Assembly: GCA_902826635.1 (NCBI GenBank)
Contig: CADEFQ010000005.1
Location: 1 to 64,000 of the forward strand
DNA from: an uncultured Pseudomonadota bacterium
GTDB lineage: Bacteria > Pseudomonadota > Gammaproteobacteria > Steroidobacterales > Steroidobacteraceae
DNA: 64,000 nucleotides
Reading direction: 5' to 3'
Part shown: in pieces, positions 1 to 64,000 of the stretch
How positions within the stretch are numbered: the stretch's first letter is position 1
How the letters are laid out: each line of letters starts with the position of its first letter
Position numbers and translations under genes: made by a program
Notes under the pieces: model-generated
Database searches by the model: none
Told to the model about the DNA's origin: nothing
Seen by the model: the letters and a program-made list of their open reading frames with translations, nothing else

Positions 1-196
1 CCCCCGGCGAGAAGTAGCCGCGAAGAGTCGAACCCGCACGGCGCAGATCGAGCTGCGGCGTGTTGTCGATCGTGACGATGATCTGTCGGTCGAAGCGGGA
101 GGGCGGCGCCGGCTGCCCGGCAGGGGTCGCCGAAGCGCAGGCGAGCAACAGCGTGCTCGAGAGCACCACGACTACGGGATTCGCCGCGCTCGCCAC
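1..196 (-). CDS. Partial lipoprotein downstream of the anti-sigma factor
   Basis: The reading frame opens at a GTG just after the anti-sigma stop and runs off the left edge, so only about 65 residues are seen. A hydrophobic N-terminus ends in a lipobox, LLAC, with Cys about residue 20, which suggests a lipoprotein. The part after it contains RQIIVTIDNT. In related loci an ECF sigma/anti-sigma pair is often followed by a secreted subtilisin-like (S8) protease, and the sequence is compatible with the start of one, but no catalytic motif lies inside the window. There is no clear ribosome binding site, so the start is uncertain and could lie further upstream, inside the anti-sigma gene. Confidence 0.45.
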   Translation of the reverse strand, partial: MASAANPVVVVLSSTLLLACASATPAGQPAPPSRFDRQIIVTIDNTPQLDLRRAGSTLRGYFSPG

Positions 197-200
197 GTCG

Positions 201-860
201 CTACGGCCGGGTCGACGCCACGCCGGCGGGCGCGGCGAGCGCGACCAGCGGCGAGGCGCGCAGATCCGCAAGTGCGTGCTGCAGGTCGATCCCGGCCGCG
301 GCGGGAGCGAGCGTGTAAACGCCGCGAGGCGTGGGGCCGCTGGCGATCTGCAGTTTCGTGCGCGCGAGCAGAGTCTCGATGTCGCCCACCGTCGCCTCTG
401 CGACGAACACCACGCGCACGGCCTCACCGCTCGTGACGGACGGCGCCTCGGACGTCAGCGTCCGATACTCGGCAGGGCGCGAATCCCGATTCGCGAGCAG
501 TCCCGGCGTGAGCACCACTACCATGCTGGCTGCGGCGGCAAGACCGAGGCCCGGGATCCAGACCGACCGTCCCCAGCGCAACCGCCCCCAGCGCGACTGG
601 CCTCGGGCGGGTGGCTCGGCGTCGAGGGTACGTGCGAGCCGCGCCCACGCCGAGCGCGCGTCGCCGGGTGGCTCCGGTGCAGCGCGCATCAAGGCCATGA
701 GTCGCTGCTGCTCGTCGAGTTCGGCGTGGCAACTCGAGCAGTTCGCCACGTGACGCATGACGCGCGCGTTCTCGAGCTCCGAGAGCGTGTCGTTGACGAA
801 GAATGGCAACAGCTCGCGCACATCTGCGTGCTGCCGCTCGGATGCTGCCTGCTGGTTCAT
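201..860 (-). CDS. Anti-sigma factor with zinc-finger motif and one membrane segment
   Basis: This 219-residue protein has a cytoplasmic N-terminal zinc-binding anti-sigma motif, His37-x3-Cys41-x2-Cys44, typical of factors that hold an ECF sigma factor at the membrane. One hydrophobic segment lies at about residues 101-123. The periplasmic C-terminal part (about 130-219) is not a known sensor domain that I recognise. It loosely resembles the propeptide-like domains seen near subtilisin-type proteases, which is inference. The start ATG overlaps the stop of the sigma gene as ATGA (857-860), so the two are translationally coupled. Longer upstream starts in this frame would lie within the sigma gene and are unlikely. 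Confidence 0.8.
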   Translation of the reverse strand: MNQQAASERQHADVRELLPFFVNDTLSELENARVMRHVANCSSCHAELDEQQRLMALMRAAPEPPGDARSAWARLARTLDAEPPARGQSRWGRLRWGRSVWIPGLGLAAAASMVVVLTPGLLANRDSRPAEYRTLTSEAPSVTSGEAVRVVFVAEATVGDIETLLARTKLQIASGPTPRGVYTLAPAAAGIDLQHALADLRASPLVALAAPAGVASTRP

Positions 861-1456
861 TCCATCGTCTCCAGAAACGTCGATTGCGGATCGCGCGACG
901 GCACCGGCCACAATGTTCGCAGCCGCCCGCGAGCGTGGAACAAGCGCGTCTTCACGGTATTCACGGGGCATTTGACGATCGTTGCGATCTCCGCGCAGGA
1001 GTAGCCCATGAAATAAGTGAGTTCGAGTACGGCGCGATGCTCGGGCGACAGCTGCCGCAGCGCGGCCTCCAGCAGCTCCCGCTCTTCCGTGTCCCCGGCC
1101 TGCGCCGCTTCGCACTGGATCTCGCCCTGATATTCGATGACTTTCGCGTGCGACCGGCGCGATGCCAGGGCCTTCATCGCGAGCCGGTAGGCGATGCCAA
1201 AGATCCAGGTGGAGATCCGCGAGCGCGCCTCAAAACTGTCCGCCTTGCGCCATATCACCATCATCGTGTCGTTGACGATTTCCTCGACGAGCTGCGGGTC
1301 GGCGACGAGCCGCGAGCAGAAGCGTGTCAGTCGACGGTAATACGCCCCGAATAGCGCATGGAAGGCCGCTCGATCGCCACCACCGATGCGCCGCAGCAAC
1401 GCGCCCTCGGACTCGGCGGCTGCGGGGTCGCGACCATCAGCATCTGGTTCATCCAT
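857..1456 (-). CDS. ECF-type RNA polymerase sigma factor
   Basis: The protein is 199 residues, the usual size of an ECF sigma factor. Region 2 is visible as FHALFGAYYRRLTRF through IVNDTMMVIWRKADSF, followed by STWIFGIAYRLA. Region 4 is the helix-turn-helix LSPEHRAVLELTYFMGYS to CPVNTVKTRLFHARGRLR. The ATG at 1456 was chosen because the frame upstream runs into the porin gene and shows no sigma-like sequence. The anti-sigma gene follows with an ATGA overlap. It probably directs polymerase to an envelope-stress or protease regulon that includes its own operon. That role is inferred from the neighbours. Confidence 0.88.
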   Translation of the reverse strand: MDEPDADGRDPAAAESEGALLRRIGGGDRAAFHALFGAYYRRLTRFCSRLVADPQLVEEIVNDTMMVIWRKADSFEARSRISTWIFGIAYRLAMKALASRRSHAKVIEYQGEIQCEAAQAGDTEERELLEAALRQLSPEHRAVLELTYFMGYSCAEIATIVKCPVNTVKTRLFHARGRLRTLWPVPSRDPQSTFLETME

Positions 1457-1523
1457 GGTCAGGGCTCGAACCGCGGCTCCGATGAGGTTACCGGTAGTAA
1501 GTGCCTCCGGAGCGGCAAAAGGT

Positions 1524-2273
1524 TCAGAACTGGTAAACGACGCCCGCGACCACGTCTCCCCGAACGCTGGAGCGACCATAGAGCCGCCGGGCGCGACGGT
1601 CGGTATCGTAGTAGCCCAGATCCACGGTAAACCGGCCGATCTGCCAGGCGATCCCGGCATTCCAGTAAAGAGAGGTGCCGCCCCACCGCCCTGCGATGTC
1701 GAGTCGGCCCAGTCCGCCCGTCGCGCTGAAACCGTGCGGCAAGGGGTATTGCAGGCCTACTTCGGTCGCGAGGAGGCGGTCGCTGCGCACGGCCCCCAGG
1801 GTCGTGTAGCCGCTCCATCCCGGCGAGTAAGCGACTCCCAGTGTGAGGAGATCGCGATACTGCAGCGTGCCCCCGACCTCGGTGTAGTCGTAACCGATCG
1901 GATCGGGCGAGCGCGGATAGGTATAGCGACGCAGGGTGACTTCGCCCCGCCAATCGCCGCGCAGGTCACGGCCGAAACCGACGACATAGTCGATCTCCAG
2001 CTCGTGGTCCCAGCGTGACGCGAAGTCGGTGCGGCTCGCCCAGACGCCGCCGAACACACCCGATGGGTGCTCGTAACCGATACCCGCTTGCGAAGCGGGC
2101 TCTCCGCGAGTCTGGCTGCGGCCGCGAAACACGTAATCGGTCGTGAGTCCGACCAAGCCGTTGACCTTGCCCTCGGCCCGCAAGCATGCAAACGGCTGCG
2201 CCGCCGCAAGTCCGGCACCGGCCAGGACGAGAACGCGAAGCCCCCGACGCGCGAGTGAAGCCATGCCAGCCAT
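1524..2273 (-). CDS. TorF-family putative outer-membrane porin
   Basis: A 249-residue protein with a hydrophobic signal region at the N-terminus and then a chain of amphipathic beta strands ending in the aromatic C-terminus VVYQF, as expected for an outer-membrane barrel. The pattern GLTTDYVFRGRSQT near residue 40 is characteristic of the TorF/Gcw_chp family (TIGR02001), small porin-like proteins of unknown substrate. The true start may be the second Met (2264), because the first few residues add nothing to the signal. The gene lies upstream of the sigma gene in the same orientation with a gap of about 70 bases, in which I see no clear terminator. Confidence 0.82.
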   Translation of the reverse strand: MAGMASLARRGLRVLVLAGAGLAAAQPFACLRAEGKVNGLVGLTTDYVFRGRSQTRGEPASQAGIGYEHPSGVFGGVWASRTDFASRWDHELEIDYVVGFGRDLRGDWRGEVTLRRYTYPRSPDPIGYDYTEVGGTLQYRDLLTLGVAYSPGWSGYTTLGAVRSDRLLATEVGLQYPLPHGFSATGGLGRLDIAGRWGGTSLYWNAGIAWQIGRFTVDLGYYDTDRRARRLYGRSSVRGDVVAGVVYQF

Positions 2274-2370
2274 GTTGCCCCAGGTGCTTGCGAAGCGCCC
2301 GTCGACAGCGCAAGCGCTGCCACGGGCATGGCATCGATTCTATCGGGGACAGTGCCGGTACGCTGCAGCG

Positions 2371-2805
2371 CTATTCCGCGAGGCTGACACCCGAGCCGCC
2401 CATTTCCTTCGGGACGTCCTTCATCTTCGGCAACCCGTCCTTGATGCGCAGCGTCGACTCCTGATAGTGGACATGGACACCGGCGTGGTACGGAAAGTCC
2501 GGGATCACTGCCGCATACACATCGGTGAGTCCCCAGCCGGGATGTTCCGTGAAGAGGTGCCCTCCACACGTCTTGCACCATTTGCGATAGCTGTGCGCCG
2601 ACTTGTTGTAGGTGCCGATGTTGTCCGCTCCCCGCGTGATCTGCACCGCTTCCGGTCGCCACAAAGTGAAGGCGTTGACCGGCCCTGCAGACCAGCGGCG
2701 ACACGACTCACAATGGCAGTAACCCATTGCGGCTGGCTCGCCGCTGACCGTCAACTGAACCGAGCCGCAAAAGCAGCTGCCTTGATAGATTTTTCCGTCG
2801 TTCAC
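2371..2805 (-). CDS. GFA-family (glutathione-dependent formaldehyde-activating enzyme-like) protein
   Basis: This 144-residue protein shows the zinc-binding cysteine pattern of the GFA family: CFCG near residue 12, CHCESCR about 30 residues in, and CKTCGG about 75 residues in. Family members are small beta-fold proteins, only some of which act with glutathione. The substrate here is unknown. The GTG at 2805 is preferred over an ATG at 2832, because a strong ribosome binding site, AAGGAG (2815-2820), sits at the right distance before the GTG and would lie inside the longer reading. It is the last intact gene before the gene-remnant region at 2819-3865. Confidence 0.8.
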   Translation of the reverse strand: MNDGKIYQGSCFCGSVQLTVSGEPAAMGYCHCESCRRWSAGPVNAFTLWRPEAVQITRGADNIGTYNKSAHSYRKWCKTCGGHLFTEHPGWGLTDVYAAVIPDFPYHAGVHVHYQESTLRIKDGLPKMKDVPKEMGGSGVSLAE

Positions 2806-2818
2806 GAACGTATCTCCT

Positions 2819-3298
2819 TCATTGAAGTGCAATGATGATTTCGAGGTACTCGCCGGGCGCGGCCATGGAGTCGTCCCCGGAGCGGTTGAACTGATCGACC
2901 AGCGCCACGAGATCGCGCTCGAGCGCAGCTACCGCCGCGTGTTCAAGCGCGGCGAAGATTTCGAGCAACGGGCCGTAGCAGGCCTTGAAGACTTCCAGCC
3001 AATGCGTGGGAGTTCGATAGCGAAACACGAAGTCGCGTCGCGCCAGACTGACCGAGCTCGCGTGGCCCTCGAACAACTCGACAATCCGCGCCTGGGTTCC
3101 CCAGAGTGCTGGTGAGTCGGCGACGGGCTTGCAAACGCGAGCCATCTCGGCGGCGGCGCGGGCCTGGTCGGCAGCGAATATCACCCCGAAGGTCGAGACG
3201 ACCACGCCGAAACTACGGTCCGGAAACGGAAGCGCTTCCGCGTCGGCCTGGCAGAATTCGATATCGAGCCGTTCGGCTGCACGGAGCCGCTCACCTCT
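2819..3298 (-). pseudogene. Remnant of a class I SAM-dependent methyltransferase
   Basis: The frame preserves the middle and end of a methyltransferase: DIEFCQADAEALPFPDRSFG, then STFGVIFAADQARAAAEMAR, and a C-terminal part with WGTQARIVELFEG, FRYRTPTHWLEVF and FNRSGDD. Two defects are visible. The N-terminal glycine-rich SAM-binding motif is gone, replaced by unrelated sequence that reads as part of an acetyltransferase in another frame. The text also jumps from ARVCKP directly to VADSPALWG, where intact relatives have roughly 35 more residues (family knowledge from memory). I read it as a broken gene with an internal deletion. Confidence 0.65.
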
Positions 3299-3471
3299 GC
3301 GACAAAAACTCCCCCGGCCTCGATTTGCTGCAACGGCAATTCGATCGCATCTGGATTTGCGAGCAGAGCATTGCGATCTCCAGGATTGTTCAGCGAGGCT
3401 CGCCACTGTAGGACCTCAAGTGTCTTTTGATCGACGGCAGCCGCTGCCCGCACGGTGATTGCGTGCTTTGG
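3286..3471 (-). pseudogene. N-terminal remnant of a GNAT acetyltransferase
   Basis: In a frame different from the methyltransferase remnant, the sequence reads ITVRAAAAVDQKTLEVLQWR followed by ANPDAIELPLQQIEAG and VFVAEVSG, which is the start of a GNAT N-acetyltransferase up to the second or third strand. The similarity stops abruptly near 3286, and the acetyl-CoA-binding motif is absent. The methyltransferase remnant begins at the same place, so this looks like a deletion junction between two genes. No intact start codon is visible before ITVRAA, which adds to the impression of decay. Confidence 0.55.
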
Positions 3472-3473
3472 TT

Positions 3474-3662
3474 TCAAGTTGCCCAACGTTCGGCGGCGGC
3501 GCGAAGCGCCGTCCGCTGCATCTCGTTGGTCGGCGCGGCTAGCCGCAGGTGCAACAGTGGGTATGGCCGCCCCTGGTCGTCCAAATCCGAGCGCCCTTCC
3601 ACGACGAAGCCGCACGCCTCGTGGAAGTCGCGGGCCGCCGTGATCTTGCTCGTTGACGTCAA
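3474..3662 (-). pseudogene. C-terminal remnant of a second GNAT acetyltransferase
   Basis: About 60 residues read ARDFHEACGFVVEGRSDLDD and YPLLHLRLAAPTNEM, the usual end of a GNAT acetyltransferase (the FYE.xGF motif followed by the last strand). The acetyl-CoA-binding portion that should precede it is missing. Before position 3662 the frame shows nothing recognisable. It ends right before the N-terminal GNAT remnant, so the two were probably tandem genes in an older locus. Confidence 0.5.
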
Positions 3663-3712
3663 CCGTCAGCTCGCCATGTAGTGCTTGTGCCTGAAGACCC
3701 GGGCGTCGACCG

Positions 3713-3865
3713 GCACCGCTGCTCGATCGGCTGATGCATCACGCGCAGCGGCTGAAGTTCGAGGGCAAGAGCCGGCGGCTCAAAGAAGCCGCGTCACGAG
3801 TTGCGAAGCGCGCCGCGCGCAGGCAACCGTCCGCTCGTCCCGCCGCTTCAGATCGGGGAGTTTGA
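3713..3865 (+). pseudogene. IS21-family IstB ATP-binding protein, C-terminal fragment
   Basis: The plus strand encodes APLLDRLMHHAQRLKFEG followed by KSRRLKEAASRVAKRAARR and a stop at 3863-3865. The pattern LLDRLMHH..x.LKFEGKS.RLKEAA is the C-terminal end of IstB, the helper ATPase of IS21-type insertion sequences. The ATPase core and IstA are missing, so the element is dead. The transposon end should lie shortly after the stop, inside the 3' end of the gene read on the opposite strand (3780-4430). Confidence 0.55.
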
Positions 3866-4430
3866 CCCGGCCACGGTTGGGGGAGCTTGAGTTCGCCACC
3901 GGGGAGCGGATCATCTTTCCGACGAGCAAGTTGAGGTGCTCGAATTCCCGGTGCGGGATGGCGGCCAACGTCGGGAGCGAGTGAGTCGGATCGGCAATCG
4001 TGATCGCGCCACCGCCCCGGCCGCTGCAAGACACCTGCTCGATCCCGCTGACTCGCACGGTGGCGATCAGATTTCCGGCTGCGCCGAGGATCCGCAGGAG
4101 ATCCTGATCAGCGGGCAACGCGGTGATTTCGATCGTGCAGGAACGGGTCGCACTGGTGACGTTCGCTGTCGGAATGCCGAGCAGGTGCGTTGGTAGCCTC
4201 ACCCCGGTCGCCAGATCTGCTGTGGTCCCTCGATCAGTCGAGCCGAGGACGAGTGCGTCGCGCGACCCGGATCCGCCGATGAGAATGCCGGTGCGATCGA
4301 GCGACTGTGGCCTCGCCGTGTTGGCGTCGTCACGCACGCGCGCGATGGGCACGAGCACGCCCACCGTCGTCACTGCCAAGGCGACCGCTGACGCAAGCAA
4401 CGCAATCCGGGACGTCTGCCGGTGAATCAC
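3780..4430 (-). CDS. Secreted or membrane-anchored hypothetical protein, 3' end probably replaced by IS21 sequence
   Basis: A 216-residue reading frame begins with a basic stretch and a hydrophobic segment (about residues 8-30), which suggests a signal peptide or anchor. I do not recognise the remaining sequence. Its ATG overlaps the stop of the preceding haem lipoprotein gene as ATGA (4427-4430), which supports real, coupled translation. The last 28 or so residues are read from the antisense strand of the IstB remnant (3780-3865) and are unusually basic. The natural C-terminus was therefore probably lost and the stop codon supplied by the IS relic. Function unknown; it may belong with the adjacent haem locus. 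Confidence 0.55.
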   Translation of the reverse strand: MIHRQTSRIALLASAVALAVTTVGVLVPIARVRDDANTARPQSLDRTGILIGGSGSRDALVLGSTDRGTTADLATGVRLPTHLLGIPTANVTSATRSCTIEITALPADQDLLRILGAAGNLIATVRVSGIEQVSCSGRGGGAITIADPTHSLPTLAAIPHREFEHLNLLVGKMIRSPVANSSSPNRGRVKLPDLKRRDERTVACARRASQLVTRLL

Positions 4431-6688
4431 GGCGCGGCTCCCGCCTGAATCCAGGAGCGCACCTGGTCGATGGTCGCCTGGTCGAGGAAAGGCCCCCCGA
4501 GCGGCATGCGGGAACCGGCGAGCTGCGTACCCTCGAGCTTGTGGATGATGTAGCTGTTGTTCGGCTGGCCCGGCAATACGCGCTTGAACGCCGGTTCGTT
4601 GAGGCTGGTGACATTGACCAGCGCCGCGAATGTCGCCGCGGCGCTCGTCAAGTTCATGACGCCGGGCAAGACCCCACCGACGCCGGTGTGACAGCTCGCG
4701 CAGCGCGGCGTGAAGATGTTGGCCTGAAGCTGCGCCAGCGTCACGGCCACCGCGTTCGACACGGTGACGTCAACCGGCGCCGACGTCGTCGTATTACCGG
4801 CAGCATCACGCGCGACGGCAGTCAATGTGAAGACGCCATCGGCCACCGTCGTCGTGTTCCAGTTGACCGAGTAAGGCGCACTCGTGTCCGCGCCCAGCGA
4901 TGCCGCGCCGGCGAAGAACTCGACCTGGGTCACACCGATATTGTCCGCCGCGTTCGCGCTCACGGCCACGGTGCCGCTCACCGTACCTGCAGGCGCGGTC
5001 AGCGCGACCGTGGGCGGCGTGGCGTCGGGTGGCGGCGGAACGTTCGCTACGGTCACCGCCAACGCTACCGAAGTGGTCGCATTGCCGAATGCATCCTTCG
5101 CTACAGCGGTGAGGTTCACGCTGCCATTGGCGACGGTCGAGGTGTCCCAGTTGACCGAGTATGGCGCGGTCGGGTCGACGCCCAGCGAAGTGGTACCTGC
5201 AAAGAACTCGACTTGGGCGACCCCGACATTGTCGGCCGCGTCCGCCGTGACGACGACGGTGCCGCTCACCGCACCGGAAGGCGCCGTCAGCGCCACAGTC
5301 GGTGCAACGATGTCCGGCGCAGTGGCGCCGAGATCGATGCGTCCATAAAGACCAGCGACCTCGTTGGCGATGCCCGCAGCGAAGTACAGCGTCGTGGTCG
5401 GCTGGTTGCGCGCACCATTGCCGAACGCGATCCCCCACAGTCCGGGCGTCGCGATCGCCTGGCCCGCGCTGTCCTGGACGCGACCGACGAAGGCACCTGA
5501 CACCGGATCGTAGGCGTTGATAACGCCATCGATGAAATTACCCACAAGCAAGGAATTGCCGAGCGTGCCAAACCCCGCCGGCGCCATGGCGAGCCCCCAG
5601 GGCGCGTTCAGTGCACCACCCACGGCGACGAGATGAGTCACCAGAGTGCCGCTGGTATCGAACACATTGACGAGGCCGAAGCCGGCTCCCGCCACTTCGT
5701 CGCCCGTCGCGGCGTCCCGTTTCGCATAGGTCACGACGATGCGGGTCACACCCTGGATCTGCAGTGCGCGAATGCCAAACGGCGCGTAGTCGGCCGGCAG
5801 CGTCGGGTCCGTGAACCCGCCGGCAACCGTAATCCTGGCAAAGGTGTTGTTGAACACGTCGACCTTTTTGTTGTGGAAGTCGGTGGCGTACAACAAATCG
5901 GCGCCGGCGTTGTTCGCAATCGCGAGACCCTTGTAGACAGCCCCGCCCGCGCCGTCATCGTAGGCGATGATCGCGGTATCGGGATCGACGGTGGGAGCCC
6001 AGCCGAGAAGGGTTCCGCCTTCACCGTCGAATATGAAGCGCGCGGGACCGGATAGCGGGCCGCTGGTCACGACGAAATTGGCCGCGCTGCCACTGAAGAC
6101 AATTCCGGTGGCGTCGGCGCTGCCGTTGAGACCCGCAGGCAGATCGACAACCAGTGACTGAGCTTTGCCGGTGCCGTCGTAGAGTGTCGACGCCTGCGTG
6201 GCGTTGTTGGCAACCCACACCGGCGCGCCGGGTGCAAAGACAATCCCCCAGGGATTCACGAGCTTCGCGTCCGTGGTGACTGCGGCCACGGCGCCATCAG
6301 ACACGAGGCTGCTCATCGAGAATGCGCTCGGCGCATTGACAGTGAGCGTCGTCGACTGGCTATTGCTCTCGCCGTAGATGCCGCCGGTGCAAACCAGGTT
6401 GAAGGTCTGGGTGCCTGCCGCGGTGGGCGTGACGACCAACGTCCCGCTCGCGGCCTGCGCGCCACTCCAGGCGCCGCTCGCCGTGCAGCCTGTTCCATTG
6501 GTGCTCCAGGTCAGCGTCGCACTCTGGCCCACCGTAATCGTCGCGGGCTGCACTGCGATGGTCGCGCTCGCCGGCGGTGGCGTATCCGACCCGCCGTAAC
6601 CGCCGCCGCATGCGGCGACGATCGTCGCGAGTAGGGGAAGAAGTATGTGAGCGCGCATCGCGTGGATGCGCTCGGACGGCAGGTTCAT
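4427..6688 (-). CDS. Lipoprotein with TIGR03118 propeller, Ig-like repeats and C-terminal monohaem cytochrome c module
   Basis: The 753-residue product begins with a lipoprotein signal (IVAACGGG, Cys27). Domains in order are an Ig-like domain (about 36-118), a TIGR03118-type beta-propeller-like region (about 120-455), two near-identical Ig-like repeats each starting with PTVALTAP (about 460-645), and a C-terminal module with a haem c site Cys663-A-S-Cys666-His667. The end of this module (RVLPGQPNNSYIIHKLEG, RMPLGGP, VRSWIQAGA) closely matches the lipoprotein encoded divergently at 6851. The start at 6688 has GGGAG before it. The likely location is the outer membrane or cell surface, with a role in electron transfer or as a sensor. 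Function is not established. Confidence 0.8.
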   Translation of the reverse strand: MNLPSERIHAMRAHILLPLLATIVAACGGGYGGSDTPPPASATIAVQPATITVGQSATLTWSTNGTGCTASGAWSGAQAASGTLVVTPTAAGTQTFNLVCTGGIYGESNSQSTTLTVNAPSAFSMSSLVSDGAVAAVTTDAKLVNPWGIVFAPGAPVWVANNATQASTLYDGTGKAQSLVVDLPAGLNGSADATGIVFSGSAANFVVTSGPLSGPARFIFDGEGGTLLGWAPTVDPDTAIIAYDDGAGGAVYKGLAIANNAGADLLYATDFHNKKVDVFNNTFARITVAGGFTDPTLPADYAPFGIRALQIQGVTRIVVTYAKRDAATGDEVAGAGFGLVNVFDTSGTLVTHLVAVGGALNAPWGLAMAPAGFGTLGNSLLVGNFIDGVINAYDPVSGAFVGRVQDSAGQAIATPGLWGIAFGNGARNQPTTTLYFAAGIANEVAGLYGRIDLGATAPDIVAPTVALTAPSGAVSGTVVVTADAADNVGVAQVEFFAGTTSLGVDPTAPYSVNWDTSTVANGSVNLTAVAKDAFGNATTSVALAVTVANVPPPPDATPPTVALTAPAGTVSGTVAVSANAADNIGVTQVEFFAGAASLGADTSAPYSVNWNTTTVADGVFTLTAVARDAAGNTTTSAPVDVTVSNAVAVTLAQLQANIFTPRCASCHTGVGGVLPGVMNLTSAAATFAALVNVTSLNEPAFKRVLPGQPNNSYIIHKLEGTQLAGSRMPLGGPFLDQATIDQVRSWIQAGAAP

Positions 6689-6758
6689 TCGGAACTCCCG
6701 ATCAGGCGGCCAGATTGATGATGGGTTGCGCCAGTTGAGTGCTCGATTGCGCGGAATT

Positions 6759-6794
6759 GGTTCACTTGCGCGCGCGGCGCGTTGCGAGTGAACC
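6759..6794. promoter_or_regulatory. Inverted repeat between the divergent haem genes
   Basis: Perfect 8-base arms, GGTTCACT (6759-6766) and AGTGAACC (6787-6794), flank a 20-base GC-rich centre. The repeat sits in the 162-base gap between the two divergently transcribed haem lipoprotein genes, a natural place for an operator controlling both sides. No regulator gene lies next to it, so the binding protein is unknown. Confidence 0.4.
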
Positions 6795-6850
6795 CTTTTC
6801 GCCGTCGGCAGCACTCACCTCACAAACCATCAACGAATCGGAGTGAGGAT

Positions 6851-7687
6851 ATGGTGCTGTCCAACGGGCGCGTGACCGCGGCCGTGCTTGCGCTCCTGCT
6901 CGCTTCCTGCGCAGGCAACGGCGAGGGCTTGGATGAGAACGGCCGCCCGATTGGCGAGACGCCGCCTCCGCCATCGCAGGGCGCGGTCGACTTCGCGTTG
7001 CTGCAGAGTACGATCTTCACTCCGCTGTGCACCACCTGTCACGCCGGCGGCGCTGCGCCGCTCGGGCTACGCCTCGAGGCTGGCGTCAGTTTTGCGATGC
7101 TCGTCAACGTCGCAAGCGTCGAGGTCCCGGAGCTGCGACGAGTTGCACCCGGGAATCCCGATGCCAGCTACCTGGTGCACAAGATAGAAGGCCGTGCCGC
7201 GGTCGGTGCGCGCATGCCGCTCGGTGGACCGCCGCTGCCACAGACTTCGATCGACAATGTGCGCCAATGGATCAGCGCGGGCGCGCCCGCGCCGGTCACG
7301 GCCACCAACAGCACGGCGCCCACGGCAATCATTGCCAGCGCACCCATCGATGGCGAAGCGCTCGACGCGCCGCTCGGGCGTTTGCTGGTCGTTGTCTCGC
7401 GCCCGCTCGATGCGTCGCTGGTGAACACCACGACAGTACAACTCCGCCACATCGGTGCAGCGACGCCCATACCGCTGCGGAATATCCATGTGCCGCTGGA
7501 TGACACAAGCAGCGTATGGATTGAGACGGCGGAACCGCTGGCCGCCGGCGAATATGCACTGACTCTGCGTGGCAGCGGCGCGGCCGCACTCGCCGACACG
7601 GAGGGTGATGCGATCGATGGCGATGGCGACGGCATCGCCGGAGGCGACTTCCACTTGCAATTCACAGTCACGGAGCCCCCGCGATGA
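6851..7687 (+). CDS. Monohaem c-type lipoprotein with C-terminal Ig-like domain
   Basis: A 278-residue protein. The lipobox LLASC (Cys20) marks it as a lipoprotein. A single haem c site, Cys60-T-T-Cys63-His64, lies in the same fold as the C-terminal module of the divergent gene: both share ARVAPGNP-like and RMPLGGP elements and end in VRQWISAGAP. The C-terminal half (about 150-278) looks like a bacterial Ig-like domain. A good ribosome binding site (GAGTGAGGAT) precedes the ATG. The stop overlaps the ATG of the next gene as ATGA, so it is translationally coupled to the haem-tagged barrel protein. Probable role: passing electrons at the outer membrane (inference). Confidence 0.78.
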   Translation: MVLSNGRVTAAVLALLLASCAGNGEGLDENGRPIGETPPPPSQGAVDFALLQSTIFTPLCTTCHAGGAAPLGLRLEAGVSFAMLVNVASVEVPELRRVAPGNPDASYLVHKIEGRAAVGARMPLGGPPLPQTSIDNVRQWISAGAPAPVTATNSTAPTAIIASAPIDGEALDAPLGRLLVVVSRPLDASLVNTTTVQLRHIGAATPIPLRNIHVPLDDTSSVWIETAEPLAAGEYALTLRGSGAAALADTEGDAIDGDGDGIAGGDFHLQFTVTEPPR

Positions 7688-8778
7688 CACATCGGACGCT
7701 ATGGTCTGTCTTGCTCGCCGTCACCGCCCTGTGCGCTGCTGCCTCGACAAGGGCCGAACCCTGGATTGCAACGCAGTCGGGATTCAAGTGCATGCAGTGT
7801 CACGTCAATCCAACCGGCGGAGGCCTGCGCACCACCTTCGGAAATGTCTATGCACAGACGGTGCTGTCGGCGCGCCGTCTCAATCCGGATGACGCCGAAC
7901 TATGGACAGGCAACATCAGCCGATTCCTGTCGGTCGGTGGCAATGCGCGCACCAATGCCATGCTCACCGACACACGCGCGGCCGGCACCGAGACGGCCTT
8001 CGAGCTACAGGAACTGCGGCTCTACCTCGACGTCGCCGTCGTTCCCAATCGTCTGTCGGTGTATGTCGATCAGCGCGTGGCGCCGGGCAGTGCGGCCAAT
8101 ATGGAAGCCAACGTGCGCCTGTGGCTGCGCGAGGGAGCACTTTACGTGAAGGCGGGCCAGTTCTATCTGCCCTTCGGCCTGCGGCTCGAGGACGACAGCG
8201 CATTCGTGCGCCAGGTACCGGGCCTGAACATGACGACGCCCGACAACGGCGTCGAGCTCGGATTCGAGGGAGGATCGTGGTCGGCACAACTCGCCATTGC
8301 GAACGGCGCTGCCGGCGCTTCGGAGTCCGACAACGCCAAGCTGGTGGCGGCGCGCGCTGAATTCGTGCAGCCGGCATGGCGCATCGGCGTCAGCGCCAGC
8401 CGCAACGGAGTTGACGCCGGCGATCGCCTCGCCGCGGGCCTGTTCGCAGGCGTGCGCACCGGCCCGATCGCCTGGCTCGCTGAAGGGGACTGGGTCGATG
8501 ACGACAGTCTCGGCGCGGGCGGCCGCACGTTGCTGACGGGTCTGCTGGAGGCGAACTGGCTGATCCGCAAAGGGCAAAATTTGAAGGTGACCGCGGAGTA
8601 CTTCGAACCGGACGACGACGTCGCGGAAAACGAGCAGAACCGCTACAGCGTCGAATGGGAATACTTTGCCATGCAGTTCCTGGAGCTGCGCGCGGGTGCG
8701 CGCATCTACGATGGCATCCCGCAGAATGACCTGCAGAACCGGCGCGAGTACTTCCTGCAACTGCACGCGTATTTCTGA
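7684..8778 (+). CDS. Outer-membrane beta-barrel protein with an N-terminal c-type haem motif
   Basis: The 364-residue product has a signal peptide cleaved around residue 24 (STRA|EPW). A haem c site, Cys36-M-Q-Cys39-His40, follows in the context GFKCMQCHVNPTGGGLR. From about residue 75 on, the sequence is a run of amphipathic strands ending in LQLHAYF, as in outer-membrane barrels such as phosphate-selective or DcaP-like porins. A haem placed at the periplasmic mouth of a barrel suggests an electron conduit or a haem-dependent channel. That is inference, since only one haem site is present. It is coupled to the upstream monohaem lipoprotein by an ATGA overlap and converges on yifB. Confidence 0.78.
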   Translation: MTHRTLWSVLLAVTALCAAASTRAEPWIATQSGFKCMQCHVNPTGGGLRTTFGNVYAQTVLSARRLNPDDAELWTGNISRFLSVGGNARTNAMLTDTRAAGTETAFELQELRLYLDVAVVPNRLSVYVDQRVAPGSAANMEANVRLWLREGALYVKAGQFYLPFGLRLEDDSAFVRQVPGLNMTTPDNGVELGFEGGSWSAQLAIANGAAGASESDNAKLVAARAEFVQPAWRIGVSASRNGVDAGDRLAAGLFAGVRTGPIAWLAEGDWVDDDSLGAGGRTLLTGLLEANWLIRKGQNLKVTAEYFEPDDDVAENEQNRYSVEWEYFAMQFLELRAGARIYDGIPQNDLQNRREYFLQLHAYF

Positions 8779-10332
8779 TCAGGTTCCCTCGGACTCTCCC
8801 CACCCCCGCCGAAGCTGGATCGCTTCGGCGAGATGCGCGGGCGCAATGCGCTCGCAACCGCCGAGATCCGCGATGGTGCGCGCGACGCGCAAGACCCGGT
8901 GCTGGCTGCGCGCCGAGAGCGCGAGCCGCTCGCGGCTCGCACGCATCAGCGCATTGCACTCCCGCGAGAGCACGCAGTGCGCGGCGAGATCCCGCGCGCC
9001 GAGATACGCATTGAGCTTGCCGGCGCGCCGTACCTGCCGGTCGCGCGCACCCGCCACGGATTGAGTCAGCGCGGCGCTGGAAGCTTCGTCAGCCGCCGGC
9101 TCGTCGCACACCGATTCCACGACGCGCGGCACGTCCACGCGCAAATCGAGCCGGTCGAGCAGCGGGCCCGAGAGGCGGCCGCGATACCTCGCGACATCGC
9201 CCGGCCGGCAACGACAGCGGCCCGATTCGTCGCCAAGGTAGCCGCAAGGGCAGGGATTCATCGCGGCAACGAACTGGAAGCGCGCCGGATACTGCACGTC
9301 GAACGCGGCGCGCGTGATCGCGATCTGGCCGTTTTCGAGCGGCTCGCGCAGGGCCTCGAGCACACGCCGATCGAACTCCGGCAGCTCGTCGAGAAAGAGC
9401 ACGCCGAGGTGCGCCAGCGTGACTTCACCGGGCCGCGCGCGCGGCCCGCCGCCGACGATCGAACTGGCCGACGCGGTGTGATGCGGGCTGCGAAACGGCC
9501 GCCGACCCCAGCTCGCGGGTTCGATGAGCCGACCGCCGACCGAAGCGATGGTCGCCACTTCGAGCGCCTCGGCGGTGGCGAGCGGCGGAAGGAGCCCCGC
9601 GAGGCGCTGCGCGAGCATGGTCTTGCCACTGCCGGGCGGGCCGATCAGCAACACGCTGTGGGAGCCGGCCGCCGCGATCGCGAGCGCGCGCTTCGCGGCT
9701 CGCTGGCCGCGGACATCGCGCAGATCGAGATCGCCGACGGCCTCATTCGCGCCCGTGCCCTCGCCCACGGCCCGCAAATCCGCAGGGCGCACGCACGCCA
9801 AGGGATCTCCCGCGAGCCAGGCGCACACTTCGCGCAGGTGCGCGGCACCCGCCACGCGGGGCGCCGCCATCGCCGCTTCCCAGGCATTGACGGCGGGGAC
9901 CACGAGTTCGTGTCGGGCCGCGGCCGCCTGCGCGGCGGCCGGCAGCAGGCCCCGCACGGCGCGCAGCTCGCCGCCGAGGCCCAGCTCGCCATAGAGCTCG
10001 CACTCGGTGAGCGCCCGCGTCGCGCGCAGCTGATGCGACGCAAGCAGGATGCCAATTGCGATCGGCAGGTCGTAGCGGCCGCCCTCTTTCGGCAGGTCCG
10101 CGGGCGCGAGATTGACGGTGATGCGCCCGGCAGGCAGCTCGTAGCCGCAGCAGGCGAGTGCGGCCCGCACGCGCTCGCGGCTCTCGCGCACCGCCGCCGC
10201 AGGCAAGCCCACGATCGTGAAATTCGGCAGGCCCGGCCCGAGATGCACCTCGACCTGAACCAGCGGCGCAGTCAGCCCGACCTGTGCGCGGCTCGCGACG
10301 CGCGCGACCTCGGTGAGCTCAGCCGGCGCCAC
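8779..10332 (-). CDS. YifB/ComM family Mg-chelatase-like AAA ATPase
   Basis: A 517-residue protein of normal length for YifB/ComM. The N-terminal Lon-S16-like domain (about 1-170) starts SRAQVGLTAPLVQVEVHL. The AAA core has Walker A GPPGSGKTML and Walker B LFLDELPEFD. A CPCG...C.C zinc-type motif (NPCPCGYLGDESGRCRC) and the C-terminal Mg-chelatase domain follow. ComM relatives act as branch-migration helicases that extend donor strand invasion in natural transformation. No competence genes are adjacent. The start overlaps the ubiK stop by about 14 bases, and the two genes read in the same direction, with ubiK first. Confidence 0.9.
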   Translation of the reverse strand: MAPAELTEVARVASRAQVGLTAPLVQVEVHLGPGLPNFTIVGLPAAAVRESRERVRAALACCGYELPAGRITVNLAPADLPKEGGRYDLPIAIGILLASHQLRATRALTECELYGELGLGGELRAVRGLLPAAAQAAAARHELVVPAVNAWEAAMAAPRVAGAAHLREVCAWLAGDPLACVRPADLRAVGEGTGANEAVGDLDLRDVRGQRAAKRALAIAAAGSHSVLLIGPPGSGKTMLAQRLAGLLPPLATAEALEVATIASVGGRLIEPASWGRRPFRSPHHTASASSIVGGGPRARPGEVTLAHLGVLFLDELPEFDRRVLEALREPLENGQIAITRAAFDVQYPARFQFVAAMNPCPCGYLGDESGRCRCRPGDVARYRGRLSGPLLDRLDLRVDVPRVVESVCDEPAADEASSAALTQSVAGARDRQVRRAGKLNAYLGARDLAAHCVLSRECNALMRASRERLALSARSQHRVLRVARTIADLGGCERIAPAHLAEAIQLRRGWGESEGT

Positions 10333-10573
10333 CGGGCGTGCGCCCTTCGAGCACCGCCACCTGCGCCTCGAGTGCTTCGAGCTTCGCGCGAGTGCGTTCG
10401 AGCACGCGCGCCTGCGCGTCGAATTCGTCGCGCGTCACGAGATCGAGCCGCGCGAGATTGGCGCGCAGCACCGCACGGAAATTCGTTTCGAGATCGCGCT
10501 GCAACGTGCGCGCCCCGGCGGGGAGCGATTCGAGCAGGCGCCTGGCGAGTTCATCGAGCTGAATGCGGTCCAT
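10319..10573 (-). CDS. ubiK: Ubiquinone biosynthesis accessory factor UbiK (YqiC/BMFP family)
   Basis: An 84-residue protein with the family pattern: a short N-terminal amphipathic part (MDRIQLDELARRLLESLP) and a C-terminal coiled coil (RDEFDAQARVLERTRAKLEA) predicted to trimerise. UbiK binds the SCP2 protein UbiJ and helps the Ubi complex work in aerobic ubiquinone synthesis. The ubiJ gene lies about 29 kb away in this window, next to ubiE and ubiB. The ATG at 10573 is the only start that gives the family N-terminus. It overlaps the start of yifB. Confidence 0.85.
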   Translation of the reverse strand: MDRIQLDELARRLLESLPAGARTLQRDLETNFRAVLRANLARLDLVTRDEFDAQARVLERTRAKLEALEAQVAVLEGRTPGGAG

Positions 10574-10607
10574 CTTGCCCTCAATTGACGCATGCGATTT
10601 CCGACCG

Positions 10608-10622
10608 GCTCCAAAACGGTGC
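10608..10622 (+). promoter_or_regulatory. Probable NtrC binding site upstream of amtB
   Basis: The sequence GCTCC-AAAAC-GGTGC matches the NtrC consensus GCACC-N5-GGTGC with one mismatch. It lies about 55 bases upstream of the sigma-54-type promoter, an appropriate enhancer position. Confidence 0.45.
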
Positions 10623-10673
10623 AGGAACGGAGCCACCAACCGCGTGAGCGGCGCATTTTCGCGCCTCTGCAGG

Positions 10674-10690
10674 CTGGCACGAAAGCTGCA
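10674..10690 (+). promoter_or_regulatory. Sigma-54 (RpoN) promoter for amtB
   Basis: CTGGCACGAAAGCTGCA fits the sigma-54 consensus YTGGCACGRNNNTTGCW with one mismatch. The invariant GG (10676-10677) and GC (10688-10689) are exactly 10 bases apart. Predicted transcription would start near 10701, about 100 bases before the amtB ATG. Confidence 0.7.
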
Positions 10691-10800
10691 TTTTCCCTGA
10701 CACGGACAAGGAGAGGATACGCGCGCGCGACCGCGAGGTCTTCCCGCATTTCTCGCCGAAGCCACCCGAAACACGCCTGATCGCAAACGGAGGTCGCCGC

Positions 10801-12117
10801 ATGCGCCTGTCGCGAAACCTGATCGCCGCCATCGCGTTGCTCGCGGCCTTGCCACTCATCGCCCTCGGGCAGGATGCGCCGACGCCGGTGCCCGAGAAGG
10901 CCGACACGGCGTGGATGATGGTGTCGACACTGCTCGTGATCCTGATGGTCGCCCCCGGTCTCGCGCTCTTCTACGGCGGCATGGTGCGCTCGAAGAACAT
11001 GCTGTCGGTGCTGATCCAGGTGTTCGTCGTGTTCTCGCTGCTGATCGTGCTGTGGATCCTCTACGGTTACAGCCTCGCCTTCACCGGCACCGGGCAGTGG
11101 ATCGGCGGCTTCGAGCGCGTGCTGCTCGCCGGCATCACGCCGTCGTCGACCGCGGCAACCTTCACTGACGGCGTCGTGATTCCCGAACTCGTGTTCGTCG
11201 CGTTCCAGGCCACCTTCGCCGCGATCACCGCGTGCCTGATCGTCGGCTCGTTCGCCGAGCGCGTGAAGTTCTCGGCGGTGCTGATCTTCATGGTGGTCTG
11301 GTTCACGTTCTGCTACGTGCCGATCGCGCGCATGGTCTGGTACGGCGAAGGCTTCATGTTCAAGCGCGGCGCGCTCGATTTCGCGGGCGGCACCGTCGTG
11401 CACATCAACGCCGGCGTCGCGGGGCTCGTCGGCGCGCTGGTCGTCGGCAGGCGCATCGGCTACGGCACGACGGCGATGCCGCCGCACAACCTGCCGATGG
11501 TGATGATTGGTGCTTCACTGCTGTGGGTCGGCTGGTTTGGCTTCAATGTCGGCTCGAACCTCGAGGCGAGTCCGTTCACCGGCCTGGTCTTCGTGAACAC
11601 GTTCGTCGCGACTGCCGCTGCGGTGCTCGCGTGGACGGCCGGCGAGTGGCTCTTCCGCGGGCGACCGACCATGCTGGGCGCCGCCTCGGGCGCCGTTGCC
11701 GGGCTCGTCGCGATCACCCCGGCCTGCGGCTTCCTCGGCGTCGGTGGCGCGCTCGTACTCGGTTTGCTCGCCGGCTTCGCTTGCCTCTGGGCCGTCGCGA
11801 AACTGAAGGTCTGGGCCGGGTACGACGATTCGCTCGACGTGTTCGGCGTGCACGCCGTCGGCGGCATCGTCGGCGCGATCCTGACCGGCGTGCTCGTCTC
11901 ACCGACGCTCGGCGGCACCGGGCTCGACAACTACCGCATGGGCCACCAGGTAGCGGTGCAGACGCTCGGCGTGCTGATCACGATAGGCTGGAGCGGCCTC
12001 GTCGCGTTCATCGCCTACAAGGTGGCGGACCTGACCGTGGGCCTGCGGGTCACCGAGGAGCAGGAGCGGGAGGGGCTGGATACCAGCTACCACGGGGAAA
12101 GGGCGTATCAGGGCTAA
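10801..12117 (+). CDS. amtB: Ammonium transporter AmtB
   Basis: A 438-residue Amt/MEP/Rh protein with a cleavable signal peptide (about 1-23), as in other proteobacterial AmtB, followed by 11 membrane segments. Conserved features include ALFYGGMVRSKN, the twin-histidine pore region (VHINAGVAGLVGALVVG and FGVHAVGGIVGA) and GWFGFNVGSN. It is a trimeric channel that conducts ammonia/ammonium across the inner membrane. The ATG is preceded by GGAGGT. A sigma-54-type promoter and an NtrC-like site upstream point to induction under nitrogen limitation. The usual partner gene glnK is not adjacent on either side. Confidence 0.95.
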   Translation: MRLSRNLIAAIALLAALPLIALGQDAPTPVPEKADTAWMMVSTLLVILMVAPGLALFYGGMVRSKNMLSVLIQVFVVFSLLIVLWILYGYSLAFTGTGQWIGGFERVLLAGITPSSTAATFTDGVVIPELVFVAFQATFAAITACLIVGSFAERVKFSAVLIFMVVWFTFCYVPIARMVWYGEGFMFKRGALDFAGGTVVHINAGVAGLVGALVVGRRIGYGTTAMPPHNLPMVMIGASLLWVGWFGFNVGSNLEASPFTGLVFVNTFVATAAAVLAWTAGEWLFRGRPTMLGAASGAVAGLVAITPACGFLGVGGALVLGLLAGFACLWAVAKLKVWAGYDDSLDVFGVHAVGGIVGAILTGVLVSPTLGGTGLDNYRMGHQVAVQTLGVLITIGWSGLVAFIAYKVADLTVGLRVTEEQEREGLDTSYHGERAYQG

Positions 12118-12254
12118 GAGCTTAGAGCTTAGAGCTGAGAGCCAAAGGGGCCGGCCCCCTCTTGTCTGGCTGTTTGCCGGTCGCTGCTCGCCGCTCGCTT
12201 TCTGTGATCTGGTTCAAATTTCATCGCGCCTCGTTTGGGGATACTCTAAGCTAA
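12113..12254. repeat. Heptad TTAGAGC repeats between amtB and the DUF4124 gene
   Basis: The region starts with tandem copies of a 7-base unit (TTAGAGC, 12115-12137) that includes the amtB stop codon. It contains a GGGGCCGGCCCC palindrome (12147-12158) that may serve as a weak terminator. It ends with an inverted copy of the unit, CTCTAAGC, at 12244-12251. The same unit in the same opposed arrangement bounds the larger element at 38116-38335. Confidence 0.5.
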
Positions 12255-12266
12255 GGAGTCCCAGCC

Positions 12267-12734
12267 ATGCGCCCAGCCGCTGTCATAAGCTTCGTCCTCG
12301 CGCTCGCGCCGCTCGCCGCCGCGCAGGCGGACGTGTATCGCTGGGTCGATGCCAGCGGCGAGGAGCACTACAGCGACCGGCCCGTCGAGGGCGCGGAACT
12401 GGTCCGCACCACGAGCCCGCGTCCTCCGGGGCCCGCCAGTGCGCCGCCGCGCGCGGTTGCCACCGCCAGCGCGGCTGCGATCTCGCCTGCGGGCGACACG
12501 CTCGCCTCGCGAGACGCCGAGCGCGCCGTAGCGAAGGACCTCGCCGCGCAGCGCGCCAAGGATTGCACCGAAGCGAAGGCGCGCTACGAGAAATCGCTGC
12601 AGGCCCGCCGCATCTTCCGCACGCTCGAGAACGGCGAACGCGAGTTCCTGTCCGACGCCGAGGCCGACAAGGTGCGCGTCGGCAATCGCGTCACCATGGA
12701 AACGGCCTGCGGCAAGACCACCGCCTCACGCTGA
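12267..12734 (+). CDS. DUF4124 domain-containing periplasmic protein
   Basis: A 155-residue protein with a signal peptide (about 1-21) and an N-terminal DUF4124 domain: VYRWVDASGEEHYSDRPVEG is the diagnostic YRW.D..G...YSD.P pattern. A proline/alanine-rich linker follows (about 50-85), and then a charged, probably helical C-terminal region (about 90-155). DUF4124 proteins are common in Gammaproteobacteria and have no assigned function. The ribosome binding site AAGGAG precedes the ATG. Confidence 0.8.
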   Translation: MRPAAVISFVLALAPLAAAQADVYRWVDASGEEHYSDRPVEGAELVRTTSPRPPGPASAPPRAVATASAAAISPAGDTLASRDAERAVAKDLAAQRAKDCTEAKARYEKSLQARRIFRTLENGEREFLSDAEADKVRVGNRVTMETACGKTTASR

Positions 12735-12819
12735 CCCTTGGCCCCCCGACACGCCGCGCGCAGACTGCTAAAGTTGCAGCTCGCGGCAGCGCCGTGCCTC
12801 ACATCAGGGTGAAGTCAGG

Positions 12820-13704
12820 ATGCGTGCAGGATTCATCGGTCTCGGCGCGATGGGCCGCCACATGGCCCACAACCTCCACAAGGCAGGGTTCCTCACCGCG
12901 GTGTGGAATCGCACCCCGGGCGCAGCACAGGACTTCGCCGCTGCCACAGGCGTCCAGGCCGCCGCCACACCGGCCGGACTCGCCGTCGCTGTCGATGCGG
13001 TAGTGCTTTGTGTTTCCGCGGACGCGGATGTCCTGGCCGTCGTCGATGCGATCGCGCCTGCCCTGCGCGCGGGCACCCTCGTGATCGACTGCTCGACCGT
13101 GAGCGCGGGCACCGCGCGCGTGGCTGCGGCGACTCTCGCGCAGCGCGGCGTCGCGTTCCTCGACTGCCCGGTGAGCGGCGGCACCGAGGGCGCGCGCGAT
13201 GCCAAGCTCGCCGTGATGTGCGGCGGGGAGCCGGCGCCTTTCGAGCGCGCGAAACCGTTGCTCGCCGCGATGGGGCGCACCGTCACGCATTTCGGCGCGA
13301 GCGGCGCCGGGCAGGCCGCGAAGGCCACGAACCAGATCATGTGCGCCGGCATCATTCGCGCGGTGGCCGAGGCGATGGCCTTCGCCCGCGCGCAACAGTT
13401 GCCGCTCGACGCGCTCGTCGAAACGCTCGGCCAGGGCGCAGGCTCGAGCTGGTACTTCGTGAACCGCGCACCGAACATGATCCGCGGCAGCTTCCCCGCC
13501 GGCTTTCGCGTGCGCCTGCACGCCAAGGACCTCGGCATCTGCCGCGCGATGGCCGCGGAAAGCGGCGTGGCGCTGCCGGTCGTGGAAAGCATGCTCGCCG
13601 AGTACGCGGAGCTCATCGCGCAAGGCTACGGCGATGAGGATATTTCCGCCGACTATCGCCTCAAGGCCGCGCTCTTCGACGAGGCCGGCCGCAAACGCGC
13701 ATGA
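12820..13704 (+). CDS. NAD(P)-dependent beta-hydroxyacid dehydrogenase (3-hydroxyisobutyrate dehydrogenase family)
   Basis: A 294-residue protein with the family layout. The N-terminal Rossmann motif is FIGLGAMGRHMAHNL (residues 5-19). The substrate-binding motif is FLDCPVSGGTEGA. The catalytic lysine segment GQAAKATNQ is followed by the helical C-terminal domain. Members oxidise 3-hydroxyisobutyrate, tartronate semialdehyde, D-phenylserine and related acids, or reduce succinic or glyoxylic semialdehydes. The substrate cannot be told from sequence. It lies 13 bases before the AlgZ-type kinase gene, with no functional link evident. Confidence 0.87.
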   Translation: MRAGFIGLGAMGRHMAHNLHKAGFLTAVWNRTPGAAQDFAAATGVQAAATPAGLAVAVDAVVLCVSADADVLAVVDAIAPALRAGTLVIDCSTVSAGTARVAAATLAQRGVAFLDCPVSGGTEGARDAKLAVMCGGEPAPFERAKPLLAAMGRTVTHFGASGAGQAAKATNQIMCAGIIRAVAEAMAFARAQQLPLDALVETLGQGAGSSWYFVNRAPNMIRGSFPAGFRVRLHAKDLGICRAMAAESGVALPVVESMLAEYAELIAQGYGDEDISADYRLKAALFDEAGRKRA

Positions 13705-13717
13705 AAGCCCGCGGTCC

Positions 13718-14788
13718 ATGACCGAGCCCGGCCCGCCGCAGCGTTCGCATTTCCTGCCGGACTTCTGCGCGGGGCGCATGGTGCTCGCGATCGTGCTGAT
13801 CGTCGAGTTGACCGCCCTCATCGTCACGCTCGCGCGCGGCGCCTCGGCGGTCGCGTTCTGGACCGATCTCGCGCGCACCTCGCTCTTTCTCGTGTGGATC
13901 GGGCTCGCGGGCCAGGCGGCGCTGTGCGTCGCGCGCCGCCGGCTCGAGTCGCAAGCGGTGGCCGCGGCGGCGAGCGCCGTGCTCGGCATTGTCTGCGTGA
14001 CCGTCGCGGTCGTCTCGGAAGTGGCATTCCGGATCGGCGCGAGCGAATGGCTGGCGCCGAGCGGGGTGAGCAGCCTGTTTCCACGCGAACACCTCGCGTT
14101 CATTGCGAGGAACGTCGCGATTGCCTTCATCGTCACGGCGCTCGCGTTGCGCTATTTCTACGTGATGCACGAATGGCGGCGCAACATCGAAATGCAGTCG
14201 CGCGCCCGCGTGCACGCGCTGCAGGCCCGCATCCGCCCGCATTTCCTCTTCAACAGCATGAACACGATCGCGGCGCTCACGCGCTCGAATCCGGCGCTCG
14301 CCGAGGAAGCCGTGCAGGACCTCGCCGACCTCTTTCGCGCGAGCCTCGCGGAGAAGCGTGAACAGATCACGCTCGCCGAGGAGATCGAGATCGCGCAGAC
14401 CTACGAGCGCATCGAGATGCTGCGCCTCGGCGAGCGACTCAAGGTCGAGTGGCGCGTGAAGGGCGTGCCGCAGGAGGCACGCGTGCCGAGCCTGATGATC
14501 CAGCCACTGCTTGAAAATGCGATCTATCACGGCATCGAGCCGCGCAGCGGCGGCGGCATCGTGACGGTGACGGGCGAGTACGCCAACGGACTCGTGACGA
14601 TCGTCGTCAGGAATCCCGCGCCGTCAGGCCCGGTCACGCGCGACGGCAATCGCCTCGCACTCGCGAACATCCGTGAGCGCCTCGCCCTGATGTACGGCAC
14701 GCGCGCCGCGGTGAAGGCCGGTCGATTCGACGACGAATACATCGTGACTCTGAGATTCCCGCATGAAGCTGAAAACGCTCATCGTTGA
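13718..14788 (+). CDS. algZ: LytS/AlgZ-type sensor histidine kinase
   Basis: A 356-residue protein. Four hydrophobic segments (about residues 20-145) precede a His_kinase domain of the LytS type. The H-box reads RIRPHFLFNSMNTIAAL and the N-box reads SLMIQPLLENAIYHGIEP, followed by a short ATPase lid. This layout matches AlgZ/FimS, the partner of AlgR, which controls alginate, twitching or other surface traits in pseudomonads. The targets here are unknown. The ATG at 13718 was chosen because the longer frame is only an overlap with the dehydrogenase gene. The 3' end overlaps the regulator gene by 26 bases. Confidence 0.85.
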   Translation: MTEPGPPQRSHFLPDFCAGRMVLAIVLIVELTALIVTLARGASAVAFWTDLARTSLFLVWIGLAGQAALCVARRRLESQAVAAAASAVLGIVCVTVAVVSEVAFRIGASEWLAPSGVSSLFPREHLAFIARNVAIAFIVTALALRYFYVMHEWRRNIEMQSRARVHALQARIRPHFLFNSMNTIAALTRSNPALAEEAVQDLADLFRASLAEKREQITLAEEIEIAQTYERIEMLRLGERLKVEWRVKGVPQEARVPSLMIQPLLENAIYHGIEPRSGGGIVTVTGEYANGLVTIVVRNPAPSGPVTRDGNRLALANIRERLALMYGTRAAVKAGRFDDEYIVTLRFPHEAENAHR

Positions 14789-15503
14789 CGACGAGCCGCC
14801 CGCACGCGCGCGCCTCGCGAGCCTGCTCGCGGAGATCGAGGACGTGCAGCTCGTCGGCGAGGGCGCGAACGGCCGCGAGGCGCTCGAGCTGACGATGGAT
14901 CTTTCGCCCGACGTCGTGCTGCTCGACGTGCGCATGCCCGACATGGACGGACTCGAAACGGCGCGGCGCATCGCCACGATGAGCGAGCCACCCGCTGTCA
15001 TATTCACAACAGCTTATGACCAATACGCCGTGAACGCGTTCGAGGCGCAGGCCGCGGGCTATCTCGTGAAGCCGATCCGCAAGGACAAGCTCGCGGCGGC
15101 GCTCGCCGCCTGCCGGCGCCTGACGCGACCGCAGATCGCGCGCGCGGAGCTGGCGAATGCGCCCGCCGCGCCCCGCCGCAGCCACATCCCGGTTCGTCGC
15201 CGCGACGGTATCAAGTTGATTCCATTGGGCGAAATCCGCTGTTTCGTCGCCGACCAGAAATACACGACCGTGCGTCACGACGGCGGCGAGGATCTGATCG
15301 AGGACTCGCTGCGCCATCTCGAAGACGAGTTTGCAGGCAACTTCGTGCGCATCCATCGCAGCGCGCTCGTGAGCGTCCCTCACCTTGAACGCATCGAGCG
15401 CGACCCCGACGGGCAGTACTACGTGCGCCTGAAGGGTGTGCCGGATCGCCTGACTGTGAGCCGCCGCATGGCGGGCGACCTGCGCGAACGCTTCCGGCTG
15501 TGA
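14763..15503 (+). CDS. algR: LytTR-family response regulator (AlgR-like)
   Basis: A 246-residue regulator. The receiver domain has the acidic pair DD at residues 9-10, phospho-acceptor Asp55 in VVLLDVRMPDMDG and Lys in YLVKPIRKDKL. A C-terminal LytTR DNA-binding domain (about 145-246) contains FVADQKYTTVRH and RIHRSALVSVPHLERIER. It overlaps the kinase gene by 26 bases, so the pair is co-translated. The pairing and length match AlgR. I infer control of surface structures or biofilm, but no target genes are in the window. Confidence 0.88.
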   Translation: MKLKTLIVDDEPPARARLASLLAEIEDVQLVGEGANGREALELTMDLSPDVVLLDVRMPDMDGLETARRIATMSEPPAVIFTTAYDQYAVNAFEAQAAGYLVKPIRKDKLAAALAACRRLTRPQIARAELANAPAAPRRSHIPVRRRDGIKLIPLGEIRCFVADQKYTTVRHDGGEDLIEDSLRHLEDEFAGNFVRIHRSALVSVPHLERIERDPDGQYYVRLKGVPDRLTVSRRMAGDLRERFRL

Positions 15504-15566
15504 CGCGCTTCAACGCGCGGGCGATCGCATCGGCGTGAGATGTGCCGACCTACGGGAGGCGATGCG

Positions 15567-16211
15567 ATGGACTCTGCATCCGCGAATGCATACGGACTGG
15601 CCGAGCAGGCCTTCGACGACTGGCTGGCCGACCACGGCCGCTGCGGCTGGGCCCGCACGTTCGAGCCTGCCACGGTCAAGCTGCGCAACAAGGCGCTCGG
15701 ACGCGTTGCCGCGGTCCTGGGTCATCCGGCCCCCTGCGCCGCTGCGCGCCGCTGGGTTTGCGACACCATCCAGGCCTGGGCGCCGCTCGAAGTGCTTTTC
15801 CCGACACGCGACTACGGTGATGACGGCGTGAGCGGCGAACTCGGCGCTCACCTCGGCGACATCATCGAGCGCGAGTACGCGTTCCTGCTGTCCGCCGCTC
15901 CGAACCGTGAACTCGCCACCGAATGGCTGCAGGCCGACGCCCAGCAGCTCGGTCTCGATCTCGCGCTTGCCGGCGCCCTGCTCGACTCCGTGCACGACGG
16001 CGCGGACGACAGTTGGGTGGCGGGGCACATGGGCATGTCGCTGGCGCTCGCGGAATACCTGCACCGCCAGGCGCTCGGCCTGCGCCAGCTGCTTGCCGAT
16101 GCGGTCGCGATGTCGTACACGACGAGCGTCGCGCTGCGCCGCAGGCAGCTGCATGCCGCCTGCCGCTCGACGCCCTGCCTCGTCGCCGCCGCGCGTCATC
16201 GCGTCGCTTAG
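15567..16211 (+). CDS. Hypothetical protein of unknown family
   Basis: A 214-residue protein with a good ribosome binding site, GGGAGG, placed before the ATG. It has no signal peptide or membrane segment and no motif I recognise. It looks soluble and mostly helical, with many Ala and Leu and a few Trp. An internal stretch, DSVHDGADDSWVAGHMGMSL, and several acidic patches might suggest metal or cofactor binding, but this is weak. The 3' end overlaps the convergent reductase gene by 4 bases. Codon use and GC content look like the neighbours. Confidence 0.65.
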   Translation: MDSASANAYGLAEQAFDDWLADHGRCGWARTFEPATVKLRNKALGRVAAVLGHPAPCAAARRWVCDTIQAWAPLEVLFPTRDYGDDGVSGELGAHLGDIIEREYAFLLSAAPNRELATEWLQADAQQLGLDLALAGALLDSVHDGADDSWVAGHMGMSLALAEYLHRQALGLRQLLADAVAMSYTTSVALRRRQLHAACRSTPCLVAAARHRVA

Positions 16212-17203
16212 CGCGGCGCGTAATCGAACGAATCGAAGTGCAGCTGCCCGGGTGCGAGCCCGCGCGCCGGAAAACCCGCGCGGATCGCTTCCACCATCGC
16301 CGGCGGGCCCGCCGCATACACCTCGAACGGCGCGAGGTCCCGATGCTGCGCGAGCACGAACTCGTGCACCAAGCCGCTCGGGTGCGCCGTGCCGTCCGCG
16401 CCCGACAGCACGCCGGCATAGCGAAAGCGCGGATACATCGCCGCCCATTCACGCACGAGCGCCTCCTCATAGAGATCGACCGGCGTGCGTGCGCCCCAGT
16501 AAAACCAGATGTCGCGCGCCTGGCCGCGCTCGAGTGCCTGCCGAAGCATCGATTTCACCGGCGCAAAGCCGGTGCCGCCCGCAATGAAAATCACCGGTGT
16601 CCCTGCATCGGCGTAGACGAACTGCCCGATGGGCCCCTCGATGCGCAGCAGCTCGCCCGCAGCCTCGTGCGCAAAGAGCGCCTCCGTGAAGCCGCCGCCG
16701 GGCACGCGCCGCACGTGCAGTTCGAGTCGCGCCGCGTCGTGCGGCGGCGAGGCGATCGAGAAACTGCGACGCCTGCCGCCGGCGAGCAGCACGTCGAGGT
16801 ACTGGCCCGCGTGGAACGCGAACGGCTCGATCGCGGGCAACCGCAGCATCAACTGCAAGACATCCGGCGCGAGCAGCGCGCGGGATTCGACGCGACACGG
16901 CAGCGTCTTGATCTCGACATCGGTGACGCGGCGCAGCTCGCGTGCCTCGATGACGAGATCGCTCGCGGCGCGCGCCTGGCACAGTAGCGCGAAACCGAGG
17001 TCTGCCTCGTCCGCCGTCAGGCCGAGGGGTCTCGCGCCCGGATAGGACACCTCTCCGGAAACGATGCGCGCGCGACACGACGAGCAGTGGCCGCTCTTGC
17101 AGCTGTGCGGCAGATTGAAATGCCCGCGCAGCGCTGCCGACAGCACCGGCTCGTCGTGGCGCGCCTCGAATTCCCGGTTCGACGGCAGCACCCTGATTTT
17201 CAC
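16208..17203 (-). CDS. Flavin/2Fe-2S NAD(P)H oxidoreductase (CDP-6-deoxyglucoseen reductase-like)
   Basis: A 331-residue electron-transfer protein. The N-terminal plant-type ferredoxin domain has ligands Cys35, Cys40, Cys43 and Cys75. The FAD domain has RRRSFSIASPP, and the NAD(P) domain has FIAGGTGFAPVKSML. The layout is that of AscD/E3-type reductases and of many oxygenase reductases, which pass electrons from NAD(P)H to a partner enzyme. No oxygenase gene is adjacent, so the partner is unknown. In many Gammaproteobacteria a stand-alone copy is annotated near ubiquinone genes, but that is not the context here. Confidence 0.85.
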   Translation of the reverse strand: MKIRVLPSNREFEARHDEPVLSAALRGHFNLPHSCKSGHCSSCRARIVSGEVSYPGARPLGLTADEADLGFALLCQARAASDLVIEARELRRVTDVEIKTLPCRVESRALLAPDVLQLMLRLPAIEPFAFHAGQYLDVLLAGGRRRSFSIASPPHDAARLELHVRRVPGGGFTEALFAHEAAGELLRIEGPIGQFVYADAGTPVIFIAGGTGFAPVKSMLRQALERGQARDIWFYWGARTPVDLYEEALVREWAAMYPRFRYAGVLSGADGTAHPSGLVHEFVLAQHRDLAPFEVYAAGPPAMVEAIRAGFPARGLAPGQLHFDSFDYAPR

Positions 17204-17236
17204 CCCGCCATTATGGCCGGAGGGCGCGTCACACGA

Positions 17237-18178
17237 TCAATGGCGGTGATTCAGCCAATGCCGTGAGCTGGTGTAGATATCGCCGTCGCGCCCGAAGTAC
17301 AGCCGCTCGCGATCGGCGGACATCGACGAGCGCGTTTCGCTGCCCGCGGTGTTGACGTTCGCGCCAAGATTCACCGGCGCCGACCAGGGCTGGCGCGTGC
17401 TGCGCCGGGTCGACACGTAAACATCGAAGCTGCCAAACGCCGCAGTACCGTTCGCGTCGGTCGGTCGCGTCGAGCTGAAGACGATTTCGAGTCCGTCCCG
17501 GCTCACGTTCGGCATGCGATCGTCGAACTCGGTGTTCAGTTCCTGCACCGGGCTCGGCGGACCGAAGCGCCCATCGGCTCCCCGTCGGCTCCTGTAGATG
17601 TCCATGTTGCCGCTGACGGTGCTCGAGAAATACAGGAACGTGCCTTCGTGCGTCGTGACGAGCGAAGGGCTGAACTCGGCACCCGCGCTGTTCGGACCGG
17701 TGCCGGATTCGAGGCAGCCGAGGTGCTGCGGTTCGCCCCAGCCAAAGGCGGCATTGCGCCGGATCAGGTAGATGTCGCCCTTTCCCGGGCCCGCGTTGCA
17801 CGTTTCCGCGCCCGGTCGTTCGGACACGAACATCAGATAGCTGCCGTTCAGCGGGGTCGGGCAGAAATCCGCGAACTCCGAGTTCACGGGCGCACCGAGA
17901 TTCTGTGGTTCGCCCCAGGCCGAGTCCTTGGTGGCGCGGTCGGCGGCCCAGATGTCGTTGCCGCCGAGCGTGCCGGGCCGATTCGAGGCAATGTACAGGC
18001 TCAAGCCATCGGGCGACTCGATCGGGCAGCCGTCACCCGCCGGACTGTTGATCTCGGCAACCGCCGTCGCGATCCCCCAATCGGACAGGTGTTTCGCGTC
18101 GTGCCATCCGCCGGCGTTCAGGACCATCGGCAACGCCGCCGCCGCGCCCATCACGCACAATAAGTTGCATTTGTTCAT
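17237..18178 (-). CDS. Secreted PD40 (WD40-like) beta-propeller protein
   Basis: A 313-residue protein with a signal peptide (about 1-22) and repeated PD40 blades: SPDGLSLYIASNRPG, NGSYLMFVSERPG, EGTFLYFSSTVSG, SRDGLEIVFSSTRP and SADRERLYFGRDG. Such propellers resemble the C-terminal half of TolB and often sense or bind a ligand at the cell envelope. No enzymatic motif is present. It is transcribed divergently from a CadC-like regulator with a TolB-type domain, and the gap of about 100 bases holds three periodic CTGAT repeats. I therefore infer that the regulator controls this gene. Confidence 0.8.
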   Translation of the reverse strand: MNKCNLLCVMGAAAALPMVLNAGGWHDAKHLSDWGIATAVAEINSPAGDGCPIESPDGLSLYIASNRPGTLGGNDIWAADRATKDSAWGEPQNLGAPVNSEFADFCPTPLNGSYLMFVSERPGAETCNAGPGKGDIYLIRRNAAFGWGEPQHLGCLESGTGPNSAGAEFSPSLVTTHEGTFLYFSSTVSGNMDIYRSRRGADGRFGPPSPVQELNTEFDDRMPNVSRDGLEIVFSSTRPTDANGTAAFGSFDVYVSTRRSTRQPWSAPVNLGANVNTAGSETRSSMSADRERLYFGRDGDIYTSSRHWLNHRH

Positions 18179-18232
18179 GGTGTCCCCCGTTTGAAGATTG
18201 CGGAATGTTGTGGGGAACCCGATGGCTCAGGC

Positions 18233-18262
18233 CTGATGAAACCCTGATATCGTGCTGATATC
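18233..18262. promoter_or_regulatory. Three CTGAT direct repeats with 11-base spacing
   Basis: CTGAT occurs at 18233, 18244 and 18255, exactly 11 bases apart, and the last two extend to CTGATATC. Direct repeats one helical turn apart are the usual target of OmpR/PhoB/CadC-type winged-helix proteins. The gene starting at 18283 encodes such a regulator, and the divergent PD40 gene starts at 18178, so this is a candidate autoregulatory and target operator. Confidence 0.5.
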
Positions 18263-18282
18263 TCTCTCGCCACGACATTCGC

Positions 18283-20166
18283 ATGACCGGCACGCAGGAA
18301 TTCCAGCTCGAGGAGCTGCGGATCGATCCAAAGGCCGGCGAGGTCGTCGGCCCGGGCGGGCGCGAACAGCTCGATCCGAAGGTCATGGGCGTGCTGGAGT
18401 TCATGGCGCGGCACGCGGGTCGAGTCGTTTCTCGCGACGAACTGCTCGCGCAACTGTGGCCCAACGCGGTGGTCACCGACGACGCGCTCACGCGCTGCTT
18501 CTATGAACTTCGCCGGCACCTCAGCCAGGCAGGCGGCAGCGAACGCTACAAGACGATGCTCGAGACGTTGCCGAAGCGTGGCTATCGCCTGAACGCCACG
18601 ATCTCGCGGCCGCCTTCCCGGCCGGAGCCCCGTCCGCAACCCGTGTCCCGGCGACGATGGGTCGCGCCGGCGATCGGGCTGGTGGTCGCCGCGGCCCTGT
18701 TGATCCCCATCAGCCGGCGCTTCGCCCACCCACCCCCGCCGCCGCAATCCTCCTCCGTGGCTGCCGCTCTGTCGCTGTCGACTGCGGCGCGCTCCATCGC
18801 GGTTCTGCCGTTCGTCGACATGAGCGCCGGTCAGGATCAGGCATGGTTCGCCGACGGCATCAGCGAGGAAATCCTCAATCGGCTCGCGCAGTCCGGATCA
18901 CTGCGCGTGATCGCACGGACGTCCTCGTTCTCGTTTCGCAATCGGCCGGTGGATATTCCGGAGATCGCCGCGCGGCTCGGCGTCACTCATGTCCTCGAAG
19001 GCAGCGTCCGACGGGCGGGGGATCGTGTCCGCATCACGGCCCAGCTGATCGCGGCCGCGGACAGCTCGCACGTCTGGTCCGAAACCATCGAGCGGAAGTT
19101 CGGCGATCTGTTCGCGGTCCAGGACGAAATCGCGGCCTCCGTCGCCACCGCCCTGGATGCCGCGCTCGTCGTCAGACCGGCGCGCGGTGAAGCACCGGTG
19201 AACCCCGCGACCCACGAAAGTTTCCTGCAGGGCGAGTTCTTTTATAACCGCCGCGCACCCGGCGACATCCAGCGTGCCGTCAAGTACTACGAGGAAGCCG
19301 TCGAGATCGAGCCGAAGTACGCCAGGGCCTGGGCCGCTCTTGCGGGGGCGTACGCACTGCTTGCCGACCTTGGGGGCCCGACCAGCGGCGACTGGACGAC
19401 ACGCCAGAACGAGGCGGCACACAAGGCCGTCGAGTTCGGCCCCGAGCTCGCCGTGGCACATGCCCGCCTTGGGCAGTATTACTTCAGGACGGGGGATCGC
19501 GAGCGAGGCGAGGCGCTCTTTCAAAAGGCCTTGGCGCTCGATCCCGACGACGCGCTCGTGGCCGGCTTCGCCGTCAGCGACGCGATTCGGCGCGGTGATC
19601 CTGAGGCGGCACTCTCGATTCAGCGCAAGCTCGCGGCGCGCGACCCCCTTTCGGTCACGCAACGCGGCAACTTCGGCACTTTGCTGTTCGTGACAGGGCG
19701 CCTGGACGAGGCGCTTGCGGAGTATCGCATGGCGCTGGAACTCAGCCCGCAGGGCGGATGGGAGCGCGAGTTCGACGCGGTATGCGTTCTCGTCGCGCTG
19801 CGGCGCTACGATGACGCGTACCGTGCCATCGAGCGCCTGCCGACCGGCAAGCGCGACTTCGGGCTCGCCCTGCTCCACGAAGCGCCCGGCCACCGGGCAG
19901 AAGCGGACGCCGCACTCTCGCGATTGAGCGCACGATCGGCCAGGGTGAGCGACATCCGGCTCGCCGACGTATACGCGTTTCGCGGCATGCGGGACGCGGC
20001 ATTCGCTGCGCTCAAACGCGCACAAGAGGCGATTTCACGCGAGGGCAGCGCGACACTCGAGCGGGCACGGGCATGGGATTTTCATGAAGAATTGCGCGTG
20101 TCGCCCTTCCTGAATCCGCTGCGCTCCGATGCTCGCTGGGCCGCGCTCACGGCCGATCCGCCGTAG
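18283..20166 (+). CDS. CadC-like transmembrane transcriptional regulator with TolB-like and TPR domains
   Basis: A 627-residue protein. The N-terminal OmpR-type winged helix (about 8-105) includes VVSRDELLAQLWPNAVVTDD and LPKRGYRL. A proline-rich linker follows, then one membrane segment (about 125-147). The periplasmic part has a TolB/FlgO-like domain (IAVLPFVDMSAGQDQAWFAD, about 170-300), then TPR-type repeats (about 300-600). This layout is that of membrane-bound one-component activators that sense periplasmic signals and bind DNA directly. The ligand is unknown. The start at 18283 lies just after the CTGAT repeat array. Confidence 0.85.
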   Translation: MTGTQEFQLEELRIDPKAGEVVGPGGREQLDPKVMGVLEFMARHAGRVVSRDELLAQLWPNAVVTDDALTRCFYELRRHLSQAGGSERYKTMLETLPKRGYRLNATISRPPSRPEPRPQPVSRRRWVAPAIGLVVAAALLIPISRRFAHPPPPPQSSSVAAALSLSTAARSIAVLPFVDMSAGQDQAWFADGISEEILNRLAQSGSLRVIARTSSFSFRNRPVDIPEIAARLGVTHVLEGSVRRAGDRVRITAQLIAAADSSHVWSETIERKFGDLFAVQDEIAASVATALDAALVVRPARGEAPVNPATHESFLQGEFFYNRRAPGDIQRAVKYYEEAVEIEPKYARAWAALAGAYALLADLGGPTSGDWTTRQNEAAHKAVEFGPELAVAHARLGQYYFRTGDRERGEALFQKALALDPDDALVAGFAVSDAIRRGDPEAALSIQRKLAARDPLSVTQRGNFGTLLFVTGRLDEALAEYRMALELSPQGGWEREFDAVCVLVALRRYDDAYRAIERLPTGKRDFGLALLHEAPGHRAEADAALSRLSARSARVSDIRLADVYAFRGMRDAAFAALKRAQEAISREGSATLERARAWDFHEELRVSPFLNPLRSDARWAALTADPP

Positions 20167-20175
20167 ACTAGGCGG

Positions 20176-20601
20176 ATGTTCGACAATCCCGATCCGGCGG
20201 CGATCCGGCAACTGCTGCTTCGCGCGAAGACCATCGCCATCGTGGGCCTCTCGGCCGATTCCTCGCGGCCGAGCCATCGCGTTGCGCAGGCGCTGCAGGG
20301 CTTCGGCTACCGGATCATTCCGGTGACCCCGACCGCGACCACGATTCTCGGGGAGCGTGCGGTGCCCGATCTCGACCATCTCGGCGATGTGCTCGGTGCG
20401 GGCGTGAAGCCCGACGTCGTCGACGTGTTCCGTCGCCCCGAACATGTCGCTGCGATCGTCGATAGCTGCATCCGCCTCGGGATGCCCGCGCTTTGGCTAC
20501 AGGACGGCGTCGTCGATCACGCTGCCGCCGCGAAAGCGCGGGCCGCGGGCATCTTCACGGTGATGGATCGCTGCATGTACCGCGACCGCGCCGCGCTCTG
20601 A
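20176..20601 (+). CDS. CoA-binding domain protein (YccU-like)
   Basis: A 141-residue single-domain protein with the CoA_binding fold: TIAIVGLSADSSRPSHRVAQ at the N-terminus, YRIIPVTPT, then DVVDVFRRPEHV and PALWLQDGV. The fold matches the N-terminal domain of succinyl-CoA synthetase alpha and of YccU/YmdB-type small proteins. It probably binds CoA or another nucleotide. Biological role unknown. It starts 9 bases after the regulator gene and ends 17 bases before dapF, so it may be the first gene of the dapF cluster. Confidence 0.82.
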   Translation: MFDNPDPAAIRQLLLRAKTIAIVGLSADSSRPSHRVAQALQGFGYRIIPVTPTATTILGERAVPDLDHLGDVLGAGVKPDVVDVFRRPEHVAAIVDSCIRLGMPALWLQDGVVDHAAAAKARAAGIFTVMDRCMYRDRAAL

Positions 20602-20618
20602 TCCGGTACGCTTCGCGC

Positions 20619-21455
20619 ATGCGCATTGATTTCACCAAGATGCACGGGCTCGGCAACGACTTCATCGTCTTCGATGCGCCTGAGTCCGGCGCACCGCCCT
20701 CCGCCGCCGCGATACGGCGTCTCGCCGACCGGCATACGGGCATCGGTTTCGACCAGGCGCTGATGCTCGCACCCCCGCGCCGCGCCGGGACGGCCGTGTT
20801 CTACCGCATTTTCAACGCCGACGGTCTTGAAGTGGAACAGTGCGGCAATGGCGCCCGCTGCATCGCGGCCCTGCTCGCGCATCGCGGGCGCGCGCAGGGT
20901 GGGGATCTCGTGATGGACAGCCCTGCCGGCCTCATCAGGGCGCGCATCGAGCCGCGCGGACTCGTGTCGGTCGACATGGGCGTGCCCGATTTCAATCCGG
21001 CGTCGCTGCCGTTCGACGTCTCCACCGAGGCGCACGTGTATCCGCTCGACGTCGCCGGCAATGAAGTGGAGATCGGCGCTGTGTCGATGGGCAACCCGCA
21101 TGCGGTGCTCACCGTCGCCTCCGTCGCCGCGGCGCCGGTCGATCGCCTCGGGCCCGCGATCGAAAAGCATGCGCGGTTCCCGAAGCGGGTCAACGTCGGC
21201 TTCATGGAAATCGTCGATCGCGGCCACATCCGCCTGCGGGTCTACGAGCGCGGCACCGGCGAGACGCTGGCCTGCGGCACGGGCGCCTGCGCCGCCGTCG
21301 CCGTCGGGCGACGCCACGGGCGGCTCGACGAGCGCGTCGAAGTGAACGTCGCGGGCGGCGCGCTCACGATTACCTGGCCCGGCCCCGGCAAGAATATTTG
21401 GCTCACGGGCCCGGCCGAAGTATCTTTCACGGGAAGCGTGGAGATCGATGCATGA
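20619..21455 (+). CDS. dapF: Diaminopimelate epimerase
   Basis: A 278-residue enzyme that converts LL- to meso-diaminopimelate in lysine and peptidoglycan synthesis. Both catalytic cysteines are present, in NADGLEVEQCGNGARC and in LACGTGACAAV, along with the N-terminal MHGLGNDF motif. The ATG at 20619 gives the family N-terminus MRIDFTKMHG. The longer frame overlaps the preceding gene and adds unrelated sequence. The stop overlaps the start of the DUF484 gene (ATGA), the usual dapF-DUF484-xerC order in Gammaproteobacteria. Confidence 0.95.
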   Translation: MRIDFTKMHGLGNDFIVFDAPESGAPPSAAAIRRLADRHTGIGFDQALMLAPPRRAGTAVFYRIFNADGLEVEQCGNGARCIAALLAHRGRAQGGDLVMDSPAGLIRARIEPRGLVSVDMGVPDFNPASLPFDVSTEAHVYPLDVAGNEVEIGAVSMGNPHAVLTVASVAAAPVDRLGPAIEKHARFPKRVNVGFMEIVDRGHIRLRVYERGTGETLACGTGACAAVAVGRRHGRLDERVEVNVAGGALTITWPGPGKNIWLTGPAEVSFTGSVEIDA

Positions 21456-22159
21456 CAACGAGAGAAGCCCGTGGCCTCCCCCCCGAAACGATGGACGAAG
21501 AGGCGATCGCGCGCTACCTGCAGTTGAACCCGGATTTCTTCGAGCGCCATCAGGCGATCCTCGGCCGCATGCGCCTGCCGCATGCGCGCTCGGCCTCCAC
21601 GATCTCGCTGGTCGAGCGTCAGGTCGAAGTGCTGCGCGAGCGCCATACCGAGCTCGAGGGCAAGCTCGCCGAGTTCGTGAAGGTTGCGCGCGCCAATGAC
21701 GCCCTCTCGGAGAAGATCCAGCGCTTCACCCGCAGGCTGCTGCGCGCCACTTCGCGCCAGAACATGGCCGAGGAAATCGAGGCGAGCCTGCGCGAGGACT
21801 TCGACGCCTTTCATTCCACGCTGATCCTCACGAACGGCCACGGGCGCGGTTTCGAAGGCCTGCCCGAGCGTTTCCTGCGCGCGCTGCCCGCCGACGATGC
21901 CAGCCTGAAGTCCTTCGAGGGCCTCTTCACGAGCGGCAAGCCGCGTTGCGGCCAGGTGCGCGACACGCAGCGGCAGTTCCTCTTCGGCAACGACGCCGGC
22001 GAAATCGGCTCACTCGCCCTCGTGCCGCTCGGCGAGCACGGGGCGGTAGGCCTCCTCGCGCTCGGCAGCCACGATCGGGAACGCTTCCATCCCGGCATGA
22101 GCACCGAGTTCCTCGCCCGCATGGGCGAACTGATCGCGGATGCCGTCGTCTATCGCTGA
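21452..22159 (+). CDS. DUF484 family protein
   Basis: A 235-residue protein with the DUF484 pattern: an N-terminal helical part (YLQLNPDFFERHQAILGRM, ISLVERQVEVLRERHTELEG) forming a coiled coil, then a GAF-like domain (FHSTLILTNGHG to GSLALVPLGEHGAVGLLALG). The family has no established function. Its conserved place between dapF and xerC suggests a link with cell division or chromosome resolution. The start overlaps the dapF stop by ATGA, and the end overlaps xerC by 20 bases. Confidence 0.88.
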   Translation: MTTREARGLPPETMDEEAIARYLQLNPDFFERHQAILGRMRLPHARSASTISLVERQVEVLRERHTELEGKLAEFVKVARANDALSEKIQRFTRRLLRATSRQNMAEEIEASLREDFDAFHSTLILTNGHGRGFEGLPERFLRALPADDASLKSFEGLFTSGKPRCGQVRDTQRQFLFGNDAGEIGSLALVPLGEHGAVGLLALGSHDRERFHPGMSTEFLARMGELIADAVVYR

Positions 22160-23039
22160 CTGGCTCGCGCGCTTCCGGCGGCATCTCGCCACCGAGCGGA
22201 GGCTTTCGCCGCACACGGATTCAAACTACGCGCGGGACCTCGCCGCGCTCGCCCGCTATTGCGAGACGGAGCACATCAGCGAGCTGGCGCGACTCGACGG
22301 CCAGCACGTGCGGCTCTTCGCCGCGCGCTCGCACGCCGCGGGGCTCGCGCCGCGCAGCGTGCAGCGACGACTGTCGGCAGTGCGCTCGTTTTGCGCTTTC
22401 CTCGTGCGTGAGGGAGCGATCCCCGCGAACCCCGCGCTCGACATCAAGGCGCCCAAGGCCGGCAAGCGCCTGCCGACCGCGCTCGACCCGGACCGGATGG
22501 TCCAGCTGCTGAACATCAAAGCGACCGACCCGCTTGCGCTGCGCGACCGCGCACTGATGGAACTCGCCTATTCCTCCGGCCTGCGCCTCGCCGAAATCGT
22601 GGGCGCCGATACCGACGATCTCGACCTCGCGGATCGCACCATCCGCGTGCTCGGCAAGGGCTCGAAAACGCGCATCCTGCCCGTCGGCAAGCCGGCGCTC
22701 GCGGCGCTGCGCGCCTGGCTGCACGCGCGCACGGGGCTCGTGCAGGCGGGGGTGAAGGCCTTGTTCGTCGGCAGGAGCGGCCGGCGGCTGGGCGCTCGGG
22801 CGGTGCAGCTGCGCGTGGCCTCCTGGGCGCGCCGGCAGGGGCTCGGGGTGCACGTCCACCCGCACCTCTTCCGTCATTCCTTCGCGACGCATCTCCTTGA
22901 ATCCAGTCGTGATCTTCGCGGCGTGCAGGAACTTCTCGGGCATGCCGACATCTCAACGACGCAGGTGTACACGCACCTTGATTTCCAGCATCTCGCCCGC
23001 ATTTACGACGCTGCACACCCGCGCGCGCGCAAAAAGTAG
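22140..23039 (+). CDS. xerC: Tyrosine recombinase XerC
   Basis: A 299-residue recombinase. The N-terminal SAM-like domain ([17 protein letters not shown]) and C-terminal catalytic domain carry the conserved residues: Arg in [11 protein letters not shown], Lys in [11 protein letters not shown], HxxR in [13 protein letters not shown], His in LLGHADIS and Tyr in TTQVYTHLD. With XerD it resolves chromosome dimers at dif. It is translationally coupled to DUF484 by an overlap and sits 7 bases upstream of hslV. Confidence 0.93.
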
Positions 23040-23046
23040 GTTTTAC

Positions 23047-23586
23047 ATGAGCGACTGGAATCCCCACGGCACCACGATCCTCGGGGTGAGGCGCAATGGC
23101 GCCGTCGCCGTCGGCGGTGACGGCCAGGTCACGCTCGGCAACACCGTGGTGAAGGGCAACGCCCGCAAGGTGCGGCCGCTCGGCGGCGGCAAGGTGCTCG
23201 CCGGTTTTGCGGGCGGCACCGCGGACGCGTTCACGCTCTTCGAGCGCTTCGAAGGCAAGCTCGAAAAGCACGGCAATCTCACCCGTGCCGCGATTGAAAT
23301 CGCGAAGGACTGGCGTTCAGATCGTTACCTGCGACGGCTCGAAGCCCTGCTGCTCGTCGGCGATCGGGAAAAACTGTTCGTGGTGTCGGGTAATGGCGAT
23401 GTGATCGAGCCGGAGAACGACCTCGTCGCGATCGGCTCCGGCGGCGCGTTTGCGCAGGCCGCGGCGCGCGCGCTCATCGAGAACACGCAGCTCGATGCGC
23501 GCACGATCGTCGAGCGCGCGCTGAATATTGCCGCCGACATCTGCATCTACACCAACCGCAACCTCGTGATCGAGGAACTGAAGTGA
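23047..23586 (+). CDS. hslV: ATP-dependent protease subunit HslV
   Basis: A 179-residue threonine protease of the proteasome-like HslVU complex. Processing after Gly8 would expose Thr9 in [20 protein letters not shown], and the conserved [17 protein letters not shown] and [13 protein letters not shown] segments are present. The ATG at 23047 lies just after the xerC stop. The stop codon overlaps the hslU start by one base (TGATG). The dodecameric peptidase works with the HslU unfoldase in the cytoplasm and is usually heat-inducible. No heat-shock promoter is evident just before it, so it is probably read from upstream. Confidence 0.96.
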
Positions 23587-24953
23587 TGGACGCCGAAGTG
23601 ACCCCACTCGCCGGCACCGCGGCGTTCACGCCCCGGGAAATCGTGCGCGAGCTCGACAAACACATCGTCGGCCAGGGCGCGGCGAAGCGCGCGGTCGCGA
23701 TCGCGCTGCGCAACCGCTGGCGGCGCATGCAGGTCGAGGAGCCGCTGCGCGCGGAGATCACGCCGAAGAACATCCTGATGATCGGACCCACCGGCTGCGG
23801 CAAGACCGAGATCGCGCGCCGGCTCGCAAAGCTCGCCAACGCACCATTCGTCAAGGTCGAGGCGACCAAGTTCACCGAGGTGGGCTACGTCGGTCGCGAC
23901 GTCGACTCGATCGTCAAGGAGCTCGTCGACGCGTCCGTGAAGATGGCGCGCGAACAGGAAGTCGCGAAAGTGCGCGAGCGAGCGCTCGACGCCGCCGAGG
24001 AGCGCGTGCTCGACGCGTTGCTGCCGAAGCCGCGCATGCTCGGCTTCTCGACCGACGAGCCGGCGGCGCCCCGCGACGCGGAGACGCGCCAGAAATTCCG
24101 CAAGATGCTGCGCGAACACCAGCTCGACGATCGCGAGATCGAGATCGAACTGCGCGCGGTGCCGATGGGCGTCGAGATCATGGCGCCGCCGGGGATGGAA
24201 GAAATGCAGCAGCAGCTGTCCTCGATGTTCCAGAACCTCGGCGGCAACCGCACCCATGCCCGCAAGGTGAAGGTCAAGGAAGCGCTCAAGCTGCTCGCCG
24301 ATGAAGAGGCCGCCAAGCTCGTCAACGAAGAGGAGTTGAAGGCGCGCGCCGTCGCGAATGCCGAACAGAACGGCATCGTGTTCATCGACGAAATCGACAA
24401 GGTGACGCGTCGGCAGGAGACGCACGGCGCCGACGTGTCACGCGAGGGCGTGCAGCGCGACCTGCTGCCGCTCGTCGAGGGCTCGACCGTCGCGACGAAG
24501 TATGGGCCGGTGAAGACCGACCACGTGTTGTTCATCGCCTCTGGCGCCTTTCACCTCTCGAAGCCCTCGGACCTGATCCCGGAATTGCAGGGCCGACTGC
24601 CGATCCGCGTGGAGCTTTCCTCGCTCGGTATCGAGGATTTCGTGCGCATCCTGACCGAACCGGACGCGGCGCTGACCACGCAGTACGCGGCGCTGATGGA
24701 AACCGAGGGCGTGCGGGTCGAGTTCGCGGCGAGCGGCGTGCGGCGGGTCGCGGAGATCGCCGCGCACGTGAACGAACGCACCGAGAATATCGGCGCGCGG
24801 CGCCTGCATACCGTGATGGAGCGACTGCTCGAGCGCGTCTCCTACGAGGCGTCCGAGCAGCGCGGCAGTGCGCTGACGATCGATGCGGCCTATGTCGACG
24901 CGCAGCTCGGCGATCTCGCGAAGGATGAGGATCTCTCGCGCTATATCCTGTAG
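23586..24953 (+). CDS. hslU: ATP-dependent protease ATPase subunit HslU
   Basis: A 455-residue AAA+ unfoldase. Walker A is [18 protein letters not shown] and Walker B is [11 protein letters not shown], with the pore motif [19 protein letters not shown]. The charged inserted I-domain spans about residues 105-240, and the C-terminal tail LSRYIL docks into HslV. The ATG at 23586 shares its A with the hslV stop codon. A GTG one codon earlier is also possible. Confidence 0.96.
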
Positions 24954-25009
24954 CGCGCCGGCACGGGCGACAATGGGCTATCGTGACGCAATCCGGTTCG
25001 AGGTATCCA

Positions 25010-26935
25010 ATGCCTGAAAAATTCCTTGATTGGGCCCTGATTGCACTTCTGCTGGTACCGGCGACAGCCTTGGCGGCGGCGGACCGGCCAGCGATCCCCG
25101 CGCCGCGCGACGTTCCCTACGCCCCCGGCACCCTGACACTGCGCGTCGACGCAACCGATCTCGACCATCGCGTCTTTCGCGTGCATGAAACGATCCCGGC
25201 AAACGCCGGACCACTGGTGCTGTTCTATCCGAAGTGGCTGCCGGGCAATCACTCGCCGACCGGTCCCATCGCGCTGATGCAGGGCCTCGTAATCACCGCC
25301 GATTCGCGCTCGCTCGAGTGGCACCGCGATCCCGTGGACATGTACGCATTCCACGTCACCGTACCGCGCGGCGTGCGTCGCATCGAACTCGCGTTCCAGT
25401 TCACGAGCCCGGTCAACGCGCAGCAGGGGCGCATGACGATGACGCCCGATCTGCTCGGCGTGCAGTGGGAAAAGATGCTGCTATATCCGGCGGGCTACTA
25501 CGCGGCGCGAATCCCCATCGAGGCCACGTTGCGGCTGCCGCCGGGCTGGGCCTACGGAACCGCACTGGAAAGCGTTTCCCGCGCCGGGGACGAGGTGACG
25601 TTCCGCGCCACGTCACTGGAAACGCTGGTCGATTCGCCGCTGTTTGCGGGCCGCCATGCGAAGCGGCTGGCGCTCGACTCGCGTGCGGAGTCGCCAGTGT
25701 GGCTGAACGTGTTCGGTGATCGCGCCGCCCTCATCGACATCAGCGACGCGCAGCTCGCCGCGCATCGCAATCTGGTCGCGGAGACCGACGCGCTGTTCGG
25801 CGCCCGGCACTATGCCCACTACGACTTCCTGCTCGCCGTCAGCGACAACTTCGCCAAAGTGGGTCTCGAACATCATCAGTCGAGCGAGAATGGTGTGCCG
25901 GCCGGCTATTTCACGGACTGGGACCATCTCGGCGAGTACCGCGACCTGCTGGCGCACGAGATGACCCATTCGTGGAACGGCAAATTCCGCCGGCCCGCCG
26001 ACCTGTGGACCCCGAACTATAACGTGCCGATGCGCACCGACCTGTTATGGGTCTACGAGGGCCAGACGGAATTCTGGGGTGACGTGCTCGCCGCGCGTTC
26101 GGGCCTGTGGACGCCAGAGTTCGCGCGCGAGGCGCTCGCGCGCTTCGCCGCGGAATATCAGTTCCAGAGGCCCGGCAGGACGTGGCGCTCGCTGGCCGAC
26201 ACGACCAGCCAGCCCATCATCGACTATGCCGGCGATCCGCCGTTCGAGAGCTGGGCCCGCGATGTGGACTACTACACCGAAGGCGTGCTCATCTGGCTCG
26301 ATGTCGACACGCAACTGCGCGCATTGACCGGCGAGCGGCGTTCGCTCGACGATTTCGCCCGCGCCTTCTGCGGCATGGAGAACGGCCGCATGGCCCCGCT
26401 CACCTACGCGCTCGACGACGTGATCGCGACGCTGAACGACATCGCCGCGCACGACTGGCGCGCGTTCTTCGCGGCGCGCCTCGAGGGTCTAGGGCCGGGC
26501 GCACCGCTCGACGGCATCACGCGCGCCGGCTGGCGGCTGACGTTCAGTGACCAGCCCAACGCCTATCTCGCGAGCAGCGAGACCCGCAAGAAGCAGCTGA
26601 ACCTCGGCGATTCGGCGGGCCTGATCGTCTCCACCGAGGACGCGACCGTCGCGGGTGTCGTCTGGGGCAGTGCCGCTTTCCGCGCCGGTCTCGTCAACGG
26701 CAACAAACTGATCGCGGTGAACGGGCGCGAATACAGTGCGGATCTGCTGAAGGAAGCGATCCGCGAGGCGGCAGGCAGGAGCGACCCCATCGAACTGCTG
26801 GTGAAAAACTACGACACGTACCGCACCGTGAAGCTCGACTGGCACAGCGGCCTGCGCTACCCGCACCTCGAGCGCGTCGAAGGAACGCCCGACCGGCTGT
26901 CAGTACTGTATGCGCCGCGCCGCGCGAATCCGTGA
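25010..26935 (+). CDS. M61 family metallopeptidase with PDZ domain
   Basis: A 641-residue secreted protease. A signal peptide (about 1-24) is followed by the beta-rich M61 N-terminal domain. The catalytic zinc site is His316-Glu317-x2-His320 in LAHEMTHSWNGK, with Glu350 in VYEGQTEFWGD as a probable third ligand. A C-terminal PDZ domain (about 530-620) contains GVVWGSAAFRAGLVNGNKLI. Glycyl aminopeptidase is the only well-studied member of the family. The physiological substrate here is unknown. The ATG at 25010 has GAGGT upstream and begins the signal peptide directly. A longer start at 24983 adds only nine polar residues. Confidence 0.9.
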   Translation: MPEKFLDWALIALLLVPATALAAADRPAIPAPRDVPYAPGTLTLRVDATDLDHRVFRVHETIPANAGPLVLFYPKWLPGNHSPTGPIALMQGLVITADSRSLEWHRDPVDMYAFHVTVPRGVRRIELAFQFTSPVNAQQGRMTMTPDLLGVQWEKMLLYPAGYYAARIPIEATLRLPPGWAYGTALESVSRAGDEVTFRATSLETLVDSPLFAGRHAKRLALDSRAESPVWLNVFGDRAALIDISDAQLAAHRNLVAETDALFGARHYAHYDFLLAVSDNFAKVGLEHHQSSENGVPAGYFTDWDHLGEYRDLLAHEMTHSWNGKFRRPADLWTPNYNVPMRTDLLWVYEGQTEFWGDVLAARSGLWTPEFAREALARFAAEYQFQRPGRTWRSLADTTSQPIIDYAGDPPFESWARDVDYYTEGVLIWLDVDTQLRALTGERRSLDDFARAFCGMENGRMAPLTYALDDVIATLNDIAAHDWRAFFAARLEGLGPGAPLDGITRAGWRLTFSDQPNAYLASSETRKKQLNLGDSAGLIVSTEDATVAGVVWGSAAFRAGLVNGNKLIAVNGREYSADLLKEAIREAAGRSDPIELLVKNYDTYRTVKLDWHSGLRYPHLERVEGTPDRLSVLYAPRRANP

Positions 26936-26960
26936 TGGCTCGCAGCCGCTATCATGCGCC

Positions 26961-27497
26961 ATGGCAATCATTGACGTGCGGCTCGAAACGCCGCGCCTGA
27001 TCCTGCGCCCGCTCGAATTCCAGGACTTCGATGCGTTCGCGGCTTTTCACGCCGAACCCGAGTCGATGCACTTCCTCGGCGGCGTGCAACCGCGCGAGGT
27101 CGCCTGGCGCACGCTCATGCTGATGGCCGGCGCGTGGCATTTGCAGGGCACTTCGATGTTCTCGCTGATCGAAAAATCGACCGGCCGCTGGGTTGGCCGG
27201 GTCGGCCCCTGGATGCCCGAGGGTTGGCCTGGCCCGGAAGTCGGCTGGGGCGTCGTACGCGACTGCCAGGGCAAGGGTTACGCCACGGAAGCCGCCACGG
27301 CGGCGATCGACTGGGCCTTCGATACGCTCGGCTGGACTGAAGTGATCCACTCCATTGCGCCTGAAAACCTGCCCTCGCAGGCCGTGGCCGCGAAGCTCGG
27401 CTCGCGCAATCGCGGCCCGGGCCGCTTGCCACCGCCGCTCGCGGATGTGCCGATCGAGATCTGGGGCCAGACGCGCGACGAATGGCGGCGGCGATGA
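26961..27497 (+). CDS. GNAT family N-acetyltransferase (RimJ-like)
   Basis: A 178-residue acetyltransferase of the Acetyltransf_3/RimJ type. It starts with RLETPRLILRPLEFQDFDAF, and the acetyl-CoA-binding loop is VRDCQGKGYATEAATAAIDW, followed by HSIAPENLPSQAVAAKLG. The substrate may be a ribosomal protein, an aminoglycoside-like amine or a small metabolite. Sequence does not decide. The stop overlaps the ATG of the next gene (ATGA), so it is coupled to the esterase. Confidence 0.85.
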   Translation: MAIIDVRLETPRLILRPLEFQDFDAFAAFHAEPESMHFLGGVQPREVAWRTLMLMAGAWHLQGTSMFSLIEKSTGRWVGRVGPWMPEGWPGPEVGWGVVRDCQGKGYATEAATAAIDWAFDTLGWTEVIHSIAPENLPSQAVAAKLGSRNRGPGRLPPPLADVPIEIWGQTRDEWRRR

Positions 27498-28219
27498 GTG
27501 CCGCGCCGACCCTGAAGATCGAGGAAACCCGCGATGAGGTCGTTGTCACCCTGACCCCCGCAGTCCCCTCGATGGCGGACGGCGCCGCGAGCGTGATCTG
27601 GCTGCACGGCCTCGGCGCCGACGGCCACGATTTCGTGCCGATCATCCCCGAGCTGCGCCTCGTGCCGCCTGCGGCCGTGCGCTTCATCTTTCCGCACGCG
27701 CCGGTACGGCCCGTCACGCTGAACGGCGGCATGCCGATGCGCGCGTGGTACGACATCCGCGAACTGTCGACCGCGGGGCGCCAGGATGAAACCGGCACCC
27801 GGGAATCGGCCGCGCGCGTCGGCGCGTTGATCGAGCGCGAGATCGGGCGCGGCGTCGACGCTTCGCGGGTCTTCCTTGCGGGCTTCTCGCAGGGAGGCGC
27901 GGTCGCGCTCCACACCGCGCTGCGCCATCCGCTGCGACTCGGCGGCATTCTGGCGCTATCAACCTATTTGCCCCTGCACGAGAGCGTCGCGCGCGAAGCG
28001 AGCGCGGCGAACCGCGCCATTCCGATCCTGATGTGCCACGGGCTGCGCGATCCCGTGCTGCCGTTTGCGCTCGGAGAAATGTCGCGCGACGCCCTCGCAT
28101 CACTCGGCTATTCGATCGAATGGAAGCCCTACCCCATGCAGCACGAGGTCTGCCGGCCCGAGATCGAGGACATTTCCGCGTGGCTCGCCGAGCGCCTGCG
28201 CGAACCGGCAACCGCGTAG
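27494..28219 (+). CDS. Alpha/beta hydrolase, carboxylesterase/phospholipase family
   Basis: A 241-residue serine hydrolase of the acyl-protein thioesterase-like family. The catalytic triad is visible: Ser in FLAGFSQGGAVAL, Asp in HGLRDPVLPF and His in MQHEVCRPE. The oxyanion region is WLHGLGADGHDF. Family members cleave short-chain esters and some lysophospholipids. The natural substrate is unknown. It is translationally coupled to the upstream GNAT gene and converges on the CDGSH gene with no gap. Confidence 0.87.
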   Translation: MSAAPTLKIEETRDEVVVTLTPAVPSMADGAASVIWLHGLGADGHDFVPIIPELRLVPPAAVRFIFPHAPVRPVTLNGGMPMRAWYDIRELSTAGRQDETGTRESAARVGALIEREIGRGVDASRVFLAGFSQGGAVALHTALRHPLRLGGILALSTYLPLHESVAREASAANRAIPILMCHGLRDPVLPFALGEMSRDALASLGYSIEWKPYPMQHEVCRPEIEDISAWLAERLREPATA

Positions 28220-28882
28220 TTACTTGCGCACGGGCGGGAGGCCGGGGGCCTCGAAACCGATCTTGCGGTGCGTACCGTCGCAGAACGGCTTCCCGCCGGA
28301 GTGCCCGCACCGGCACAGCCAGCACTCGGTGACCTTCTTCACGGTGCGGCCGGTCCCGGTGACGACCTCGAGATTCCCCTTGATGTGCAGCGGGCCGTTC
28401 TCGACCGGGATCACCTCGAGCGGGCCATTGCGCACTTCGAGCGCCGGTGACTCCTGCGTCGGCGCCTCGCCGGACGCGGTGAAGCCGGCGGCGACATGGC
28501 TCGTGTCGCAGAACGGCTTTGTCTTCGACGCCCCGCAGCGGCACAGCGTGGCGCGCAGCGCGCTGCCGCCCCCGTAAAAGCGCATTTCCGCGTGCAGCGC
28601 GAGCGGGCCATTCTCGCGCACGCGCACCGTGTTCACCTTCGGCGCGGCTTCCGGCTCGCCGCCATCATGACGTTCGCAGCTGATCGCGCCCGAGGGGCAC
28701 AGACGCGCGATCGACATCACGGTTTCCGCCGACGCGGCGTCGGGATGGATCCACTCGCCGGCGACGTTCGGCACGAACACGTCCGGGTGGTCGAGCACAC
28801 AATGGCGGGAGTGGATGCACTTCGCCGGGTCGAAGCGCACGGTGACCTTCGCGCCTCGCACCACTTCGATCTTGTCGCCCAT
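28220..28882 (-). CDS. Ferredoxin-like (Fer4_19) and double CDGSH iron-sulfur protein
   Basis: A 220-residue protein with three iron-sulfur modules. The N-terminal divergent mono-cluster ferredoxin (about 1-70) has FDPAKCIHSRHC and CPSGAISCE. Two CDGSH domains follow: CRCGASKTKPFCDTSH (a slightly degenerate CDGSH signature) and CRCGHSGGKPFCDGTH. Each CDGSH motif would hold a 2Fe-2S cluster ligated by three Cys and one His. The substrate or partner is unknown; related proteins are associated with iron handling or redox sensing. The start at 28882 has GGAGG upstream. Confidence 0.85.
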   Translation of the reverse strand: MGDKIEVVRGAKVTVRFDPAKCIHSRHCVLDHPDVFVPNVAGEWIHPDAASAETVMSIARLCPSGAISCERHDGGEPEAAPKVNTVRVRENGPLALHAEMRFYGGGSALRATLCRCGASKTKPFCDTSHVAAGFTASGEAPTQESPALEVRNGPLEVIPVENGPLHIKGNLEVVTGTGRTVKKVTECWLCRCGHSGGKPFCDGTHRKIGFEAPGLPPVRK

Positions 28883-29019
28883 GTCCGCGCCCTCCAGTCT
28901 TCCGGCGACCATTCTCGCACCTGTCAGCCGGTTCCTACGAACGGCGCTCGCGCCCGGCCCTGTGCCGAGGCGCGCTGGCGCGGTAAGTTGTCTTCCAGGC
29001 ATGGAGATGGAGACTCGGC

Positions 29020-29223
29020 GTGGCGATGTCGGAAGATTCCTACAGCACTATCGGACGCATTCCGGCACGGTATCGCGGAGACTCGCCCTATGCGCGCCTG
29101 TCGGGCGCGGCGCGCTGGCCGCTGGCCGCGGCACGGGGCGAAATCCAGAAGGCCGCGGCCGTGACGATCGCCACATGGGAGCGCGCGCGTCGCGCCGTGA
29201 CCGGGCTGCTGTACGACAAATAG
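29020..29223 (+). CDS. Small hypothetical protein before the response regulator
   Basis: A 67-residue frame starts at GTG (29020) or ATG (29026) with GGAGAC upstream, and ends 9 bases before the response regulator gene. The sequence is basic and shows no known motif, signal peptide or membrane segment (SYSTIGRIPARYRGDSPYAR). Its position supports co-transcription with the regulator, but the coding evidence is thin. Confidence 0.35.
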   Translation: MAMSEDSYSTIGRIPARYRGDSPYARLSGAARWPLAAARGEIQKAAAVTIATWERARRAVTGLLYDK

Positions 29224-29232
29224 ACGAAGGAC

Positions 29233-29871
29233 ATGCCGCAGTTCAGCGTCATCATCGTTGATGATCACCAGGTCGTCCTCGCGGGGCTGAAGCAGATCAT
29301 TGCCTCCCAGCCGGACCTGCGCGTCGTCGCCGAATGCCGTACCGGCAAGGACGTGATCGCGGCGCTGAAGGAGCATGCCTGCAATGTCTTGCTGCTCGAC
29401 CTGTCGCTGCCCGACATGTCGGGGCTCGACGTGCTGAAGCACGTCCGTGCGCACCACGAGGGCGTTGGCGTGCTGGTGCTGAGCGGCTACCCGGAAAAGC
29501 AGTTCGGCATCAACGTGCTGCGCGGCGGAGCGCATGGCTTCATCAGCAAGGGCGTCGACGACACCGAGCTGCTGCGTGCGGTGCGCATGGTGGCGCGCGG
29601 CAGCCGTTATGTGGGCCCCGAGCTCGCCGACCTGCTGCTCGCAGGCCTCGACGGCACCGGCGATCAGCCGCGTCACGGCGTGCTCTCGGAGCGCGAATTC
29701 CAGATCTTCGTGAAGCTCGCCGAGGGAAAAACCGTCACCGAGATTGCGGGCAAACTGTTTCTCAGCGTAAAGACCGTCAGCACCTATCGGTCGCGGATCC
29801 TCGAGAAGATGGGGATGAAGACCAACGCCGACATCACCTATTACGCGATCAAGAACAGTCTGCTGCAGTGA
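29233..29871 (+). CDS. NarL/FixJ-type LuxR response regulator
   Basis: A 212-residue regulator. The receiver domain (about 1-120) has an acidic pair at residues 10-11 and phospho-acceptor Asp56 in VLLLDLSLPDMSG. A C-terminal LuxR-type helix-turn-helix (about 145-205) contains LSEREFQIFVKLAEGKTVTE and LFLSVKTVSTYRSRILEKM. This is the NarL/FixJ domain order. A second, receiver-only regulator follows 2 bases downstream, and a CHASE3/HisKA_3 kinase lies convergent. The set probably forms one signalling unit. Confidence 0.9.
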   Translation: MPQFSVIIVDDHQVVLAGLKQIIASQPDLRVVAECRTGKDVIAALKEHACNVLLLDLSLPDMSGLDVLKHVRAHHEGVGVLVLSGYPEKQFGINVLRGGAHGFISKGVDDTELLRAVRMVARGSRYVGPELADLLLAGLDGTGDQPRHGVLSEREFQIFVKLAEGKTVTEIAGKLFLSVKTVSTYRSRILEKMGMKTNADITYYAIKNSLLQ

Positions 29872-29873
29872 TC

Positions 29874-30329
29874 ATGCCGAACGAACACCGCACCGTGGGC
29901 CGTACCGGCAAGGCGCCGGGCGACACGCGCGCCACCGCCGGCGACGAGCTGCGCATCCTCCTGATCGAGGACTCGCAGCTGTTGCGCGACCGGATGATCG
30001 GCATGCTCACGGTACCCGGCGTCATGCAGGTCACCGGGACCGCCGAGACCGAACAGGACGCGATCCGGCTCATCGACGCGCACGACTACGATGCGCTCGT
30101 GGTCGACGTGGAGCTGCGCCAGGGCAGCGGCATCACCGCGATCCGCCACGCACGCAAGTCCTGCGCAGCGCGCATCCAGCCGTTGATCATCGTGCTGACG
30201 AACTATTCGCTGCCGACCGTCGAGCAGCGCTGCATGACCGCCGGCGCCGATCATTTCCTCGACAAGATGCAGCAGTTCGGTGAGGTGCGCCCGCTGCTCG
30301 AAGGCCACCAGCGGCGAAGCAGCCGCTGA
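29874..30329 (+). CDS. Receiver-only response regulator
   Basis: A 151-residue protein made of a single receiver domain preceded by about 20 extra residues. The acidic pair is in LLIEDSQLL, phospho-acceptor Asp78 lies in VVDVELRQGSG, and a Thr/Lys switch region lies in VLTNYSLPT and HFLDKMQQF. There is no output domain, so it may act as a phosphate sink or dock with another protein. It sits two bases downstream of the LuxR-type regulator and was probably co-transcribed. The partner kinase could be the gene at 30352. Confidence 0.85.
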   Translation: MPNEHRTVGRTGKAPGDTRATAGDELRILLIEDSQLLRDRMIGMLTVPGVMQVTGTAETEQDAIRLIDAHDYDALVVDVELRQGSGITAIRHARKSCAARIQPLIIVLTNYSLPTVEQRCMTAGADHFLDKMQQFGEVRPLLEGHQRRSSR

Positions 30330-30351
30330 CGCCGCCCTGCCGCGCGCCTCG

Positions 30352-31773
30352 TCAGGCGTCGGGGACAGGCTGCGCGAACGGCACCAGGACATCGAGTCGC
30401 GTGCCCATCCCCGGCTCGCTCTGGATCTCGAAGCTGCCGTTCAGGCTCACGACCCGATGGCGCATGCCGGAAAGGCCATGCGACACGCGCGACCGTTCCG
30501 GGTCCATGCCGATGCCGTCGTCGCCGACGGAGAGGTGATAGCCCGCGGCCCCCACCTCGAAGCTCATCACGACATTGCGCGCCCGCGCGTGGCGGATGAT
30601 GTTGGTGAGTGATTCCTGGCCGACCCGGAAAAGCGCGATCGCGAGCGCCTGCGGTATCGGATCCGTTTCATCGGGTATCGTGGTGCGGCAGCCGAGCCCG
30701 GCACGCTTGCAGGTCTCGTCGAAGTAGGCTTCGAGCGCGGTCGGCAGGCCGAAGTGATCGAGCAGCGCCGGGCGCAGGTTCTCGACGACGCGCCGCTTCA
30801 GGTTCATCGCCTCGGTCACCGTACGCACGAGCTCGCCGAGCTTGTCGCGCACTTCCTGCTCCATCGTCACCGAACGCCCCTGCAACCACGCGAGATCCAT
30901 GTTCGCGGCGGTGAGGAGACCTCCGAGTTCGTCGTGAAGGTCGCGGGCAAGATCCGCCTTCTCCTGTTCCGATGCGCTTTGCAGATGGGTCGAGAGGCGC
31001 GACAGTTCGCGGGTGCGATCTTCGATGATCACCTCGAGCCGTCGCCGCTCGTGCTCTGCCTCGTACCGGCGCTCCTCCTTGCGCAGGCTGTCGGCGACGA
31101 ACAGGCGCACGACCAGCACGATCAGCGCAAACGTGAGGAGCGCGAGCGCCGCGAACGCGTAGCGCGACAGCACGAGGCTCTGCGCCTGCTCATCGCGCAG
31201 CGAGGCGAGCCGCGAGTCGAGCACGCCGATCAGCGCCTGCGCTTCGGCGCGGAACTGGTCCATCACCCTGCGGCCCTCGCCTGTGCGCAGGATGGCCATG
31301 GCGTTGGCGCGGTCCCCGCGCTGCGTCAGCGAGATCGATGCAGTCACTTCCGCAATCTTGACGCTGCGCAATTCCTCGAGCCGGGTGACATGCGCGATCA
31401 CCTGCGCATCGTTCGCCGCGAGCGTGCGCAGCCGCGCGCTGATCACCTGCAGGTCGGGCAGCGCGCTGCGATACGGCGCGAGGTAGCGGCTGTTCGTGGT
31501 GAGCAGGAAACCCCGTTGCGCGCTCTCGAGATCGACGAGCTGCGAACGCAAGGCGATCACTTCGTTCTGCATGCCGAGGGTGCGGTTGACGCTCTCCGCG
31601 GCGACGCGAATGCGGTTCACCGACCATTCGTTCACGAGATAGACGCCGACGCCGAGCAGCGAGATCGCAACGATCGGCAGCCAGATCGATCCGGGCAGGA
31701 GCCGCAGGCCATCCCAGAAATCGAGATGGATGCTGCGATACTGCCGCCACGGCAGCCCATGCCCCTCTACCAC
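30352..31773 (-). CDS. CHASE3-domain sensor histidine kinase (HisKA_3 type)
   Basis: A 473-residue membrane kinase. Two membrane segments (about 29-48 and 205-226) flank a CHASE3-type periplasmic sensor domain. A coiled coil (about 230-270) precedes the HisKA_3 dimerisation domain with phosphorylated His280 in LARDLHDELGGLL. The HATPase_c domain has the N-box TNIIRHARARNV and the G-box-like DDGIGMDPERSR. HisKA_3 kinases pair with NarL-type regulators, and one lies convergent at 29233. The region upstream on its coding strand contains an intrinsic terminator (31858-31890), which could be a leader attenuator. Confidence 0.9.
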   Translation of the reverse strand: MVEGHGLPWRQYRSIHLDFWDGLRLLPGSIWLPIVAISLLGVGVYLVNEWSVNRIRVAAESVNRTLGMQNEVIALRSQLVDLESAQRGFLLTTNSRYLAPYRSALPDLQVISARLRTLAANDAQVIAHVTRLEELRSVKIAEVTASISLTQRGDRANAMAILRTGEGRRVMDQFRAEAQALIGVLDSRLASLRDEQAQSLVLSRYAFAALALLTFALIVLVVRLFVADSLRKEERRYEAEHERRRLEVIIEDRTRELSRLSTHLQSASEQEKADLARDLHDELGGLLTAANMDLAWLQGRSVTMEQEVRDKLGELVRTVTEAMNLKRRVVENLRPALLDHFGLPTALEAYFDETCKRAGLGCRTTIPDETDPIPQALAIALFRVGQESLTNIIRHARARNVVMSFEVGAAGYHLSVGDDGIGMDPERSRVSHGLSGMRHRVVSLNGSFEIQSEPGMGTRLDVLVPFAQPVPDA

Positions 31774-31857
31774 CCGTGCATGCTAGCAGGCGGGCCCATC
31801 CGCCGGGAACGCTACGGATGTCGGGTGACGGGCACAGCGCAGGCAAATCGCCAACGC

Positions 31858-31890
31858 AAAAAAAGACGCCCTCACGGATGTGAAGGCGTC
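31858..31890 (-). terminator. Strong intrinsic terminator in minus orientation
   Basis: On the minus strand a stem of 11 pairs with a 4-base loop ends in a run of seven T. One pair is a wobble that would be a mismatch on the plus strand, so the minus direction is favoured. It lies 85 bases upstream of the kinase gene start and about 160 bases from the divergent FabH-like gene, with no annotated minus-strand gene before it. It therefore ends either a small RNA or a regulated leader of the kinase. Confidence 0.6.
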
Positions 31891-32047
31891 CCGAGTAGCC
31901 GGCGCTCGACAGGGGGGCGTGGGCGCCGACGATGCAGTTTCAAGAATACCCACTGCCCGTCGCAGTACCATTCCGCCGCCGCCCCTCCCCTCGTAGGAAT
32001 GGGCCGACACGTGCGCACCGGGCGGAGGTCTCGTATGCTGGCGCGTC

Positions 32048-33142
32048 ATGACGACCTACGCCGCGATCACCGGCTGGGGCAAATGCCTGCCTCCGGCCGT
32101 GCTTTCAAATCAGGATCTTGCGGGCATGCTCGAAACGAGCGACGAGTGGATCACAAGCCGGACCGGCATTCGCGAGCGGCGCGTCTCACACGTGACGATG
32201 GCCGAGATGGCCCATGTCGCCGCCGAGCGAGCCCTCGCCTGCGCCGCGCTCACAGGTCGGGACATCGACCTCATCGTGTTCGGCACCTGCAGCTTCGAGG
32301 ACCAGGTGCCCAACATGGCCTCGGGCCTGCAGCAGCGCATCGGCGCGACAGGCTGCGCGGCGATGGACGTCAACACCGCGTGCACGAGCTTCCTTTACGG
32401 CCTTTCCACGGCCACCGCGATGATCCGGAACGGCGTGGTGAGAAACGCGCTCGTGATCGGCGCCGAGATCATCACGCCTTACATGGACTGGACCGATCGC
32501 AATGTCGCCGTCCTCTTCGGTGACGGTGCGGCGGCCGTCGTGGTGCAGGCATCGCAGAACGAGGAAGGGCTCCTCGCCGAGAAGCTCGGCTGCTTCGGGG
32601 ATGCACGCGAGATCCTGCGCATCCACGGCATGGGAGGCAACTACGCCAACCAGGGGCGACTGTACGGCATCACCTCGTGGCAGTTCGAAGGGCAGGAAAT
32701 CTTCAAGCGCGCCGTGCTCGGCATGAGCGAGGCGAGCGCAGCGGCGCTCGCGAAGCGCGGCCTCACGGCGGACGACATCCATCTCGTCGTTCCGCACCAG
32801 GCGAACCTGCGGATCATCGAAGCCGTGGCGAAACGCGCGGGCATCCCGATGGAGCGGGTGTTCACGAACGTCCAGCGCTACGGAAACATGTCGTCGGCGA
32901 CCGTGCCGGTCGGGCTCTGCGAAGCGCTCGAGGAAGGCCGCGTCGAAAAGGGCGGCTGGCTGCTGCTGCCGGCGTTCGGCGGTGGCCTCACGTTCTGCGC
33001 GCACCTGGTGCGCTGGGGCGATCGCGTGACGCCGCTCGACACCACCGACATCGAGTTGCCGCCGTGCGATCGCACGGCGGTGCAACTGATCCATGAAGTC
33101 GCGGCACGCAAGGTCACGCGCGCGCCGGAGCCGGCGCCCTAG
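32048..33142 (+). CDS. 3-oxoacyl-ACP synthase III (FabH-like)
   Basis: A 364-residue thiolase-fold enzyme. The catalytic Cys112 is in NTACTSFLYG, His in VPHQANLRIIE and Asn in RYGNMSSATVP. FabH condenses acetyl-CoA (or other acyl-CoA) with malonyl-ACP to start fatty-acid synthesis. The C-terminus extends about 35 residues beyond the usual end. The gene is not next to plsX, fabD or other fatty-acid genes, so it could serve a specialised pathway instead of primary lipid synthesis. It converges on THX with a 10-base gap. Confidence 0.85.
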   Translation: MTTYAAITGWGKCLPPAVLSNQDLAGMLETSDEWITSRTGIRERRVSHVTMAEMAHVAAERALACAALTGRDIDLIVFGTCSFEDQVPNMASGLQQRIGATGCAAMDVNTACTSFLYGLSTATAMIRNGVVRNALVIGAEIITPYMDWTDRNVAVLFGDGAAAVVVQASQNEEGLLAEKLGCFGDAREILRIHGMGGNYANQGRLYGITSWQFEGQEIFKRAVLGMSEASAAALAKRGLTADDIHLVVPHQANLRIIEAVAKRAGIPMERVFTNVQRYGNMSSATVPVGLCEALEEGRVEKGGWLLLPAFGGGLTFCAHLVRWGDRVTPLDTTDIELPPCDRTAVQLIHEVAARKVTRAPEPAP

Positions 33143-33152
33143 CGGCGCGGTG

Positions 33153-33290
33153 CTAGCGCTTCGCGGTCTTGGCGGTCTTGGCGCTCTTCGCGGAGGCCGT
33201 CTTCTTCGCGGCCGGCTTCTTGAGGCGCGTCTTGCCGAACGAACCCTTGTAAATCTTGCCGCGGCGGCTGCGGCCGTCACCCTTGCCCAT
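33153..33290 (-). CDS. 30S ribosomal protein THX
   Basis: This 45-residue gene lies between the FabH-like gene and the 2-oxoacid oxidoreductase operon. The protein begins MGKGDGRSRRGKIYKGSFGK, the THX (bS31-like) signature, and ends in an Ala/Lys-rich tail longer than in Thermus. GGAG precedes the ATG. THX sits at the top of the 30S head in the species that have it. The gene is short enough to be missed by length-based gene finding. Confidence 0.85.
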   Translation of the reverse strand: MGKGDGRSRRGKIYKGSFGKTRLKKPAAKKTASAKSAKTAKTAKR

Positions 33291-33329
33291 GATTCGACTC
33301 CGGTTGTGCTGAAAGGGGCGCGAGTCTAG

Positions 33330-33346
33330 CAGCCCGCCGTGGGCTG
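33330..33346 (-). terminator. Short hairpin downstream of the oxidoreductase operon
   Basis: CAGCCC and GGGCTG pair around a 5-base loop directly after the last gene of the minus-strand operon (stop at 33348). There is no clear T-run, so it is a weak or factor-assisted terminator. THX follows on the same strand, about 40 bases on. Confidence 0.4.
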
Positions 33347-33347
33347 A

Positions 33348-34403
33348 TCACCGGTATCGCGACAGGATCTTTTCGAGGCCCATCGAGCCAGGCGACAGCG
33401 CGGGCAGGTGGAGGCCGTTGAGCGGCGCGTCGGGCGTGCCGTTCACCTCGTGGAATTCCCGTTGGGTCTCGTCGATATAGAGCAGCCCGGTCAGGTACTC
33501 GCCCTGCCGCAGCCGTTCCTGGATATAGCCGCTCGCGGCAACCCGGTCGGTCGGGTCGTAATCCTTCGCGAACTTGCGCAGCAGGATCCGGCTGCCGTCG
33601 TGCATCACGACGGGGTGCGTCTCACCTTCGGCATAGTCCGCGACGATTTCCCGCTCGAACGGCACGAAATCGGCGTTGACGGCCGGCTCGTAGTGCTCGC
33701 GCGTGTACGCGTAGCTCTTGGTGGAGCCCTCGTGGTCGTTGAAGGTCACGCAGGGCGAGAGCACGTCGATCAACGCAAAGCCGCGGTGACGCAGCCCGGC
33801 CTGCAGGAGCGGCACGAGCTGCGCCTTGTCGCCCGAGAAGCTGCGCGCGACAAAGGAAGCGCCGAGGCTCATCGCGAGCAGCACCGGGTCGATCGGCGGC
33901 TGCTGGTTCTCCTCACCTTTCTTCGCCCGCGAGCCGATGTCGGCCGAGGCAGAAAACTGGCCTTTCGTCAGTCCGTACACGCCGTTGTTCTCGATCACGT
34001 AGAGCATGTTGAGGTTGCGGCGGATCGCATGGCAGAACTGCCCGAGACCGATCGACAGCGTATCGCCGTCGCCCGATACCCCGACGTAGGCGAGGTTGCG
34101 GTTCGCGGCGCTCGCGCCCATCGCAATCGACGGCATGCGCCCGTGCACCGAGTTGAAACCGTGTGCGCCGCTCACGAAATAGGCGGTCGTCTTCGACGAG
34201 CAGCCGATGCCGGAAAGCTTCGCGATGTTCTGCGGTTCGAGCGACAGGCCCCAGATCGCCTCGGTCAGCGCCGCGGTGATCGAATCGTGACCGCAGCCCG
34301 CGCACAGCGTCGAGAGCACGCCCTCGTAGTCGCGGCGCGTGAGGCCGAGTGCATTGCGCGGCAACGACGGATGGCGGACTTTCGGCTTCGGAATGAAGGT
34401 CAT
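33348..34403 (-). CDS. 2-oxoacid:acceptor oxidoreductase beta subunit (TPP-binding)
   Basis: A 351-residue subunit. The thiamine-diphosphate site is GDGDTLSIGLGQ followed by NNGVYGLTKGQ, and cysteines for the proximal 4Fe-4S cluster include CAGCGHDS, GIGCSSKT and SPCVTFND. Together with the alpha subunit it oxidises a 2-oxoacid to acyl-CoA, releasing CO2 and two low-potential electrons. It resembles KorB of 2-oxoglutarate oxidoreductases, but specificity cannot be read from sequence. The start overlaps the alpha stop by ATGA (34400-34403). Confidence 0.88.
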   Translation of the reverse strand: MTFIPKPKVRHPSLPRNALGLTRRDYEGVLSTLCAGCGHDSITAALTEAIWGLSLEPQNIAKLSGIGCSSKTTAYFVSGAHGFNSVHGRMPSIAMGASAANRNLAYVGVSGDGDTLSIGLGQFCHAIRRNLNMLYVIENNGVYGLTKGQFSASADIGSRAKKGEENQQPPIDPVLLAMSLGASFVARSFSGDKAQLVPLLQAGLRHRGFALIDVLSPCVTFNDHEGSTKSYAYTREHYEPAVNADFVPFEREIVADYAEGETHPVVMHDGSRILLRKFAKDYDPTDRVAASGYIQERLRQGEYLTGLLYIDETQREFHEVNGTPDAPLNGLHLPALSPGSMGLEKILSRYR

Positions 34404-36247
34404 GGGAATTGCCCCGGGCTGACGGCGCGCAACGGCTTCGGCGCGACTTCGGCGAGCACGCCCTTGACGATGAAGCTCGAAGAAATCGGCATGCCGCTGT
34501 AGTGCAGCAGCGAACGCAGTTTCGATTTTTCGACCGGCGTTTCGAGCGTCAGCAGCGAGCGCAGCTGCGCGTCGCGATTCTGCTCGATCACGAACACCAG
34601 TCGCTGCTCGGCGAGGAAGCGGTCGACCTCGTCGTTGAACGGGAAACCACGCACGCGCAGGTAGTTCGCGTGCACCCCCATGCCGCGCAGGACGTCGAGC
34701 GCCTCGCGCACCGCGCCGTCGCTGCTGCCCGCGGCAATGATGCCGACATCGGTACGCGTGCCGGCCATTTCGATCACCGGCTTCGGCACGAGGCCCCGCG
34801 CCGTGTGGAATTTGCGCACCAGGCGATCCACCACGATCTGGTAATCGGTGGCATCTTCCGTGTAGGCGCCGTACTGCGTGTGGCCCGAGCCACGCGTGAA
34901 ATAAGCCGCCTTCGGGTGCACGCCCGGCAGGGTGCGATAGGGAATGCCGTCGTCGTCCTTGTCGAGATAGCGGTAGAACTTCTCGAGCTTGACGATCTCC
35001 TCGAGCGGCAGCACCTTGCCGCGGTCGGGCTGCCAGGCGTCGTCCCATTTGAGGTCGCGGCACATCCAGTCGTTCATGCCGATGTCGAGGTCGGAAAGCA
35101 CCATGACCGGCGTCTGCAGGCGCTCGGCGAGATCGAAGGCCGCGATCGCGAAATAGAAGCACTCTTCCGGGTTCGCCGGATAGAGGCACACATGCTTCGT
35201 GTCGCCGTGCGACGCGTAGGCGCAGATCATCAGGTCGCACTGCTGCGTCCGGGTCGGCATCCCTGTCGAAGGGCCGACGCGCTGCACGTCGAAGATCACC
35301 GCCGGGATCTCGGCGTAGTACGCGAGGCCGAAGAACTCGCTCATCAGCGAGATGCCCGGCCCCGAAGTGGCGGTGAAGGAGCGCGCGCCGTTCCACGACG
35401 CGCCGAGCACGATGCCGATTGCCGCGAGTTCGTCTTCGGCCTGGATGAACGCGAAATTCTTGCGCCCCGTTTGCGGATCGACGCGCCACTTGTCGCAGAA
35501 ACTCTTGTAGGCATCCATCAGCGAAGTCGAGGGAGTGATCGGATACCACGCGCCCACGGTGGCACCGGCGAACATCGCACCGAGGCCCGCCGCGGTGTTG
35601 CCGTCGATCAGGATGTGGCCCGCGGTCTGGTCGAGCGGCGCGCAATGCAGCGGCAGCGGGCAGGCGAAGTGCGCCTTCGCATAGTCGTAGCCCAGCTGGA
35701 TCGCCTGCATGTTGCTCTCGACCAGCTTCGGCTTCTTCGCGTACGTTTCGGCCAGCAGCTCGCGCATCTTCGCGAGATCGAGGTCGAGCAGCGCCGCGAG
35801 CACGCCCGCGTAGCAGATGTTCTTCATCAGGATACGCGTGCGCACGCCGTTGAAGTTCTCGTTGCAGAGCTTCGCGAGCGGCACGCCGATCACCGTGATG
35901 TCTTCGCGCGTGAACAGCGCCGGCCGCGGCCAGGTCGAGTCGTAGATCAGGTAGCCGCCGGTCGCGACCTCGCGCGCGTCCTTGCCGTAGGTTTCGGCGT
36001 TCATCGCGACCATGATGTCGACGCGGCCGGAACGCGCGACATGGGCGTCCTTCGTCACGCGGATCTCGTACCAGGTCGGCAGACCCTGGATGTTCGACGG
36101 GAAATAGTTCTTCCCCATCACCGGGATGCCGCTACGGAAAATCGCCTTCATCAGCAGGGTGTTGGCACTGGCGGAGCCCGTGCCGTTCACCGTTGCGATC
36201 TTGATGACGAAGTCGTTTACGCGATCTTGGGCAGGGACGGCTGGCAT
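34400..36247 (-). CDS. 2-oxoacid:acceptor oxidoreductase fused gamma-alpha subunit
   Basis: A 615-residue subunit in which the gamma domain (about 1-200, with VNGTGSASANTLLMKAIFRS) is fused to the alpha domain (from about 215, with YPITPSTSLMDA, AEDELAAIGIVLGASWNGAR and TRTQQCDLM). This fused layout is that of KorA. No ferredoxin delta subunit is encoded as a separate gene; Fe-S centres are supplied by the upstream GltD-like protein. The 5' end overlaps that gene by 31 bases and the 3' end overlaps beta. The ATG at 36247 gives the family N-terminus. Confidence 0.88.
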   Translation of the reverse strand: MPAVPAQDRVNDFVIKIATVNGTGSASANTLLMKAIFRSGIPVMGKNYFPSNIQGLPTWYEIRVTKDAHVARSGRVDIMVAMNAETYGKDAREVATGGYLIYDSTWPRPALFTREDITVIGVPLAKLCNENFNGVRTRILMKNICYAGVLAALLDLDLAKMRELLAETYAKKPKLVESNMQAIQLGYDYAKAHFACPLPLHCAPLDQTAGHILIDGNTAAGLGAMFAGATVGAWYPITPSTSLMDAYKSFCDKWRVDPQTGRKNFAFIQAEDELAAIGIVLGASWNGARSFTATSGPGISLMSEFFGLAYYAEIPAVIFDVQRVGPSTGMPTRTQQCDLMICAYASHGDTKHVCLYPANPEECFYFAIAAFDLAERLQTPVMVLSDLDIGMNDWMCRDLKWDDAWQPDRGKVLPLEEIVKLEKFYRYLDKDDDGIPYRTLPGVHPKAAYFTRGSGHTQYGAYTEDATDYQIVVDRLVRKFHTARGLVPKPVIEMAGTRTDVGIIAAGSSDGAVREALDVLRGMGVHANYLRVRGFPFNDEVDRFLAEQRLVFVIEQNRDAQLRSLLTLETPVEKSKLRSLLHYSGMPISSSFIVKGVLAEVAPKPLRAVSPGQFP

Positions 36248-38031
36248 TTTGGCGGTTGATCCTCGGCGTGCGGCCACGCCACGTACGACTTCTGCATATC
36301 CCAGGCGGCCGTCGGGCAACGCTCGGCGCACAGGCCGCAGTGCACGCAGAGGTCTTCGTCTTTCACCATCACGCGGCCCGTCTGCACGAGCGGCGCCGAC
36401 ACATAGAGTGGCTGGTCGAGGTTCTTCGCGGGTGCGCGCAGGCGCGTGCGCAGCTCCGCTTCCTCGCCGTCTGCGGTGATCGTCAGGCAGTCGGTCGGGC
36501 AGATGTCGATGCAGGCATCGCACTCGATGCAGAGCTTCGCCTCGAACACGGTCTGGATGTCGCAATTGAGGCAGCGCTGCACTTCGGCCGCCGCCTGCTC
36601 GGCCGTGAAGCCGAGCTCGACTTCGATGTTGAGCTTCTTGAAGCGCTCCTTCAGCGACACGTGCGGCATCAGCCGCCGCTCGACCGGGTTGTAGTCGTTG
36701 CTGTACGACCACTCGTGCATGCCCATCTTGCGGCTCTGCAGGTTCACGCCCGGCGCAAGCCGCTCGGTCACCGCCTCGCCCTGGCAATGGCGGTGGATCG
36801 AAATCGCGGCCTGGTGGCCGTGCTCGACGGACCAGATGATGTTCTTGGGCCCAAACGCCGCGTCGCCGCCGAAGAACACCCCGGGCCGCGACGACTCGAA
36901 GGTCGTCTCGTCGACCTTCGGCACGCTCCACTTGTCGAACTCGATGCCGAGGTCGCGCTCGATCCACGGAAACGCGTTTTCCTGGCCGATCGCGAGGATC
37001 ACGTCGTCGGCCGCGAAGAACTCCTCGCCCGTGACGCGTTCGGCGACGATGCGGCCGCGCGCGTCGAATTCGTACTCCATCACGTCGAACTGCATGCCCG
37101 TGAGCCGGCCGTTCTCGATGACGAAGTGCTTCGGCGCGCGGTTAACGATGATCTCGACGCTTTCCTCTTCCGCGTCATCGAGTTCCCAGGCCGAGGCCTT
37201 GAAGAATTGCCGCGGCTTGCGCGCCATGACCTTCACATGCTTCGCGCCGAGGCGCAGCGAAGTGCGGCAGCAATCCATCGCGGTGTTGCCGACGCCGATG
37301 ATCAGCACCTCGCGGCCGATCTGCTTGACGTGCTCGAACGCCACCGACTCGAGCCAGTCGATGCCGATGAAAATGTTGGCCGCGCCTTCCTGGCGACCCG
37401 GCAGGTTCAGTTCCTTGCCCTTCGGTGCGCCCGAGCCGACGAACACGGCGTCGAAACCACCGCGCCCAAGCAACTCTTTCATGCTCTTCACGGGGTGGTT
37501 CAACTTGAGGTCGGCGCCCATGGCGACGATCGTGCCGATTTCCTCGTCGAGCACCGACTGCGGCAGGCGGAATGACGGAATGTTCGTGCGCATCAGCCCG
37601 CCGGGCTCGCCGAACTGCTCGAAGATCGTGACGCGGTAGCCGAGCGGCAGCAGGTCGTTCGCGACCGTGAGGCTCGCGGGGCCGGCGCCGACGCACGCGA
37701 CGTGCTTGCCGTTCTTCGTCGCCGGAATTTTCGGCAGCTGGGCGCTGTAGTCGTCCTTGTGGTCCGCGGCGACGCGCTTCAGGCGGCAGATCGCGACCGG
37801 CTTGTCCTCGACGCGAGAGCGGCGGCAGGCCGGCTCGCAGGGTCGGTCACAGACGCGACCGAGAATGCCGGGAAATACGTTGGTCGCGCGATTCACCATG
37901 TACGCGTCGGTGAAGCGCCCCTGCGCGATCAGGCGAATGTATTCGGGGACATCCGTATGGGCCGGGCAGGCCCACTGGCAGTCGACGACACGATGGTAGT
38001 AATCGGGATGGGACGTGTCAGTAGGTGGCAT
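36217..38031 (-). CDS. GltD-like FAD/NADPH and iron-sulfur subunit of a 2-oxoacid oxidoreductase
   Basis: A 604-residue flavoprotein. An N-terminal Fe-S domain (CQWACPAHTDVPEYI, VCDRPCEPACRRS) precedes a GltD-type core with an FAD motif (CVGAGPASLTVANDL) and an NADPH motif (LIIGVGNTAMDCCRT). At the C-terminus are two 4Fe-4S binding sites (CIECDACIDICPTDCL and CVHCGLCAERCPTA). It is the first gene of the three-gene operon and overlaps the next by 31 bases. The layout suggests that electrons from 2-oxoacid oxidation reach NADP+ through this subunit, as in the 2-oxoglutarate:NADP+ oxidoreductase type described for Azoarcus and Thauera (from memory). Confidence 0.85.
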   Translation of the reverse strand: MPPTDTSHPDYYHRVVDCQWACPAHTDVPEYIRLIAQGRFTDAYMVNRATNVFPGILGRVCDRPCEPACRRSRVEDKPVAICRLKRVAADHKDDYSAQLPKIPATKNGKHVACVGAGPASLTVANDLLPLGYRVTIFEQFGEPGGLMRTNIPSFRLPQSVLDEEIGTIVAMGADLKLNHPVKSMKELLGRGGFDAVFVGSGAPKGKELNLPGRQEGAANIFIGIDWLESVAFEHVKQIGREVLIIGVGNTAMDCCRTSLRLGAKHVKVMARKPRQFFKASAWELDDAEEESVEIIVNRAPKHFVIENGRLTGMQFDVMEYEFDARGRIVAERVTGEEFFAADDVILAIGQENAFPWIERDLGIEFDKWSVPKVDETTFESSRPGVFFGGDAAFGPKNIIWSVEHGHQAAISIHRHCQGEAVTERLAPGVNLQSRKMGMHEWSYSNDYNPVERRLMPHVSLKERFKKLNIEVELGFTAEQAAAEVQRCLNCDIQTVFEAKLCIECDACIDICPTDCLTITADGEEAELRTRLRAPAKNLDQPLYVSAPLVQTGRVMVKDEDLCVHCGLCAERCPTAAWDMQKSYVAWPHAEDQPPKCQPSLPKIA

Positions 38032-38077
38032 TCGACGGAGCGGAACTACGACGCCACGATCGGCGGGCCGTCGGGAG

Positions 38078-38083
38078 AGTATA
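38078..38083 (-). promoter_or_regulatory. Possible -10 element of the 2-oxoacid oxidoreductase operon
   Basis: TATACT on the minus strand lies about 47 bases before the GltD-like start, and transcription would begin near 38071. No good -35 box is seen at 16-18 bases upstream, so the promoter may need an activator. Evidence is limited to the hexamer. Confidence 0.3.
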
Positions 38084-38115
38084 TGCGAACGGCGAGGCGC
38101 GCGCGCCGCGTGGCC

Positions 38116-38335
38116 GGGGGCTTAGAGCTTAGAGCTCAGGGCTCACGGCCAGAAGCGTTGGTTGGGTGACTTGGCTGGCTTGTCTGGAGCGCCGCAAGAC
38201 TTCGACACGCCGGTTCGTACCCGGCACAGCCGTGATCGCGGTGGACAAGGCCCTGGCGCAAGACCCACGGGCGAACCAACGCTTCTTTTTCTGGCCCTGA
38301 GCTCTAAGCTCTAAGCTCTAAGCTCCAAGCCCCTC
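38116..38335. repeat. 220-base intergenic palindromic element with heptad-repeat arms
   Basis: The left arm (38116-38163) has tandem TTAGAGC units, then CTCAGGG and GGCCAGAAGCGTTGGTT. The right arm (38274-38335) is the inverted counterpart: AACCAACGCTTC, a short insertion, CTGGCC, CCTGAG and three GCTCTAA units. The arms can form one long hairpin around a 110-base core with no coding potential that I recognise. It fills most of the 324-base gap between the oxidoreductase operon and DUF971. It looks like a small non-autonomous or REP-like element; a smaller relative lies at 12113-12254. Confidence 0.6.
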
Positions 38336-38355
38336 TTGGGCGATACTGTCGCCCC

Positions 38356-38682
38356 ATGACTCCCCTGACGTGCACACTCATCCGCCTCCGCCAGAAATCC
38401 CGACTGCTGAGCGTCAGCTTCGACGACGACCGCAGTTTCGACCTGCCGTTCGAGTTCCTGCGCGTGAACTCGCCGTCGGCGGAAGTGCAGGGGCACGGGC
38501 CGGGCCAGCGTGTCACCGTCACGGGAAAAGAGAATGTGGGGATCAAGGCCGTGGAACCGGTTGGCCACTACGCGGTTCGCCTCGTGTTCGACGACGGCCA
38601 CGATTCCGGGCTCTACACCTGGAAGTACCTGCACGAGCTCGGCCGGCGACTTGCCGGTGAGAAAGCCGCGGGCGAGAAATAA
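38356..38682 (+). CDS. DUF971 domain-containing protein
   Basis: A 108-residue protein of the DUF971/GBBH-like N-terminal family, with IRLRQKSRLLSVSFDD near the start and YAVRLVFDDGHDSGLYTWKYL at the end. The fold resembles the N-terminal domain of gamma-butyrobetaine hydroxylase and related Fe-S or metal-delivery proteins. The function of the stand-alone proteins is unsettled. The gene lies between the palindromic element and the candidate RNA terminator, with ubiE further downstream. Confidence 0.85.
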   Translation: MTPLTCTLIRLRQKSRLLSVSFDDDRSFDLPFEFLRVNSPSAEVQGHGPGQRVTVTGKENVGIKAVEPVGHYAVRLVFDDGHDSGLYTWKYLHELGRRLAGEKAAGEK

Positions 38683-38713
38683 AAAGGGCCGGTCGCCTTT
38701 CGGCGCCCGGCCC
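38681..38713 (-). terminator. GC-rich intrinsic terminator, stronger in the minus direction
   Basis: A 7-pair outer stem (GGGCCGG / CCGGCCC) and a 4-pair inner stem close a tetraloop, with one internal mismatch. Five A before the stem give a T-run only on the minus strand. It lies directly after the DUF971 stop on the plus strand, where it can also act weakly. Confidence 0.55.
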
Positions 38714-38755
38714 TCAGACCCCCGTATCGACTGCCCTTTCGGGCTCGAACGTGGC
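38681..38755 (-). ncRNA. Candidate 75-nt small RNA between DUF971 and ubiE
   Basis: On the minus strand a promoter-like pair, TTTACA (38789 to 38784) and TAACAA (38766 to 38761), has the ideal 17-base spacing, so transcription would start near 38755. The transcript would hold a small hairpin (GCCCGAAAGGGC) and end at a GC-rich stem followed by TTTTT at 38685-38681. No open frame is needed to explain this arrangement. It could instead be a bidirectional terminator shared with DUF971. Unverified. Confidence 0.45.
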
Positions 38756-38760
38756 GCGGA

Positions 38761-38789
38761 TTGTTAGCGAAGTTTTGCAGCCTTGTAAA
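38761..38789 (-). promoter_or_regulatory. Sigma-70-type promoter of the candidate small RNA
   Basis: The -35 box TTTACA (38784-38789) and the -10 box TAACAA (38761-38766) are read on the minus strand with a 17-base spacer. Each box has two mismatches or fewer to an acceptable consensus. Confidence 0.45.
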
Positions 38790-38870
38790 GCCGCTCCTTT
38801 GACGCCGGGCCCGGTGTCCGTACTGCGGTGCGGAGCGGCGCGCTAGAATGCCCGCTCACACGAGGTCACC

Positions 38871-39626
38871 TTGAGCCAGCCCTCCGCCGACCCGACCACC
38901 GATTTCGGCTATGAACGCGTGCGCCGTGAAGACAAGGCGCGGCGCGTCCGTGGCGTCTTCGATTCGGTGGCCGACAACTACGATTTGATGAACGACCTGA
39001 TGTCGGGCGGCGTGCACCGGCTCTGGAAGCGATTCGCGTTATCGATCACGGGCCTGCGCCCGGGCCAGGCCGCGCTCGACGTGGCCGGCGGCACGGGCGA
39101 TATCGCCCTCGGGCTCGCGAAACAGGTCGGCGCGCAGGGCCTCGTCGTATTGACGGATATCAATGCGGCCATGCTTGCCCACGGCCGCGACCGCCTGATC
39201 GACGCCGGGCACCTGCGCGGCATCGAGTACGTGCAGGCGAACGCCGAGCAGCTGCCGTTCGCCGACGGCAGTTTCCACTGCATCACGATCGCCTTCGGGC
39301 TGCGCAACGTCACCGACAAGGGGAAGGCGCTCGCCTCGATGCGCCGTGCGCTGAAGCCGGGTGGCCAGTTGATCGTGCTCGAGTTTTCGAAGCCCGCGCC
39401 GGCGCTTCGACCCCTCTACGACACGTACTCCTTCCGCCTGCTGCCGCTCCTTGGGCGCGTGGTCGCGAAGGACGAGGCGAGCTATCGCTATCTCGCCGAA
39501 TCGATCCGCATGCACCCCGACCAGGACACCCTGCTCTCGATGATGCGCGATGCGGGGCTCGAGGACTGCCGCTTTCACAATCTCACCGGCGGCATCGTCG
39601 CCGTGCACCGCGGCTACCGGTACTGA
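38871..39626 (+). CDS. ubiE: UbiE demethylmenaquinone/ubiquinone C-methyltransferase
   Basis: A 251-residue SAM-dependent methyltransferase of ubiquinone synthesis. The glycine-rich SAM motif is [16 protein letters not shown], and the UbiE signature includes [21 protein letters not shown] and [24 protein letters not shown]. The start is TTG at 38871 with GAGGT upstream. No ATG in frame gives the family N-terminus. It is followed after 8 bases by ubiJ and then ubiB, the standard order. Confidence 0.95.
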
Positions 39627-39634
39627 CGCGGGCG

Positions 39635-40234
39635 ATGTTTACCGAAGCCGCCGAGCGCCTGCTCAACCGCAACCTGCCCCAATCGCCGCGCGCGCGCGCG
39701 CTGTGCGCCGAACTCGCGAACAAACGCATCGCGCTCCTCGTTGAAGGTTTCGCGCAGCGCCTCGTGCTCGGCAGCGACGGCGAACGCCTTTCGCTGGCGC
39801 GCACTGGATCGGCCGACGCCGAATTCCACGGTACGCCGATCAATCTGCTCGCACTCGCCGGCCCGGACGCCGAGGCCGTGATCCGCCGCGGCGACGTGCG
39901 AGTCGAAGGCAACGCGGAGCTCGCGCAGCGGTTTCGCGAACTCCTGCACCTGCTGCGACCCGACGTCGAGGAGGAAATGTCGCAACTCGTGGGTGACGCG
40001 GCGGCGCATCGCCTTGGGAAGGTGGCGGCCGGGCTCCTGGATTTTGGCCGGCGCGCCGCGTCGACCGGAGCGCGCAACGTCGCGGAATATTTCGCACACG
40101 AGCGCGCCGACCTCGTGCCGCGCGCCGAGGCGGATGCGTTCTTCGCCGACGTCGATCACGCGCGCGAGGACGTCGACCGGCTTGCGGCGCGGATTGCGCT
40201 GCTGTCGCCGCAGGCGCGCGGGAACAGCGCTTGA
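39635..40234 (+). CDS. ubiJ: UbiJ SCP2-domain ubiquinone biosynthesis accessory protein
   Basis: A 199-residue protein with an N-terminal SCP2-like lipid-binding domain (ARTGSADAEFHGTPINLLAL and VRVEGNAELAQRFRELL) and a helical C-terminal part ending in a coiled-coil-like segment (DVDHAREDVDRLAARIALL). UbiJ organises the soluble Ubi complex and binds lipid intermediates together with UbiK. The stop overlaps the ubiB TTG start (TTGA), so translation is coupled. Length agrees with the family. Confidence 0.9.
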   Translation: MFTEAAERLLNRNLPQSPRARALCAELANKRIALLVEGFAQRLVLGSDGERLSLARTGSADAEFHGTPINLLALAGPDAEAVIRRGDVRVEGNAELAQRFRELLHLLRPDVEEEMSQLVGDAAAHRLGKVAAGLLDFGRRAASTGARNVAEYFAHERADLVPRAEADAFFADVDHAREDVDRLAARIALLSPQARGNSA

Positions 40235-41871
40235 ACCTGCGCGTGCTCGCACGACTGGTCGAAATCCAGCGCGTGCTCGTGCGCCACGGGCTCGACGATT
40301 TCGTGCGCGCCACGCACCTCTACCGGCCGCTGCGCTACCTTGCGCTCGCCTCGCCCTGGACCTGGTTCGAGCGCCGCCACCGCGCTACGCGTGGCGAACG
40401 GCTGCGGCTCGCGCTCGAGGAACTCGGCCCGATCTTCGTCAAGTTCGGCCAGGCGGTCTCGACGCGGCGCGACTTGCTGCCGCTCGATATCGCGGACGAG
40501 CTCGCGAAACTGCAGGACCGCGTGCCGCCGTTTCCCGGGGCGCTGGCACGCGCATCAATCGAGCGGGCCTACGGCAAGCCGCTGACCGAAGTGTTCAGCG
40601 CGTTCGACGAGACGCCGCTTGCGGCGGCGTCGATCGCGCAGGTGCATGTCGCGCGCCTGCTCGACGGCCGCGAAGTCGTCGTCAAGGTGCTGCGGCCGGG
40701 CATGCGCGAGGTCATCGAACGCGATCTCGAGGTGCTCGACGCCCTCGCCGCGCTCGCCGCGCGCTACTGGACCGGCAGCGAGCGGCTGCGCCCCGTCGAA
40801 GTGGTGCAGGAATACCGCAAGACGATCATCGACGAGCTCGACCTGATGCGCGAAGCCGCGAATGCCGCGCAACTGAAGCGCAACTTCGCGGGCTCGGCGC
40901 TCCTCTACGTGCCGGAGGTCTGCTGGGACCTGTGCCGCGTCGATGTGATGGTGATGGAGCGCATCCACGGCATCCAGATCAGCGACATGGCGCAGCTGCG
41001 CGCCAAGGGCACCGACATCCGCGCGCTCGCGGTGAACGGCGTCGAGATCTTCTTCACGCAGGTATTCCGGCACAACTTCTTCCATGCCGACATGCACCCG
41101 GGCAATATCTTCGTGCTCGCGGACGACCCCGCGCATCCGCGCTATGCCGCGATCGACTTCGGCATCGTCGGTACGCTCGACCCGCGCGACCAGCACTATC
41201 TCGCCGAGAATTTCCTTGCGGTGTTCGATCGCAACTACCGCCGCGTCGCGGAGCTGCACCTCGAGTCGGGCTGGGTGCCGCCGGACTCGCGTGTCGACGA
41301 AATGGAATCGGCGGTGCGCACGGTGTGCGAGCCGATCTTCCAGAAGCCGCTCAAGGACATTTCGTTCGGCACGGTGCTGCTGCGCCTGTTCGAGATCTCG
41401 CGCCGCTTCGACATGCGCATCCAGCCGCAGCTGATCCTGCTGCAGAAGACGCTGCTCAACATCGAGGGGCTCGGGCGCGAGCTGTACCCCGACCTCGACG
41501 TCTTCGCGACCGCGAGCCCGATCCTGCGCGAATGGATGCGCGAGCGCGTGAGCGGGCGTGCCTTCGTCGAGAACCTGCGCACGCAACTGCCCGAACTCGT
41601 GACCGCATTGCGCAGCCTGCCGCCGCTCGTGAAAGGCGCGCTGCAACGCGCGCAGGACGGGAGCCTGCGCCTGCAGGTCGAAGCGGAGGGCGTCGAAGCG
41701 CTGCGCCGGACGATTCGGGAAACCCACCGCCGGCGCGACACGATGTCGTTCGCGGCCGCCGCGCTCCTCGGGGGTATCGTCTGGCTCGCGGTGGATCGAG
41801 ACCCCGCCTGGCCCGGCTGGGTGCTGGTCGCGGCGGCGATCGCGACCGCGCTCGTCACGCGTCGCCGCTAG
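40231..41871 (+). CDS. ubiB: UbiB ubiquinone biosynthesis ATPase/kinase-like protein
   Basis: A 546-residue protein of the ABC1/ADCK/UbiB family. It has KFGQAVSTRRDLLP (the KxGQ motif), AAASIAQVHVARL (the Ala-rich nucleotide loop), HADMHPGNIF (catalytic loop) and DFGIVGTLD (metal-binding loop). Two C-terminal hydrophobic segments (FAAAALLGGIVWL and WVLVAAAIATALV) anchor it in the inner membrane. It is needed for aerobic ubiquinone synthesis. It starts with TTG overlapping the ubiJ stop. The 3' end overlaps the convergent thioesterase gene by 4 bases. Confidence 0.95.
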   Translation: MNLRVLARLVEIQRVLVRHGLDDFVRATHLYRPLRYLALASPWTWFERRHRATRGERLRLALEELGPIFVKFGQAVSTRRDLLPLDIADELAKLQDRVPPFPGALARASIERAYGKPLTEVFSAFDETPLAAASIAQVHVARLLDGREVVVKVLRPGMREVIERDLEVLDALAALAARYWTGSERLRPVEVVQEYRKTIIDELDLMREAANAAQLKRNFAGSALLYVPEVCWDLCRVDVMVMERIHGIQISDMAQLRAKGTDIRALAVNGVEIFFTQVFRHNFFHADMHPGNIFVLADDPAHPRYAAIDFGIVGTLDPRDQHYLAENFLAVFDRNYRRVAELHLESGWVPPDSRVDEMESAVRTVCEPIFQKPLKDISFGTVLLRLFEISRRFDMRIQPQLILLQKTLLNIEGLGRELYPDLDVFATASPILREWMRERVSGRAFVENLRTQLPELVTALRSLPPLVKGALQRAQDGSLRLQVEAEGVEALRRTIRETHRRRDTMSFAAAALLGGIVWLAVDRDPAWPGWVLVAAAIATALVTRRR

Positions 41872-42569
41872 CCGCGCGGTTCGATCCAGAGGCCGAGCGC
41901 ACGGGCGCACAGCTCGCCGTCTTCGTCATAGAGCGCGGTACCGACGACGTGCTTGCGCCCGCTTGAGCCGAGACGCCAGCCGACCACGACGCAGGGTTCG
42001 TCGATGTGTACGCGCCGATCGACATGCACCGTGAATTCGCCGAGCAGCATCAGCCGATCGACCTGCGCGGCGAAGTACCCCGGGCAGTCGAGCGCGGCGG
42101 ACATGAACTCGCCCGCCACCTTGCCGTCCGAGCCCGCAAGCGACGCGTCGGGCACCCACGGCGCGGCGACGAGGCCGTCACCCCAGGCGCCGGCGAAGAT
42201 GCGCAGGCCATCGCCGCGTTCGCGCTGCGTGCCGCACACGAAACAGCCCGGGAAGTCGTGCCGGTGAAAACCCGCGTAGTGTCGCGACGCCTCGAGTGCC
42301 AGCGCATAGGGCGGCGGCGCAGGCGCCGCAGGCAAGCCGCCGTCCATCGCGCGCGCCTCGGCGATCGCGGTACCGTCGTGTGAGACGCGCAGCGTCGCGC
42401 CGTCGCGCTGCACGATCAGCGCTTCATCGAGCGGCGGTGGCGCGAGCAGCCGCACCGTCACCGGAGTCGCGGAATGCGCCGACACGAGGCCGGCAAAGTA
42501 GCCGCCGTTCGCGGATGCGTCCGGGCCGCGAAAGCGATTCGCGACGGTAATGACCTCGACCTCGCTCAT
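41868..42569 (-). CDS. Thioesterase-like (hotdog-fold) protein
   Basis: A 233-residue protein resembling hotdog-fold acyl-CoA thioesterases. ANRFRGPDASANGGYFAGLV lies near the start, FVCGTQRERGDGLRIF in the middle, and ALDCPGYFAAQ and EFTVHVDRRVHIDEPCVVVG follow. The ATG at 42569 is preferred, with a G-rich stretch before it; a GTG three codons upstream is possible. It is 33 bases downstream of the MFS gene on the same strand and could be the last gene of the trp transcript. The substrate is unknown, and the assignment rests on overall pattern only. Confidence 0.6.
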   Translation of the reverse strand: MSEVEVITVANRFRGPDASANGGYFAGLVSAHSATPVTVRLLAPPPLDEALIVQRDGATLRVSHDGTAIAEARAMDGGLPAAPAPPPYALALEASRHYAGFHRHDFPGCFVCGTQRERGDGLRIFAGAWGDGLVAAPWVPDASLAGSDGKVAGEFMSAALDCPGYFAAQVDRLMLLGEFTVHVDRRVHIDEPCVVVGWRLGSSGRKHVVGTALYDEDGELCARALGLWIEPRG

Positions 42570-42602
42570 AACCCCCACCCTGTGACGGGCCCGGGGCCGA
42601 AT

Positions 42603-43805
42603 CTACCGCGCCGGGGCCGCCCACGCCATGCGCCACAGCCCCCAGCCCGCCAGCGCACCGCCGAGCGAGCCGAGCGCGAGCAAGAGCAGCGAGCCGTGCA
42701 GGGCGGGCACGACCAGCCCCATCGTGGCCGCGGCGATCATGATCGCGACGAAGGCCTGCACGGACGAGACGGCGCCGCGCGTGTCGGGAAACAGGTCGAG
42801 GAGGCGCAGCGTGAGGACCGGTGACACCACCTGCACGCCGAACGCGACCGTGAAGATCAGCAACTGCTGCACGAAGATCGGCACCGGCGCGAGGAAGGCG
42901 AGCGCGGCGCTCGAACACAGGCCGCCGGCCGCGGAGATCAGGTAGCCGGTCTGGCACTGCGCACGCGCGGTGATGCGGCCCGCCATCCGCCCGGAGGCAA
43001 AGGCACCCGCGACAAAGCCGCCGATCACCGGCAGGAACAGCACCGCGAACTGCGTCTCGCGGTAGTGCCAGCGCTCGAGCACGATCGCGGGCGCCGCACC
43101 GATATACGCGATCACCGACGAGAAATGCAGACCCGACGCAAGCGAGAGCAGCAGGAACTCGCGATGGCTCGCGATCCGCCACGAGTGCGAGATCAGCGAA
43201 CTGAACTGGAACGCAAAGCGCCGCTCGGGCGGGTGCGTTTCCGGCAGGCGCCACCAGCTGACGAGCGCGATCGCGAGCCCGAGCAGCACGAGGAAAACGA
43301 ACACCGCACGCCAGCCGAACGCAACGTGCACCCAGCCGCCGATCACGGGCGCAATCGCCGGCGCGAAACCGAACAGCATCGTGATCAGCGACATCAGCCG
43401 TTGCGCCTCGTGGCCCGAGTAGAGGTCGCGCACGACGGCGCGGGCGACCACCATGCCCGCGCCGGCAGTGGCGCCCTGCATCACGCGAAAGGCGAGCAGC
43501 ATGCCGAAGTCCGGTGCGAGCGCGCAGGCGAGGGAGGCGAGCGTGTAGAGACTCACGCCGACGAGGATCACGCGGCGGCGCCCATAGGCGTCCGACAACG
43601 GCCCGTGCAGCAGCATCGTGAGTCCATAGGGCACGAGATAGGCCGTGAGCGTCTGCTGCAGCTGCAGGCTCGTGAGCGAGAACTCCTGCGCGATCGCCGG
43701 GAACGACGGAAAGAACGTGTCGAGCGAGAACGGGCTCACCATCGACAGGAAGGCGAGCAGGGCCGCGAGCCCCAGCGTCGGGCGGGGATCGGGTTGGTGC
43801 GTCAT
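42603..43805 (-). CDS. Bcr/CflA-type MFS drug-resistance transporter
   Basis: A 400-residue permease with 12 membrane segments. Motif A is GPLSDAYGRRRVILVGV, and the loop FRVMQGATAGAGMVVARAVVRDLY is typical of the Bcr/CflA subfamily of drug/proton antiporters. Its ATG overlaps the trpA stop as ATGA (43802-43805), so it is translationally coupled to the tryptophan operon. That context is unusual and raises the possibility that it exports tryptophan, an indole derivative or a related compound. This is inference. Confidence 0.87.
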   Translation of the reverse strand: MTHQPDPRPTLGLAALLAFLSMVSPFSLDTFFPSFPAIAQEFSLTSLQLQQTLTAYLVPYGLTMLLHGPLSDAYGRRRVILVGVSLYTLASLACALAPDFGMLLAFRVMQGATAGAGMVVARAVVRDLYSGHEAQRLMSLITMLFGFAPAIAPVIGGWVHVAFGWRAVFVFLVLLGLAIALVSWWRLPETHPPERRFAFQFSSLISHSWRIASHREFLLLSLASGLHFSSVIAYIGAAPAIVLERWHYRETQFAVLFLPVIGGFVAGAFASGRMAGRITARAQCQTGYLISAAGGLCSSAALAFLAPVPIFVQQLLIFTVAFGVQVVSPVLTLRLLDLFPDTRGAVSSVQAFVAIMIAAATMGLVVPALHGSLLLLALGSLGGALAGWGLWRMAWAAPAR

Positions 43806-44593
43806 GCAGTCCCGGGCCGCAGCGCGCGCAGCCACGCCGCCGGGTCCTCGCCGCGCTCGAGCACCTCGACGAGCGCCGAGCCGACGACCACGCCGTCGAC
43901 ATGACCGGCCAGGCGCGCCACCTGCTCGCGCGAGCGGATGCCGAAGCCGGCGCACACCGGCACCCGCGACACCGCGCGCACGCGATCGAGATACGCCATC
44001 ACCGCTTCGGGCACGGCGACATTCTTGCCGGTGGTGCCGGTCATCGTGACGGCGTACACGAAACCGCGACTCGCGCCGCAGACCTGCGCGAGGCGTTCGG
44101 CGGTCGTGACCGGCGTCGCCATCTGCACGAGTGCGATGCCGCGCGCGTCGAGCGCCGCCGCGAGCTCGCCGCCCTCATCGAACGGCAGGTCGGGGACGAT
44201 AAAACCTGCGACGCGCGCGCGCTCCGCCGCCGCCGCGAGATCCGCATAGCCGAACGCCAGCAGCGGATTGAGATAGCTCATCAGCAGCAGCGGCGCCTCT
44301 ACCTGCGGCATCGCCGCGAGCTCATCCAGTATCCAGCGCAGCGTCACGCCTTGCGCGAGCGCACCGCGGCTCGAACGCTGGATCGTCACGCCGTCGGCCA
44401 TCGGATCGGTGAACGGCACGCCGATCTCGACGACGTCCGCGGCGCCCGCGACCGCGGCGAGCTGCGCGCGGAACGCTTCGCGGCGCGGATAGCCCGCCGT
44501 CATGAACGCGACCAGCGCGGGCCCCTGCGCAGCCGCCGCGCGGATCGCCGCGCTGATGCGCTCGTGCGGCGCGGTGGTGGTGGCGACCGTCAT
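43802..44593 (-). CDS. trpA: Tryptophan synthase alpha subunit
   Basis: A 263-residue TIM-barrel enzyme that cleaves indole-3-glycerol phosphate to indole and glyceraldehyde-3-phosphate. Catalytic Glu lies in DVVEIGVPFTDPMADGVTIQ and Asp in GFIVPDLPFDEGGEL, with the phosphate-binding GFGIRSREQ near the C-terminus. It overlaps trpB by ATGA (44590-44593) and the MFS gene by ATGA at the other end. Upstream in-frame sequence belongs to another frame of trpB and is not part of the gene. Confidence 0.96.
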   Translation of the reverse strand: MTVATTTAPHERISAAIRAAAAQGPALVAFMTAGYPRREAFRAQLAAVAGAADVVEIGVPFTDPMADGVTIQRSSRGALAQGVTLRWILDELAAMPQVEAPLLLMSYLNPLLAFGYADLAAAAERARVAGFIVPDLPFDEGGELAAALDARGIALVQMATPVTTAERLAQVCGASRGFVYAVTMTGTTGKNVAVPEAVMAYLDRVRAVSRVPVCAGFGIRSREQVARLAGHVDGVVVGSALVEVLERGEDPAAWLRALRPGTA

Positions 44594-45855
44594 GGTCGTG
44601 CCCCCAGGGCGCCCGCCTCGATCTGCGCGATGAGCGTACGCTGCAGCGTCGGCATGTCCTTGTCTCCGCGGCCCGAGAGCCCGATCAGGATCCGCTTGCC
44701 CGGATGCGCCGCGGCCCAGCGCCGTGCGCCGGCGAGCGCATGCGCGCTTTCGAGCGCGGGCAGGATGCCCTCCGCTTCGCAGCATTCCTTCACCGCAGCG
44801 AGCGCCTCGTCGTCGCTCGCCGTTTCGTAGCTCACGCGCCCCGCGGCCTGGAGCAAGGCATGCTCGGGACCCACGCCGGGATAATCGAGCCCGGCCGAAA
44901 TCGAATGCGTTTCCTGGATCTGCCCGTGCGGATCCTGCAGCAGCAGCGAATACGCTCCCTGCAGCACGCCGGGACGCCCCAGCGCGAGCGTCGCGGAATT
45001 CTCGCCGAGCGCGCGACCCCGACCGCCCGCCTCGATGCCGACGATCTCGACCGCGGCATCCGCGATGAACGGATGAAAGATGCCGATCGAGTTCGAGCCG
45101 CCGCCGACGCACGCGATCAGTACGTCGGGCAGGCTGCCGGCGCGTGCGAGCATCTGTTCGCGCGCCTCGCGGCCGATGATCGTCTGCAGTTCGCGCACGA
45201 GGTAAGGATACGGGTGCGGCCCGATCGCGGAGCCGAGCAGGTAGTACGTGCCAAGAGGATCGGCGACCCAGTCGCGCAGCGCTTCATCCACCGCCGCGCG
45301 CAGTGTCTTGTCCCCTTCGGTCACCGGGACGACTTCGGCGCCGAGCAGGCGCATGCGACCGACGTTCGGCGCCTGGCGCTCCATGTCGACCGCGCCCATA
45401 TAGACCGTGCAGGGCAAACCGACGCGTGCGCAGGCCGCGGCGCTCGCGACGCCGTGCTGGCCCGCGCCGGTCTCCGCGACGACGCGCGTTGCGCCGAGGC
45501 GCTTCGCGAGCAGCGCCTGGCCGATCGCGTTGTTGATCTTGTGCGCGCCGGTGTGCGCGAGATCCTCGCGCTTGAGCCACACGTCGGCGCCCCAGCGCGC
45601 GCCGAGGCGTCGCGCGTGCGTGAGCGCGGTCGGGCGCCCGACCCAGCTGTGCAGCTCTTCGGCCAGCTCGCGCTGGAAGTCGGGGGCGTGCAGATGCGCG
45701 CGCAGACCCGCCTCGAGGCGCTCGATCGCCGGTATCAGGGTTTCCGGGACATAGCGCCCGCCAAACGGCCCGAAGCGCCCGCGCGCATCCGGGAATTTTC
45801 CCGCGATCGAGTCGGCCAGCAGCCGCTTGCGATCGTGAACCATCACCGATGACAT
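44590..45855 (-). CDS. trpB: Tryptophan synthase beta subunit
   Basis: A 421-residue PLP enzyme. The PLP lysine is in REDLAHTGAHKINNAIGQAL, and GGGSNSIGIFHPF binds the PLP phosphate. FGGRYVPETL starts the family region. It joins indole with serine to make tryptophan, with indole channelled from TrpA. GGAGAG precedes the ATG at 45855. It begins 3 bases after trpF. Confidence 0.96.
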   Translation of the reverse strand: MSSVMVHDRKRLLADSIAGKFPDARGRFGPFGGRYVPETLIPAIERLEAGLRAHLHAPDFQRELAEELHSWVGRPTALTHARRLGARWGADVWLKREDLAHTGAHKINNAIGQALLAKRLGATRVVAETGAGQHGVASAAACARVGLPCTVYMGAVDMERQAPNVGRMRLLGAEVVPVTEGDKTLRAAVDEALRDWVADPLGTYYLLGSAIGPHPYPYLVRELQTIIGREAREQMLARAGSLPDVLIACVGGGSNSIGIFHPFIADAAVEIVGIEAGGRGRALGENSATLALGRPGVLQGAYSLLLQDPHGQIQETHSISAGLDYPGVGPEHALLQAAGRVSYETASDDEALAAVKECCEAEGILPALESAHALAGARRWAAAHPGKRILIGLSGRGDKDMPTLQRTLIAQIEAGALGARP

Positions 45856-45858
45856 CGT

Positions 45859-46467
45859 TCAGCTCTCCCGGCAGGCGACCCGCGCCGCTGCCACGAATCG
45901 TGCGATCTTCTCCGCACTCTTGATACCCGGCGCCACCTCGACGCCGCTCGACACGTCGACCCCAAAGGGCCGCACCGCGCGAATCGCGGCGTCGATATTG
46001 GTCTCCGTGAGACCGCCCGCCAACACAAGTTCGAGGCCGCGCGCGCGCAGCGCCGCGGCGCCCTGCCAATCCGGGATCACGCCCGCGCCGCTGACCGGCC
46101 CTTCGAACAGTGCGCGCAAAGGCAGCGGCAGTGCCGGATCGACGGCGGCGCGCAGCACCGGCAGGCGCTCGAGGCTGGCCGGAAGATCAAGGGACGCGAA
46201 ATCCCCGGCATCGGCCTGCAGCACATCGGGGCGGAATTCGGCGAGTACGGCGGCCACTTGATCGGGATCGGGATGCTGCATCACCGCCACACAGCGCAGC
46301 CGACCGCGCGCCGGCGCGGCGAGCCTAGCCGCCTGCGCGGGCTCGAGGCGACGCACCGACGGCGCGAACACGAAACCAAGGGCATCGGCGCCCGCATCGA
46401 GCGCACCCGCGACCGCCTCGGGCGTTGTCGCGCCGCAAATCTTCACCCAGAGCGTCGCCTTACGCAT
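45859..46467 (-). CDS. trpF: Phosphoribosylanthranilate isomerase
   Basis: A 202-residue TIM barrel. It has WVKICGATTPEAVAGALDAG at the start with the catalytic Cys, the catalytic Asp in LQADAGDF, and the phosphate-binding VDVSSGVEVAPGIKSAEKI at the end. The start at 46467 is the first ATG that begins the family N-terminus; a GTG at 46491 is possible. The 5' end overlaps trpC by 8 bases. It is encoded as a separate gene, not fused to trpC as in enterics. Confidence 0.93.
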   Translation of the reverse strand: MRKATLWVKICGATTPEAVAGALDAGADALGFVFAPSVRRLEPAQAARLAAPARGRLRCVAVMQHPDPDQVAAVLAEFRPDVLQADAGDFASLDLPASLERLPVLRAAVDPALPLPLRALFEGPVSGAGVIPDWQGAAALRARGLELVLAGGLTETNIDAAIRAVRPFGVDVSSGVEVAPGIKSAEKIARFVAAARVACRES

Positions 46468-47332
46468 CGGTTCGCCGTCCGGCGCGGGCACTGCGTCCCG
46501 CCGCCAGCATGTCGCGCAACAGCTCGCCGGGCGCCGCGGTTTTCATCAGCGCACTGCCGACGAGCGCGAGCTGATAGCCCGCCGTCGCCATACGCGCCGC
46601 GTCCGCCGGTGTGTCGAGGCCGCTTTCCGCGACGCGCGGCAGATGCCGCGGCAATCGTGGCGCGAGCGCCTCGAGCCGGCCCGGCACGATCGCGAGCGTC
46701 GCGAGATCACGGCAATTGAGCCCGATCAGGATCGGCGCCGTCGGGCTCGACGGGGGGTCGCGCGACGCGCCCGACTGACCGGCGATCTCGCCGGCGAGAT
46801 CGAGGTCCGCTTCGTCGAAAGCCTCGAGCAGCACGAAGAGCCCCAGCGCGGCCGCGGTGCTGAGGAGCGCCGCAATCTCCGCGCGCGACAGCATTCGCAG
46901 GATCACGAGGACGCCGCCTGCGCCCGCGAGTCGCGCCTCCATCACCTGGTAGGGGTCCACGAGGAAATCCTTGCGCATCACGGGCACGCGCGTGCCCGCG
47001 AGCGCGCCCGCGGCCAGCACGAGATGCTGCAGCGAGCCGTCGAAGCGGCTCGGCTCGGTCAGCACCGACACGGCGGCCGCGCCGCTCGAGGCATACGCCC
47101 GCACGCGCGCCGCGATGTCTTCGCTCTCCGCCGCCCGCAGCGCTCCCACCGCGGGCGAGCGCAGTTTCATTTCGGCGATGATGTCGAAACCCTGCGCCGA
47201 CAGCGCGAGCTTCGGCGGCACGGGCGACGCGAGTACGCGCCGCTCCACCATTTCGCGTGGGCACGCAGCGATGGCGCTGCGCACGCGCGCGTGGCTCGAG
47301 GCCGCCATCGCCGCAAGAAAGTCCTCGGTCAT
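46460..47332 (-). CDS. trpC: Indole-3-glycerol phosphate synthase
   Basis: A 290-residue TIM-barrel enzyme. The N-terminal part carries AEMKLRSPAVGAL with the catalytic Lys. SVLTEPSRFDGSLQHL, VMRKDFLVDPYQV (second Lys) and GLNCRDLATL follow, with RVAESGLDTPADAARM near the C-terminus. It ring-closes CdRP to indole-3-glycerol phosphate. The start overlaps the trpD stop by ATGA (47329-47332), and it is followed by trpF with an 8-base overlap. Confidence 0.95.
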   Translation of the reverse strand: MTEDFLAAMAASSHARVRSAIAACPREMVERRVLASPVPPKLALSAQGFDIIAEMKLRSPAVGALRAAESEDIAARVRAYASSGAAAVSVLTEPSRFDGSLQHLVLAAGALAGTRVPVMRKDFLVDPYQVMEARLAGAGGVLVILRMLSRAEIAALLSTAAALGLFVLLEAFDEADLDLAGEIAGQSGASRDPPSSPTAPILIGLNCRDLATLAIVPGRLEALAPRLPRHLPRVAESGLDTPADAARMATAGYQLALVGSALMKTAAPGELLRDMLAAGRSARAGRRTDA

Positions 47333-48363
47333 GGCGACATCGTCGCGGCACGCGGTGTGCCCTTCCGGGCGAGCCCCTCGAGCACGCGTCGCGCGCGCCC
47401 GTCATCGATTGCAGCTGCCGCGCACGCGATGCCGGCACGAAGCGTCGGCGCACCACCGATCAGCTCGAGCGCGAGCCCCGCGCCGAGTGTCAGCGCATCG
47501 CGCAGCGCACCGCGATCCTCACCGCGCAGCGTGCGCGCCAGCAACGCCGCATTGTGGGCCGCGTCCTCGCCCGCCAGGGCCGCAGCCGCACAGCGCGCGA
47601 GGCCGGCCTCGACCGGATCACACACGGTCTCGACCACCTTGCCGGGGCGCACGTCGAACAGCTGGAAGGCGCCGACCGGCGTCGGCTCGTCCCATCCCTC
47701 GGCGCCGTGCACGACGAATGCGCGCTCGATCGGCATGCCGGCCAGCGTCTCCGCCATCAGCCGTGCCACCGCCGGGCTGTAGGCACCAATCAGGTGAAAG
47801 GCAGGCTCGGCGGGGTTCATCAGCGGGCCGAGGATGTTGAAGACGGTGCGGACGCCGAGCGCCACGCGCACCGGCGCGATCGCCTGCATCGCCGGGTGAT
47901 AGTGGGGTGCGAAGAGGAAGGTGAAACCGCAGGCTTCGAGCAGCGCGCCCGCTGCGCGCTCATCGACCGGCAGCGCAAGTCCGAGCGCTTCAAGCACATC
48001 CGCGCTGCCGGCGCGGCTCGAGACGGAGCGGTTGCCGTGCTTCACGACCCGCACCCCGCAGGCCGCGGCCAGCAGCGCGCTGCCCGTGGAAATATTGACG
48101 CTGCCCGAGCGATCGCCTCCCGTACCGACGATATCGAGTGTCGGCGTGCCGGGCGCGATCACCGGGCGGCGCGCGCGCGCGCGCATGCCGAGGGCAAAGC
48201 CGCGCAGTTCGTTAGCCACGACGCCTTTCGCCTGCAGCGCGGCGAGCAATGCGCCTGCGGCCGCGGGTGGCGTCTGCGGATCGGCAAGCACTGCGAGCAG
48301 CGTGCCTGCGCTGTCCTCGTCGAGGTCCTCCCTGTCGATCAGTCGTTGCAGCAAGTCACGCAT
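47329..48363 (-). CDS. trpD: Anthranilate phosphoribosyltransferase
   Basis: A 344-residue enzyme. PRPP-binding motifs are [20 protein letters not shown] and [20 protein letters not shown], and the conserved [11 protein letters not shown] and VHGAEGWDE segments follow. It transfers phosphoribosyl from PRPP to anthranilate. It overlaps trpG by 8 bases at its start. Length is normal for the family. Confidence 0.95.
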
Positions 48364-48937
48364 GGCGCGCTTTCAGGAAGTTCGCGAGCAACTGCGGGCC
48401 TTCGGGCGTCAGCACGCTCTCCGGATGGAACTGCACGCCTTCAACGTCGAGCCGCCGATGCCGCACACCCATGATTTCGCCCTGCGCCGTGCGTGCGCTG
48501 ATCTCGAGATCGGCAGGCAATGAGGCGGGGGCCGCGATCAGCGAATGATAGCGCCCGACGATGCAGGGCCGTGGCAGGCCCGCAAACAGGCCGCGGCCGT
48601 CGTGCTCGATTTCCGATGTCTTGCCGTGCATCAGGCGTCCGGCGCGCACCACTTCGCCACCGAACACCTCGACGATCGATTGATGGCCGAGGCACACGCC
48701 CAGCACCGGGACCTGCCCCGAAAACGCGCGGATCATCTCCATCGACACGCCTGCATCGCGCGGCGTGCCGGGTCCCGGTGAGATGCACAGATGGGTTGGC
48801 GCAAGCGCGCGGGCCGCGTCGACGCCGATCGCGTCGTTGCGATGCACGATCACTTCCGCGCCGAGCACCATGAAGGCCTGTACCAGGTTGTAGGTGAAGG
48901 AATCGTAGTTGTCGATCAGCAGCAGTCGCACGCTCAC
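48356..48937 (-). CDS. trpG: Anthranilate synthase glutaminase component
   Basis: A 193-residue class I glutamine amidotransferase. The catalytic Cys is in [17 protein letters not shown], and the His-Glu pair is in [13 protein letters not shown]. It starts [16 protein letters not shown], the TrpG/PabA hallmark. It supplies ammonia to TrpE. The start overlaps trpE as ATGA (48934-48937). The protein may also serve 4-amino-4-deoxychorismate synthesis, since no separate pabA is visible in the window. Confidence 0.94.
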
Positions 48938-50319
48938 AAGCCCTCCTCCGCGAGCGCGAGCGCGCGCACCAGCGCGGCGCCCTTGGCACGCGCTTCGTCG
49001 TACTCCGCGTCGGGGTCGCTGTCGGCAACGATGCCGGCACCGGCCTGGAAGCTGTACTCGTCGCCCTTGAACACGAGCGTGCGGATCGTGATCGCCTGGT
49101 CCATGTCGCCCTGCGCGCCGAAGTAGCCGATCGTGCCGCCGTAGAGCCCGCGCCGCACGGGTTCGAGTTCGTCGATCAACTGCATCGCGCGCACCTTCGG
49201 CGCGCCGACGAGCGTGCCCGCGGGGAACGCCGCCGCGAACAGGTCGAACGCATCCCGTCCGGGCGCGAGCGTGCCGCGAACGCCGCTCACCATGTGCATC
49301 ACGTGACTGTAGCGCTCGATCGCCCGGTACGGCTCGACCCGCACGCTGCCGGCATTCGCCACCCGGCCCAGGTCGTTGCGCGCGAGATCGACGAGCATCA
49401 CGTGTTCCGCGTTCTCCTTCGGATCGGCGCGCAGCGCCGCCTCGTGGGCGGCATCGACCTCGGGATCGTCGGCGCGCGGCCGCGTGCCCGCGATTGGCCG
49501 CAGTTGCGCCACACCGCCCTGCAGTCTGACGAGCGCCTCGGGCGAAGAGCCGACCACGGTGTGCTCGCCGAGCCGACAGTAGTAGAGATACGGAGACGGA
49601 TTGATCAGGCGCAGCGCCCGGTACACCTGGAACGGGTCGAGGTCGTGACGCCCGGTGAACTGCGCCGACAGCACGAGCTGGTACACGTCGCCCGCGGCGA
49701 TCGCTTCTTTCGTGCGCCGCACGCCTTCGACGTACTCGCCGCGTGACAACGATGGCGCGGGCGCACTGTGCCTGCCGCGCGCCGCGCCATTCGGCAGCCC
49801 GCCGCGCAACGCACGGACGATTTCGCGCCGCAGTGACTCGCGCTCGCTCTCGGGACCCGCGTGCAGCACGGCGATGCCGCGTGTCAGGTGGTCGAACACG
49901 AGCATCGAGCGCGGCGCGACGTAGTGCATCAGCGGCGTGCCCGCTACCGCGCGCGCATGCGTCGGCAGTTTCTCGAAGTAACGTACGACATCGTAGGCCG
50001 CGTAGCCGACGAGGCCGCCGGCGAGCGGCACGTGCGCGATCTCGGGCTGGGGACGCGCCACGCGCGCGAGCGCACCGCGCAGGCTTGCGAGCAGCGCGTC
50101 GCGGTCCGCCGGCGCCGCGCTGCGCACGCCGTCGATGTAGAGCGCGTCGCTGTCGAGCCGGTACTCGAGGCTGTCGCCGAAGCCGATGAAGGAATAGCGC
50201 CCGAGGCGTTCACCGCCCTCGACGCTCTCGAGCAGAAAGCGCGGCTGGAAGCCACCGAGCTTCATGAACGCCGAAACCGGCGTATCGAGGTCACCTGCTA
50301 TGTCGAAAGTCTTCCGCAT
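48934..50319 (-). CDS. trpE: Anthranilate synthase component I
   Basis: A 461-residue chorismate-utilising enzyme. [20 protein letters not shown] carries the LLES feedback element that binds tryptophan. The catalytic core shows [40 protein letters not shown] and [19 protein letters not shown]. It makes anthranilate with ammonia from TrpG. It is the first structural gene of the operon and lies 31 bases downstream of the attenuator. Confidence 0.95.
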
Positions 50320-50350
50320 TCGCCTTGCCTGCCGCTGTGATGCACGCGCA

Positions 50351-50385
50351 AAAAAAACCCATCGCCGTCAGCGACGGAGATGGGT
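50351..50385 (-). terminator. trp attenuator terminator (3:4 hairpin)
   Basis: On the minus strand CCCATCTCCGTC (50385 to 50374) pairs with GACGGCGATGGG (50370 to 50359) around a 3-base loop, and eight T follow (50358-50351). This is a full intrinsic terminator placed between trpL and trpE. Confidence 0.85.
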
Positions 50386-50456
50386 TTTGCCGTATCGAAA
50401 CCTTGGAAGAGTCTAGAGACTAATCGGTCACGTCAGCGCCCACCCCGTCAGGAGTG
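50374..50456 (-). promoter_or_regulatory. trp leader antiterminator and pause hairpins
   Basis: Region 2, GACGGGGTGGG (50449 to 50439), overlaps the trpL stop codon and can pair with region 3, CCCATCTCCGTC, to form an antiterminator. The same region can instead fold with CACTCC just before the trpL stop (50456 to 50441) as the 1:2 hairpin. Ribosome stalling at the Trp codons would mask region 1 and favour antitermination, so the operon would be read when tryptophan is scarce. Confidence 0.75.
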
Positions 50457-50498
50457 TCGCCACCACCAGCAGCGCGCCGTGTGAACGTGAGCGGTCAT
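50448..50498 (-). CDS. trpL: trp operon leader peptide
   Basis: A 16-codon frame reads MTAHVHTARCWWWRHS and then TGA. Three consecutive Trp codons near the end are the control element of ribosome-mediated attenuation. No ribosome binding site is seen before the ATG, because the predicted transcription start falls on the A of ATG itself. The leader is therefore probably leaderless, as in some alphaproteobacterial trp operons. It lies 129 bases upstream of trpE and ends in the 1:2 hairpin. The frame is far below the size that routine gene finders report. Confidence 0.85.
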   Translation of the reverse strand: MTAHVHTARCWWWRHS

Positions 50499-50504
50499 CG
50501 GATC

Positions 50505-50534
50505 AGTATGGCGAGCGGACCCCCCGACGTCAAC
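50505..50534 (-). promoter_or_regulatory. trp operon promoter
   Basis: TTGACG (50534 to 50529) and CATACT (50510 to 50505) on the minus strand are separated by 18 bases. Counting the last -10 base as -7 puts +1 at 50498, the first base of trpL. It lies in the short gap after the catalase stop codon. Confidence 0.65.
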
Positions 50535-50570
50535 GTTGCGGGGCGGTCCGCCGCCTGTCGGCCGTCGCTG

Positions 50571-52022
50571 CTATGCGTACTCCGACGCCGCGATCCCGAG
50601 CGCACGCGCAACGCCGGCGCCATAGGCCCTGTCCGCCTGCAGGCAGTGGCGAATGTGGCGCAGCTGAATGTCCTTCGGCGCGCCCCCGATGGATCGCGCG
50701 GTGTTCTCGAAGAGCTGCTGCTGCCGGGCGGGGCTCATGAGCCGGAAGAGCGCGCCGGGCTGCGAGTAGTAGTCGGTGTCCACGCGATGATTCCAGTGGT
50801 CCGCAGCGCCTTCGAGCGTGAGCGGCGGCTCGCGGAAATCCGGCTGCTCCTGCCACTCGCCGTAGCTGTTCGGCTCGTAACCGAGCGTACCGCCGTGATT
50901 GCCGTCGACCCGCATCGCGCCGTCACGGTGGTAGCTGTGCACGGGGCAGCGCGCCGCGTTCACCGGGATCAGGTGATGGTTCACGCCGAGGCGGTAGCGC
51001 TGCGCGTCGCCATAGGAGAACAGCCGCCCCTGCAGCATCTTGTCCGGCGAGAACCCGATCCCGGGCACGACGTTCGCGGGATTGAACGCCGACTGTTCGA
51101 CTTCCGCGAAGAAATTTGCGGGGTTGCGGTCGAGCTCCATGATGCCGACGTCGATCAGCGGATAGTCGCCATGCGGCCAGACTTTCGTCAGGTCGAACGG
51201 GTTGTACGGCACTTTCGCGGCGTCCGCTTCCGGCATCACCTGCACCTTGAGCGCCCAGCGCGGCCGGTCACCGCGTTCGATACTTTCGTAGAGATCGCGC
51301 TGGTGACTTTCACGGTCGCGGCCGATCAGCGCTTCCGCCTCGCCGTCGGTGAGATTGCGGATGCCCTGCAGGCTCTGCAAATGGAACTTCACCCAGTGGC
51401 GTTCGTGCTTCGCGTTGAGAAAGCTGAAGGTGTGGCTGCCGAAGCCGTGCATGTGGCGGTAGGTTGCCGGGATGCCCCGATCGCTCATCACGATCGTGAC
51501 CTGGTGCAGCGCCTCGGGCAGCGAGGTCCAGAAATCCCAGTTGTTGCGCGCGCTGCGCAGGTTCGTGCGCGGGTCGCGCTTCACGGCATGGTTCAGGTCC
51601 GGAAACTTGAGCGGATCACGCATGAAGAACACGGGCGTGTTGTTGCCGACGAGGTCCCAGTTGCCCTCTTCCGTATAGAACTTCACGGCGAAACCGCGGA
51701 TGTCGCGCTCGGCGTCCGCCGCGCCGCGCTCGCCGGCGACCGTGGTGAAGCGGGCGAAGAGTTCGGTCTTCTTGCCGATCTGCGCGAAGATCCTCGCGCG
51801 CGTGTATGTCGTGATGTCGTGCGTGACCGTGAACGTGCCGTAGGCGCCGGAGCCCTTGGCGTGCATGCGCCGCTCCGGGATGACTTCGCGACCGAAATGC
51901 GCCAGCTTCTCGAGGAACCATACGTCCTGCAGCAACTGCGGCCCCCGCGGCCCCGCGGTCAGCACGTTCTGGTTGTCCGCGACCGGACAGCCGGCGTTCG
52001 TCGTCAACTTCTTCTGGCTCAT
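50571..52022 (-). CDS. katA: Monofunctional haem catalase (small-subunit type)
   Basis: A 483-residue catalase of the small-subunit type. The distal His is in [12 protein letters not shown], the distal Asn in [11 protein letters not shown], and the proximal haem-ligand Tyr in [14 protein letters not shown]. It starts [20 protein letters not shown] and has no signal peptide, so it is cytoplasmic. It decomposes hydrogen peroxide. A palindrome containing ATAG-N7-CTAT lies upstream, compatible with OxyR-type control. The gene ends about 37 bases before the trp promoter. Confidence 0.93.
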
Positions 52023-52104
52023 GCGAGTCTCCCGTGGCGCGGTTTTCCGAGTGGCGCCGACATTTGACGCGAACGGCGCGCCAATGTGAAATCGTCTGAT
52101 TCGA

Positions 52105-52137
52105 CCGGTTCGATAGGTATGGTCTATCGAGAACCGG
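52105..52137. promoter_or_regulatory. Palindrome with ATAG-N7-CTAT core upstream of katA
   Basis: CCGGTTCGATAG and CTATCGAGAACCGG flank a 7-base centre; the arms match except for two extra bases in the right arm. ATAG-N7-CTAT is the half-site pattern of OxyR and other LysR-type regulators. It sits about 90 bases before the catalase start and 60 bases before the divergent small gene. No oxyR is in the window. Confidence 0.45.
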
Positions 52138-52192
52138 GAGCGCGCCGGGGCAGGTAGAATGCCCGCACTTCATTCGTCGCGTGGAGCACCGC

Positions 52193-52528
52193 GTGGGATT
52201 CAGAGAGCTGGTCGATGTGTGGAAAGCGGCAGGCACCGCGCCGCGAACTTCCACGGAGTATCCGGTGCGGCTGTCGATCGACGACGCCGCGCGCCTCGCG
52301 GCGCTCGCGGAAATGTTTCCCGGGCGTACGCGCGAGCAGCTCATCACCGAGCTGCTGTCCGTGGCCCTCGACGAACTCGCGAGCGCGATGCCCTATGAGG
52401 CGGGCCGCAAGGTGATCTCGCACGATGAACAGGGCGACCCGGTCTACGAGGACGTGGGGCTGACGCCAAAGCTCCTCGAGCTCGCGCGCAAGCACAAGAA
52501 ACGCCTGCAAGCCGAGATCGGAAAGTAG
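52193..52528 (+). CDS. Small ribbon-helix-helix-like protein (annotated elsewhere as pilin tip-like)
   Basis: A 111-residue protein. The middle part YPVRLSIDDAARLAALAEMF, then PGRTREQLITELLSVALDELA, looks like a ribbon-helix-helix module. Homologues are sometimes named type 1 pili tip component, a name not supported by any pilin feature here. The GTG at 52193 is preferred because GGAG lies 8 bases before it; an earlier GTG at 52181 lacks one. The gene is 5 bases upstream of the HerA-like ATPase gene, so the two are probably co-transcribed. Confidence 0.6.
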   Translation: MGFRELVDVWKAAGTAPRTSTEYPVRLSIDDAARLAALAEMFPGRTREQLITELLSVALDELASAMPYEAGRKVISHDEQGDPVYEDVGLTPKLLELARKHKKRLQAEIGK

Positions 52529-52533
52529 CGCCG

Positions 52534-54993
52534 ATGGCCACCGACTACGAAAAGCTCGGCGCCTTCTATCTGGGAAGGCCCTACGACGCCGGCAGCAAGA
52601 GCACCGTGAGCGAGCCGCTGCTCTACGACTCGCGCGATCTCACCACCCATGCCGTCTGCGTCGGCATGACCGGCAGCGGCAAGACCGGGCTTTGCCTCGC
52701 GCTCCTCGAAGAAGCGGGCATCGACGGCGTGCCTGCGATCTGCATCGACCCGAAGGGCGATCTCGCGAACCTGCTGCTCACGTTCCCGCAGCTCGCCCCC
52801 GGCGACTTCGAAACCTGGGTCGATCCGGCCGATGCGAAGCGCAAAGGGCTTTCGGTCACGGACTACGCAGCCTCCGTCGCCGCGAACTGGCGCAAGGGTC
52901 TTGCCGACTGGGACCAGACGCCCGCCCGCATCGCGAACTTGCGCGCCCAGGTCGACATGGCGATCTACACGCCCGGTGCGAACACCGGCCTGCCGCTGTC
53001 CGTGCTGCGTTCGCTTGACGCGCCGCCGGCCGAATTGCGCGACGACACGACCACCCTGCGCGAACGCGTGAGCGGCGTCGTCGGGGGTCTGCTCTCCCTC
53101 GTCGGTCGTGACGTCGATCCGCTGCAGAGCCGCGAGCACATCCTGCTGTCGAACATCGTCGAACAGGCCTGGCGCGCCGGGCAGGGTCTCGACCTTGCCG
53201 CCCTGATCGCCGCGGTGCAGAAGCCGCCGATGGACAAGGTGGGCGCGCTCGACCTCGAAACGTTTTTCCCCGCGAAGGACCGCACGGCGCTCGCGATGGC
53301 GCTCAACAACCTGCTCGCCTCGCCTGGCTTTTCGGCCTGGCTCGAGGGCGATCCGCTCGATGCGCAGCGCCTCCTCTACACCGCCGAGGGCAAGCCGCGC
53401 ATCAGCATCATCTCGATCGCGCACCTGTCCGATCCCGAACGCATGTTTGTCGTGACACTCGTGCTGAACGAGCTGATCGGCTGGATGCGGCGCCAGTCGG
53501 GCACTTCGTCGCTGCGCGCACTCCTCTACATGGACGAGATCTTCGGCTACTTCCCGCCGACTGCCAATCCGCCCTCGAAGCCGCCGATGCTGACTCTCCT
53601 GAAGCAGGCACGCGCCTTCGGCGTCGGCTGCGTGCTCGCGACGCAGAACCCGGTCGATCTCGACTACAAGGGCCTCGGCAACACCGGCACGTGGTTCATC
53701 GGTCGGCTCCAGACCGACCGCGACAAGCAGCGCGTGCTCGACGGCCTCGAAAGCGCGCTCCCCGGCGGCGCGGCCGGCAGCCGCGCGTCGCTCGATTCCC
53801 TGATGAGCGGGCTCACGCAGCGCGTGTTCCTGATGCGCAACGTCCATGACGACGCGCCGCTCCTGATGCAATCCCGTTGGGCGCTGTCGTACCTGCGTGG
53901 GCCGCTGACCGGACCCGAGATTTCAAGACTCATGGCGGGGCGCAAGAGTGCGGCGCCGCGTGCCGCGTCGATCCCCGCTGCGCCGATCGCCGCCGCCCCG
54001 ATCGCGGCCACCGAGACGGCGGGCGGCGCCAAGGGGAACTTTGCCGCGCGCCCCGCAATTCCCGCCGACGTGCGCGAGTATTTCATCGCACCGACCCGAG
54101 GGAGCGGCGCGACCGAATACCGGCCGATGGTGCTTGGCGCCGCGAAGCTGCATTTCGTGGATGCCACGGCGAAGATCGACGCTTGGCGCACCGTTTCGCT
54201 GCTCGCGCCGATCACCGATGGCGGCGACGGCGTCGCGTGGTCCGAGGCCGCCGCAAGCGGCAGCGCAGCACCTGCACTCACGGATCGGCCCGAGGCCGAG
54301 GCGCAGTTCGCCGCGTTGCCTGCCGCACTGCTGCGCTCGCAAAACTACGCCGCGTGGGGCAAGGCGCTCGCCGCACAGCTCTACGAAACGGCGCGTACCG
54401 AGGTCTTCAGTTGCAAGGCGCTTGCGCTCGCGTCGCACCCCGATGAGAGCGAGGGCGATTTCCGCGCGCGCATCGCGCATGCCGCGCGTGAGAAGCGCGA
54501 CGACGCGGTCGGGAAGGTGCGCGACAAGTTCGCGGCGAAGCGCACCACGCTCGCCGACCAGCTGCGCCGCGCCGAGGAGCGCGTCGGCCGCGAACGCGAC
54601 CAGCTCACCGAGCGTCGCACGCAGACCGCGGTCTCGATCGGCTCGGCGGTGCTCGGTGCGCTCTTCGGCCGCAAGGCGCTGAGCACGGGCAGCGTCGGGC
54701 GCGCCGCCACCGCCGCGCGCACCGCGACCCGCATCGGCCGTGAGAAGGAGGACGTCGCCCGGGCCGAGGACAGTGTCGAAGTGCTGCAGCAGCGGCTCGC
54801 CGATTTCGACGCGGAATGCGAGACCGAACTGAAATCGGCGACCGAAAACTTCGACACGGACTCGATCGCACTCGACCGCAGGTCACTCGCACCGCGAAAG
54901 AGCGATATCGCGCTCGGCGAGATCGCGCTCGTGTGGGCGCCATGGCGGCGAGGTGCCGACGGCTTTCCCGCCCCCGCCTGGGGCAACGGCTGA
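52534..54993 (+). CDS. HerA/FtsK-like P-loop ATPase with C-terminal coiled coil
   Basis: An 819-residue protein. Walker A is GMTGSGKTGL (44-53) and Walker B is ALLYMDEIFGYFPP (about residue 330). ATQNPVDLDYKGLGNTGTWF is the sensor-type motif of HerA/VirB4-like ATPases. The N-terminal ATPase half (to about 475) is followed by an Ala/Pro-rich linker, a second folded part, and a helical coiled coil (about 650-790). Relatives may pump or remodel DNA or envelope macromolecules; no nuclease NurA or conjugation genes are adjacent. Function is unassigned. It lies between a small ribbon-helix-helix-like gene and DUF2780. Confidence 0.8.
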   Translation: MATDYEKLGAFYLGRPYDAGSKSTVSEPLLYDSRDLTTHAVCVGMTGSGKTGLCLALLEEAGIDGVPAICIDPKGDLANLLLTFPQLAPGDFETWVDPADAKRKGLSVTDYAASVAANWRKGLADWDQTPARIANLRAQVDMAIYTPGANTGLPLSVLRSLDAPPAELRDDTTTLRERVSGVVGGLLSLVGRDVDPLQSREHILLSNIVEQAWRAGQGLDLAALIAAVQKPPMDKVGALDLETFFPAKDRTALAMALNNLLASPGFSAWLEGDPLDAQRLLYTAEGKPRISIISIAHLSDPERMFVVTLVLNELIGWMRRQSGTSSLRALLYMDEIFGYFPPTANPPSKPPMLTLLKQARAFGVGCVLATQNPVDLDYKGLGNTGTWFIGRLQTDRDKQRVLDGLESALPGGAAGSRASLDSLMSGLTQRVFLMRNVHDDAPLLMQSRWALSYLRGPLTGPEISRLMAGRKSAAPRAASIPAAPIAAAPIAATETAGGAKGNFAARPAIPADVREYFIAPTRGSGATEYRPMVLGAAKLHFVDATAKIDAWRTVSLLAPITDGGDGVAWSEAAASGSAAPALTDRPEAEAQFAALPAALLRSQNYAAWGKALAAQLYETARTEVFSCKALALASHPDESEGDFRARIAHAAREKRDDAVGKVRDKFAAKRTTLADQLRRAEERVGRERDQLTERRTQTAVSIGSAVLGALFGRKALSTGSVGRAATAARTATRIGREKEDVARAEDSVEVLQQRLADFDAECETELKSATENFDTDSIALDRRSLAPRKSDIALGEIALVWAPWRRGADGFPAPAWGNG

Positions 54994-55003
54994 GGAGAGG
55001 GCA

Positions 55004-55387
55004 ATGAAGGACTTGATGGAACTTCTGGTGCGGGAGATCGGTGTCAGCCCGCAGCAGGCGCAGGGCGGCGCGGCGCTCCTTTTCAAGGCCGCGCGCGACA
55101 AGCTCGGCGCGCAGCAGTTCGGAACGCTCCTCGGCAAGGTGCCGGGCATCGAAAGCCTCATTTCCCAGGCGCCCGCCGCAGGCGGCCTCGGCAAGCTCTT
55201 CGGCGGGCTCGCCGCGGCGGTGGGCGGCGGCAATACGGCGATCCTTGCCGAACTCGTCGGCGGGTTCGGCAAGCTCGGCCTCACGCAAGAGCACGCCCAA
55301 CGCTTCGTGCCGGTCGTGCTCGACTACCTGCGGGGCCGCATCGGCGCGCAGGACGCCGCGGTCCTCGAAAAAACCCTGCGCGCCTGA
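55004..55387 (+). CDS. DUF2780 domain-containing protein
   Basis: A 127-residue protein that reads MKDLMELLVREIGVSPQQAQ, then GGAALLFKAARDKLGAQQF and a Gly/Ala-rich middle, ending in FVPVVLDYLRGRIGAQDAA. This is the DUF2780 (VcgC/VcgE) pattern. Members are small helical proteins of unknown function; some have signal peptides, but this one does not. A strong ribosome binding site, GGAGAGGG, precedes the ATG at 55004. It follows the ATPase gene by 10 bases, so the two may be one transcript. Confidence 0.78.
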   Translation: MKDLMELLVREIGVSPQQAQGGAALLFKAARDKLGAQQFGTLLGKVPGIESLISQAPAAGGLGKLFGGLAAAVGGGNTAILAELVGGFGKLGLTQEHAQRFVPVVLDYLRGRIGAQDAAVLEKTLRA

Positions 55388-55422
55388 CGCGTGTTGCCCG
55401 AACCACGGCCGGCGGAAACCTG

Positions 55423-55905
55423 ATGCCCTCCTTCGACGTCGCCTCCGAGATCAACTCTCACGAACTTGCGAACGCGGTCGATCAGTCGAACCGTGAACTT
55501 TCGCAGCGCTTCGACTTCCGCGACACGGGCGCGAAGTACGAGCTCGAGGAACACACGATCACGCTGCACGCGCAGGTCGAGTTCCAGCTGAAGCAGATGC
55601 TCGACGTCCTCAAGGTGAAGCTCGGCAAGCGCGGCATCGACGTCGCCTGCCTCGAAGAGAAGGACGCGGAGACGAACCTCGCCGCGGCCCGCCAGCAGGT
55701 GATCCTGCGCCACGGCATCGATCACGAGACGGGCAAGCAGATCTCGCGCCTGATCAAGGACGCGAAGCTCAAGGTGCAGAGCGCGATTCAGGGCGAAAAG
55801 GTGCGCGTCACCGGCAAGCAGCGCGACGACCTGCAGGCGGCGATGGCGCTCCTCAGGAAATCACAGTTCGACCGGCCGCTGCAGTTCGAGAATTTCCGCG
55901 ATTAG
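55423..55905 (+). CDS. yajQ: YajQ-family cyclic-di-GMP-binding protein
   Basis: A 160-residue protein with the YajQ/UPF0234 signature: MPSFDVASEINSHELANAVD at the start, FDFRDTGAKYELEE, and RHGIDHETGKQISRLIKDAK before the end. Family members bind cyclic di-GMP in some species (Xanthomonas) and also bind RNA and nucleotides. It has two RRM-like domains and no membrane segment. It ends by overlapping the convergent substrate-binding protein gene by 4 bases. Confidence 0.88.
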   Translation: MPSFDVASEINSHELANAVDQSNRELSQRFDFRDTGAKYELEEHTITLHAQVEFQLKQMLDVLKVKLGKRGIDVACLEEKDAETNLAAARQQVILRHGIDHETGKQISRLIKDAKLKVQSAIQGEKVRVTGKQRDDLQAAMALLRKSQFDRPLQFENFRD

Positions 55906-56810
55906 CCGGGCCGACGCGCGGCATCGAGAAGACGACACAGACCCGCTGTCGCCTCGATCGCCGAGGGCCCCATGCGATCGAGGCGCGGGTCGTCGAACAC
56001 GTAGAGATGCCCCGCGGCGGTCGCCTCGAGCCGCGGGAAGCGACGCCACTCCGTGATCCAGCCAGATGCCACCGCACGCGGCGCCGATACGACGATCACG
56101 TCGGGATTGCGCGCGATCACCGCCTCGATGCTGAGCGAAGGCGCCGCGACGCGCTCGCTCGCGAACGCGTTGTGCGCGCCGCAGACCGCAAGCGCATCAG
56201 TCACGATGTGCGCTCCGCCGATCGCGTAGATCGGCTGGTTCCATACCTGGTACAGCACCTCGAGCGGTTGTCGGCCCGCATAGGTTGCGCGCAGCTTCGC
56301 AAGACTTGCCTCGAGGCGCGCCGCCTCGCGATCCGCGGCGCGCTGCGTGCCGGCGAGGCGCCCGAGCCGCGCCACGCTCGGCGCGATGTCGCCGAGGCGC
56401 GTGTACCGTGTCGTGTAGACGGGCAACCCGAGGCTGCGCACGCGATCGATCATCAGCGGCGACGTGATCGCCGCAGTCACCACCACGACTTCGGGACGCA
56501 GCGCGACGAGCCGCTCGTAGTCGATCGACTGCAAGTCGCCGAGGCGTGGAATGCGTCGGGCCGCAGCCGGCTCATCGGCGAATTCGATCGTCGCGATGAT
56601 GCGATCGCCGGCACCGGCCGCGAACAGCAGCGCCGTCGCGCCGGGGGCGAGCACGACGATGCGCTGTACGGGTCGCGCCAGCGTGACCGTGTGCCCGGTA
56701 TCGTCGGCGATTTGCCGGTCGGTGGTGGCTGGCGCGGCGAGTGCCGCGCCGGCGCCGAGTAGCGCGATCGCGCTCGCCGCTGCGACAGCGAGCGCTGCAC
56801 GTCGCTTCAG
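55902..56810 (-). CDS. Periplasmic BtuF-like (cobalamin/siderophore-type) substrate-binding protein
   Basis: A 302-residue secreted protein. The signal peptide RAALAVAAASAIALLGAG is followed by the type III ABC-binding fold: PVQRIVVLAPGATALLFAAG, LRPEVVVV and APRAVASG. It resembles BtuF. No in-frame ATG or GTG precedes the signal. The plausible start is the CTG at 56810, which overlaps the HiPIP stop as CTGA, matching the tight overlaps elsewhere. No ABC permease or ATPase gene is next to it. The natural ligand could be cobalamin, haem or a siderophore. Confidence 0.72.
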   Translation of the reverse strand: MKRRAALAVAAASAIALLGAGAALAAPATTDRQIADDTGHTVTLARPVQRIVVLAPGATALLFAAGAGDRIIATIEFADEPAAARRIPRLGDLQSIDYERLVALRPEVVVVTAAITSPLMIDRVRSLGLPVYTTRYTRLGDIAPSVARLGRLAGTQRAADREAARLEASLAKLRATYAGRQPLEVLYQVWNQPIYAIGGAHIVTDALAVCGAHNAFASERVAAPSLSIEAVIARNPDVIVVSAPRAVASGWITEWRRFPRLEATAAGHLYVFDDPRLDRMGPSAIEATAGLCRLLDAARRPG

Positions 56811-57157
56811 GTGGTGCCCGGCTTCTGCACCCAGACGCTGCACCAGCCGTTCGCGGACACGAGCTTCTTCGGGAAGATATTGCAAGGCCGCCACGCGTCG
56901 CCCGCGTTGCCGGTGACCTGCAGGCAGTTCGCGCAATGGTGCCCCGGCTTGTAGGCCGGGTTCTTCTTCGGATCGACGAGCTTCGCGTCGTGCACGTAGT
57001 GCAGCGCGACCGCCTGTGGGTCCTTCTCGTCGAGTTTCGGGAATGCGGCGGCGGCCGGGGCCGGCGCTGCCATGGCAGTCACGCCCGCAAGTCCGGCGGC
57101 GGCGGTGACGGTCACTCCAAGCAATTGACGGCGGGTGAGGCGTTCTGAAGTCTTCAT
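56807..57157 (-). CDS. High-potential iron-sulfur protein (HiPIP) with Tat signal
   Basis: A 116-residue protein. The twin-arginine signal TRRQLLGVTVTAAAGLAG (about 7-24) is followed by a mature domain with the HiPIP cysteine pattern CANC, then WRPC and NGWCSVWV (C-x2-C-x15-C-x13-C). The protein would hold a 4Fe-4S cluster in the periplasm and shuttle electrons, for example to a reaction centre or terminal reductase. The partner is unknown. The stop overlaps the probable CTG start of the next gene. It starts 90 bases after the amidohydrolase stop. Confidence 0.88.
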   Translation of the reverse strand: MKTSERLTRRQLLGVTVTAAAGLAGVTAMAAPAPAAAAFPKLDEKDPQAVALHYVHDAKLVDPKKNPAYKPGHHCANCLQVTGNAGDAWRPCNIFPKKLVSANGWCSVWVQKPGTT

Positions 57158-57247
57158 CTCGGGGGGTCTCCAATCGATCACAAAACTGAGAACCCGAAAT
57201 GTTACCGCTGACCACCGCTCGTCGGTGCGAATGAGAACCGTTCCCGC

Positions 57248-58882
57248 TCACGGCGCGCGATACGCGATCTCGCCACCGATCACCGTCATCACGATGCGCG
57301 TCGCGAGAATCGCGTCGTCCGGCACCTTCATCAGATCCTGCGAGAGCACCGTGAAGTCGGCGAGCTTGCCCACCTCGATCGTGCCGCGATCGGACTCCTC
57401 GAACGCCGCATAGGCTGGTGCCCAAGTGAGCATCCTGAGCGCCGCCTCACGCGATACGCGCTCTTCGCGATGCCAGTTCTCGTCGGCAAAGCCGTCGAGC
57501 GAGCGGCGCACTGTCGCGGCGTAAAACTCCTGGATCGGATCGCCACGCTCGACTGGCGCATCGGTGCCCGCCGCGACGACGGCGCCCGAGGCGAGCAGGC
57601 TTTGCCAGGCGTAGGCGCCCTTCAACCGCTCCGGCCCGAGACGCGCAGGCGCGAAGTAAAGATCGCTGATCGCGTGTGACGGCTGCATCGACGCGATCAC
57701 GCCAAGCTTCGCGAAGCGCGGCAGGTCGGCAAAGTCGAGCACCTGCGCATGCTCGACGCGCCAGCGCGGCTCCGCGACCAGGCGCTCGGTCGGCGGCACG
57801 ACCGCAAACGCGCGCTCGTAGAGATCGAGCACGAGGCGGTTCGCGCGATCGCCGATGGCATGCGTCTCGATCTGGATACCCCGCCGCAGCGCTTCCGTCA
57901 GGACGGGGAACAGCTGCGCCTCGGTGTTGAGAAGCAGGCCCGTACTCTGTGGCGCATCGCTGTAAGGCGCGAGCAGCGCCGCGCCACGCGAGCCGAGCGC
58001 GCCGTCCATGTAGAGCTTGATGCCGCGCACGGTGTAGCGGTCCCCGCAGGGCCGGCGCTCGATCTTGCCCGCGAGCAACTGCGCGGCATCGTCCCCGGGC
58101 CCGCCGACCGCGTCGTAGAGCCGGAGTCGCATACGCCCGTCACGATACAGAGTGCACAGGTGCTCGATTTCGGCGCGCGTGTTGCCCGCAATCTGCAGCT
58201 GCGTCCAGCCGAGGCGCACGCTGCGCGCCGCGCCGAGCTCGAGCGCGCGCAACTCTTCCGCCCCGGTCGGAGGCGGAACCAGCCGCTCGACGAGGGCGAC
58301 CGCCCCGTCGATCAGCATGCCGGTCGGCGCGCCGTCCGCGTCGCGCAGGATCTGCCCGCCCGCGGGATCCGGCGTCTTCGCGTCGATGCCGGCGAGCGCG
58401 AGCGCGCGACTGTTCGCGACTGCGGCATGACCGTCGGCGCGCATCAGCAGCACGGGGCGTTCCTTCACCACCGCATCGAGTGCCGCGCGCGTCGGAAATT
58501 CAGCGTGCTGCCAGCGCGATTCAATCCACCCGCGACCGGTGATCCAGGGTGCTTCGGTGCTCGCGGCGCGCGCTGCAAGCTTGTGCTGCAGCTCCGCCAG
58601 ACTCATCGTGCCCTCGAGATCGAACTCGAGTTCGCGAAACCCGATGCCCGACAGGTGCGCGTGCGCGTCGCTGAACCCGGGGATCACCGTGGCGCCGCGC
58701 AGATCGACGCGGCGGGCGTCCTGCGGCGCGCGGCGCTGCGCTTTCGACGTCGGGCCGATATAGGTGATGCGTTCACCCTCGACGACGATCGCGTCGGCCC
58801 CTTTCGCCTCCGCGGCGCCGGTGTGGAGGTTGGCGTTGAAGAAGACGGCCGCTTCGAGACAGGCGATGGCAAGCAGACTCAT
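57248..58882 (-). CDS. YtcJ-like metal-dependent amidohydrolase
   Basis: A 544-residue amidohydrolase. It has HAHLSGIGF in the metal-binding GFSDAHAHLSG, GWIESRWQHAEF, the metal-ligand segments ETHAIGDRANR and RVEHAQVLD, and GTDAPVERGDP near the end. The N-terminus is hydrophobic (about 1-20), so it is probably exported or membrane-attached. YtcJ-type enzymes hydrolyse cyclic amides or related compounds; the substrate is unknown. The start overlaps the ltrA stop by ATGA (58879-58882), so it is part of the downstream feo run. Confidence 0.85.
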   Translation of the reverse strand: MSLLAIACLEAAVFFNANLHTGAAEAKGADAIVVEGERITYIGPTSKAQRRAPQDARRVDLRGATVIPGFSDAHAHLSGIGFRELEFDLEGTMSLAELQHKLAARAASTEAPWITGRGWIESRWQHAEFPTRAALDAVVKERPVLLMRADGHAAVANSRALALAGIDAKTPDPAGGQILRDADGAPTGMLIDGAVALVERLVPPPTGAEELRALELGAARSVRLGWTQLQIAGNTRAEIEHLCTLYRDGRMRLRLYDAVGGPGDDAAQLLAGKIERRPCGDRYTVRGIKLYMDGALGSRGAALLAPYSDAPQSTGLLLNTEAQLFPVLTEALRRGIQIETHAIGDRANRLVLDLYERAFAVVPPTERLVAEPRWRVEHAQVLDFADLPRFAKLGVIASMQPSHAISDLYFAPARLGPERLKGAYAWQSLLASGAVVAAGTDAPVERGDPIQEFYAATVRRSLDGFADENWHREERVSREAALRMLTWAPAYAAFEESDRGTIEVGKLADFTVLSQDLMKVPDDAILATRIVMTVIGGEIAYRAP

Positions 58883-60030
58883 GACAACGCTTTCCTTTCC
58901 CAGGCGGCGACGACGACCATGATACCGGTGGTGAACGCCGACAGCTGCAGCGCCGTCAGCACGTGACGGAAGGCCGGGACGGCGAGCGCAGCGAGCAGCG
59001 CGAGGCCCACGAGATGCGACAGCGGCGGGACGCGCCGCTCATTGGTGACCCACTTGAAGAGCGCATTGCCGAGCACGTAGGTCATCGGTCCGCCAACAAT
59101 CACGGCGATCGACGCGTTGCTCACGTGGCCGGGGTGCACGAGCACCAGCTCGTCGGCCACCGCGCAGACGATGATCCCCGCGACGACCACGATATGGAAA
59201 TAGGTGTAGGCGAGCCGCGCGACCTTGCCCGGCAGGGCCGCGTGCGCCATTGCGTGCTGGCCACGCGCAGCGCCGGTGTCGAAATAGAGCCACCACATCG
59301 CGATGCTGCCGAGCACGGCGACGACGAAGGCGGCGCAGACCGCCCTCGACCAATCGAGCGTCGTGAACGTCGCTCCCGTGACGAGCAGGGATTCGCCGAG
59401 CGCGATGATCACGAACAGCCCGCAGCGCTCAGCCATGTGGTTCGCGTCGACGTTCCAGTCGGCGGCGTTCGAGCGGCCAAGGCCCGGAACGCGGAAGTAC
59501 GCGAAGGGGCCTGCGAGATCGATCGCGAGCGCCAGTGCCCACGAGAAGACCCTCGCTTCACCGGCGGCAAGGCCACCCGCAAGCCACAGCACGCCCGACA
59601 CCGTGAACCAGACGAGGATGCGCTGGAAATTGTTGCGCAAGGACGGCTCGCCACGCACCGCCCACAGCATGAACGCGGTCCGGCCGAGCTGCATGAAAAC
59701 GTAGGCGACTGCGAAAACGAGACCACGCACGCCGAACGCATCGGGAATGGCGACCGCGAGCAGCAGTCCCGCGAGCAGCAGCACGAGGACCGCGAGGCGC
59801 ACGACCGGCCGTTCAGGATCCAGCCAGTTGGTCACCCAGGAGGTATAGATCCACACCCACCACACCGCGAAGAGCAGCAGCGCGACGCGCAGCGCACCGG
59901 AGCCCGTGAGGTCCGCGAGCAACGTGTGCGACAGCTGCGTAACCGCAAACACGAACACGAGATCGAAGAAGAGTTCGATCGGCCCGACCTTGCCACTCTC
60001 GGGCTCGCCCCGCCGGCGCAACAGGCTCAT
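58879..60030 (-). CDS. LtrA (low temperature requirement A) family membrane protein
   Basis: A 383-residue integral membrane protein with about nine to eleven hydrophobic segments. It begins SGKVGPIELFFDLVFVFAVT, the diagnostic start of LtrA, and contains AERCGLFVIIALGESLLV. The family was named in Listeria for growth at low temperature, and its mechanism is unknown. The start overlaps dmeF by ATGA (60027-60030) and the stop overlaps the amidohydrolase. Its presence in an iron/metal operon is unexpected. Confidence 0.87.
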   Translation of the reverse strand: MSLLRRRGEPESGKVGPIELFFDLVFVFAVTQLSHTLLADLTGSGALRVALLLFAVWWVWIYTSWVTNWLDPERPVVRLAVLVLLLAGLLLAVAIPDAFGVRGLVFAVAYVFMQLGRTAFMLWAVRGEPSLRNNFQRILVWFTVSGVLWLAGGLAAGEARVFSWALALAIDLAGPFAYFRVPGLGRSNAADWNVDANHMAERCGLFVIIALGESLLVTGATFTTLDWSRAVCAAFVVAVLGSIAMWWLYFDTGAARGQHAMAHAALPGKVARLAYTYFHIVVVAGIIVCAVADELVLVHPGHVSNASIAVIVGGPMTYVLGNALFKWVTNERRVPPLSHLVGLALLAALAVPAFRHVLTALQLSAFTTGIMVVVAAWERKALS

Positions 60031-60983
60031 GGGTGCTCCGGGCAGCGATGCGGCTCGATCGACACGTGCACGATCTGCGGCAGGTGGGCGAGCCGCGCCT
60101 TGTAGATCTCCGGTTCGAGCGGCGCAGCCGCGACCAGCGACACGATCGCGGCGTGGCGCCCCGGCCCGACCCGCCACAGATGCAGGTCGCTCACTCTTTC
60201 ATCGCCGACTTCGATCGCTGCGCGCACGGCGCGGGCGAGCGCCGGGTCCTCCGCTGCGTCGAGCAGGACCGCGCCGGTGTCGCGCATGAGGCGCACTGCC
60301 CAGCGCGCGATCACGACAGCCCCGGCGATCCCGATCACGGGATCGAGCCACACCCAGCCGAGCCAGCGACCGAGCACCAGCGCGACGATCGCCGCCACCG
60401 AAGTGAGCGCATCGGCCAGCACGTGCAGGTAGGCGCCACGCAGGTTCTGATCGACCGCGGACGCCGATGCGTGCTCGTGCTCGTGCTCGTGATCGTGCGC
60501 ATGGCCGTGATCGTGATCGTGTGCATGGCCGTCGCCGAGCAGCAGCGCACTCACGAGATTCACGACGAGCCCGAGTACGGCGACCGCGATCGCCTCGGTG
60601 AACCTGATCGTGACCGGCGCGAACATGCGCTCGACGGACTCCACCGCGATGAAGAGCGCCGCGGCCGCGAGAATCAGCGCGCTGGCGAATCCGGCAAGGT
60701 CGCCCACCTTGCCCGTGCCAAAGCTGAAGCGCGCACTCCGCGCGTGGCGCCGCGCGTACGCATACGCGAGCCCCGCGATGGCGAGGGCGCCGGCGTGCGT
60801 CGCCATGTGCCAACCGTCGGCGAGCAGTGCCATCGAGCCGAAAATCGTGCCGGCGACGACCTCGCCGACCATCATCACGAGGGTCAGCCCGACGACCCAC
60901 CAGGTACGCCGCGCGTTGCGGTCGTGATGCTCGCCGAGATAGACGTGCTCGTGCTCGAGGTCGTCAGTGCGGTGTACGTGCAT
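60027..60983 (-). CDS. dmeF: Co(II)/Ni(II) efflux CDF transporter DmeF
   Basis: A 318-residue cation diffusion facilitator. The DmeF N-terminus is MHVHRTDDLEHEHVYLGEHH, followed by six membrane segments with GSMALLADGWHMATHAGAL. A His-rich loop (HAHDHDHGHAHDHEHEHEH) and the cytoplasmic C-terminal domain (VGDERVSDLHLWRVGPG) follow. It exports divalent cobalt or nickel (possibly iron or zinc) from the cytoplasm. The ATG at 60983 overlaps the preceding Cys-rich gene by 20 bases and the stop overlaps ltrA. Its placement in a ferrous-iron uptake operon could counter accidental Co or Ni import. Confidence 0.88.
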   Translation of the reverse strand: MHVHRTDDLEHEHVYLGEHHDRNARRTWWVVGLTLVMMVGEVVAGTIFGSMALLADGWHMATHAGALAIAGLAYAYARRHARSARFSFGTGKVGDLAGFASALILAAAALFIAVESVERMFAPVTIRFTEAIAVAVLGLVVNLVSALLLGDGHAHDHDHGHAHDHEHEHEHASASAVDQNLRGAYLHVLADALTSVAAIVALVLGRWLGWVWLDPVIGIAGAVVIARWAVRLMRDTGAVLLDAAEDPALARAVRAAIEVGDERVSDLHLWRVGPGRHAAIVSLVAAAPLEPEIYKARLAHLPQIVHVSIEPHRCPEHP

Positions 60984-61227
60984 GGCGCGCCTTCGCGCCG
61001 GCATTCGCGGGGTTGGCGGAGCAGCCACCACAGCCACCTCCGAGTCCCCGGGCGGCCCGGCGCATCAGCGGTGCCATGATGCCGCGCCCGAAGCGTCCCG
61101 CAAACCCCTCGCCCGGCATCGCATCGTGCAGGGCGCGCACGGCGGAGAATCGGGCGCGCGCGGGCATGACCTGCCACACGACGGAAAGCGACGCGAGCAC
61201 CACGATCAGGATGACGAGCGCGTTCAT
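60964..61227 (-). CDS. FeoB-associated small Cys-rich membrane protein
   Basis: An 87-residue protein with one N-terminal membrane segment (NALVILIVVLASLSVVWQVM), a basic middle part and a Cys-rich tail (GGGCGGCSANP). Small membrane proteins with such a tail commonly follow feoB; the role of the Cys residues (metal binding or redox) is not established. The start overlaps the feoB stop by ATGA (61224-61227), and the end overlaps dmeF by 20 bases. Confidence 0.65.
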   Translation of the reverse strand: MNALVILIVVLASLSVVWQVMPARARFSAVRALHDAMPGEGFAGRFGRGIMAPLMRRAARGLGGGCGGCSANPANAGAKARHARTPH

Positions 61228-63122
61228 GGCGACCACGCGAGTGCGACACGCCAGGTGATGAACGACGCGAGGTACGCGAGCGCGAACAGATATCCCGCCA
61301 TGATGAGCGGATAGCGCCACGACTGGGTTTCCCGCTTCACGACCGCGAGCGTCGAGAGGCATTGCGGGGCGAACACATACCAGGCGAGCAACGAGAGCCC
61401 CGTGGCCACGCTCCAGGTCGAGGAGATCACCGGGAGCAGCGCGCTTTCGAGCGCCGAGTCGGTCGCCGACATTGCGTAGACCGTGCCGAGCGCACTCACC
61501 GCGACTTCGCGCGCCGCGAGCCCCGGCACGAGCGCAACCGCGATCTGCCAGTTGAATCCGATCGGCGCGAACACCACGTGCAGCGCGCGCCCGAGCATGC
61601 CCGCGAAGCTGTACTCGATCGCCGGACCCGTGGCGCCGGGCGGCGGCGCGGGATAACTCGAGAGGAACCACAGCACGATCATCAGCGAGAGGATGATGCC
61701 GCCGACGCGCCGCAGGAAGATGCGCACGCGCTCCCACAGGCCGACCGCGAGACTGCGCAGGTCGGGCCATTGGTAGTCTGGCAGTTCGAGCAGCAGCGGG
61801 TGGTAGGTGCGCTTCGTGAGGAAACGCTTCATGACCCACGCGACGGCCAGTGCGGCGAGCACGCCCGCGGCATAGAGCGCGAACAACACGAGGCCCTGCA
61901 GGTTGAAAGGCCCGACCGCACGCGACGGAATGAAAGCGGCGATCAGCAACGCATAGACCGGCAGCCGCGCGGAACAGGTCATCAGCGGCGCGATCATGAT
62001 GGTCGCGATCCGGTCGCGCACGCTCGGAATGGTGCGCGCGGCCATGATCCCGGGTATCGCGCAGGCGAAACTCGACAGCAGCGGTATGAAAGCGCGGCCC
62101 GACAGGCCCACGCCGCCCATCAACCGATCGAGCAGGTACGCGGCACGCGGCAGGTAACCGCTGTCCTCGAGCACGAGGATGAAGAAAAAGAGGATCAGGA
62201 TCTGCGGCAGGAACACGATCACGGCGCCGAGCCCGGCAATGATGCCGTCGACGAGGAGGCTACGCAGCGCGCCTTCCGGCAACACCCCGGCGACCCAGGT
62301 ACCGAAGGCGCCGACCCCCGCTTCAATCATATCCATGGGCCATGCGGCCCAACTGAACACCGCCTGGAACACGAAGAACAGCACGATCCCGAGCGCGAGC
62401 ATGCCGGCAGCCGGGTGCATCAGGATCGCGTCTGCGCGCGCGGCAGCGCGCGTGCGCAGCGGCTCGCAGTAGCCGGCTTGCTCGAGGATCTGCGGCACGA
62501 GGTGCTGGTTACGTTCGGTCTCGGCGCGATCCGGCGCGAGATTGCAGATCGCGTCGCCCGGCGTCGGCGCGCGCGCCTCGCGCGCCTCGCGCCCCTCGAA
62601 CGCCGCCAGCCCCGCGATCAACGCCTGCGCGCCCGCGGGAGCGATCGCCACGGTCTCGATGACCGGCACCCCGAGCGCAGCCGAAAGCCTGGCGACATCG
62701 AGGCGGAAGCCGCGCTTCTTCGCAAGGTCGCTGCGGTTCAATGCGACGACCATCGGATAGCCGAGCCGTTTGATCTCGAGCACGAGGCGCAGCGACAGCG
62801 GCATGTGGGTGGCGTCCGCGACGCACACGATCACGTCCGGTGGCACCTCACCGTGGGCCCGGCCGAGCACGACATCGCGGGTGATCGCTTCATCCAGCGT
62901 CGTCGGGGACAGGCTGTACGCACCCGGCAGGTCGAGCACTGAATAATGCCGCCCCGCCCGATCGCGGAACTGGCCTTCCTTGCGCTCGACGGTGACGCCG
63001 GGGTAATTCGCGACTTTCTGGCGACTGCCCGTGAGCCGATTGAAGAGCGCGGTCTTGCCGCAGTTCGGCACGCCGACGAGCGCGATGCGCACGTCCGCCA
63101 GTCGCCGGTTGGCGGAGTCCAT
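61224..63122 (-). CDS. feoB: Ferrous iron transporter FeoB
   Basis: A 632-residue protein. The N-terminal G domain has GVPNCGKTALFNRL, DLPGAYSL and NRSD (G4). A GDI-like part follows, and then the membrane domain with Gate-type segments (FIPLLSSFACAIPGIMAARTI and REVAVSALGTVYA). It is shorter than the enterobacterial protein (about 770 residues) but normal for the shorter subclass. It moves Fe(II) into the cytoplasm. It starts 4 bases after feoA. Confidence 0.95.
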   Translation of the reverse strand: MDSANRRLADVRIALVGVPNCGKTALFNRLTGSRQKVANYPGVTVERKEGQFRDRAGRHYSVLDLPGAYSLSPTTLDEAITRDVVLGRAHGEVPPDVIVCVADATHMPLSLRLVLEIKRLGYPMVVALNRSDLAKKRGFRLDVARLSAALGVPVIETVAIAPAGAQALIAGLAAFEGREAREARAPTPGDAICNLAPDRAETERNQHLVPQILEQAGYCEPLRTRAAARADAILMHPAAGMLALGIVLFFVFQAVFSWAAWPMDMIEAGVGAFGTWVAGVLPEGALRSLLVDGIIAGLGAVIVFLPQILILFFFILVLEDSGYLPRAAYLLDRLMGGVGLSGRAFIPLLSSFACAIPGIMAARTIPSVRDRIATIMIAPLMTCSARLPVYALLIAAFIPSRAVGPFNLQGLVLFALYAAGVLAALAVAWVMKRFLTKRTYHPLLLELPDYQWPDLRSLAVGLWERVRIFLRRVGGIILSLMIVLWFLSSYPAPPPGATGPAIEYSFAGMLGRALHVVFAPIGFNWQIAVALVPGLAAREVAVSALGTVYAMSATDSALESALLPVISSTWSVATGLSLLAWYVFAPQCLSTLAVVKRETQSWRYPLIMAGYLFALAYLASFITWRVALAWSP

Positions 63123-63126
63123 GCGA

Positions 63127-63420
63127 TCAGACCGGCGTGACGGCGGGCGTGACCATCACCGCACACGCCTCGCGACGCCGCAGCGCAAAGGTTGAGCCGC
63201 GCACACGCACCGCGAGCGGATCGCCGAGCGGCCACATCGATTCGACGATCTCGATCTCGACCCCTTGCACGAAACCGAGTTCGATCAATCGCTGCCCCAC
63301 CGTCGAGTGCAGCGCATCGTCGATGACAGGCGTCTCGTCGAGCACGCATTGCACGATCGCGCGCGCGCCTCTCCGCAGGTTCGTCAGCGGAACGGGCAAC
63401 GCGGAGGCGGCGGCGCTCAT
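63127..63420 (-). CDS. feoA: FeoA-family SH3-like iron-transport protein
   Basis: A 97-residue protein with the FeoA SH3-like fold: LTNLRRGARAIVQCVLD, QRLIELGFVQGVEIEIVESM, GDPLAVRVRGSTFALRRREA. FeoA assists FeoB. It is the first gene of the run feoA-feoB-Cys-rich-dmeF-ltrA-amidohydrolase. The upstream region is unusually AT-rich (about 63475-63600), typical of a regulated promoter. It does not contain a convincing Fur box by eye. Confidence 0.92.
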   Translation of the reverse strand: MSAAASALPVPLTNLRRGARAIVQCVLDETPVIDDALHSTVGQRLIELGFVQGVEIEIVESMWPLGDPLAVRVRGSTFALRRREACAVMVTPAVTPV

Positions 63421-63521
63421 GGGGTCAGTATCCAGCTAACGCGAATGCTTCGCAATTGCGGGCGGCACAGATTCCCATGTCGTCTATTTGAACTATATAC
63501 GCAACAATACGCGATACTAGA

Positions 63522-63544
63522 TGCAATACTGTTTCGTTATTGCA
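63522..63544. promoter_or_regulatory. TGCAATA-N9-TATTGCA inverted repeat between feoA and tetR
   Basis: Perfect 7-base arms with a 9-base spacer lie in the AT-rich gap between divergent feoA and the TetR-type gene. The size and symmetry fit a TetR-family operator. It would allow the regulator to control itself and perhaps the feo run. Confidence 0.5.
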
Positions 63545-63569
63545 GAGATACTGGGCAAGAATGCATTAA

Positions 63570-63598
63570 TTGACACCGCGTCATCCTATACCTAGCCT
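63570..63598 (+). promoter_or_regulatory. Possible tetR promoter
   Basis: TTGACA (63570-63575) and TAGCCT (63593-63598) are 17 bases apart. The -35 is perfect and the -10 is weak. With this reading the transcript would begin at the ATG (63605), so the mRNA would be leaderless. A better -10, TATACC (63587-63592), lies too close to the -35. Confidence 0.3.
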
Positions 63599-63604
63599 AC
63601 GCCC

Positions 63605-64000
63605 ATGAGCTACATCGCCGAGCGCCGCAAGGAAGAGAAGGAACGCCGGCGCGCGGACCTCATCGACGCCGCCGAAGCGGTGGCGGCCGAAGTGGGCATC
63701 GATGCAATGACCATGGACGAGGTCGCACGCAAGGCGCGCCTGTCGCGCGCACTGCTCTATGTTTATTTCCAGGACAAACCCGACCTGCTCTTCGCGATCT
63801 GCGAGCGCGGGTTCGCGAACCTGCGGGCGCGCTTCGAGACGGCCGCGCAAGCGCCCGCGAGCGGTCGAGCGCAGATCGGTTCGATCGGTCGCGCGTTCGT
63901 CGATTTTTCGCGCGAGCAGCCCATCTATTACGACGCGCTCGCAAAATTCGCGATGCACTCGCCCGCAACGATCGAAGGTGATTCGCACGAGCACCGCTGC
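63605..64000 (+). CDS. TetR/AcrR-family transcriptional regulator, truncated at the window end
   Basis: The first 132 residues are visible. The N-terminal helix-turn-helix is DLIDAAEAVAAEVGIDAMTM then DEVARKARLSRALLYVYF, the TetR pattern. The C-terminal ligand domain starts but the stop lies beyond the window. It is divergent from feoA with a 184-base AT-rich gap that contains a TetR-like inverted repeat. The effector is unknown. No ribosome binding site is obvious before the ATG. Confidence 0.82.
   Translation, partial: MSYIAERRKEEKERRRADLIDAAEAVAAEVGIDAMTMDEVARKARLSRALLYVYFQDKPDLLFAICERGFANLRARFETAAQAPASGRAQIGSIGRAFVDFSREQPIYYDALAKFAMHSPATIEGDSHEHRC

Follow-up and report, generated by a model that had tools for sequence, protein, structure and literature searches.

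Iron oxidation is being tracked with Cyc2 as a marker gene; for this protein, it is an open question how a single haem can serve a crossing of the entire membrane. A second point of comparison is FoxE (PDB 5mab), an iron oxidase with two haems from photoferrotrophs. In the MtrCAB, MtoAB and PioAB systems, a barrel protein and c-type cytochromes come together as they do in the locus described here. Cyc2 is a fused monohaem cytochrome-porin iron oxidase, and its porin has been likened to OprO/OprP (PMC8406198). The original prediction for this locus, a small outer-membrane conduit of unrecognised type, was contrasted with classic conduits, which use multihaem proteins, and overlooked Cyc2, itself a fused monohaem cytochrome-porin (PMC8406198). 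The conduit as such stands as the best reading, and promoters of a common type join its divergent genes.

In this study, we analyse the locus within its window, i.e. the whole stretch of 64,000 nucleotides, and compare it with relatives. Judged from sequence, it would encode a dedicated, sigma-controlled outer-membrane electron conduit that is Cyc2-like but distinct, a reading to which we give a probability of roughly 0.6.

Organisation of the locus

The features are listed by window coordinates and strand.

1..200, minus: probable S8 (subtilisin-like) protease, of which the contig end leaves the N-terminus only; translation RQIIVTIDNTPQLDLRRAGSTLRGYF, assigned by eye
201..860, minus: anti-sigma factor with zf-HC2 domain (E 2e-8), ATGA overlap with the sigma gene; family F3
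857..1456, minus: ECF sigma factor (Sigma70_r2, Sigma70_r4_2, Sigma70_ECF); family F6, beside the operon in relatives
1498..1526, minus: ECF-type promoter TGAACC-N17-CACTTA before the sigma operon, suggesting autoregulation
1524..2273, minus: Gcw_chp family protein (E 1.4e-21); family F5, in 7 loci
4427..6688, minus: divergent lipoprotein with TIGR03118, two Big_7 Ig domains and a C-terminal type B monohaem module (from domain matches and module tree)
6736..6764, minus: left half of an inverted repeat, read as ECF-type promoter TGAACC-N17-CACTCA of the divergent lipoprotein gene
6789..6817, plus: right half of the inverted repeat, read as ECF-type promoter TGAACC-N17-CACTCA of the genes for lipoprotein A and the barrel
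6851..7687, plus: lipoprotein A with type A monohaem module and Ig-like region, overlapping the barrel gene by ATGA
7684..8778, plus: fused monohaem cytochrome/porin-like protein of 364 aa with signal peptide, CMQCH and barrel-like domain
7789-7803, plus: CMQCH of the barrel protein, directly after the signal peptide
8764-8766, plus: near-invariant His361 of the barrel protein, in the last predicted strand

Each of the three haem genes (4427-6688, 6851-7687 and 7684-8778) encodes a single haem motif. The signal peptide and lipoboxes were judged by eye. The gene arrangement originally described is borne out: the two divergent lipoproteins share a monohaem c module with CxxCH, RMPLGGP and a VRxWIxAGA-type ending, the second is coupled to the barrel gene by the overlap at 7684-7687, and the CMQCH of the barrel protein occupies residues 36-40, preceded by ...STRAEPW. 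The genome also contains the cytochrome c maturation gene CcmH.

The system reaches the left end of the window, which is the contig end. The S8 protease fragment was compared by eye with family F4 of the relatives, one member of which is a Peptidase_S8 (E 3.5e-31); the whole S8 protease of a relative, searched against the window's own genome, found no match. The start of the sigma gene was set at 1456 because of the promoter position. Whether the Gcw_chp protein is part of the system is uncertain.

Probable promoters of the locus

An inverted repeat between the divergent genes, as originally noted, is present at 6751-6802 with two 19-nt arms (79% complementary). It was matched equally well in 16 of 200 shuffles and is thus not significant alone. 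On this ground we rejected a meaningful palindrome. The two halves are conserved in relatives, and we read them as two divergent ECF-type promoters; the element at 6789..6817 also recurs before the operon in relatives.

Concerning the whole 3.2-Mb genome, the pattern TGAACC-N17/18-CACTYA has three sites, all at the locus (reversed control, 0): one before each divergent gene and one before the ECF sigma/anti-sigma operon (201-1456). An earlier, stricter pattern gave one site only. Across 14 genomes, a related pattern was found at nine sites, eight of them at the corresponding locus (control, 4). As promoters of one type precede each of the divergent genes, these genes are linked together. The dedicated ECF sigma factor would probably recognise all three promoters.

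The conserved pair and its haem modules

In a homology and neighbourhood comparison of the barrel family, CxxCH lies in the same place in all 24 aligned homologs, which are 38-53% identical to the window protein, and His361 is kept in 23 of them. The pairing of haem lipoprotein and barrel recurs in nearly all barrel homologs, the exception being L054, where the barrel gene lacks an adjacent haem lipoprotein, with L056 not cleanly resolved; the ATGA overlap of the two genes was seen in at least 7 of the 21 loci examined. Redox work is indicated because CxxCH is invariant and haem lipoproteins are near-constantly paired with the barrel. The pair in G766 has cytochromes c and a subunit of a cytochrome bd-type oxidase as neighbours. 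A plasmid search gave no match, and a search of viral contigs yielded nothing beyond one distant barrel-like ORF (L064) and one short fragment.

Lipoprotein A has the lipobox LLASC, CTTCH at residues 60-64, RMPLGGPPL and VRQWISAGAP; its divergent counterpart has the lipobox VAAC, CASCH at residues 663-667, RMPLGGPFL and VRSWIQAGAAP. Both are predicted to lie at the outer membrane. Modules A and B are carried by a single lipoprotein in most relatives outside the window's family and are split onto two divergent genes here. When the lipoprotein family profile is compared with FoxE (E 4.3e-9), each of the two FoxE haem domains finds a counterpart, the A region for one and the B region for the other, and the Met of RMPLG is aligned. 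The window system differs from FoxE in its Ig-like-domain lipoproteins, in having A and B on two genes with one haem motif each, and in the barrel partner; no FoxY- or FoxZ-like protein is found among the identified immediate neighbours of the locus. Of 18 members of the lipoprotein family, 13 match the planctomycete-type cytochrome module PSCyt1 (PF07635) with an E of at most 0.05. The window lipoprotein scores 16.0 bits, below the Pfam gathering cut-off of 22, and we rejected filing it under PSCyt1.

The type B module is joined to varied large extracytoplasmic domains, TIGR03118 in the window (E 2.9e-97) and in L049, whose neighbour resembles the divergent lipoprotein, and CHRD in L044 and L046; in L048, a Lipoprotein_15 protein is encoded upstream. 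This variety would fit a surface redox enzyme system, in which TIGR03118, CHRD, Lipoprotein_15 or Ig lipoproteins bind a small molecule or an organic polymer that is oxidised or reduced while the haem modules and the barrel haem carry away or supply the electrons, and control by anti-sigma factor and protease would suit an induced envelope response. However, the only conserved core across loci is the haem lipoprotein and the haem barrel, and we consider such an enzyme system somewhat unlikely. To our knowledge, TIGR03118, CHRD, Lipoprotein_15 and Ig domains have no known redox activity. The sigma cluster is not nearby in about half of the loci, which, like the unpaired barrel gene of L054, counts against the conduit reading.

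Comparison with Cyc2

Both the window barrel protein and Cyc2 begin with a signal peptide, followed by a short stretch holding one CxxCH and then by a porin-like barrel, which for the window protein is predicted, and the N-terminal pattern AxPxxA...GxxCxxCH is largely common to them, with the loose AxPxxA in all 24 barrel homologs. In contrast, the strict Cyc2 motif AXPXFAR[Q/K][T/Y] upstream of CxxCH and the PXL four residues after it occur in none of the 24, and GGG follows CxxCH in 23. The barrel protein is also shorter (about 365 aa versus 457-490 aa in the full-length Cyc2-like set), has a His in the last predicted strand, and is set among genes for haem lipoproteins, in one operon, and an ECF sigma cluster.

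Without its signal peptide, the N-terminal haem segment was aligned by hhalign with Cyc2-like proteins over 66 columns (probability 96.5%, E 7e-10) as compared to 52% over 27 columns for the lipoprotein haem module used as control, a comparison that is not fully independent, since the Cyc2-like set was picked by motif and found through the window family's own profile. With Cys and His of CxxCH masked, the probability was 47.8% for Cyc2-like proteins, compared with 0.3% for the control and 3-4% for a reversed control; a large share of the likeness to Cyc2 lies in CxxCH itself. A Cyc2-like profile search of the genome found the window barrel as its only match (E 1.9e-5). The barrel domain gave no hhalign alignment with the Cyc2-like barrel (probability 0.2%).

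A diverged true Cyc2-type Fe(II) oxidase would oxidise Fe(II) at or in the barrel and hand the electrons through its haem to carriers in the periplasm, and the lipoproteins would act as accessory iron oxidases of the FoxE kind. The Cyc2-like N-terminus speaks for it, as do lipoprotein modules resembling FoxE, itself an iron oxidase. Yet similarity of cytochrome c modules does not fix a substrate, and with the diagnostic motifs in 0 of 24 homologs and a barrel domain that cannot be aligned, we rejected filing the protein as Cyc2 and regard such an oxidase as unlikely.

Barrel domain and known porins

The barrel family is not a known porin in which CxxCH varies: the motif is invariant, and no family in the curated libraries searched claims the window protein above its cut-off. 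Weak matches exist to Porin_O_P (7 of 24 homologs, the window protein not among them), LbtU (10 of 24) and, in part of the family, Porin_4. The match of the window protein to the LbtU siderophore porin (NF033652) covers only part of the protein at 28.1 bits, against an NCBIfam cut-off of 90, and we rejected filing it as LbtU. PDB sequence searches gave nothing useful, and AlphaFold2, run with three and two input sequences, reached pLDDT 30 and 27, too low to support a barrel fold or a haem position. A hydropathy scan, by eye only, is compatible with about 16 strands, the number in the OprO/OprP-like porin domain of Cyc2. The 364-aa protein would form a porin-like outer-membrane barrel, probably with covalent haem. 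No paper naming the family was found in the open-access literature searched, a coverage that leaves most subscription journals outside, nor did a text search for CHVNPTGGG-type motifs turn one up.

A porin or siderophore-type uptake channel, whose haem would be structural or redox-sensing with no electron crossing the membrane, draws on the weak LbtU and Porin_O_P matches but is very unlikely, given the partial LbtU match far under the curated cut-off and the redox work indicated by invariant CxxCH and near-constant haem lipoproteins.

Discussion

A multihaem porin-cytochrome conduit (MtrAB, MtoAB, PioAB) was rejected on the grounds of one haem motif per protein and a barrel protein of 364 aa; MtrCAB, MtoAB and PioAB differ from the window system, which has one haem per module and a much smaller barrel with the haem fused to it. 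In the proposed Cyc2-like conduit, the N-terminal segment of the barrel protein would bind one c-type haem and plug the periplasmic mouth of the pore, as proposed for Cyc2. A candidate for the second iron ligand is His361, which by prediction points into the lumen close to where the last strand ends on the periplasmic side. One haem plug alone cannot span the membrane, which counts against the conduit reading and is a problem common to Cyc2. The haem lipoproteins with modules A and B may serve as electron entry or relay at the outer membrane. The ECF sigma factor, the anti-sigma factor and probably the S8 protease would switch on their own operon together with the two divergent cytochrome genes, acting via the three promoters of one type. 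As to direction, we prefer uptake over export, the electrons probably coming from Fe(II) or from some other reduced compound.

A more far-reaching proposal, that the locus represents a separate conduit class in which the last-strand His of the barrel ligates the single plug haem, modules that were split from a FoxE-like two-haem protein between two surface lipoproteins feed it with electrons, and the locus is the entire regulon of the ECF sigma factor, is tentative and on balance doubtful.

If the conduit reading is right, the locus would stand beside Cyc2 as a second family of fused monohaem cytochrome-porins, one that has haem lipoproteins as conserved partners and a regulator of its own. 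It would offer a compact system for testing partner proteins, haem ligands and the inducing signal. Since no curated library searched names the family, such genes would be missed in surveys of extracellular electron transfer.

Results

Genes of the divergent locus

Three putative monohaem proteins, a gene overlap and CMQCH in the barrel protein had been named in the original prediction, and all are found in the window. The locus and its surroundings comprise the following (signal peptide and lipoboxes judged by eye):

Contig end: apparent N-terminus of an S8 protease, cut
201-860: anti-sigma factor
857-1456: ECF sigma factor
2819-3406, minus strand: possibly broken, by eye resembling a SAM-dependent methyltransferase fragment
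3780-4430, minus strand: 216-aa ORF with a signal-like start, without match in Pfam or NCBIfam
4427-6688, minus strand: divergent lipoprotein, 753 aa, with TIGR03118 (E 2.9e-97), two Big_7 Ig domains (E 3.9e-28) and a C-terminal CASCH haem module
6851-7687, plus strand: lipoprotein A, with lipobox and a single CTTCH
7684-8778, plus strand: predicted barrel protein, 364 aa, with CMQCH at residues 36-40 immediately behind the signal peptide

The stop of lipoprotein A overlaps the ATG of the barrel gene. The 216-aa ORF shares a GTGA overlap with the stop of the divergent lipoprotein gene, with which it may be co-transcribed.

The barrel family

Within the order, the barrel profile matches in 24 of 117 sampled genomes and 16 of 46 genera (one match weak). 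A class-wide sample gave matches in 8 of 369 genomes including the window's own, two of them weak; in a phylum-wide sample, a single genome besides the window's own matched strongly, again from this class, and the remaining matches were weak and N-terminal. CxxCH is invariant among the 24 aligned homologs and His361 is retained in 23. At nearly all barrel loci a haem lipoprotein gene lies upstream. Of 21 loci examined, at least 7 show an ATGA overlap between the two genes, and elsewhere these mostly overlap slightly or stand a short distance apart; locus L054 is an exception to this pairing and L056 was not cleanly resolved.

None of the family libraries searched names the barrel family above cut-off, LbtU and Porin_O_P being matched weakly by 10/24 and 7/24 members, and no paper describing it was found in the open-access literature searched. 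Judged from its sequence, the barrel is a new form of fused monohaem cytochrome-porin with partner lipoproteins. In a crude scan of hydropathy 22 peaks appear, which by-eye grouping alone reduces to about 16 strands. The last strand of outer-membrane proteins usually reaches the C-terminal Phe; provided that this holds here, His361 would face the lumen close to the periplasm and is a candidate haem ligand.

A barrel-like protein of 326 aa, which may be a distant monohaem barrel and has CISCHVSPSGGG close to the N-terminus, is encoded on a viral-collection contig (L064:92-1590, IMGVR_UViG_3300028840_000918), with a 173-aa ORF (YceI-like by eye) upstream and apparent phage genes downstream.

Comparison with Cyc2

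In Cyc2 a monohaem cytochrome is fused to a porin, and the published marks of the protein are AXPXFAR[Q/K][T/Y] upstream of CxxCH and PXL downstream (PMC8406198). The barrel profile picked up Cyc2-like proteins via their N-termini. When N-terminal profiles without the signal peptide are compared, the hhalign probability is 96.5% (66 columns, E 7e-10); the lipoprotein haem module, as control, reaches 52% (27 columns). This Cyc2-like set was chosen by motif rather than by verified members, with the strict motif in only 3 of 5 rows. Upon masking of the CxxCH Cys and His, the probability was 47.8% versus 0.3% for the control, so the N-terminal likeness extends past the haem motif itself, though only to a moderate degree. 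Both Cyc2 marks are lacking in all 24 barrel homologs, and the barrel regions gave no profile alignment with the Cyc2-like set. The protein is therefore described as built like Cyc2 but is not assigned to Cyc2, given the missing marks and the barrel regions that do not align. G852, a genome of the same family, carries this barrel and, in addition, a distinct Cyc2-like protein (L043, L057).

Haem modules of the lipoproteins

The lipoproteins share the pattern CxxCH...SYLIxKLEG...RMPLGGPPL...IRQWIxDGAP. In at least ten relatives within the order a single lipoprotein combines an A-type with a B-type module, with an Ig-like region between; in the window, module A lies on the barrel-adjacent lipoprotein and module B on the divergent protein. 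In a tree of 40 modules the latter groups with L044 (G275) and L049 (G839), support 99/98; the wider B group (82/96) falls below the program's mark. In both these genomes, of the window's family, module B is likewise on a separate gene adjoining the pair of barrel and lipoprotein. The modules are split here but fused in relatives, which speaks for a joint function of the two divergent genes.

FoxE, a two-haem iron oxidase, is a match of the lipoprotein profile at each of its two haem domains, and the RMPLG Met is aligned; the E-value is 4.3e-9 for the protein as a whole but only 0.006 and 0.01 for the domains taken singly. PSCyt1 is matched by 13 of 18 lipoprotein family members, the window lipoprotein scoring under its cut-off.

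Sigma factor cluster and putative promoters

Relatives often carry an ECF sigma factor, a zf-HC2 anti-sigma factor and an S8 protease divergently beside the pair, with a Gcw_chp protein near this cluster. TGAACC is common to the regions upstream of their lipoprotein genes, where TTGAACC, TGAACCT and the 8-mer TTGAACCT exceeded all 60 shuffles. TGAACC-N17/18-CACTYA has exactly three sites in the 3.2-Mb genome (reversed control 0), preceding the sigma, divergent lipoprotein and lipoprotein A genes; since these sites themselves helped to define the pattern, the tally is descriptive, and independent evidence comes from the lack of further sites in the genome and from what is seen in relatives. A related pattern gave nine sites across 14 genomes, eight at this locus (control 4). 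The inverted repeat predicted between the promoters is present (6751-6802), and from the conserved element and the three-site distribution it is best read as two divergent ECF-type promoters itself. The regulator looks private to the barrel/lipoprotein system.

Discussion

Gene composition, conservation, pairing and common promoter elements are what the sequences show. Haem would be attached to barrel and lipoproteins (CcmH is present in the genome), and the lipoproteins would sit at the outer membrane. Electrons may move between lipoprotein haems and barrel haem and from there onto carriers in the periplasm. The gene neighbourhood in two genomes would fit a respiratory link: next to the pair in G766 are genes for a two-haem cytochrome c, for a cytochrome bd-type subunit and for other haem proteins, and in G093 a cytochrome c gene is adjacent. 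The G766 cluster (L063:3556-12641) includes cytochrome bd-type subunit I, cytochromes c and a protein that contains an ethylbenzene dehydrogenase haem domain. As to substrate and direction, electron uptake from Fe(II) would be a fair first guess, and no more, given the similarity to Cyc2 and FoxE.

Follow-up and report, generated by a model that had tools for sequence, protein, structure and literature searches.

Three direct repeats at an exact 11-bp period ahead of a CadC-like membrane regulator gene: a probable private operator in a Steroidobacteraceae genome

Main finding

The intergenic region between a CadC-like membrane regulator gene and a divergent gene for a PD40 beta-propeller-repeat protein carries three direct repeats with an exact period of 11 bp. 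Judged from the sequence, this array is probably the private operator of the adjacent regulator, which would thereby control the gene that encodes it and probably also the divergent gene. The reading draws on five observations, each treated below: the repeats are present, they are conserved, they are tied to the regulator gene, no second good copy was found elsewhere in the genome, and 11-bp repeats recur at this place across the family as a group.

The array and its flanking genes

The window, the whole stretch of 64,000 nucleotides that was analyzed, contains the following features at this locus:

17237..18178, minus strand: PD40 beta-propeller-repeat protein, 313 aa, proposed divergent target (Pfam PF07676, E 1.5e-21)
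18179..18282, no strand: intergenic region between the divergent genes, 104 nt, in which both promoters are expected (sequence)
18233..18262, plus strand: proposed regulator operator, three direct repeats at an exact 11-bp period, CTGATGAAACC CTGATATCGTG CTGATATC (sequence and conservation)
18283..20166, plus strand: membrane-bound one-component regulator of CadC-like type, 627 aa, candidate for reading the array (domain searches)

The CTGAT copies occupy positions 18233-18237, 18244-18248, and 18255-18259 and are thus spaced at exactly 11 bp; units 2 and 3 are alike beyond CTGAT, sharing CTGATATC. The array begins about 55 bp ahead of the PD40 start codon, and 20 bp separate its last unit from the start codon of the regulator. 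Coordinates and domain matches agree with the original prediction, which had placed three CTGAT units with an exact 11-base period between divergent PD40 and CadC-like genes. CTGAT is the sole 5-mer in the entire 64-kb window that is tripled at period 11, and when the 104-nt gap was shuffled 20000 times with dinucleotides preserved, any such 5-mer triple appeared in only 3 shuffles. Operators of the PhoB, ToxR, and SARP type, read by winged helix-turn-helix (wHTH) domains, are characterized by at least two direct repeats at 10-11 bp; the array has three, at exactly 11 bp. A scan of the 104-nt intergenic region for a sigma-70-like site gave no match.

The regulator combines an N-terminal wHTH domain of the OmpR type (approximately residues 5-105; Trans_reg_C, 47.8 bits against a cut-off of 26.2, E 1.6e-12) with a TolB/FlgO-like region (residues 168-261; E 4.2e-6) and TPRs. 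As in ToxR- and CadC-like proteins, a single transmembrane (TM) segment is predicted after the DNA-binding domain (residues 126-144, hydropathy peak 2.17). Among solved structures the wHTH domain matched CadC best (5ju7, E 1.2e-14), followed by response regulators including PhoB. The protein falls outside the curated NCBIfam family of CadC, the lysine decarboxylase activator (78 bits, cut-off 400), and also outside that of HilA/EilA, its best NCBIfam match (84 bits, cut-off 589). The N-terminus of the PD40 protein resembles a signal peptide.

Conservation and association with the regulator gene

In a genus sample of seven genomes, own genome included, both genes are found with a close regulator in 4/7, and the array is present in all four; the regulators of the three other array loci are 51-58% identical to the window regulator. 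The units in the four orthologous loci read CTGAT, CTGATATC, and C[TC]GATATC, the first unit in G005 being CTGAC. Invariant columns make up 23/31 of the array block versus 10/73 of the remaining gap; in the same four-locus comparison, the opening 118 bases of that regulator gene have 54/118 invariant columns. In a fifth genome (G006), a PD40 gene neighbors a less closely related regulator (43% identity), and the repeats are different ones (TCCTCAAA twice at 10 bp); searches of the remaining two (G003, G004) for PD40, a close regulator, and the array pattern found none of the three.

A gene-blind pattern, CTGAT-N6-CTGAT-N6-CYGAT, was run over 200 genomes of the taxonomic family and matched in nine, in four of which (G000, G001, G002, G130) the match lies ahead of a window-type regulator. 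Three of these are loci of the genus; G130 belongs to another genus and has four units, CTGATGAAACC CTGATATCGAC CTGATATCGTC CCGAT, upstream of a regulator whose winged helix is 69% identical. The divergent gene at this locus is not PD40 but, as read from its translation, PAP2/haloperoxidase-like. A second G130 regulator (68% domain identity), whose divergent gene was also read as PAP2/haloperoxidase-like, follows two TGATATC units (TTGATATC/GTGATATC) at 11 bp. The matches in G066, G159, G076, and G097 look coincidental and lie mostly within or at coding sequence. The ninth match, in G068 (G068:C66:32100-32137), consists of four CTGAT-like units with an exact 11-bp period between genes that appear glycosyltransferase-like and LD-transpeptidase-like from their translations; a winged-helix gene is absent from the 3 kb covered there, and this array is unexplained.

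Since G130 keeps the array and the regulator type while its divergent gene is not PD40, the array goes with the regulator. Close PD40 homologs (E below 1e-30) are directly divergent from a wHTH gene in 8 of 9 cases; in the ninth (G059:C68), one small ORF, read as UrcA-like, separates PD40 from the winged-helix gene. The wHTH regulators beside PD40 homologs belong to several subfamilies and have differing upstream sequences. Together with the G130 array, this indicates two distinct modules, the first made up of regulator and array, the second of the exported protein. The original prediction of direct repeats of the kind read by wHTH proteins is thus borne out by an array that is conserved in all four loci where PD40 and a close regulator occur together and that follows the regulator into another genus; loss of the repeats from close relatives retaining the two genes, which would have counted against it, was not seen, the G006 regulator being more distant. 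Overall, the original prediction is supported in part: the array is tied to the regulator, and the predicted circuit may close on the propeller, but the propeller is no fixed target, as the PAP2/haloperoxidase-like genes of G130 illustrate.

Search for further sites in the genome

Searching the own genome for the same repeat, which had been proposed as a way to define a regulon, yielded no convincing regulon. With up to two mismatches, the three-unit pattern gave four matches: one was the array, and the other three, of which two overlap each other, had 2 mismatches each; no second array copy was found in this genome at one mismatch or less. The two-unit pattern with up to three mismatches gave 87 matches versus 16 for a reversed control, an excess that may be a composition effect. 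Only two of these matches have 0-1 mismatches, both within the array itself, and the five that have 2 mismatches all lie across open (stop-to-stop) frames. Matches at 2 mismatches are few and appear to be chance hits, and a weak regulon besides the array is possible.

Repeat words across regulator subfamilies

The words of the arrays vary by regulator subfamily: CTGATATC at the window locus, and elsewhere GCCGAT, CCGGGATTTG, CATGGAGATTT, TTCTGGCAAAC, and CTGAC. A Mantel-type comparison of word and recognition helix beyond relatedness gave a partial r of 0.12 over all pairs (23/1000 permutations) and no signal for pairs below 50% identity. Paralogs in the own genome were viewed individually: G000:C46 has TCCTCAAA-like units at a 10-bp period in a locus that partly reads N, and faces a PAP2/haloperoxidase-like-looking gene; G000:C10 shows three copies of CCTGA at a 22-bp period (by eye) and faces an UrcA-like-looking gene; in the upstream sequence of C48, no repeats were seen.

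Family-wide survey of repeat periods

Of 150 winged-helix matches listed in the 200 family genomes, 149 were used (G109:C19 was left out), and 148 were analyzed upstream, one locus having less than 130 bp. Any 5-mer recurring at a distance p was scored in the 130 bp preceding the winged-helix domain, counted back from where the domain alignment begins and not from a mapped start codon. The set includes the window locus, some response regulators, and cut genes, and many of its members are related. Period 11 was found in 65/148 upstream regions, versus 17.3 in shuffles (sd 3.9, maximum 30 in 200 shuffles), and period 22 in 45/148 (shuffles 15.5); the remaining periods from 6 to 23 gave counts of 9-26. 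Farther out, period 11 occurred in 29/148 of the next 130 bp upstream, and on the coding side in 16/149. After clustering to 65 groups, the values were 24.1 for period 11, 16.3 for period 22, 13.1 for period 10, and 3.0-10.4 for the others; looser clustering (50%, 40%) collapsed nearly everything into one or two groups and was uninformative.

In a class-level set outside the taxonomic family, period 11 was found at 12/28 loci. TetR control genes of the same taxonomic family (n = 70, made up of 30 returned loci and the top 40 of the additional rows listed) showed it in 9/70, with Fisher p values of 3e-6 against the family set and 0.002 against the class set. The period-11 excess peaks 40-60 bp ahead of the domain start (33/176 versus 2.7 for control periods), and three equally spaced copies occurred at period 11 in 14/176; among the other periods from 7 to 22, only 10 and 22 had such triples, with a single case each. 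By this 5-mer test, an exact 11-bp repeat was not detected in over half of the family regulators; moreover, in a regulator subgroup with 42-49% identical winged helices (at least four members: G071, G169, G059, G075), no clear array is visible, and the rule is therefore not followed by every member. The distant class-level regulators L260, L263, and L280 have CTTCGG-like units in common, with an 11-bp period.

Comparison with known systems

The operator type as such, a set of direct repeats, is already known from PhoB, ToxR, and SARPs; OmpR-type domains characteristically bind direct repeats that lie roughly one helical turn from each other. PhoB places wHTH domains head to tail on the 11-bp repeats of the pho box and is a response regulator with a receiver domain; in the window regulator, no receiver domain was found. 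HilA joins a wHTH of the ToxR type to a TPR-like part and is not known to have a TM segment, whereas the window regulator carries a predicted one and scores far under the curated HilA/EilA cut-off. AfsR-type SARPs have other domains (BTA, NOD) and no known membrane anchor. The ToxR/CadC family shares with the window regulator an N-terminal OmpR-type wHTH, one TM segment, and a C-terminal sensor, but the sensor of the window regulator is TolB/FlgO-like with TPRs.

According to the accessible portion of the ToxR source, this protein reads TNAAA-N5-TNAAA, which as written there is a direct repeat with a 10-bp period (PMC8517210). E. coli CadC, in the part of the report available, was modelled on two head-to-head AT-rich sites and not on direct repeats (PMC5430869); with at least three head-to-tail units at the window locus, the arrangement here is therefore, as far as that text goes, not simply that of CadC. 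The SARP source, in its accessible part, describes direct repeats at spacings of 11 or 22 bp, read by an OmpR-type DNA-binding domain that is joined by TPR in AfsR (PMC10936776); both periods appear in the present survey, but AfsR belongs to Streptomyces and to activators of antibiotic synthesis. A literature search, with most subscription journals outside its reach, recognized no paper on repeats before TolB/TPR CadC-like genes, and in the main text of PMC10269533 the terms TPR, TolB, autoregulat-, adjacent, and binding site are all without occurrence.

Alternative explanations and the preferred reading

The array could instead serve a different regulator of the OmpR/PhoB type, such as a response regulator, with the CadC-like gene merely its target. 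The response regulators PhoP and PmrA likewise read tandem direct repeats, according to partially accessible sources; yet a shared regulator should have further sites, and a second array copy at one mismatch or less does not occur in the genome. The words, moreover, vary between subfamilies as expected of private sites, and the array stays with the regulator where the other gene changes, which leaves this explanation improbable. Marginally less probable again is that the repeats are parts of a promoter or transcript leader, such as -10-like GATATC boxes, and no operator. GATATC does occur in units 2 and 3, 20-40 bp from the start codon and in a possible place for a core promoter, but an exact 11-bp period, up to 4-5 units, and subfamily-specific words are no promoter feature; the TetR-family control genes do not show this pattern, and a sigma-70-like site was not found in the gap.

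A chance repeat at one locus would fit an array of just three short words; set against the shuffling result (3/20000) and the retention of the array in four loci and a second genus, it is very hard to credit. 

The preferred and probable reading is the private operator of the adjacent regulator. Under it, the cytoplasmic winged-helix domains of the regulator, held together at the membrane, would bind side by side, probably one domain per 11-bp turn and in head-to-tail order. Because the last unit ends 20 bp from the regulator start codon, the protein, once bound, would overlie or border the core promoter of the regulator gene; autoregulation of this gene is likely, and repression is its most likely sign. 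The array is also suitably placed for switching the divergent PD40 gene, for which activation and repression are both possible, and the TolB/TPR part of the regulator would be expected to sense the signal.

Significance

The new element is a group, the TolB/TPR membrane regulators, with arrays upstream of their own genes and with subfamily-specific words, which was not found in literature searches. Such membrane regulators are numerous and mostly without known targets. If the upstream repeats are their own sites, the target words become predictable from sequence, can be tested in batches, and would be informative on how wHTH domains choose their DNA. At about even chances, the TolB/TPR membrane regulators of this bacterial class, a large and little-studied family, are self-contained cassettes with a private operator of 11-bp period ahead of each gene, each regulator acting on its own gene and, in many cases, on a single divergent gene for an exported protein. 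Should this be true, the operators of many orphan regulators would be readable by period alone, opening the way to a code that relates the wHTH helix to its DNA word. The locus in the window, where regulator and exported propeller form a compact pair, also lends itself to tests of membrane sensing.

Follow-up and report, generated by a model that had tools for sequence, protein, structure and literature searches.

A probable ribosome-mediated trp attenuator with a predicted leaderless or nearly leaderless trpL in the gammaproteobacterial order Steroidobacterales

The window analysed here, 64,000 nucleotides of contig CADEFQ010000005.1 (positions 1 to 64,000), belongs to a 3.2-Mb genome assembled in 92 contigs. 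Among named relatives, Steroidobacteraceae MAGs come closest, with a TrpE 93% identical, which agrees with the gammaproteobacterial-type genome proposed in a sequence-only reading of this DNA. On the minus strand, trpEGDCFBA form one contiguous cluster, in which trpE, trpG, trpD, trpC, and trpF were assigned by family search and trpB and trpA by reading the ORF translations. With 461 amino acids, the window TrpE is short. Its scores do not reach the curated cut-offs set for the NCBIfam TrpE models, and gammaproteobacterial TrpE proteins from outside the order share only ~40-50% identity with it. A catalase gene on the same strand ends at 50571, 72 bases upstream of the leader. Directly upstream of the trp genes lies a short ORF with tandem Trp codons, the mark of an attenuator. 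As had been read from the letters, this trpL has 16 codons and carries three consecutive Trp codons, at 50468-50460. The features of the locus are listed in Table 1.

Table 1. Features of the trp leader region and operon in the window
Feature	Position	Strand	Description
Sigma-70-type promoter	50505..50533	-	-35 TTGACG at 50533-50528, 17-base spacer, -10 CATACT at 50510-50505
Predicted +1 and trpL ATG start codon	50496..50498	-	Start predicted from spacing; without Shine-Dalgarno
trpL leader ORF	ATG 50498 to TGA 50448	-	Encodes MTAHVHTARCWWWRHS followed by the stop; homologous WW/WWW leaders in relatives
Region 1	50456-50451	-	CACTCC
1:2 protector hairpin	50439..50456	-	CACTCC with GGGGTG; overlaps the trpL end; from folding
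Region 2	50439..50449	-	GACGGGGTGGG; pairs with region 3 as antiterminator
Region 3	50373..50384	-	CCCATCTCCGTC
Region 4	50369-50358	-	GACGGCGATGGG
Intrinsic terminator	50350..50389	-	3:4 hairpin and T8; eight T at 50357-50350
trpE	48934..50319	-	First structural gene; TIGR00564 E 2.8e-141, under the curated cut-off
trpG, trpD, trpC, trpF, trpB, trpA	43802..48937	-	Contiguous, mostly overlapping

The promoter in front of trpL is the sole sigma-70-like match between 50000 and 51000, where 0.1 was expected from shuffled sequences. Both boxes of the promoter claimed in the sequence-only reading, TTGACG and CATACT, are present, although the spacer is 17 bases and not the 18 given there. On the minus strand, six bases (GATCCG) separate the -10 box from the ATG, a gap that the window shares with most of its congeners, and this spacing predicts the transcription start on the A of the trpL ATG. 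The pattern TTGAC-N17-19-ATACT-N6-9-ATG occurs at two sites in the whole genome and its reversed control at none; when the ATG is omitted, the pattern occurs at four sites. The only other site with an ATG (G000:C28:40480-40518, L229) precedes a 111-codon ORF, which reads like an ArsR-type regulator and is a candidate for a further leaderless gene. An imperfect inverted repeat (GCGGACC-GCCCCG / CGGGGG-GTCCGC, 50515-50552) spans the -35 box. None was seen in congeners by eye, and the repeat could be an operator or a terminator of the catalase gene that has no T run.

Folding of the window sequence gave a 2:3 antiterminator and a 3:4 terminator that exclude each other, plus a local 1:2 hairpin directly after the Trp codons. 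Thus, all three pairings that had been proposed for an attenuator here were found, and the terminator is indeed followed by the eight T described before. The 2:3 pairing of the window copy had a z score of -2.9.

The regions upstream of trpE were taken from relatives and searched for Trp-rich leaders. In the same GTDB order, whose sample comprises at least 16 families, 80 distinct loci had a leader and a scored promoter; they are related sequences and not independent observations. In 78 of these loci, 6-10 bases lie between the end of the -10 box and the start codon of the leader. Gaps of 6, 7, 8, 9, and 10 nt were found in 21, 10, 27, 15, and 5 loci, respectively, when the first in-frame ATG or GTG after the promoter was taken wherever there were several, a rule that leans to short gaps. 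The remaining two are loci for which the promoter scan settled on another pair of hexamers; inspected by eye, L158 of these two is compatible with a 10-base gap. The -10 box was CATACT, GATACT, or AATACT in 73 of the 80. About a dozen further loci, mostly of one lineage, escaped the promoter scan; by eye, their layout is related and their -10 box is another one, for example TAGGCT-N7-ATG. Since gaps of 8-10 nt are compatible with a 5'UTR of 1-4 nt, the wording that is safe for the whole order is "leaderless or nearly so".

The RNA structures were conserved as well. A terminator was detected in 75 of the 80 loci, and none was found by the same detector in the other five. When the region was taken from the Trp codons onward, so that longer leaders were included, the 2:3 pairing had a median z of -2.43 and ranked 10th of 200 or better against shuffles in 55 of 75 loci. 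The local 1:2 hairpin gave the same median z over 75 loci (-2.43, Wilcoxon p 9e-14). A long-range version of 1:2, with region 2 paired to the entire leader upstream of it, did not exceed shuffled sequences (median z -0.23) and was rejected. The terminator consensus is ACCCATCTCCG...CGGGGATGGGT-T6. Six of its 11 pairs were changed on both sides, a number reached in none of 500 shuffles and by no slid pairing, with the relatedness of the sequences inflating this control. At E<=0.01, a covariance model of the terminator (R1) had matches in 100 of 119 genomes from the order, including some that had supplied model sequences; the window copy, itself one of the source sequences, scored 50.8 bits (E 4.1e-9).

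Two leader architectures were recognized in the order. In the short one, to which the window belongs, the stop codon touches region 2, and in the long one region 2 is read within the C-terminal codons of the leader. With either architecture, a ribosome at the stop codon would cover region 2 or would just have passed it. The short leaders recurrently end in W-R-x-S-stop, an ending that would fit the coding of the 1:2 arm.

Several explanations of the locus can be weighed against these data. Simple terminators are common, and the upstream gene might have an ordinary one, beside a short ORF that contains Trp codons by chance. This is exceedingly improbable, because the Trp-codon leader, the promoter, region 2, and the terminator are conserved together in front of trpE throughout the order, which refutes a chance origin. 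It is also conceivable that the attenuator is real and its transcript not leaderless: transcription would start further upstream, from another promoter or by readthrough from the catalase gene, which lies close by on the same strand, and trpL would be translated from an internal AUG. We regard this as very unlikely, since the promoter-to-ATG distance holds in 78 of 80 loci and the leader ATG has no Shine-Dalgarno sequence, the -10 box occupying the place where one would be. No Shine-Dalgarno signal was found at the leader starts of the 80 loci, where pairing was weaker than at random positions (the mean pairing energies were -2.25 kcal/mol at leader starts, -3.24 at random positions, and -5.24 at trpE starts).

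A transcript with a very short 5'UTR of about 1-4 nt, on which initiation would depend on the 5' end in the same way, is favored by the gaps of 8-10 nt seen in 47 of 80 relatives. For the window we consider it unlikely, as the 6-nt gap there and in most congeners places +1 on the A of the ATG. Taken together, the locus is very probably a ribosome-mediated attenuator of trpEGDCFBA on a transcript that is leaderless or nearly leaderless (5'UTR of 0-4 nt), its start being predicted from the promoter. A leaderless trpL with a complete attenuator, as the sequence-only reading had it, is the best reading, and the comparative data support it far better than the single sequence does. To judge from its relatives, ribosome-mediated trp attenuation with this layout appears to be conserved across the order.

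In the proposed mechanism, RNA polymerase would begin transcription on the A of the trpL AUG or right beside it, and the 5'-terminal AUG would be bound by a ribosome without a Shine-Dalgarno sequence. When charged tRNA-Trp is ample, the ribosome would translate the three UGG codons and proceed to the UGA adjoining region 2. With region 2 covered or kept in the 1:2 hairpin, the 3:4 terminator would fold, releasing a leader RNA of ~148 nt. Under a shortage of Trp-tRNA, we infer that the ribosome halts on the UGG codons and masks region 1; 2:3 would form, and transcription would run on into trpE. Of this scheme, the position of the promoter, the leader ORF, and the three helices with their conservation were observed, and the exact 5' end, the stalling, and the response to Trp are the predicted parts.

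The logic is that of the E. coli trp attenuator (Rfam Trp_leader), in which a leader peptide with Trp codons is likewise combined with alternative 1:2, 2:3, and 3:4 pairings. In E. coli, trpL is preceded by a 5'UTR that includes a Shine-Dalgarno sequence, and the operon is additionally repressed by TrpR, whereas scoring with family models found no TrpR equivalog in the window genome. The only Trp-repressor-family protein found there scored 67.8 bits as YerC/YecD and 29.1 bits as TrpR, against a cut-off of 67.25. Since this sole match is YerC/YecD-like and not TrpR, the trp operon in this bacterium may respond to Trp mainly through attenuation. The YerC/YecD-family protein is encoded at G000:C8:29930-30175 (L239), and its Pfam family is found widely within the order. 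An Rfam search of the attenuator region returned no family, Trp_leader included, at the gathering score or at E<=5. An older comparative survey of proteobacterial attenuators is reportedly that of Vitreschak et al. 2004.

Leaderless trpL as such is already known. The precedent in rhizobia to which the sequence-only reading had referred is documented for Sinorhizobium meliloti, with support from ribosome profiling (PMC7298713, PMC10117765). The present locus resembles the trpL/rnTrpL/peTrpL system of S. meliloti, also found in Agrobacterium and Bradyrhizobium, in its consecutive Trp codons before trpE and, as far as predicted here, in its ribosome-mediated attenuation, its release of a short terminated leader RNA, and its leaderless start; the likeness is one of layout and not of compared sequences. 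In rhizobia the trp genes are split among three operons, and trpDC is a trans target of rnTrpL (PMC7298713, PMC7143759), whereas the window has a single contiguous operon. In Streptomyces lividans, trpL1 before trpE is a leaderless 18-amino-acid leader, MFAHSTRNWWWTAHPAAH, with WWW and a Rho-independent terminator (PMC8079986). It shares these elements and the leaderless layout (predicted here) with the window and differs in belonging to another phylum and in its monocistronic trpE. In the literature searched, of which the coverage was incomplete and most subscription papers lay outside, no report of a gammaproteobacterial leaderless trpL was found. What appears to be new here is a clean case that extends across a gammaproteobacterial order and whose distinctive RNA sequence is matched by no Rfam family.

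If the predicted start is correct, trp attenuation from a 5'-terminal AUG would be the standard layout in a gammaproteobacterial order and not a rhizobial or actinobacterial peculiarity. The analysis also defines a clean RNA element beyond the existing Rfam families, and makes it testable whether loading of the sensing ribosome onto a leaderless RNA improves or alters attenuation. The leaderless layout might be under selection across the order because the terminated leader of ~148 nt has a function of its own, as a leaderless mRNA or a small RNA acting in trans. If so, it would parallel rhizobial rnTrpL/peTrpL as an independent system of gammaproteobacteria. We think this quite unlikely; with the trp genes in one operon, the known trpDC rationale for action in trans is absent.

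In a class-wide sample, strong matches to the terminator model were confined to members of the order, and all others were weak (E 2.5e-5 or worse). Wherever both could be placed, the weak matches outside the order lay on contigs other than that of trpE and were therefore taken as chance. The controls comprised 96 loci outside the order. A Trp-rich ORF of some kind lay upstream of trpE in 20 of them, several being of the WRWR type, and by eye the TTGAC-ATACT-ATG arrangement was seen in none of these 20. Outside the order, two gammaproteobacterial loci (L212, L223) show a WPWR/WRWR leader ORF ahead of trpE whose ATG lies 3-9 nt from a possible -10 box (TACACT, TTTAAT); judged by this spacing, they are perhaps further leaderless trpL genes. 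One contig (L036) is labeled Klebsiella pneumoniae in the public record and has a Steroidobacteraceae-type trp locus (72% TrpE identity), and this label is probably wrong.
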